This document shows positions 1 to 20,174 of a DNA stretch of 20,174 bases, one piece after another. Source of the DNA: a virus. Below the pieces are notes generated by a model. That model did not search any database. It was not told where the DNA came from and worked only from the letters and a program-made list of their open reading frames with translations. The stretch covers positions 1 through 20,174 of IMG/VR virus record IMGVR_UViG_3300031539_000405; one strand, written 5' to 3'. Numbering within the stretch: the first letter of the stretch is position 1; every line of letters begins with the position of its first letter. A program made the translations under genes and the position numbers.

Positions 1-243
1 TATTCAGGATGGAATATGATTAACAAAAACCAATTGTTATTTTTAACTGAGGATGAAGCGGGTTTGAATAGTTTGAATTACGCACCGTTTAATATTGGGG
101 CATTAGCTATTCAAACAAATACAGCGTATTCAGCAACAAGTAGAGCAGTTAAAGAGGCAGCGGGCAGATTGTCAGCATTGACAACCACAGCACGAACCTT
201 AGCGGTTAGAATAGGCACAGTATCAGGCACAGTAATATCTTAG
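1..243 (+). CDS. Unrecognised small protein, probably 5'-truncated by the window edge
   Basis: The reading frame is open from base 1, so the gene may begin upstream; the first ATG in frame is at 16 and would give 75 residues. The protein is rich in Ala, Thr and Ser, especially in its second half, with no motif I recognise and no clear membrane segment. An Ala/Thr-rich small protein next to another small gene upstream of a lysis cassette would suit a tail or baseplate accessory, but that is inference from position. The next gene starts 3 bases after the stop, so the two are probably one operon. Base composition is richer in G+C than the rest of the window. Confidence 0.5.
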   Translation, partial: YSGWNMINKNQLLFLTEDEAGLNSLNYAPFNIGALAIQTNTAYSATSRAVKEAAGRLSALTTTARTLAVRIGTVSGTVIS

Positions 244-246
244 ACT

Positions 247-483
247 ATGAAATATAAATTTGACAATTATAACATGGAAATCATTGACCCTACAATCGTC
301 AGGCTGCAATACACTGGCGAACACGGGTCACAATCTATGCAGGTGGCAGCCACGTTACAGACTCCCAATGGTTCACGCTTTGGCGGCATTGACTTAGGAG
401 TGTTTGTATATGCTGAGCCTTTTACGGATACTCAACTTATGGCGTGGGCTTTAGCTGAACTTGAAAATTACAGAGTACCATAA
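247..483 (+). CDS. Hypothetical 78-residue protein
   Basis: Complete ORF beginning with ATG 3 bases after the previous stop, suggesting translational coupling. The 78-residue product has alternating hydrophobic and polar residues in its first 60 residues, which suggests a beta-rich fold, and ends in a short helix-like segment around residues 60-75 (TDTQLMAWALAELENY). I do not recognise the family. G+C over bases 301-420 is 62 of 120 by my count, far above genes further right (14 of 60 in 3301-3360), so it and its left neighbour may have a different history from the lysis genes. It is the last gene before a 92-base gap. Confidence 0.6.
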   Translation: MKYKFDNYNMEIIDPTIVRLQYTGEHGSQSMQVAATLQTPNGSRFGGIDLGVFVYAEPFTDTQLMAWALAELENYRVP

Positions 484-529
484 AGGATATATGCAGAATT
501 TAAAATTAACTAACTATTATAACCAAAGT

Positions 530-537
530 AAACCAAC
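530..537 (+). promoter_or_regulatory. AAACCAAC leader motif, first copy
   Basis: An exact copy of an 8-base motif seen just upstream of several other starts in this window (near 10757, 13730 and 20077). Here it lies about 40 bases before the ATG of the large holin gene, in the 92-base gap that otherwise shows no terminator and no recognisable TAnnTTTG promoter box. It may mark a transcript 5' end or a translation-initiation element; which is not clear. Confidence 0.3.
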
Positions 538-575
538 AGAAACAATAATTTACTGATGACTATATAATTAACATT

Positions 576-1007
576 ATGAAAAGTTTTACATTTACTACCA
601 TTATAGCATCTATATGTACCATATTATCACCGGTTGTTCCTATGATTGTTTTAGCTATTTTAATGATATTTATTGACACAGCATTTGGTATTTGGCGGAC
701 TGTGCAGTTAAGAGGTTGGGATAATGTATTAAGTAAAAAACTATCAGATATATTTGGAAAAATTATAATTTATAGTCTTGCTATTCTTATGGCATTTTTT
801 GTAGAAAAATATATAGCCGCGGATCTTATAGCAGAGTTTATTTCAGTAGAGTTAATCATGACTAAAATTGTAGCGGGAGCAGTAGTCTATACAGAATTAA
901 AAAGCATAGATGAAAAATATAAACAAGTTACAGGAAAAAGCTTTTTAAGAGGTCTTAGAAAAATTGTAACTAGAGCTAAAACAGAAAAAGACAATCTAAT
1001 TAATTAA
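576..1007 (+). CDS. Phage holin (large, Holin_4-type)
   Basis: A 143-residue membrane protein. Hydrophobic segments are visible at about residues 5-40 (one long or two short spans), 62-77 and 92-107, followed by a basic cytoplasmic-type tail (residues 110-143, many Lys/Arg). Size, three or so spans and charged C-terminus fit the toxin-secretion/phage-lysis holin family (Holin_4_1 type). Holins form lesions in the inner membrane at a set time so that endolysin reaches the wall. The endolysin gene starts 2 bases after the stop, which is a typical holin-endolysin pair. No Shine-Dalgarno site precedes the ATG; the leader is AT-rich. The family name is recognised from pattern, not from a search. 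Confidence 0.75.
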   Translation: MKSFTFTTIIASICTILSPVVPMIVLAILMIFIDTAFGIWRTVQLRGWDNVLSKKLSDIFGKIIIYSLAILMAFFVEKYIAADLIAEFISVELIMTKIVAGAVVYTELKSIDEKYKQVTGKSFLRGLRKIVTRAKTEKDNLIN

Positions 1008-1009
1008 TC

Positions 1010-1762
1010 ATGTTACTTAAAGAAGGAACCAAAGGAGAAAGAGTTAAAGAACTTCAAAGAATTCTTAATCTTTCTAAAGTAGACGGTCTTTATGGTCAAA
1101 TTACTAAACAAGCTGTTATAGCGTTTCAGCAAAAAAATGGACTTAAACCAGATGGTGTTGTAGGAGCTAAAACATGGAAAGTTTTAGTAGATTCTCAAAA
1201 ACCTATAAAACCTGTATATGAGCCATTACCAAAAGCTGAGGATTTTTCAGATCCTGATGATCAGCTTATTGTAGATATTGTTAAAGAAGAATGCCCTACG
1301 TCTAAAAAGCTACAAGAGCTTGCTGCACTTATTCTTAATTTTAAATACACAAGAACAATAAGAAGAATTATATATCATTGTACTGCAACACAACCTTCTG
1401 CTACAGTTACTTCTATTCAAAATTATTGGAAAAATAATTTGAAATGGAAATCTCCTGGATATCACATTATAGTAACAGCAGATGGATCTTGGACATTACT
1501 TCAAAATTTTAATTTGCCTTCTAATGGTGTTGCCGGCAGAAACAGTGATTCTATAAATATAAGTTATGTAGGAGGTATCAATCCTGCAGGTAAAGCTCAG
1601 GACACGAGAACTATAGGACAACATGAAGTATTTGAAACTTGTTATAGACTGTTCAGTGAAGTATTACCTAACGCAACACATCATGGTCATAATGAATTCT
1701 CTAATAAAGCGTGTCCCAGTTTTAATGTAAAGAAGTGGATCTCTTCTTTGAAAAAATTATAA
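1010..1762 (+). CDS. Endolysin: N-acetylmuramoyl-L-alanine amidase with N-terminal peptidoglycan-binding domain
   Basis: Two domains are clear. Residues 1-60 form a PG_binding_1 domain (GTKGERVKELQRIL, DGLYG, FQQKNGL, DGVVGAKTW). Residues about 115-248 form an Amidase_2/T7-lysozyme-type domain that cuts the amide bond between N-acetylmuramic acid and L-alanine. Ligands match T7 lysozyme: H123 in YHCTAT (H17), H227 and C235 in HNEFSNKAC (H122, C130), with catalytic Y151 in GYHII (Y46) and K233 (K128). All key residues are present, so it should be active. There is no signal peptide, so export depends on the holin upstream (2-base gap). T7 lysozyme has no N-terminal wall-binding domain, so this is a modular variant. 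Confidence 0.95.
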   Translation: MLLKEGTKGERVKELQRILNLSKVDGLYGQITKQAVIAFQQKNGLKPDGVVGAKTWKVLVDSQKPIKPVYEPLPKAEDFSDPDDQLIVDIVKEECPTSKKLQELAALILNFKYTRTIRRIIYHCTATQPSATVTSIQNYWKNNLKWKSPGYHIIVTADGSWTLLQNFNLPSNGVAGRNSDSINISYVGGINPAGKAQDTRTIGQHEVFETCYRLFSEVLPNATHHGHNEFSNKACPSFNVKKWISSLKKL

Positions 1763-1765
1763 ATA

Positions 1766-1797
1766 TTTGTGTACTAATTAATTTAGTATTATATTTG
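1766..1797 (+). promoter_or_regulatory. Bacteroidota-type promoter upstream of the small holin
   Basis: TTTG at 1766-1769 and TATATTTG at 1790-1797 are separated by 20 bases. This is a full match to the Bacteroidota -33/-7 pattern (TTTG, about 17-23 bases, TAnnTTTG). It lies just after the endolysin stop and 25 bases before the ATG at 1822, so it can transcribe the small holin and spanin-like genes independently of the large holin and endolysin. The leader contains AAACTAAC (1811-1818), a near copy of the motif found at other starts. Confidence 0.75.
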
Positions 1798-1821
1798 CCC
1801 TGTAATTTTAAAACTAACATT

Positions 1822-1992
1822 ATGTCAAAAGAAAAAGTATTAGGTATAGTAAGACACATTCTTACATTTGCCGGTGGTATTATTGTAGCAAAAGGTTTTA
1901 TTCAAGAAACTGCTAGCGAAGAATTAATTGGTGGTCTTATGACACTTATTGGCGTTATTTGGTCTATTGTAGATAAAAACAAAACTGTATAA
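1822..1992 (+). CDS. Small second holin-like protein (Pam3-gp28-like)
   Basis: A 56-residue protein starting at ATG 1822. An ATG at 1735 in the same frame would add 29 residues, but it lies inside the endolysin gene and upstream of the promoter at 1766-1797, so I reject it. Two hydrophobic segments are visible, about residues 11-26 (ILTFAGGIIVAKGF) and 35-50 (LIGGLMTLIGVIWSIV), joined by a short acidic turn, with a Lys-containing tail. This two-span hairpin resembles small phage holins of the Pam3-gp28 type. It could be a second holin or an antiholin tuning lysis time. Its stop overlaps the next start (TAATG at 1990-1994), so the two are translationally coupled. Confidence 0.7.
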   Translation: MSKEKVLGIVRHILTFAGGIIVAKGFIQETASEELIGGLMTLIGVIWSIVDKNKTV

Positions 1993-2654
1993 TGAACTCT
2001 CCAAAAAAAAATAATAAACCTGTTATTTTTTTAGTCCTAATATCTTTGATATTAGGGCTTTTTCTTGGAGGTATTTTCAAAAAACAAAAAACAAGTAACA
2101 ACTCTTTAGTAGATGTTATAAACTATAAAGATACAGTTATGTATTATAAGTCTAAATCCGGAAAGTTGATTGCTTATAATAAATCTCTTACTCTTTCATA
2201 CAAAGATCTTAAAAGAGCTAATGATTCTTTATTTAAAGAAATAGAAGATCTTAAAATTAAAAAACCCACTACTATTACAATAGTAAAAACAGAAATAGTA
2301 GTTAAAGAAATAACTGTTCCATATCTTGTTGAGTTACCATGTGATTCATTTTCTATTCCGTTTAATTTTAATGATTCTTGGGTTTCTATAGACGGGAACA
2401 GTAGTAATTCTGGTTTACGGTTTGACTCTATTAAGCTAACTAATGATATGCTCATTGTATCAGGGTTAAAAAGAAACGGTTGGTTTAAACCTTCTGAAAC
2501 AATTGTTTCCGTAAAATCTGAAAATCCATATGTTAATGTTACGGGTCTACAAAATTATACAATCAAAGAAAACTCTCCATTTTATAATAAGTTGTGGTTT
2601 AAAGCGCTACTGTTTACAGGTGGAGTAGCTACTGGTGTTATAATCTCAAGATAA
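1992..2654 (+). CDS. Spanin-like membrane protein of the lysis cassette
   Basis: A 220-residue protein with a basic N-terminus, a transmembrane segment at about residues 10-29, a charged helical and probably coiled-coil stretch (about 55-90), a beta-rich middle (about 95-190) and a second hydrophobic segment at 201-219 ending in Arg. Membrane anchors at both ends of a periplasmic coiled coil fit a role in disrupting the outer membrane after wall degradation, as spanins do. I see no lipobox, so it is not a classical unimolecular spanin, and no embedded outer-membrane partner was found. Start codon overlaps the small holin stop (TAATG). It is the last gene of the cassette and is followed by a strong terminator. 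The function is inferred from position and topology. Confidence 0.55.
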   Translation: MNSPKKNNKPVIFLVLISLILGLFLGGIFKKQKTSNNSLVDVINYKDTVMYYKSKSGKLIAYNKSLTLSYKDLKRANDSLFKEIEDLKIKKPTTITIVKTEIVVKEITVPYLVELPCDSFSIPFNFNDSWVSIDGNSSNSGLRFDSIKLTNDMLIVSGLKRNGWFKPSETIVSVKSENPYVNVTGLQNYTIKENSPFYNKLWFKALLFTGGVATGVIISR

Positions 2655-2677
2655 CTTTTTTCCTTTTCCTTAATATT

Positions 2678-2707
2678 AAACCTTCTAACTATTAGAAGGT
2701 TTTTTTA
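2678..2707 (+). terminator. Intrinsic terminator after the lysis cassette
   Basis: Perfect 11-bp stem (AAACCTTCTAA at 2678-2688, TTAGAAGGTTT at 2692-2702) with a 3-base loop, running into a T tract at 2700-2707. It separates the lysis genes from the next transcription unit, whose promoter begins 8 bases downstream. Confidence 0.9.
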
Positions 2708-2714
2708 TTTAAAC

Positions 2715-2746
2715 TTGTTTAGTTTAAACTTTATATGTTATATTTG
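2715..2746 (+). promoter_or_regulatory. Bacteroidota-type promoter for the pre-terminase operon
   Basis: TTG at 2715-2717 and TATATTTG at 2739-2746, separated by 21 bases, match the Bacteroidota -33/-7 pattern. The box lies directly after the terminator and 17 bases before the ATG at 2764. It probably drives the run of close-packed genes that leads to the terminase and portal. AAACCAAC, the recurrent leader motif, appears here at 2767-2774, over the first codons of the gene rather than before them. Confidence 0.75.
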
Positions 2747-2763
2747 TAAAAAATATAACTAAT

Positions 2764-3018
2764 ATGGAAACCAACAAAAAATTTACAGAAGATGAGTTGA
2801 TTGCAAAAAAAGAAGAAATGTTGCAATTTTACAAAGAATCTATGACTTATCTAGAGGCACAGTATGCTTATGAAAAGATACTTGCTGATATAGATGAGCA
2901 AAGATTTAAAAGATCTCAAATTCAGTATCAACTAGCAATGATGCATGTAGCTCAGGAGCAAGAAGATACACCAGAAGAAGAGTTAACAGCTAAAACAAAA
3001 AAACTAAAAACTCAGTAA
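2764..3018 (+). CDS. Hypothetical 84-residue helical protein
   Basis: First gene after a terminator and a promoter. The product is almost wholly helical by composition: Glu, Lys and Gln with regularly spaced hydrophobics from residue 9 to 70 (DELIAKKEEMLQFYKESMTY, then AQYAYEKILADIDEQRF), and a charged C-terminal tail rich in Glu then Lys. It probably forms a coiled coil or helical hairpin. No catalytic motif or known family is recognised. Only one base separates its stop from the next ATG, so it is co-translated with the following genes. It might be a structural or assembly factor, but nothing in the sequence proves this. Confidence 0.65.
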   Translation: METNKKFTEDELIAKKEEMLQFYKESMTYLEAQYAYEKILADIDEQRFKRSQIQYQLAMMHVAQEQEDTPEEELTAKTKKLKTQ

Positions 3019-3019
3019 A

Positions 3020-3412
3020 ATGGCTTTAGTAAATCGCATTGAGAAAAAGGCTGTAATGCAAAAATGGGATTTAATTAAATTTCAAATACTCACTTATTGT
3101 TATCTTAATAGGGTATCAATAAGTGAGTCTGAGCTTAATTTTTTAACTTTATTAAGTTTAAACGAACCTGTAGAAACTACAAATTTTTGTTTTGATGTAT
3201 CCGAAGAGGAATCTTGGATTTTTAAATCACAACAATCAGCAAGAAATGCTATTAATAAATGTGAAAAAAAAGGCTTAGTAATTAAAGATCCTGATAATAA
3301 AAAACAAATTAAAATAAATCCTGAATTGCGTTTGGGTAAAGATGGTAATATTTTATTTGAACTTAAATTTTTTGCTAAAGATGGTCCCGATAAGAGCTAC
3401 AAGTTTGATTAA
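3020..3412 (+). CDS. Hypothetical protein, possible winged-helix fold
   Basis: A 130-residue protein. Residues 16-50 look like two helices (DLIKFQILTYCYLNRVSISE, then ELNFLTLLSL), residues 66-86 form a third helix (WIFKSQQSARNAINKCEKKG) followed by LVIK and a likely beta wing (residues 95-120, KQIKINPEL and NILFELKFF). This helix-helix-helix-wing order suggests a winged-helix DNA-binding domain. I do not recognise the family and the DNA-binding idea is inference. Its 3' end overlaps the next gene by about 32 bases in another frame, although both protein ends look genuine. Confidence 0.6.
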   Translation: MALVNRIEKKAVMQKWDLIKFQILTYCYLNRVSISESELNFLTLLSLNEPVETTNFCFDVSEEESWIFKSQQSARNAINKCEKKGLVIKDPDNKKQIKINPELRLGKDGNILFELKFFAKDGPDKSYKFD

Positions 3413-3785
3413 TCCTGTTGCCGAAGAACTTAATATTTCAGAAGAAATGTTAGAGGACATGGTAATTTTTTATTATAACAATTTAAGAAAAACTTTATCA
3501 GGGTTGGTTGATTTAAAAATTGATGTACCTGGATTAGGACATTTTTTAATTAGACAAGATAAAGTAAAAAGTGCTATAAATAAAACTACCTTAAATTTAG
3601 AGGGTTTAGATCCAGGGTCTTTTTCTAGTTATCATTATAAAAAACTACAAGAAGAAAAACTAAAGATGTTACTTTCTATAAAAGATAAAATAGATGAATT
3701 TTTAATTGAACGAAAACAATTTAGAGATGAACAAATTAAGTACCATTTGGAAAAAGAGAAAACAAATTCTAGAGGGAATAACTAA
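3381..3785 (+). CDS. HU/IHF-like DNA-binding protein
   Basis: I take ATG 3381 as start (134 residues); an ATG at 3342 gives 13 more residues but a deeper overlap with the previous gene. Residues about 8-65 resemble HU/IHF: a helix-turn-helix of VAEELNISEEMLEDMV type, a long second helix, then the PGLGHFLIRQDKV stretch that matches the conserved gfGtF.vr strand of HU/IHF. The long DNA-embracing arms cannot be recognised, and the C-terminus (95-134) is a charged helix rich in Lys and Glu. Crassvirales genomes carry IHF-like subunits, so the assignment suits the context. It may bend DNA for replication or packaging. The family resemblance is by eye and distant. Confidence 0.5.
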   Translation: MVPIRATSLINPVAEELNISEEMLEDMVIFYYNNLRKTLSGLVDLKIDVPGLGHFLIRQDKVKSAINKTTLNLEGLDPGSFSSYHYKKLQEEKLKMLLSIKDKIDEFLIERKQFRDEQIKYHLEKEKTNSRGNN

Positions 3786-4017
3786 TAGTGTTCTTAGAGA
3801 TGAGTTTGTAGAAGACATTGCAAAAACTAGATTAGAAATTTGTAATAATTGTGAATTTAAAGGTAACAAGTGCATGGTTGCTGGTACAGGACCCTGTTGC
3901 AATGTTTGTGGATGTTCATTATCATTAAAAACTAGAGCTTTATCAGATCAATGTCCTGAAAGTAAATGGATAGCTGTATTGACTCAAGAAGAAGAAGATA
4001 ATTTACATAATTTGTAA
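3706..4017 (+). CDS. Cysteine-rich zinc-ribbon-like protein
   Basis: 103 residues from ATG 3706; ATG 3727 (residue 8) is an equally good start. The gene overlaps the previous one by 80 or 59 bases in a different frame. Residues 1-45 are helical and basic (IWKKRKQILEGI, then FVEDIAKTRLEIC). Eight cysteines follow: C46, C49, C56, C64, C65, C68, C70 and C83, including CNNC and CNVCGC, followed by the SLKTRAL and CPESKW stretches. I recognise this arrangement from conserved small proteins of Bacteroidota phages that are taken to bind zinc, but their role is unknown. No start codon avoids the overlap, so the overlapping coding is probably real. Confidence 0.7.
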   Translation: MNENNLEMNKLSTIWKKRKQILEGITNSVLRDEFVEDIAKTRLEICNNCEFKGNKCMVAGTGPCCNVCGCSLSLKTRALSDQCPESKWIAVLTQEEEDNLHNL

Positions 4018-4035
4018 AAATATAAAACCAATATT

Positions 4036-4866
4036 ATGAGTATAGTATTTAAAGCAAGTGATCATAGTTATACTAGTAATGATGGTAATGATATCAAATG
4101 GGTATCTGTAACTAAACTAGTATCTAATTTTAAAGAACCTTTTGATGCGGAAGCTGTAGCAGCTAAGGTTAGTAAAAATAAAAAATCTAAGTGGTATGGT
4201 TTAACAGCTAAAGAAGTACAGGCTGCTTGGAAAGAAGAATCTGATAGAGCACTTGAGCTAGGTACATTTTACCATAATCAAAGAGAAGCTGACCTTTGTG
4301 CTTTAGCCTCTATTGAAAAAGAAGGTGTACCACTACCTGTATTTACACCTATTGAAAAAGATGGTGTTAAAGAAGCACCTAATCAAAAGTTAACTCCTGG
4401 AATATATCCAGAACATATGGTTTATCTTAAATCAGCAGGTATATGTGGTCAATCAGATTTAGTAGAAGTTGTAGGAGATAAGGTAAACATTATTGATTAT
4501 AAGTCTAATAAAAAAATTGAAACAGAATCTTTTGTTAATTGGGAAGGAATTTCCAAAAAAATGTTATTTCCAGTAAATCACTTAGATGATTGTAATTATT
4601 ATCATTATGCATTACAGTTAAGTATTTACATGTATATTATATTAAAGCATAATCCTAAACTAATCCCCGGAAGTATTTACATACACCACGTAACTTTTGA
4701 ACAAGAATCAGAAAATGAATTTGGATATCCTATATACACTAAAGATCAAGAGGGTAATCCAATTGTAAAAGAAGTAACTCCAATAGAAGTTCCTTATTTA
4801 AAAGATGAAGTAATATCTCTTGTACAGTATATAAAAGAAAACGGTATTAACAATAAACCAAAATAA
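4036..4866 (+). CDS. PD-(D/E)XK superfamily nuclease (RecB/Cas4-like)
   Basis: A 276-residue protein with the ordered motifs of RecB-type nucleases: H80 in a helix (ELGTFYHNQRE), E126 near YPEHMVY, D141 in GQSD, the D154-x-K156 pair in IIDYKSNK, and the QxxxY motif Q194-LSI-Y198 in the following helix. These would bind the metal and cut DNA. The catalytic set is complete, so activity is likely. Crassvirales carry nucleases of this family, and the gene lies four genes before the portal in a packaging operon, so a role in processing replicative DNA or trimming genome ends is plausible. The leader has AAACCAAT (4025-4032) immediately before ATG, a near copy of the recurrent motif. The next gene begins 1 base after its stop. 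Confidence 0.85.
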   Translation: MSIVFKASDHSYTSNDGNDIKWVSVTKLVSNFKEPFDAEAVAAKVSKNKKSKWYGLTAKEVQAAWKEESDRALELGTFYHNQREADLCALASIEKEGVPLPVFTPIEKDGVKEAPNQKLTPGIYPEHMVYLKSAGICGQSDLVEVVGDKVNIIDYKSNKKIETESFVNWEGISKKMLFPVNHLDDCNYYHYALQLSIYMYIILKHNPKLIPGSIYIHHVTFEQESENEFGYPIYTKDQEGNPIVKEVTPIEVPYLKDEVISLVQYIKENGINNKPK

Positions 4867-4867
4867 T

Positions 4868-5161
4868 ATGAAATTTTACCAAGTAAGACATTATGATAAG
4901 AACTATCCAGGAAGAACAATAATATTAGGTTATTCAGGTTTGGTGTTATTTAGATATAAAGGTAAGTTGCTTGTAAAGATTAAACCAAATAAAAAATTAA
5001 GCAAAAGCTACTCACCAAATGAGGAATATTTAACAGGATATGTTGTAGTTGATAATGACCATTTATTTTTTAATCCATATCTTGCAACTGGACTTATAGA
5101 TGGTTTTAAAAAATTATTCGGTATAAAACCTAAATCAAAAACTCAAAATCCTTTTTTATGA
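4868..5161 (+). CDS. Hypothetical 97-residue basic protein
   Basis: Small protein, basic (many Lys, Arg, Tyr), with several likely beta strands (RTIILGYSGLVLFRY, LLVKIK, YVVVDNDHLFF) and a short C-terminal helix plus Lys-rich tail. No cysteine or catalytic motif is visible and I recognise no family. It overlaps the next gene by four bases (ATGA at 5158-5161), so the two are translationally coupled, and it sits one base after the nuclease gene. A function in packaging is possible only by position. Confidence 0.65.
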   Translation: MKFYQVRHYDKNYPGRTIILGYSGLVLFRYKGKLLVKIKPNKKLSKSYSPNEEYLTGYVVVDNDHLFFNPYLATGLIDGFKKLFGIKPKSKTQNPFL

Positions 5162-5673
5162 TAGTTAAATTATTTGATTTACAAAATGGTAAGATTGTTC
5201 CTTCCGAACATTGCTATACTCTAGATACTCTTAAAAAACTTATGGATACTTATCCAGAGGATCATCTTAAAATATATCAGTACTTGTTCTATATGACCTG
5301 CCCTGATCCGGATGCAAATCCTTTTTTTCATGTACCAGAAGCAGATAAAGAAATACTTATATTTAACGAGCTTAATCCTGACTTTTCCACAGAGGATGAT
5401 GACATACAAAGAGCATTAGCTTTTTGTGAAAAACTTTATGAAACACCAACTAAGAGAGCTTATGATGGAATTAGTAAAGCTTTAGACAGAATAGCAAAGT
5501 ACATGGCTAATACACCGGTTACCGATGGTAAAGATGGAAACATTGGGCAGATACGGGCTATGGCTAAGGACTTTGAATCAATTAGACAATCTTTTAAAGG
5601 TGCCTACAAAGATCTTCAAGATGAGCAACAATCTAGAATCAGAGGGGGTGGTTCTATGGCATATGACCAATAA
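5158..5673 (+). CDS. Conserved phage protein directly upstream of the large terminase; small-terminase candidate
   Basis: 171 residues. The N-terminal half (1-80) is mixed, with a helix at 24-45 and the acidic stretch PDPDANPFFHVPEADKE. The C-terminal half is helical (about 82-162) and ends in a basic, Gly-rich tail, RIRGGGSMAYDQ, an ending that I recall from proteins at this place in Bacteroidota phages. The gene lies 2 bases before the large terminase gene, the usual place of a small terminase, which recognises the viral DNA and recruits the large subunit. I see no clear helix-turn-helix, so the TerS role is a positional hypothesis only. Confidence 0.5.
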   Translation: MIVKLFDLQNGKIVPSEHCYTLDTLKKLMDTYPEDHLKIYQYLFYMTCPDPDANPFFHVPEADKEILIFNELNPDFSTEDDDIQRALAFCEKLYETPTKRAYDGISKALDRIAKYMANTPVTDGKDGNIGQIRAMAKDFESIRQSFKGAYKDLQDEQQSRIRGGGSMAYDQ

Positions 5674-5675
5674 TT

Positions 5676-7868
5676 ATGGAAGAGTTTATTAAAAATATAC
5701 CTACTTGGAATAATGGTGTTTGGGAAACTACATCTTTTACATTAGATGAGTTTAAATCATTTATTACGGGGTTGTTTAAAGAACCTGGAAAATACCAGTT
5801 TGATCAAGATACGTTGTCTATTGGTAAACAAGAAGCTAATAGATTTGAAAAATTAGGATACTATTGTGCTAAACCTTTTAAATCAAAAGACTTTGTTGAT
5901 TACTGGAACCTGGAAAAAGAGAAATGTAGAAAAGGATTAATTATTAAAAACAATAATACTACTTGGTTTTTAACTCGGGATTATTATATGTGGTTAAACT
6001 TCTTACCTATTTTTGATAAAGAGAAAACTAAGTTTGGTTTTGCTAAATTGAGAGATGCTCAGTATCATATGGCTTTGTATGAACTTTTAGCAGAATTAAA
6101 TTATAAACATGCAGCTATTTTAAAAAAACGGCAAATTGCCTCAAGTTACTTTCATGCAGGTAAACTAATAAATCAGTTATGGTTTGAAGAAGGTGTTACC
6201 TTAAAAATGGGAGCAGCTCTTAAAGATTATATTAATGAAAAAGGTACTTGGAAATTTCTAGATGAATATGCTAACTTTTTAAATGAGCACACTGCTTGGT
6301 ACAGACCTATGAACCCTAAAAAGGTTCTTATGTGGCAACAGAAAGTAGAAGAAAAAGTAAATGGTAGAACTAAAGATAGAGGACTGAAAGGTACTATACA
6401 AGGTATGTCTTTTGAAAAAGATCCTACTAACTCTGTAGGTGGTCCGGTTAAATACTTTTTTCATGAAGAAGCCGGTATTGCACCTAAAATGGATCAAACT
6501 TATGAATACATTAGACCAGCATTAAAATCAGGATTTGTAACAACAGGGTTGTTTATAGCTGCAGGATCAGTGGGTGATTTAGATCAGTGTGAACCTTTAA
6601 AAGATATGATTGTAAATCCGGCATCTAATGATATCTTTTCAGTAGAAAGTAATTTAATAGATAATAAAGGTACATTGGGTTTATCTGGTTTGTTTATTCC
6701 TGAACAATGGTCAATGCCTCCTTTTATAGATGACTATGGTAATTCTAAAGTTGAAGAAGCTTTAAGTGCTTTAGAAGAACAATTTAGTAATTGGAAAAAA
6801 GATTTAACTCCGGAGCAGTATCAGTTAAGAATATCTCAGCATCCTAGAAATATAAAAGAAGCTTTTGCTACAAGAACGGTATCTAAATTTCCACAACACT
6901 TACTGTCACATCAAGCAGAAAGAATTAGAAATAAAGAATATCCTTATGAGTTCTTAGATATATTTTCAGATGGTCAGGGGAAACCCCAAGTAAAAATAAC
7001 AACTAAGTTACCTGTGTCTGAATTTCCTGTTTCTAAAAAAGCTACTGATAAAACAGGAGTTTTAGTAGTTTGGGAAAGACCTGTTGAAAACCCAGAATTC
7101 AATATGTATTATGCATCTATTGACCCGGTATCCGAGGGGAAAACAGTAAGCTCTGAATCATTGTGTTCTATATATGTTTATAAAAGAAAAATACAAGTTA
7201 AAAAAATTAACGGTACAGAAGTAACTACATATGTTGAAAGAGATAAAGTTGTTGCTGCTTGGTGTGGTAGATTTGATGATATAAATAAAACACATGAAAG
7301 ATTAAGATTAATCATAGAGTGGTACAATGCTAAAACTTTAGTTGAAAATAACATATCTCTTTTTATTAATTATATGATTGGTTTAAATAAACAAAAATAT
7401 TTAGTGAGAAGAGATGAAATGGTTTTTTTAAAAGAGTTAGGTTCTAATTTATCTGTATACCAAGATTATGGTTGGAAAAATACGGGACGGTTATTTAAAG
7501 ATCATTTATTAAGTTATGTAATAGAATATCTAAAAGAAAGTATTGATGAAGAAACAAAACCAGATGGAACAGTAGTTAAAACTACATATGGTGTGGAAAG
7601 AATTCCGGATCCAATGCTAATTGTAGAAATGCAAGCATATGAAGAAGGACTTAACGTGGATAGACTAGTTTCTTTTGCAGCATTAGTTGCTTATATTAAA
7701 ATATTAGAATCTAATACTGGTATAAAAGAGAGAGTTGAGAAAGATGATGCTGCTAAAAATTTGGAAAAGTCCACAAAATTGTATAAATTAAATAAGAGCC
7801 CGTTTCGGCATTTATCACCAAACAAAGCTCAAGGTGTAAGAAAAAGCGCATTTAAAAATCTTAAATAA
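5676..7868 (+). CDS. terL: Terminase large subunit (packaging ATPase and nuclease)
   Basis: 730 residues, the length expected of crAss-like TerL. The ATPase domain has a divergent Walker A at about 150-157 (KKRQIASS) and a Walker B, KYFFHEEAG, with catalytic E264/E265. The RNase H-like nuclease domain shows D483 in YYASIDPVSEG, E557 in TLVENN and D662 in NVDRLVSFAAL, the three expected acidic metal ligands. The enzyme cuts concatemeric DNA and pumps it into the prohead through the portal encoded immediately downstream (6-base gap). An N-terminal extension of about 140 residues precedes the ATPase core. The lack of the usual GK(S/T) in Walker A is seen in other terminases and does not suggest loss of function. 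The start ATG follows an A/T-rich leader without a Shine-Dalgarno site. Confidence 0.93.
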   Translation: MEEFIKNIPTWNNGVWETTSFTLDEFKSFITGLFKEPGKYQFDQDTLSIGKQEANRFEKLGYYCAKPFKSKDFVDYWNLEKEKCRKGLIIKNNNTTWFLTRDYYMWLNFLPIFDKEKTKFGFAKLRDAQYHMALYELLAELNYKHAAILKKRQIASSYFHAGKLINQLWFEEGVTLKMGAALKDYINEKGTWKFLDEYANFLNEHTAWYRPMNPKKVLMWQQKVEEKVNGRTKDRGLKGTIQGMSFEKDPTNSVGGPVKYFFHEEAGIAPKMDQTYEYIRPALKSGFVTTGLFIAAGSVGDLDQCEPLKDMIVNPASNDIFSVESNLIDNKGTLGLSGLFIPEQWSMPPFIDDYGNSKVEEALSALEEQFSNWKKDLTPEQYQLRISQHPRNIKEAFATRTVSKFPQHLLSHQAERIRNKEYPYEFLDIFSDGQGKPQVKITTKLPVSEFPVSKKATDKTGVLVVWERPVENPEFNMYYASIDPVSEGKTVSSESLCSIYVYKRKIQVKKINGTEVTTYVERDKVVAAWCGRFDDINKTHERLRLIIEWYNAKTLVENNISLFINYMIGLNKQKYLVRRDEMVFLKELGSNLSVYQDYGWKNTGRLFKDHLLSYVIEYLKESIDEETKPDGTVVKTTYGVERIPDPMLIVEMQAYEEGLNVDRLVSFAALVAYIKILESNTGIKERVEKDDAAKNLEKSTKLYKLNKSPFRHLSPNKAQGVRKSAFKNLK

Positions 7869-7874
7869 AAAAAT

Positions 7875-10631
7875 ATGCAAGTAGTTTCAGCAATGCAACT
7901 TAAGAAAGGTGTTAAATCTAAAGAAAATAGAATGGGTGCAATAACCCAGCCTTTACAGTTTTTACCAAACAAAGAAAAAGATAGAGAATGGGCAGCATGG
8001 AATCTTGATTGGCTTGAGTGGAACGGAGTAAAACAAATAAACAAAAAATCTAGAAGACTCTTAAAAAATTATAAGTTAGCTCAAGGTGTTATAGATAAAA
8101 CAGATTACATTGTAGAAGAAGATCCTGAGTATAGAGATGTTATAGAATATCTTACTCAAGAAGATGACACAGCTTTAGAGTTAAAATTTTATCCTATTAT
8201 TCCTAACGTTATAAATGTACTTACTTCAGAATTTGCTAAAAGAAATACTAAAGTAACTTATAGAGCTGTAGATGAGTATTCTTACAATGAGCTTTTGGAA
8301 CAAAAAAGAACAATGATTGAAGATGTTCTATTATCTGAAGCTCAAACTAAAATAATTGCTGCTATGATGGAACAGGGAATGAACCCTGAGTCAGAAGAAG
8401 CTCAACAACAACTTAATCCTGAAAATCTTAAGTCACTACCTGAAATAGAAAGTTTCTTTAAAAAAGATTACCGTTCTATGTATGAGCAGTGGGCAGAGCA
8501 CCAACACAGAGTAGATGTAGAAAGATTTAGATTTGAAGAGTTAGAGGAAAGAGGTTTCCGTGACATGCTTATTACAGATTCTGAATTCTTTCATTTTAGA
8601 ATGATGGAAGATGATTATGATGTTGAGTTGTGGAACCCTTTGCTTACTTTTTATCATAAAGCTCCGGGAACTAGATATATGTCAGATGCTCATTGGATTG
8701 GGAAAACAGAAATGATCACTGTAGCAGACGCTATTGATAAATATGGATATCTTATGACAGAAGATCAAATGGAGGCCTTAGAAGCAGTCTATCCTATAAG
8801 ATCAGCTGGTTATACAATAGGAGGTCAACAGAATGATGGTTCTTTTTATGATACTTCACGTTCTCATGAATGGAATACTAACATGCCTTCTCTAGCAATG
8901 AGACAATATACTTCAGCAGTAGGTCAAAGAGTAGCTGGAGGAGCAGATCCAATTAACCAAGTATTATATAACAGTGAAGATTTTGATAATGAGGGAACTG
9001 CGTATCTGGTACGGGAAACTGTTGTATATTGGAAATCACAAAGAAAACTGGGTCATTTAACTAAAATAGATGATACAGGAGATGTAGTTCAAGAAATTAT
9101 AACAGAGGATTATAAAGTATTAGATAAACCTGTTTATGATAATAGATTAATGAAAAACAAAACTAGAGATAATTTAGTATTTGGTGAACACATTGATTGG
9201 ATTTATGTAAATGAGGTATGGGGTGGTGTAAAATTAGGACCAAACTTACCTAGTTTTTGGGGGATGAATAATCCAGACGGATTTGCCCCTATTTATTTAG
9301 GTATAGATAAAAATGAAATAGGACCTGTAAGATTTCAATTTAAAGGAGATAACAGTTTGTACGGTTGTAAAATGCCTGTAGAAGGAGCTGTTTTTTCTGA
9401 TAGAAATACTAAATCAACTGCTCTGGTAGATCTTATGAAACCTTTTCAAATTGCATACAACTTAGTAAATAATCAAATTGCAGATATATTAGTAGATGAA
9501 TTAGGTACGGTAATTCTTTTGGATCAAAACGGATTGCCTAAACATTCTCTTGGTGAAGATTGGGGTAAAGGTAACTACGCTAAAGCTTATGTTGCTATGA
9601 AGAACTTCCAGATTCTTCCATTAGATACTACAATAACTAATACCGAAAACCCACTTAATTTCCAGCATTTCCAAAAACTAGACATGGAACAATCTAATAG
9701 ATTAATGTCTAGAGTACAGCTAGGGAATTATTTTAAACAACAAGCTTACGAAACTATTGGTATTACACCGCAAAGATTAGGTCAACAAATTGGTCAACAA
9801 GATACAGCTACGGGAATCCAACAATCTGTAAATGCGTCTCATGCTCAAACAGAAATGTATTTTATACAACACTCTGATTATTTAATGCCTAGAGTGCACG
9901 AGATGAGAACTAACTTAGCTCAGTATTATCAGTCTACAAAACCATCAGTAAGATTAACTTATCAAACTACTAATGAAGACAAAATAAACTTTGAAATTAA
10001 TGGTGTAGATTTATTACTTAGAGATCTTAATATATTTTGTAGTACTACAGCTAATCATAGATTTGTGTTAGAACAGTTAAAGCAAATGGCTATTTCTAAT
10101 AATACCACTGGAGCTTCTATTTATGATTTAGGTAGAGTTGTTCAATCTCAATCTATTTCTGAGCTTAATAGTGTAATAAAAGCTTCTGAAGAAAAAGTTC
10201 AACAACAAATACAACAAGAGCAAGCGCATCAACAAAAACTTCAGGAACAAGAAATACAAGCTAGAGCTGCAGAAGAACAAGCTAAACGTGATCAAACTGC
10301 TGCTGAAAAAGAAAAAGACAGAAGAAAAGATATTCTTGTTGCTGAAATTAGAGCTGCCGGTTACGGTGCTATGCAAGATGTGGATCAAAACTTACAATCT
10401 GATTATGTAGATTACATGGATAAACTTCAAGAATCAGAAAGATATCAGGCACAAACATCCTTACAAAGAGATAAGATGACTAATGATACTATGCTTAAAA
10501 CTGAAAAGCTTCAGATTGAAAGAGAAAAACTACAAGCTCAAAGAGAAATAGCAGAAAAACAACTACAAGTAGCTAAAGAAAATAAAAATAAATACGATTT
10601 TAAACCAGAAAAAAGTAAAGGAAAAGAATAG
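7875..10631 (+). CDS. Portal protein, crAss-like, with long coiled-coil C-terminus
   Basis: 918 residues, immediately after TerL. The middle region carries stretches typical of crAss-like portals, such as YDVELWNPLLTFYHK at 248-262 and the following SDAHWIGKTEMI. The portal forms the ring at one head vertex through which DNA passes and to which the neck attaches. Residues about 765-830 and 855-905 are very rich in Gln, Glu and Lys with heptad-like spacing, so the C-terminus is a long coiled coil; it may form a barrel extending into the capsid. That tail makes the protein longer than I would expect for the family. ATG 7875 is the first start after terL; M20 (ATG 7932) is possible. Confidence 0.88.
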   Translation: MQVVSAMQLKKGVKSKENRMGAITQPLQFLPNKEKDREWAAWNLDWLEWNGVKQINKKSRRLLKNYKLAQGVIDKTDYIVEEDPEYRDVIEYLTQEDDTALELKFYPIIPNVINVLTSEFAKRNTKVTYRAVDEYSYNELLEQKRTMIEDVLLSEAQTKIIAAMMEQGMNPESEEAQQQLNPENLKSLPEIESFFKKDYRSMYEQWAEHQHRVDVERFRFEELEERGFRDMLITDSEFFHFRMMEDDYDVELWNPLLTFYHKAPGTRYMSDAHWIGKTEMITVADAIDKYGYLMTEDQMEALEAVYPIRSAGYTIGGQQNDGSFYDTSRSHEWNTNMPSLAMRQYTSAVGQRVAGGADPINQVLYNSEDFDNEGTAYLVRETVVYWKSQRKLGHLTKIDDTGDVVQEIITEDYKVLDKPVYDNRLMKNKTRDNLVFGEHIDWIYVNEVWGGVKLGPNLPSFWGMNNPDGFAPIYLGIDKNEIGPVRFQFKGDNSLYGCKMPVEGAVFSDRNTKSTALVDLMKPFQIAYNLVNNQIADILVDELGTVILLDQNGLPKHSLGEDWGKGNYAKAYVAMKNFQILPLDTTITNTENPLNFQHFQKLDMEQSNRLMSRVQLGNYFKQQAYETIGITPQRLGQQIGQQDTATGIQQSVNASHAQTEMYFIQHSDYLMPRVHEMRTNLAQYYQSTKPSVRLTYQTTNEDKINFEINGVDLLLRDLNIFCSTTANHRFVLEQLKQMAISNNTTGASIYDLGRVVQSQSISELNSVIKASEEKVQQQIQQEQAHQQKLQEQEIQARAAEEQAKRDQTAAEKEKDRRKDILVAEIRAAGYGAMQDVDQNLQSDYVDYMDKLQESERYQAQTSLQRDKMTNDTMLKTEKLQIEREKLQAQREIAEKQLQVAKENKNKYDFKPEKSKGKE

Positions 10632-10672
10632 AGATTATCTTTTTGCCATATAATGCGTTTTTTATTTTTTTA

Positions 10673-10702
10673 AAACTTATTTATTTTAAATTTAATAAGT
10701 TT
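10673..10702. repeat. Inverted repeat in the portal-scaffold gap
   Basis: Perfect 9-base arms, AAACTTATT at 10673-10681 and AATAAGTTT at 10694-10702, with a 12-base AT-rich loop. A T run (10658-10671) precedes the left arm, but no T run follows the right arm, so it is a poor + strand terminator. Because it lies in the 125-base gap before the scaffold-like gene it could be an operator or an RNA hairpin that tunes head-gene expression. Function uncertain. Confidence 0.35.
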
Positions 10703-10724
10703 ATAATTTAGAAAATACCTATAT

Positions 10725-10752
10725 TATTATTGTACAAACAAACAAAACCAAC
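10725..10752 (+). promoter_or_regulatory. Weak promoter box and AAACCAAC leader before the scaffold-like gene
   Basis: TATTATTG at 10725-10732 matches TAnnTTTG at all but one position, but no TTTG lies about 20 bases upstream, so the promoter is weak or needs help. AAACCAAC at 10745-10752 sits 4 bases before the ATG at 10757. This is the same motif, at similar distance, as before the genes at 13730 and 20077. Confidence 0.35.
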
Positions 10753-10756
10753 AAGT

Positions 10757-12004
10757 ATGTTACAAGAAAATGAAACTATTAACGAATCTACAACGGTAGA
10801 GGAGTTAGATTTAAACATTGATGAGATTTTTGGTGTAGGTGCTGATAGCATTATGACACCAGAAGAAGAAAAGTCAAAGTCTTTTTTTAAAAAAGAGACT
10901 GTAGACACCACGTTCCTTGACAACCCGGATAAACAAACTTCTACTACTGAAGTAAGTCCAGAATCAACTGCGGACATTGACAATTTAGTAGAAGAAACAA
11001 TTCAACAGTTAGATGAATTAATTTCAGAAGAAGAAACTAATCAAGCTAAAGGAGGCAGACCAAAAATAGATAAAAGCGGTCTACTTGAAATAGCTAGTAA
11101 AATGATTGAAGAAGGTAGTTTAATTCCTTTTGATGATGACAAACCATTAGATGAATATACAGCTGCTGACTTCCGTGAGTTATTTGAAGCTAATTTTCAA
11201 GAACGTGAAGCTGCAGTTAAACAACAGGTACCACAAGAGTTTTTTAATTCTTTACCTAGAGAGCTTCAAGTAGCAGCTAAGTATGTTGCTGATGGCGGAC
11301 AGGATCTAAAAGGACTATTCAAAACACTGGCTCAAGTAGAAGAAGTGTTTGAATTAGATGTTACAAATGAAAGAGATCAGGAAGAAATTACAAGACAATA
11401 CTTCTATGCTACTCAATTTGGGACAGCAGAAGAAATTGAAGCAGAAATTGAGGATTTAAAAGATTTAGGTAGATTAGAGAAAAAAGCAGAACAGTTTAAG
11501 CCTAAACTTGACAAAATGCAAGAATCTATTGTTCAGCATAAACTTGCAGAACAAGAGGCACAAAAACAAAGACAAGCTGAAGCTGCTCAATCTTATACAG
11601 AAAATGTGTATAATACACTGTTAAATGGTGAATTAAATGGTTTAAAAATTGACCGTAAAACACAGAGCATGTTGTATAGTGGATTAGTTCAACCTAATTA
11701 TCCATCTATATCTGGCAGAAACACAAATCTGTTAGGGCACTTGTTAGAAAAATATCAGTTTGTAGAACCAAGACATGATTTAATTGCAGAAGCTTTATGG
11801 TTACTTCAGGATCCTGATGGATACCGCTCAAAATTAAAATCACAAGGTTCTAATGAAACTGTAGCTAAAACGGTTAAAACTTTAAAAACAGAAGAAGGTA
11901 GAAGGTTAACCTCTAGTGGTACTAATATAGAATCTCAAGTGAGAACAAACAGTAGCCCTAAAAGAACTTTACAAAAACCAAATAAAAACATATTTAGTAG
12001 ATAA
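10757..12004 (+). CDS. Probable scaffold protein
   Basis: I start the gene at ATG 10757 (415 residues), directly after the AAACCAAC leader; a TTG at 10730 would add nine residues but lies in the putative promoter. The first 100 residues are very acidic and low in complexity (repeated Glu, Asp, Ser, Thr), the centre (about 110-310) is helical with strong charge and a coiled-coil segment (KLDKMQESIVQHKLAEQEAQ and following), and the C-terminus (about 385-415) is basic. A large, acidic, helical protein encoded between portal and major capsid fits a capsid scaffold that guides shell assembly and is then removed. No protease domain is visible. The role is inferred from composition and position. 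Confidence 0.6.
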   Translation: MLQENETINESTTVEELDLNIDEIFGVGADSIMTPEEEKSKSFFKKETVDTTFLDNPDKQTSTTEVSPESTADIDNLVEETIQQLDELISEEETNQAKGGRPKIDKSGLLEIASKMIEEGSLIPFDDDKPLDEYTAADFRELFEANFQEREAAVKQQVPQEFFNSLPRELQVAAKYVADGGQDLKGLFKTLAQVEEVFELDVTNERDQEEITRQYFYATQFGTAEEIEAEIEDLKDLGRLEKKAEQFKPKLDKMQESIVQHKLAEQEAQKQRQAEAAQSYTENVYNTLLNGELNGLKIDRKTQSMLYSGLVQPNYPSISGRNTNLLGHLLEKYQFVEPRHDLIAEALWLLQDPDGYRSKLKSQGSNETVAKTVKTLKTEEGRRLTSSGTNIESQVRTNSSPKRTLQKPNKNIFSR

Positions 12005-12024
12005 ATAAATAAATAAATAAATAA
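12001..12024 (+). repeat. Six tandem ATAA tetranucleotides before the capsid gene
   Basis: Six perfect copies of ATAA, the first overlapping the scaffold-like gene's stop codon. The array puts a TAA in all three frames and is followed by AAACAAAAACAA and the capsid ATG at 12035. An A-rich unpaired leader of this type favours initiation in Bacteroidota, which largely do without Shine-Dalgarno pairing. The length could vary by slippage. Confidence 0.8.
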
Positions 12025-12034
12025 ACAAAAACAA

Positions 12035-13651
12035 ATGAGTACACCAGTTTTAAACAATGGTATTTTTCTACGGGATACCGCTTACCAAGTAAGTTCACAC
12101 GTAGATTCTTATCACTTAGTTAATATGCTAAAAGACGCAGAGCCTATGGATATGGGACCTGTAGATCTTTGGGCTATGTCACAAAAAGTAGAGATGCCAC
12201 TTTATCAAATGGCTAACTTTGGTGGTAAAAACGTAATTATGGTTGACAATGCTCGTGGTGAGTATAAGTGGCAGACTCCTGTATCTCAGGATCTTCCTTA
12301 TATCATTGAGGATATTGAACCAGCCAATGAGTACAAAGGAGTAGATGGTACATCTTTCCGTATTAAACTTAACAAGCGTGAATTTGGTCACGGAGACATT
12401 ATTACTTATGATAAGTATAATGGTGTGGAACTTTACATTACTGATGAAGATATTCTTCCTACAGGTGATGGTTTTGTTTACACAGCTACTTTGGTGAACA
12501 ATGCTAATGCACGTTTTATTGAAAACCGTTTCTTGGCTTCTGGAACTAAGTTTTTCCGCAAAGGTTCTGCACGTGGTGAATACGGAGAAAGATTCTCTGA
12601 TATTTCTACAGGTGCTGGTTTCCGTGAATTCTACAACTTTGTAGGTAATGCTGAAGCTCACGTACATTATTCAATTTCTTCTCGTGCAGATTTGATGTTG
12701 AAAGGTGGTATGAATGCAGATGGTACAGTTCCTGTAACTGAAATCTGGAGAAACTTTGACCGTACAATGGATCCTTCTATTAACTCTTTGGAGGACATGG
12801 TTAAAGTTATGGGTAAAGATAAAGTGAAGAAAGCATTTGACAATGGTGATCTTTCTAGAACTTTCTTGACTCAAATGGAATCAGCACATTTGACTAAAAT
12901 TGCTAAAGACATTGAAACTTACTTGATGTGGGGTCACGGTGGTCGTGTACGTCAGGATGGTCCAGATGATGTTAGATTGTCTGTAGGTCTTTGGAAGCAG
13001 TTGGATAACTCTTTCAAGAGAATCTATAACAAGAATAACTTTACATTAGATTTGTTCCGTGGAGAAATCTATAACTTCTTTAATGGTAAAGTAGAATTTG
13101 AAGGTCCAGATCCAAAACGTCAATTGATTGTACAAACAGGTATGGCAGGTATGCGTTTGGTTAATGAGGCTATCAAAACTGAAGCTATTGCATCAGGTCT
13201 TGTTATCCAGGCTTCTGACATCGGGGCAATCACTGGTAAAGGTATGGACTTGAACTTTGGTTTTGCTTATACTTCATATGTAATCCCATTCCTTGCTAAT
13301 GTTAAGTTTGTTCTTAACCCAGCATTTGACAATGTTCATACTAATGACATTGAGAACCCAATCATTGATGGTTACCCACTTTCTTCTTACTCATTTATTA
13401 TCTTTGATATCACTGATAATACTAATGACAACATTTACTTGTTGAAGAGATCATGGGATCACCAATTGAAGTGGTGGTATCAAAATGGTACTATGGACTA
13501 TATGGGACGTAGCCAAGGTTTCCAATCTTCAGGTCAGTTTAATGGATACCGTGTAATGATGACACAAACTTATCCAGCTATCTGGGTTAAGGATCCATCT
13601 AAAGTATTGAAGATAGTTATGCGCAACCCTGTTACTGGCGGTTCGTTCTAA
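12035..13651 (+). CDS. Major capsid protein (crAss-like, HK97-fold)
   Basis: 538 residues. I recognise it as a crAss-like major capsid protein from its overall sequence, with blocks such as FRDTAYQ-like start (LRDTAYQVSSHVDSYHL), the FFRKGSARGEYGERFSD region near 180, and the ISSRADLMLKGGMNADG region. It would adopt the HK97 fold and form the icosahedral shell. The downstream terminator and the A-rich leader suggest strong expression of a discrete message. Arginine is often encoded by CGT or CGC and leucine by TTG, whereas neighbours such as the terminase use AGA and TTA, which suggests codon selection for high yield. No frameshift or truncation is seen. Confidence 0.9.
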   Translation: MSTPVLNNGIFLRDTAYQVSSHVDSYHLVNMLKDAEPMDMGPVDLWAMSQKVEMPLYQMANFGGKNVIMVDNARGEYKWQTPVSQDLPYIIEDIEPANEYKGVDGTSFRIKLNKREFGHGDIITYDKYNGVELYITDEDILPTGDGFVYTATLVNNANARFIENRFLASGTKFFRKGSARGEYGERFSDISTGAGFREFYNFVGNAEAHVHYSISSRADLMLKGGMNADGTVPVTEIWRNFDRTMDPSINSLEDMVKVMGKDKVKKAFDNGDLSRTFLTQMESAHLTKIAKDIETYLMWGHGGRVRQDGPDDVRLSVGLWKQLDNSFKRIYNKNNFTLDLFRGEIYNFFNGKVEFEGPDPKRQLIVQTGMAGMRLVNEAIKTEAIASGLVIQASDIGAITGKGMDLNFGFAYTSYVIPFLANVKFVLNPAFDNVHTNDIENPIIDGYPLSSYSFIIFDITDNTNDNIYLLKRSWDHQLKWWYQNGTMDYMGRSQGFQSSGQFNGYRVMMTQTYPAIWVKDPSKVLKIVMRNPVTGGSF

Positions 13652-13666
13652 TAATCAATAAGTTAC

Positions 13667-13707
13667 AATCACAGAGGGACATCAATAGCCCTCTGTGATT
13701 TTTTTTT
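13667..13707 (+). terminator. Strong intrinsic terminator after the major capsid gene
   Basis: Perfect 12-bp stem (AATCACAGAGGG at 13667-13678, CCCTCTGTGATT at 13689-13700) with a 10-base loop and a T run at 13699-13707. It would end most transcripts after the capsid gene, keeping capsid level above that of the downstream genes. Confidence 0.93.
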
Positions 13708-13715
13708 AAATTTTT

Positions 13716-13723
13716 AAACCAAC
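13716..13723 (+). promoter_or_regulatory. AAACCAAC leader motif before the post-capsid gene
   Basis: Exact copy of the recurrent motif, six bases before ATG 13730 and joined to it by a run of A. It follows the capsid terminator directly, and no TAnnTTTG box can be seen between them, so the gene may rely on read-through plus this translation-initiation leader. Confidence 0.4.
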
Positions 13724-13729
13724 AAAAAA

Positions 13730-14746
13730 ATGAGTACAGATTTTACAATGGTGGAGGTTCCATCACAAAAGAAAAAAAGTAAGATAGCAATTAGACCTTA
13801 CTTTGATCAAACCCAAGACAACATGGGATTAGAAAACTACAAATTAGTTTTGTATGATGGTGTTGTACATTTTGAGCAATTAGCTTGTTTAGAAAATAAT
13901 GGTATAATAAGATATGTTACTGGATTGAATGAGTTTGCTCCGGAAATTAAATTATTACCAACAGAACAAAAGGAAGCTAAAATTAAACAGATTAGAGAAA
14001 CAATAGCTGAATTAGAAAAAGAACTGGCAGCTAATGTTATTGATCCTGAAGATAAAGATTTTTGGAATAAGGTGCAGTTGTTACGTCCTAACAATAGTGC
14101 GTTTTGGAATAAGATTCATTTGCAATGTAGCAATGAACCTTTATTTTTAGATCCTACAGATCCTTATGATAGAATTAAAATATATGCTATTGAGGCCGGA
14201 GGATTTGATTTAGTAGCTAAAAGTTATGAAGATGCTAAAACTAAAATTCGGGCACCTAAGTTTTATTTGGATAAAGAGGAACAAACTGTTTCAAGTAGAA
14301 CTGAATATAAGAAAATGAGAAATAAAGCATTAGCTGAGTTAGAAACACTTTCTAATAAAAACACTACTAAACTATTCTACATTGCTAAAGTAGTAGATGC
14401 ACATAGTGTTCAATATAGAAAGTCTACACCAACTGATGTAATATATGAAAACATGGATAAGCATATCAATGGTGAAGGAACAGAATCAAATATGGAAAGA
14501 GCTGTAAAATCATTCCTTGATGCTGTGAAATCAGATATGCAATCTTTAAAACTAAGAGCAATTGTAAAAGATTCAGCTTATTATAAGTTAATAACAAATA
14601 AATCAGATGGTTACTTGTATCATACAAAATCTGGATCTATTTTAGGAAGAAATGTATCAGATGTAGTTGAATACTTGAAAAACCCAATGAATGAAGACAT
14701 TTACAAAGCACTTAATGAAGAGATTGAAAAACTTTGGAATATGTAA
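13730..14746 (+). CDS. Hypothetical 338-residue post-capsid protein
   Basis: The N-terminal part (about 18-75) is probably beta-rich (IAIRPYFDQT, YKLVLYDGVVHFEQLA, IIRYVTGLNEF). A coiled-coil helix follows at about 80-103 (EQKEAKIKQIRETIAELEKE), then a mixed region containing a near repeat, DFWNKVQLL (109-117) and AFWNKIHLQ (124-132), and a helical C-terminal half from about 185. The C-terminal end (about 280-336) contains a conserved-looking YHTKSGSILGRNVSDVVEYL stretch. No enzyme motif is visible. A gene of this size after the capsid gene in a crAss-like phage is likely virion- or assembly-related, but I cannot name it. The start lies directly after the A-rich AAACCAAC leader. Confidence 0.65.
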   Translation: MSTDFTMVEVPSQKKKSKIAIRPYFDQTQDNMGLENYKLVLYDGVVHFEQLACLENNGIIRYVTGLNEFAPEIKLLPTEQKEAKIKQIRETIAELEKELAANVIDPEDKDFWNKVQLLRPNNSAFWNKIHLQCSNEPLFLDPTDPYDRIKIYAIEAGGFDLVAKSYEDAKTKIRAPKFYLDKEEQTVSSRTEYKKMRNKALAELETLSNKNTTKLFYIAKVVDAHSVQYRKSTPTDVIYENMDKHINGEGTESNMERAVKSFLDAVKSDMQSLKLRAIVKDSAYYKLITNKSDGYLYHTKSGSILGRNVSDVVEYLKNPMNEDIYKALNEEIEKLWNM

Positions 14747-14765
14747 CTAATTAAATCTATATATA

Positions 14766-14969
14766 ATGAAAAGTGTTAAAAAAACAAGTGTTAAAAAATA
14801 CCAAAAAGGTGCACAAACAGGGGCTACAAATGTAGGTAAAAGTACTACTACTAAAAAAGGTTCTATGGCAACAATGTCTAAAACACCTATTACCCCCAAA
14901 GCTGCATACGGGAGGGCTGTAAAACCAGGTATGATGAAAAAAGGAGGAACTGCTAAAAAATCTAAATAA
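14766..14969 (+). CDS. Small Lys-rich protein 1 (67 residues)
   Basis: Very basic, low-complexity protein dominated by Lys, Thr, Gly and Ala with no acidic residue at all. It ends in MMKKGGTAKKSK; the KKGG motif recurs twice in the next gene product. The first half has near-repeats of the form SVKK (KSVKKTSVKKYQKG). It is probably disordered and able to bind DNA or RNA by charge. It opens a run of seven mini-genes that continues to 16406. No family is recognised; a DNA-associated virion role is inference from charge and from position between capsid and connector genes. Confidence 0.65.
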   Translation: MKSVKKTSVKKYQKGAQTGATNVGKSTTTKKGSMATMSKTPITPKAAYGRAVKPGMMKKGGTAKKSK

Positions 14970-14977
14970 TAATTAAG

Positions 14978-15277
14978 ATGAGAAGTCCTAAACGCAAAGT
15001 TGCCAAATTAGAAAAAAAAGAAGATAAATTTCTGTATAAAGCAGACAAAGCTGTTGATGAAGGTAGACAAAGAAAAGCTGATAGACTTTATAGAAAAGCT
15101 GATAAAACCGGAAACCGTATAGCTGCTGCTAGTGCAAAGATAGACTCTGTAACAATGAAAAAAGGCGGATCAACTAAATCTTTTCCTGATCTTAATAAAG
15201 ACGGTAAAGTGACCAAAGCTGATATCCTTAAAGGTAGAGGCGTTATTAAGAAAAAAGGTGGAACTATTAAAAAATAA
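14978..15277 (+). CDS. Small basic protein 2 with EF-hand/dockerin-like calcium loop
   Basis: 99 residues. Residues 1-55 form a Lys/Arg-rich helix with a repeated K-A-D-K/R pattern (YKADKAVDEGR, RKADRLYRKADKTG). Residues 71-82 read DLNKDGKVTKAD, a good EF-hand or dockerin-type loop with Asp/Asn at positions 1, 3 and 5, Gly at 6, Thr at 9 and Asp at 12, followed by a short helix. KKGG occurs on both sides of it (61-64 and 92-95). A single calcium loop in a basic virion-type protein may be a Ca-dependent folding or docking element. I recognise this loop plus KGG context from other phages but know no function. The gene starts 8 bases after its neighbour. Confidence 0.7.
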   Translation: MRSPKRKVAKLEKKEDKFLYKADKAVDEGRQRKADRLYRKADKTGNRIAAASAKIDSVTMKKGGSTKSFPDLNKDGKVTKADILKGRGVIKKKGGTIKK

Positions 15278-15282
15278 TAATC

Positions 15283-15450
15283 ATGATTGGTAAAATGAAA
15301 AACCCTAATGACATGTCTGTATTTGAAGTACAGACTGTAGCAAAAGGAAGAGTAGGTGGAATCAGTGTTGCACCGGCTACTGCACAAATGAAGGCTAAAG
15401 GACGTGTAGGTGGTATCTCCAAAGCTCCTGCAAAAGCAATGCCTTGCTAA
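15283..15450 (+). CDS. Small basic protein 3 with internal duplication (55 residues)
   Basis: ATG 15283 to TAA 15448-15450, 5 bases after the preceding stop and directly before a terminator. The motif AKGRVGGIS plus two residues and P occurs twice, at residues 20-31 and 38-49, spaced by 18 residues. The two copies use different codons (for example AGA versus CGT for Arg and AGT versus TCC for Ser), so the duplication is old and the protein sequence has been kept by selection. That supports a real gene in spite of its size. It ends in a lone cysteine (AMPC). Function unknown; the Gly/Lys-rich composition matches its neighbours. Confidence 0.75.
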   Translation: MIGKMKNPNDMSVFEVQTVAKGRVGGISVAPATAQMKAKGRVGGISKAPAKAMPC

Positions 15451-15454
15451 CATT

Positions 15455-15486
15455 ACTTCCGGGATTAATTTCCCGGAAGTTTTTTT
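15455..15486 (+). terminator. Intrinsic terminator inside the mini-protein run
   Basis: Perfect 10-bp GC-rich stem (ACTTCCGGGA at 15455-15464, TCCCGGAAGT at 15471-15480), 6-base loop and T run at 15480-15486. It splits the mini-genes into a left group of three and a right group of four. Confidence 0.92.
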
Positions 15487-15496
15487 CTGAATAAAT

Positions 15497-15679
15497 ATGG
15501 CAAAGAGTAAAGTAAATGAAGCGGGTAATTATACAAAACCCGGAATGCGTAAAAAGCTTTTTGAAAAAATAAAAGCAAGTAGTAAAGGAGGAGATCCTGG
15601 AGAATGGTCCGCTAGAAAAGCACAACTACTTGCTAGTGAGTACAAAAAAAGTGGTGGTGGTTACAAAACTAAAAAATAA
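15497..15679 (+). CDS. Small basic protein 4, DUF5872-like
   Basis: 60 residues with the pattern AGNYTKPGMRKKLFEKIKAS, then GGDPGEWSARKAQLLASEYK and a Gly/Lys tail. I recognise this as the widespread short phage family usually labelled DUF5872, found in many large phages. Its function is unknown. The two helices with conserved W and Arg-Lys pairs suggest a compact nucleic-acid- or protein-binding domain. The start lies 10 bases after the terminator, and its stop overlaps the next start (TAATG at 15677-15681), so translation is coupled. Confidence 0.75.
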   Translation: MAKSKVNEAGNYTKPGMRKKLFEKIKASSKGGDPGEWSARKAQLLASEYKKSGGGYKTKK

Positions 15680-15921
15680 TGGCTAAAGCAGCATCACAAA
15701 AAAGTTTAGATAGGTGGACCAAACAAAAATGGACTACAGCTTCTGGAAAACCATCAGGAGAAACAGGAGAAGTGTATGCTCCTGCAAGAACAATTTCTAA
15801 ATTAAAAAGTAGTGAGTCTGGTAGAAAAAAATTAGCTGCTGCCAATGCTAAAAAAAGAGAAGCTACTAAACAAGGTAAGCAACATGCTAGTCATAACTTA
15901 CATAAGGGAAAAAAGAGATAA
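15679..15921 (+). CDS. Small basic protein 5, conserved phage family
   Basis: 80 residues. The first part, SLDRWTKQKWTTASGKPSGE, followed by TGEVYAPARTISKLKSSE, is familiar from short proteins that often accompany or fuse to the DUF5872-like domain. The rest is Lys/Ala-rich (KKLAAANAKKREATKQGKQ) and ends in HASHNLHKGKKR, with three histidines. The charge would allow DNA binding. Function unknown. Coupled to the previous gene by a TAATG overlap and followed by the next after 2 bases. Confidence 0.72.
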   Translation: MAKAASQKSLDRWTKQKWTTASGKPSGETGEVYAPARTISKLKSSESGRKKLAAANAKKREATKQGKQHASHNLHKGKKR

Positions 15922-15923
15922 CA

Positions 15924-16202
15924 ATGGCACAAAAGAAAACAGCTGCTTGGACAAGAAAAGAAGGAAAGAATGCAACAGGAGGTCTTAATGCAAAAGGTGT
16001 TGCTTCATACCGTAGAGAAAATCCGGGAAGTAAACTTAAAATGGCAGTAACTACTAAACCCTCTAAACTTGATCCTGATAGTAAAGATGCTAAAAGAAGA
16101 AAGTCTTTTTGTGCTAGAATGTCTGGGGTTAAGGGTCCAATGAAAGATGAAAAAGGAAAACCTACAAGAAAAGCACTTGCTTTGAAAAAATGGAACTGTT
16201 AA
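15924..16202 (+). CDS. Small basic protein 6, DUF6321-like
   Basis: 92 residues with the recognisable order AWTRKEGKNATGGLN, GVASYRRENPGSKLK, then KRRKSFCARMSGVKGPMKD and PTRKALALKKWNC. This matches, as I recall it, the short family called DUF6321, seen in phages and other large DNA viruses. C68 in SFCARMSG and the C-terminal C92 are fixed in the family as I know it and may form a disulphide or a metal site. The rest is Lys/Arg-rich. No function is established. It continues the mini-gene operon. Confidence 0.75.
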   Translation: MAQKKTAAWTRKEGKNATGGLNAKGVASYRRENPGSKLKMAVTTKPSKLDPDSKDAKRRKSFCARMSGVKGPMKDEKGKPTRKALALKKWNC

Positions 16203-16214
16203 TATTTTAATATT

Positions 16215-16406
16215 ATGAAAAAAAGTGAAAAGCCGTCAACCGGACTAACTAAAAAACAAAAGTCAGCTGTTGCTAAAAAAGCAAGTGCTGGAAAAGATAT
16301 TGGTAAAAAAGGTAAAAACTTTGACAAAGTAGCTGCTGCTGCAGGCGGAGGAGAAAAAGGTAAAAAAATAGCAGCAGCTGCAATGTGGAAAAATATTAAA
16401 AGATAA
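16215..16406 (+). CDS. Small basic protein 7 (63 residues)
   Basis: Sequence of the pattern KKQKSAVAKKASAGKDIGKKGKNF, then DKVAAAAGGGEKGKKIAAAAMWKN. I recognise the Kkqksav..kA..GkDiGkkGKnF signature from other phages, where it is likewise uncharacterised. The protein is almost a quarter lysine with a single helix-forming core; an antisense open frame exists only because of the repetitive Lys/Ala/Gly codons. The stop overlaps the ring-protein start (TAATG, 16404-16408), so its translation is linked to that of a structural gene. Confidence 0.7.
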   Translation: MKKSEKPSTGLTKKQKSAVAKKASAGKDIGKKGKNFDKVAAAAGGGEKGKKIAAAAMWKNIKR

Positions 16407-17104
16407 TGCTTAATCAAACAATTATATTAAAAATAAAACAAAGGTTAAATAAACTTGATTCTCAAGATTATGATAACATTGAAACCTGGGAAATTATTGA
16501 AGCTTTTAATAAAGCTCAAGTAGAGTGGACCAGAAGACAACTCCATGGCCTTAATATTGTTAAAGAAGGTGATGAACAATCTACTAGAAGAATAGATGAT
16601 CTTCAAGTATTACTTAATACAATTCCTGTTTCTTTGAATAATTCAGATCTTTACCAGTACGGTCCTATTCCGGAAAATTACCTACAATGGAAAAGATTAG
16701 ATGCTAAAGCTAAAAATGAATGTTGTCCGGATAGACAGCTAATGATTTATTTAGCAGAAGAAGGTAATGCAGTAGAGTTACTTAGAGATAAAGCTAAACA
16801 ACCTAATTTTGAATGGGCAGAAACGTTTGCTACATTAAAAGATAATAATGTGTTAATTTATAATAATGGAGAGTTTCAGTTAACTGATGCCTCTTTAACT
16901 TATTATAGACAACCTACAAGAATTGAAATAACGGGTGTAATTAATCCTTATACCACTACTGTTTCAACAGCTGATGTAGAATCAGTATTTAAAGATGATA
17001 TTGTTGAATTAATTGTAGATGAAGCTTTTAGCATTTTAGCGGGAGATATTGAATCTCCTAATCAAATGTCTAGAGGTATGCAAACTGCAGAAAGAAATAA
17101 CTAA
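16406..17104 (+). CDS. Head-tail connector / ring protein 1-like (crAss-like)
   Basis: 232 residues. Residues 5-48 form helices of the gp6-like adaptor kind (IKQRLNKLDSQDYDNIETWE, then IIEAFNKAQVEWTRRQL). The C-terminus carries ADVESVFKDDIVELIVDEAFSILAGDIESPNQ and a helix, which fits the conserved end of ring protein 1 in crAss-like phages as I recall it. Such proteins form the dodecameric ring below the portal. The middle is beta-rich (residues 95-185) with adjacent cysteines (CC at 106-107). It follows the mini-gene operon through a TAATG overlap and precedes the ferritin gene by 26 bases. The fold call is by pattern, so moderately sure. Confidence 0.7.
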   Translation: MLNQTIILKIKQRLNKLDSQDYDNIETWEIIEAFNKAQVEWTRRQLHGLNIVKEGDEQSTRRIDDLQVLLNTIPVSLNNSDLYQYGPIPENYLQWKRLDAKAKNECCPDRQLMIYLAEEGNAVELLRDKAKQPNFEWAETFATLKDNNVLIYNNGEFQLTDASLTYYRQPTRIEITGVINPYTTTVSTADVESVFKDDIVELIVDEAFSILAGDIESPNQMSRGMQTAERNN

Positions 17105-17130
17105 TTAAAAACTTATTAAAAAAATTTATT

Positions 17131-17754
17131 ATGGAAAAATCTAGAATGTTAAAAAGACCAGAAGTAATCAAATTGCCGGAATCTATTGGGATCCCTAATA
17201 TTGATAAGGCAAGTTCAGGAGCAACAAAAGAAATCCCTGACTTTAAAACAATGAATCCGTTAATTTCGGAAAAATGTGTAGAGTATCTTAACTACAGAAT
17301 TCAACAAGAAGAATATTCTTCAAGAATTTATATGGCTATGACAATGTGGTTAGACGAAAAAGGCTTTAAAGGAGCTGCTGCATTATGGAGAAATTATTCA
17401 GATGAAGAACTTACACATGCAGATATTGCGCGAAAATATTTATTATCTTTTGGTGTACAACCTGTGACTCCAAGATTAGATCAACCCCAACAAGATTTTA
17501 GAGGAAGTTTGCCTGAAATTATACAACTTTCTTATGAACACGAAATAGAGATTTCTTTTCAAATTAAGAAAATGGCAGATTATGCTTTAAGTATAAAAGA
17601 TCATATGCTATATGAATTGTGTCTTTCTTATTTAAAAGAACAAGTAGAAGAACATGATAAAATGCAAACGTGGGTAGACAAGTTAAAAACTTTTGGTACA
17701 GATCCATTAGCTTTAAGACTTTTAGATAACGACATGCAAGAAATTGCAAAATAA
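17131..17754 (+). CDS. Ferritin (FtnA-type, complete diiron centre) with N-terminal extension
   Basis: 207 residues. Residues about 42-205 align by eye with E. coli FtnA throughout the four-helix bundle. Ferroxidase ligands are all present: E60 (E17), E93 and H96 (E50, H53), E138 (E94), Q171 and E174 (Q127, E130), with E92 (E49), E170 (E126) and the conserved Y67 (Y24). Ferritins oxidise Fe(II) and store Fe(III) in a 24-subunit shell. The first 40 residues are extra relative to FtnA, Lys/Pro-rich and probably extended; ATG 17251 (M41) would give a normal-length ferritin. The gene sits between the ring protein and a probable virion protein in a structural operon, which is unusual. Base use is like the neighbours, so it is not a very recent import. 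Confidence 0.92.
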   Translation: MEKSRMLKRPEVIKLPESIGIPNIDKASSGATKEIPDFKTMNPLISEKCVEYLNYRIQQEEYSSRIYMAMTMWLDEKGFKGAAALWRNYSDEELTHADIARKYLLSFGVQPVTPRLDQPQQDFRGSLPEIIQLSYEHEIEISFQIKKMADYALSIKDHMLYELCLSYLKEQVEEHDKMQTWVDKLKTFGTDPLALRLLDNDMQEIAK

Positions 17755-17764
17755 TATTTTCCTA

Positions 17765-17791
17765 AAATAGTTGTTTTTGTAAAAACTATTT
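17765..17791 (+). repeat. Hairpin ahead of the 530-residue structural gene
   Basis: Arms AAATAGTT (17765-17772) and AACTATTT (17784-17791), extended by three inner A-T pairs after a one-base bulge. The loop contains TTTG (17776-17779), which could be the -33 element of the downstream promoter. No T run follows, so it is not a good terminator. An operator or RNA hairpin is possible. Confidence 0.4.
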
Positions 17792-17811
17792 ATTATATTG
17801 TATTATATTTA
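17776..17811 (+). promoter_or_regulatory. Possible promoter for the 530-residue structural gene
   Basis: TTTG at 17776-17779 and TATATTTA at 17804-17811 (one mismatch to TAnnTTTG), 24 bases apart, slightly longer than usual. The following leader is nearly all A to the ATG at 17832. The gene has a codon pattern of high expression, which makes a dedicated promoter plausible, but the match is weaker than at 1766 and 2715. Confidence 0.4.
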
Positions 17812-17831
17812 TAAACTTAAAAAAAAGAAAA

Positions 17832-19424
17832 ATGGCTTATTTTAATCACGCATTTCGCAAAACGTTCCTTGCAACAGGAACCACGCGCACTTCAGTACCT
17901 GTAGTAAACCTAGATGGTTCTGCTGCTACAGCTACAACTGATGGTGCATTGTTAGTTACTGCAGGTTTACCTACAGTAGTTCTTAATCAATTGTCTAAAG
18001 TAGCTAAAGCTGCTGGTGTTCCTCGTACATCAGGGTATGTTGGTTTCTTTAGCCCAGAAACTCATTTGAGTGTAGTGAGTCCTTCTAGGTGTTGTCCTTT
18101 GTATATTGCTGGTTCAGCAATTCAAGCAAATGACAAAATCGGTCCTTTCCACGGTGGGTATACTGAAACTAATAAATCTAAGACAATTAACCCTAAGTAT
18201 GTATCACGTTTGTACTATCAAGAAGCATGTCCTGCTTCTAATGAAGTAGTACACGTTGGTAATACTCAATTTACAGGAGGTTTGGTTACCGGTATTTCTA
18301 TTTTGACTCCGGGTTCTGATTTAACTGATGGTACCGTTACTATTACTTTAGAACAAGCAGGAAATCCAGCTGGATTAGGAGCTACTGCAGAATTAACAAT
18401 TGCTGGTGGTATAGTAACAGCCGTTACAATTTTAACGCCAGGTAGTCAATATCTAGGAATTACAACAATAGCTGATGCAGCTATTCCAGGTGATCCTGGT
18501 GCTGTTCAACCTACTTTTACAGTTAATGTTGGTCCATCTGCTGAGTGTAATTCAACATTTTTGTGTAACGAAACTTACTCTTTACGTGTAGATATTAAAG
18601 GTTCTCCTGTATTGCGTTTCTTGAACCGTAATACATACTTTACAGCTGACGCTTATACAGGATGTTGTCCTGATGATGCTATTGCTCCAGTACCTGTTGA
18701 TTCAACTTTGGTATACATTGAGTGGGCTAAGCAATTGGTCGGTTCTCCATTAATTTCTCCATTTATTCAAATTGTAATTACTGCAGCTGATGGTACATTG
18801 CTTTATGCTCCGGGTACAGTAGGTGCTGCAAATACTTGGGATACATATGTATCTCCTGGTTATGTAACAGGACAAGTAGCAGGTATGACAATTTTTGGTG
18901 CATATGTTGATACTAAATTTGGTGACTGTACTTTCCAAACAAGTGATTTCTTTGAGAAAGAGCCTGTTAAAATTTACACATCTATGGTAGACTATACAGG
19001 TGATCCATGTGAATTTCAAGGATTGTGTGTAGTTAAAGAATGTGAAGCCAAACAAGCAGAAGGTTTTGGTGAGCAAGTTGCTCGTGACTTTATCTTGTCT
19101 GAAGCGTACCGTCAGAATTTCTTCCATAGTGATTTGAGAATTCGTGAGATTACTCAAGGTAACCAAATTCTAGAAGATGTTGACCGTTCTGCACAATATG
19201 ACAGAGTGTTCTTGTTGCATAGTGTTCCACGTTTCAACAATCCTTCTTCTACATTTGATAATGATCAATACTTGTTAGAGTTTGTTGGTTCAGCTGCATC
19301 TTTAGGAGAATTGTTTGCTGATCTAGGAGCTTGGTTGGAAGACTGTGGTACTTGTAACATTGAATCTTTTGATTGTTCAGATCCTTGTGAGTCAATAGTA
19401 CCTGTGGTACCTGTGATTGACTAG
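17832..19424 (+). CDS. Probable virion structural protein, Cys-rich, with inserted repeat domain
   Basis: 530 residues. Long Ala/Thr/Val/Gly-rich beta-type sequence typical of phage virion proteins. Residues about 147-237 look like an inserted domain: VTGISILTPGS (152-162) and VTAVTILTPGS (195-205) are near repeats 43 residues apart, of the kind found in phage tail and capsid decoration modules. Outside it, VDIKGSPVLRFLNRNTYF and the CC pairs (87-88, 278-279) belong to the core. There are 15 cysteines, four in the C-terminal CGTCNIESFDCSDPC (505-519). Arginine is often CGT as in the capsid gene, suggesting high expression. It could be a decoration, tail or fibre-type protein; I cannot decide. 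A strong terminator follows. Confidence 0.6.
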   Translation: MAYFNHAFRKTFLATGTTRTSVPVVNLDGSAATATTDGALLVTAGLPTVVLNQLSKVAKAAGVPRTSGYVGFFSPETHLSVVSPSRCCPLYIAGSAIQANDKIGPFHGGYTETNKSKTINPKYVSRLYYQEACPASNEVVHVGNTQFTGGLVTGISILTPGSDLTDGTVTITLEQAGNPAGLGATAELTIAGGIVTAVTILTPGSQYLGITTIADAAIPGDPGAVQPTFTVNVGPSAECNSTFLCNETYSLRVDIKGSPVLRFLNRNTYFTADAYTGCCPDDAIAPVPVDSTLVYIEWAKQLVGSPLISPFIQIVITAADGTLLYAPGTVGAANTWDTYVSPGYVTGQVAGMTIFGAYVDTKFGDCTFQTSDFFEKEPVKIYTSMVDYTGDPCEFQGLCVVKECEAKQAEGFGEQVARDFILSEAYRQNFFHSDLRIREITQGNQILEDVDRSAQYDRVFLLHSVPRFNNPSSTFDNDQYLLEFVGSAASLGELFADLGAWLEDCGTCNIESFDCSDPCESIVPVVPVID

Positions 19425-19471
19425 TGATAATGGTAAAAAACAACCATTGGTTTACAATTAAATATTAATTT

Positions 19472-19507
19472 AAGGAGAGTGGGAGGTTACCTCTCCTCTC
19501 CTTTTTT
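19472..19507 (+). terminator. Intrinsic terminator after the 530-residue structural gene
   Basis: Outer 8-bp stem AAGGAGAG (19472-19479) with CTCTCCTT (19496-19503), a one-base T bulge at 19480, an inner stem of about 6 bp and a TTA loop, running into a T tract at 19502-19507. The AAGGAG within it resembles a Shine-Dalgarno sequence but is held in the stem and lies about 40 bases before the next ATG. Confidence 0.88.
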
Positions 19508-19517
19508 ATTAAATAAT

Positions 19518-20057
19518 ATGACACATAAACTGAGTTTAGAAGTACCTACCGTATTGAATACTTGTATCTTAAAGATATTTGACACAAGTGTTTACGCAGA
19601 TCTATTACCTGTAACTTGTCCTACAATACAGATAACAGTTCCTGGATTTAATCTTCCTGAAAACATTCCGTTTACTCCGGGGTCTAGTCCGGTAATTACA
19701 GCTTGTATATTAGGTTTACAAATTAATGATTGTACTACAGAACTATATCCTATTCCAGACGGTATTTATATTATTAGATATAGTGTATCTCCTAATGAAA
19801 CAGTTTATGTTGAATACAATCATTTAAGAATATCTAAAGCTTTAACTAGATATACAAGTATTCTTTGTGATTTGGAACTTGCTGCATGTGAACCATCAGC
19901 AAAAATTAAAAAGAAATTAGATAAACTTATAGAAATAAAAAGTTATTTAGATGCTGCAAAAGCTAAAGTAGAATACTGTCATGAGCCGGATAAAGGAATG
20001 ACATTGTATAATTACGCTATAAAACTTTTAGATAAATTAGAATGTAAAACTTGTTAA
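19518..20057 (+). CDS. Hypothetical structural-module protein (179 residues)
   Basis: I start at ATG 19518; a GTG at 19479 in frame lies inside the terminator hairpin and is unlikely. The N-terminal 110 residues are beta-rich (LSLEVPTVLNTCILKIFD, then IQITVPGF and IYIIRYSVSPNETVYVEYNH), with cysteines at 16, 34, 63 and 72. The C-terminal 65 residues form charged helices (IKKKLDKLIEIKSYLDAAKA) ending in CKTC. A beta sandwich followed by helices is common in phage neck and tail proteins. I recall similar small proteins in this position in Bacteroidota phages but no function. It is the first gene after a terminator, and no promoter box is apparent in the short gap. Confidence 0.65.
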   Translation: MTHKLSLEVPTVLNTCILKIFDTSVYADLLPVTCPTIQITVPGFNLPENIPFTPGSSPVITACILGLQINDCTTELYPIPDGIYIIRYSVSPNETVYVEYNHLRISKALTRYTSILCDLELAACEPSAKIKKKLDKLIEIKSYLDAAKAKVEYCHEPDKGMTLYNYAIKLLDKLECKTC

Positions 20058-20065
20058 CTTATTTA

Positions 20066-20073
20066 AAACCAAC
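20066..20073 (+). promoter_or_regulatory. AAACCAAC leader motif before the last gene
   Basis: Exact copy of the recurrent motif, three bases before ATG 20077. This gene follows the previous one by only 19 bases with no terminator between, which argues that the motif acts in translation initiation rather than in transcription. Confidence 0.4.
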
Positions 20074-20076
20074 TAT

Positions 20077-20174
20077 ATGAGTGTTTGTCCTAATTGTAAA
20101 TCCAGATTGAGCTGCGGTTGTCAGAAAAGAACAGCTAATGACAGTAAGCAGGTATGTACTAAATGTGTTACTAA
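20077..20174 (+). CDS. Zinc-ribbon-like small protein, 3' end outside the window
   Basis: Open from ATG 20077 to the window edge, 32 codons without a stop. The visible part reads CPNC at residues 4-7, CGC at 13-15 followed by QKRTANDSKQ, and CTKC at 27-30. The CxxC pairs about 20 residues apart fit a zinc ribbon or treble-clef-like site. I recognise the CGCQKR...QVCTKC pattern from short phage proteins without assigned function. The AAACCAAC leader stands directly before it. Its true length cannot be seen here. Confidence 0.65.
   Translation, partial: MSVCPNCKSRLSCGCQKRTANDSKQVCTKCVT

Follow-up and report, generated by a model that had tools for sequence, protein, structure and literature searches.

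A ferritin gene in a crAss-like phage occupies a slot among the virion genes in which proteins from two branches of the ferritin superfamily stand in for one another behind a common N-terminal tip. We read its product as an iron-oxidising cage that is made late, carries an N-terminal address peptide specific to the lineage and is probably virion-associated. We give this reading a probability of about 0.5, and the virion association taken by itself is an inference of about the same 50% likelihood. A phage ferritin in itself is not new; the swappable slot with its common tip is the novel part, and the gene taken singly adds a new member, unusually placed, to a known family. We found no description of a ferritin at this crAss-like genome position in open-licence papers, and the statement in the first-pass annotation that none was known holds for that literature.

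The window is the whole stretch of 20,174 nucleotides that was analysed, and it makes up the entire source record. Capsid, terminase and portal families are all present (Table 1), and by gene content we assign the window to a crAss-like phage (Crassvirales). It has distant similarity to the Cellulophaga phages phi17:2 and phi4:1 and to csAssE-Sib, in which the relative of the ring gene carries the annotation "ring protein". The first-pass annotation had put the ferritin gene in a structural rather than a metabolic block, between a ring/connector gene and a probable virion gene. The placement is correct, as the gene sits in the crAss-like virion block, and the upstream neighbour is indeed a virion/ring protein. 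The product of the downstream gene had no match in Pfam, PHROGs or phage records, though virion genes flank it and its position is conserved. This 530-aa late protein is cysteine-rich. Only 26 bases separate the ring and ferritin genes. No intrinsic terminator was found between them, nor any terminator-like site up to the downstream gene, and promoter-like sites were not above chance. In two isolates no small gene follows the ring gene: in phi17:2 it is directly followed by the large gene for structural protein gp063, and in Leptolyngbya phage Lbo-JY46 by a large hypothetical-protein gene. Lbo-JY46 (L252) infects a cyanobacterium, outside the usual Bacteroidota host range, and carries crass-like capsid (27.8%) and ring homologues. 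Six small lysine-rich ORFs lie in a row in the window (14766-16406), from the capsid-adjacent gene to the ring gene. One of them is a DUF6321 protein (4e-25), and the order and content of the run vary among relatives.

Table 1. Features of the window and of the second-lineage pair L257/L260, with coordinates, strand and basis.
Feature	Position	Strand	Basis or remark
Terminase large subunit	5676..7868	+	phrog_6681, 4e-62
Portal protein	7875..10631	+	phrog_6547, 2e-84
Major capsid protein, Crassvirus-type	12035..13651	+	PF23898, 9.6e-30
Tail-ring/connector virion protein, upstream neighbour	16406..17104	+	phrog_29507, 3e-10; anchor of the slot census
FtnA-type ferritin, 207 aa, five-helix core	17131..17754	+	Pfam, structure matches, alignment, AlphaFold model, Foldseek
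Tip MEKSRMLKRP, common to DUF5856 proteins of the same slot in relatives	17131..17160	+	Sequence comparison
Linker, about residues 11-45, low confidence, probably disordered	17161..17265	+	Length and sequence vary between relatives
Ferroxidase residues E60, Y67 (helix A)	17308..17331	+	Alignment
E92, E93, H96 (helix B; sites A, B, C)	17404..17418	+	Alignment
E138 (helix C)	17542..17544	+	Alignment
E170, Q171, E173, E174 (helix D; sites B, C)	17638..17652	+	Alignment
Conserved late gene, 530 aa, downstream neighbour	17832..19424	+	Position kept in relatives; no database match
Ferritin-bearing 548 bp	L257 3716-4263 vs L260 4160/4161		DUF5856 present in both phages

The ferritin reading frame is open over its 207 aa, and stops crowd its reverse strand. 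Its product passes the curated Pfam cut-off for Ferritin (PF00210, 2.1e-24; 86.5 bits, cut-off 24.5), which answers the profile search that the first-pass annotation had proposed. It also matches solved bacterial ferritins (V. cholerae 3qz3, 7e-26; E. coli 1eum, 1.3e-18). With the intact ORF, these matches uphold the call of a complete FtnA-type ferritin far beyond chance. The protein matches NCBIfam PRK10304 (non-heme ferritin, 1.8e-20), but its 73.5 bits fall below the equivalog cut-off of 178 for this E. coli-type FtnA family. We therefore class it, by sequence, as an FtnA-type ferritin and not as an FtnA orthologue. A further match is to phrog_16594, an unlabelled phage family. The E. coli (1eum) and V. 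cholerae (3qz3) FtnA proteins have in common with the phage protein a fold of five helices (target TM 0.91-0.92) and every A, B and C site residue. They differ in that identity is about 30-35% and that the phage protein has an N-terminal extension of at most some 46 residues and a virion-gene setting.

The metal ligands named in the first-pass annotation are all correct. In the alignment E60, Y67, E93, H96, E138, Q171 and E174 correspond to E17, Y24, E50, H53, E94, Q127 and E130 of FtnA, and the third-iron-site residues E92, E170 and E173 are present too. These ten site A/B/C residues are invariant across 15 phage homologues and E. coli FtnA. The E. coli row is presumably the true FtnA sequence; solved E. 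coli FtnA entries match the phage protein independently. With the full residue set present, the sequence bears out the claim of ferroxidase competence, and the protein is close to certain to be an enzyme with an intact catalytic site. The AlphaFold model of the single chain has helices at residues 47-76, 80-106, 127-154, 158-188 and 192-206, that is, the four-helix bundle and the fifth C-terminal helix of FtnA-type ferritins. Blocks up to residue 40 average a pLDDT of 31-51, and the core reaches 77-95 except for 66-73 at residues 111-130. Foldseek returned bacterial ferritins with target TM scores of 0.86-0.93, the best hits at 0.91-0.92. Structure prediction, which had been suggested as a way of exposing a missing site, thus gave a bacterial ferritin fold, with the metal residues intact by alignment.

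The gene is not a unique insertion in one genome, as about 50 distinct homologues occur in three slots. For a census of the slot behind the ring gene we gathered relatives of the ring protein without regard to ferritin, at least 509 in all, and used the 80 nearest to it. The slot holds a DUF5856 protein in 62 of these 80, nothing in 12 and ferritin in 6. Ferritin does recur beside the ring gene, but only in these 6 of the best 80 of at least 509. Such a frequency rules out that ferritin is a fixed virion component of the clade. The 12 empty slots among the same 80 show that the iron cage is dispensable. In whole-contig searches most ring-lineage contigs carry ferritin alone or DUF5856 alone. 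One contig (L011) has both, and nine, mostly short fragments, have neither. On the ring-gene tree the state of the slot changes at least 11 times, with 4 changes forced by well-supported branches; this is a quick tree with several long branches, and some of its ferritin rows were taken from the ferritin search.

The other tenant of the slot is a protein of about 150-175 aa that matches DUF5856 (about 1e-14) and phrog_858. Its model has a pLDDT of 83.8, and a fold search returned Dps-family proteins in 50 of the 50 PDB matches listed, at modest E-values (best 1.3e-3). Its invariant H49, H61, D76 and E80 align with H25, H37, D52 and E56 of the Dps-family protein HP-NAP. Both the predicted fold and the H-H-D-E ligand positions of the Dps family are therefore found in it, and we predict that DUF5856 is a ferroxidase cage of Dps type. 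Because of this predicted Dps-like fold and these aligned ligands, the exchange in the ring slot is one between members of two ferritin-superfamily branches. DUF5856 resembles the window ferritin in slot, tip and predicted ferroxidase cage. It differs in belonging to another branch of the superfamily, in its Dps-type fold and shorter length, and it is absent as a tenant of the window. In T4-like phages DUF5856 goes by the names rI.-1 or mobD.6 and is not named as a virion gene. The Yersinia jumbo phage phiR1-37 carries a homologue (g280, L254 3989-4345, 1.7e-22) that is a "phage structural protein" by record annotation alone. The RefSeq name of g280, "starvation-inducible transcriptional regulator", also used for phrog_858, is probably misleading.

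Ferritin and DUF5856 proteins of the ring slot begin with a short common tip (approximately MEKPRMLKR) that is followed by a probably disordered linker. The window protein has MEKSRMLKRP and that of L107 has MEKPRMLKRI. In 15 aligned DUF5856 proteins L7, K8 and R9 are invariant and the residues right after them are scrambled. The motif was first noticed by eye and the following counts are descriptive. The tip core is present in 39 of 44 distinct slot ferritins and in 48 of 49 distinct slot DUF5856 proteins. Elsewhere it was found in 66 of 692 other late genes, or in 22 of 591 once the downstream neighbour g26 is left out (44 of 101 g26 starts match, probably through an unrelated F-K/Q-K start). 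The latter count rules out that the tip is a general late-gene start. In two ring-lineage contigs of about 115 kb each (G004, G012) the tip is unique to the slot gene, apart from a looser match in one small basic late protein. The kept leucine, lysine and arginine show synonymous codon changes: the tip leucine of DUF5856 is TTA in 35, CTA in 6, CTT in 6 and TTG in 1, and the tip arginine of ferritin is AGA in 30, CGT in 3, CGA in 2 and CGC in 2. The kept codons are biased to A and T, and there may be a nucleotide-level contribution to tip conservation.

The similarity between ferritin tips and DUF5856 tips falls with ring-gene distance (r = -0.54; 0 of 2000 permutations as extreme, in a permutation that ignores relatedness among the rows), whereas the 12 linker residues after the tip have no relation to it (r = +0.15). 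Since relatedness is left out of the permutation, more weight belongs to the difference between tip and linker. It follows from this difference that the tip stays with the phage locus and not with the type of cage, and that the cage behind it gets exchanged. The tip is maintained across ring proteins that differ at half their residues.

A second lineage repeats the arrangement. Its capsid, portal and terminase show only about 21-26% identity with those of the window (MCP 22%), and its ferritins are 55-62% identical to the window ferritin and sit between the portal and scaffold genes. A capsid-based search of this lineage recovered members with just one of the two cage genes, be it ferritin or DUF5856, members with both, in either order, and members with neither. 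Tips are unlike those of the ring lineage, yet common within the lineage, and often read MALDIN. Both cage proteins begin with MALDINK in L024 and L272. In L257 the tips are MALDINS and MIDINKP, and GATATAAACA directly follows the start codon in both cage genes. Some members lack a shared tip (MALPAFTN, MKELKF). Around the site L257 and L260 share 98-100% identity, and the ferritin is a precise 548-bp presence/absence between them, with L260 lacking it (Table 1). This near-identical pair offers a natural comparison with and without ferritin. In the ferritin tree L024 falls among ring-slot ferritins (96 and 98%), but it bears the tip of its own lineage. From this nesting and this tip we conclude that ferritin genes travel between distant crass-like phages. 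In a third lineage the ferritin gene lies upstream of the terminase, near tail and lysis genes, and is without the LKR tip. A GroES-type co-chaperonin (PF00166) stands beside DUF5856/ferritin in the portal-scaffold interval of three contigs (L267 4467-4727, 6.5e-23; L268 4428-4730; L269 4424-4726). In phage DSL-LC05 GroES is just ahead of the portal gene and DUF5856 just behind it.

We propose that the ferritin would be produced late, off the virion operon, just after the tail-ring protein. Like FtnA it would assemble as a 24-subunit cage that oxidises and stores Fe(II) with oxygen or peroxide. By homology to ferritin and Dps cages, the conserved tip on its flexible linker would project outward. 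It could then serve as a lineage-specific address peptide linking either a ferritin or a DUF5856 cage to a virion or assembly partner, and the cage may shield phage DNA from iron and peroxide during assembly, perhaps within the particle. These steps, from late timing, cage assembly and catalysis to docking, packaging and protective benefit, carry different weights. Late production and removal of Fe(II) and peroxide are likely, given that the protein found most often in place of ferritin is Dps-like. The slot exchange, the common tip and the repeat in a second lineage favour iron and peroxide handling tied to particle production, and suggest that these phages need some iron cage while building particles. 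They may also attach it to the particles. The position in three lineages, the address-like tip and the annotation of g280 as a structural protein point to a link with the particle; an empty slot and the chance that the common tip DNA is a recombination scar speak against one. A 12-nm cage is too large for an intact portal or tail channel.

The most serious competitor, though one we doubt, is a soluble late stress gene. The ferritin would then be an auxiliary metabolic protein, free in the cytoplasm against late Fenton chemistry and co-transcribed with virion genes by chance, and the tip would be the mere 5' end of the locus, left by recombination just past the start codon. Neighbouring cage genes do have short identical stretches just past their start codons, and the precise 548-bp difference between near-identical phages fits such recombination. 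Ferritins and other reactive-oxygen genes of freshwater phages have already been interpreted as defence against reactive oxygen (PMC6802176), and the Dps and catalase of gut phages likewise (PMC8008677). A recombination remnant sits poorly, however, with an LKR tip that persists through synonymous codon changes while the adjoining linker is scrambled, and that is retained across such divergent ring proteins. Nor does chance co-transcription sit well with a gene whose neighbours in three lineages are late structural or lysis genes.

The tip could also belong to a basic N-terminal tail that coats phage DNA like the tail of E. coli Dps, with ferritin acting as a Dps-like protector. Ring-slot tips are indeed basic (e.g., METLKRPIKKSHNP and MEALKRPMRKSRNP) and the proteins that ferritin replaces are Dps-like in predicted fold, but basic character is missing from second-lineage tips like MALDINK, and a generic DNA tail needs neither a fixed three-residue core nor lineage-specific sequences. 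We consider this DNA-binding role unlikely. Far less probable still is a supply of iron for virion parts, as the first-pass annotation suggested, or for host entry, with tail proteins that would then be mistaken for siderophores. Adjacency to the tail-ring gene is all that favours it. The protein is a cage-forming ferritin type and not the iron site of a tail protein, it trades places with Dps-like proteins, which are known for detoxification, and 12 of the best 80 of at least 509 relatives have an empty slot. An address-bearing cage remains our preferred reading.

Genes with which phages handle iron and peroxide tend to be classed as scattered metabolic extras. Two iron cages that swap behind one tip, in two distant lineages, would instead mean that the particle or its production gains from an iron cage. 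The same comparison gives a probable function to DUF5856, a phage-common Pfam family of unknown function. Gut phages, Gratiaviridae among them, encode Dps and Mn-catalase, which are proposed to limit reactive oxygen (PMC8008677). Like the window ferritin these are phage-encoded enzymes of the ferritin superfamily in phages of Bacteroidetes. They differ in being other enzymes in other phages, and the consulted passages of that account describe neither slot exchange nor a common tip. In crAss001 both capsid and tail of the particle contain zones of protein cargo; those identified are gp45, gp46 and RNA-polymerase subunits, and ferritins are not among them (PMC10172136).

Encapsulins load ferritin-like cargo into HK97-fold shells via a short terminal peptide (PMC8346489). 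The phage cages have a conserved tip of this kind, and its binding to the inner shell is putative. The encapsulin targeting consensus SDGSLGIGSLKRS contains LKR, as does the phage tip, and a three-letter match of this sort is weak (PMC8346489). The phage case differs from encapsulins in that the tag is N-terminal and the shell is a DNA-filled capsid, to which docking is putative. Only tentatively, then, do we extend our reading to an encapsulin-like loading of iron cages into or onto crass-like particles via the lineage-specific peptide, with ferritin and Dps-like cages as interchangeable cargo. The common capsid fold and the ferritin-like cargo also found in encapsulins make this link testable.

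The phage ferritins group in a single clade with good support; it sits on a long branch, separate from 25 Bacteroidota ferritins. Across 295 Bacteroidota genomes the best match to the window ferritin was in Maribacter (44%), with all others at or below 37%. A recent capture of a host ferritin is ruled out by this best match in 295 genomes and by the long branch of the phage clade. The Maribacter orientalis ferritin (L188 5998-6507) is the only Bacteroidota one inside the phage clade. Because it is tail-less, stands among ordinary chromosomal neighbours and nests with phage proteins, it may be of phage origin, moved from phage to bacterium. A ferritin match of 60% in a Tissierellales MAG lies on a 5.5-kb contig, which is probably phage sequence in a bin.
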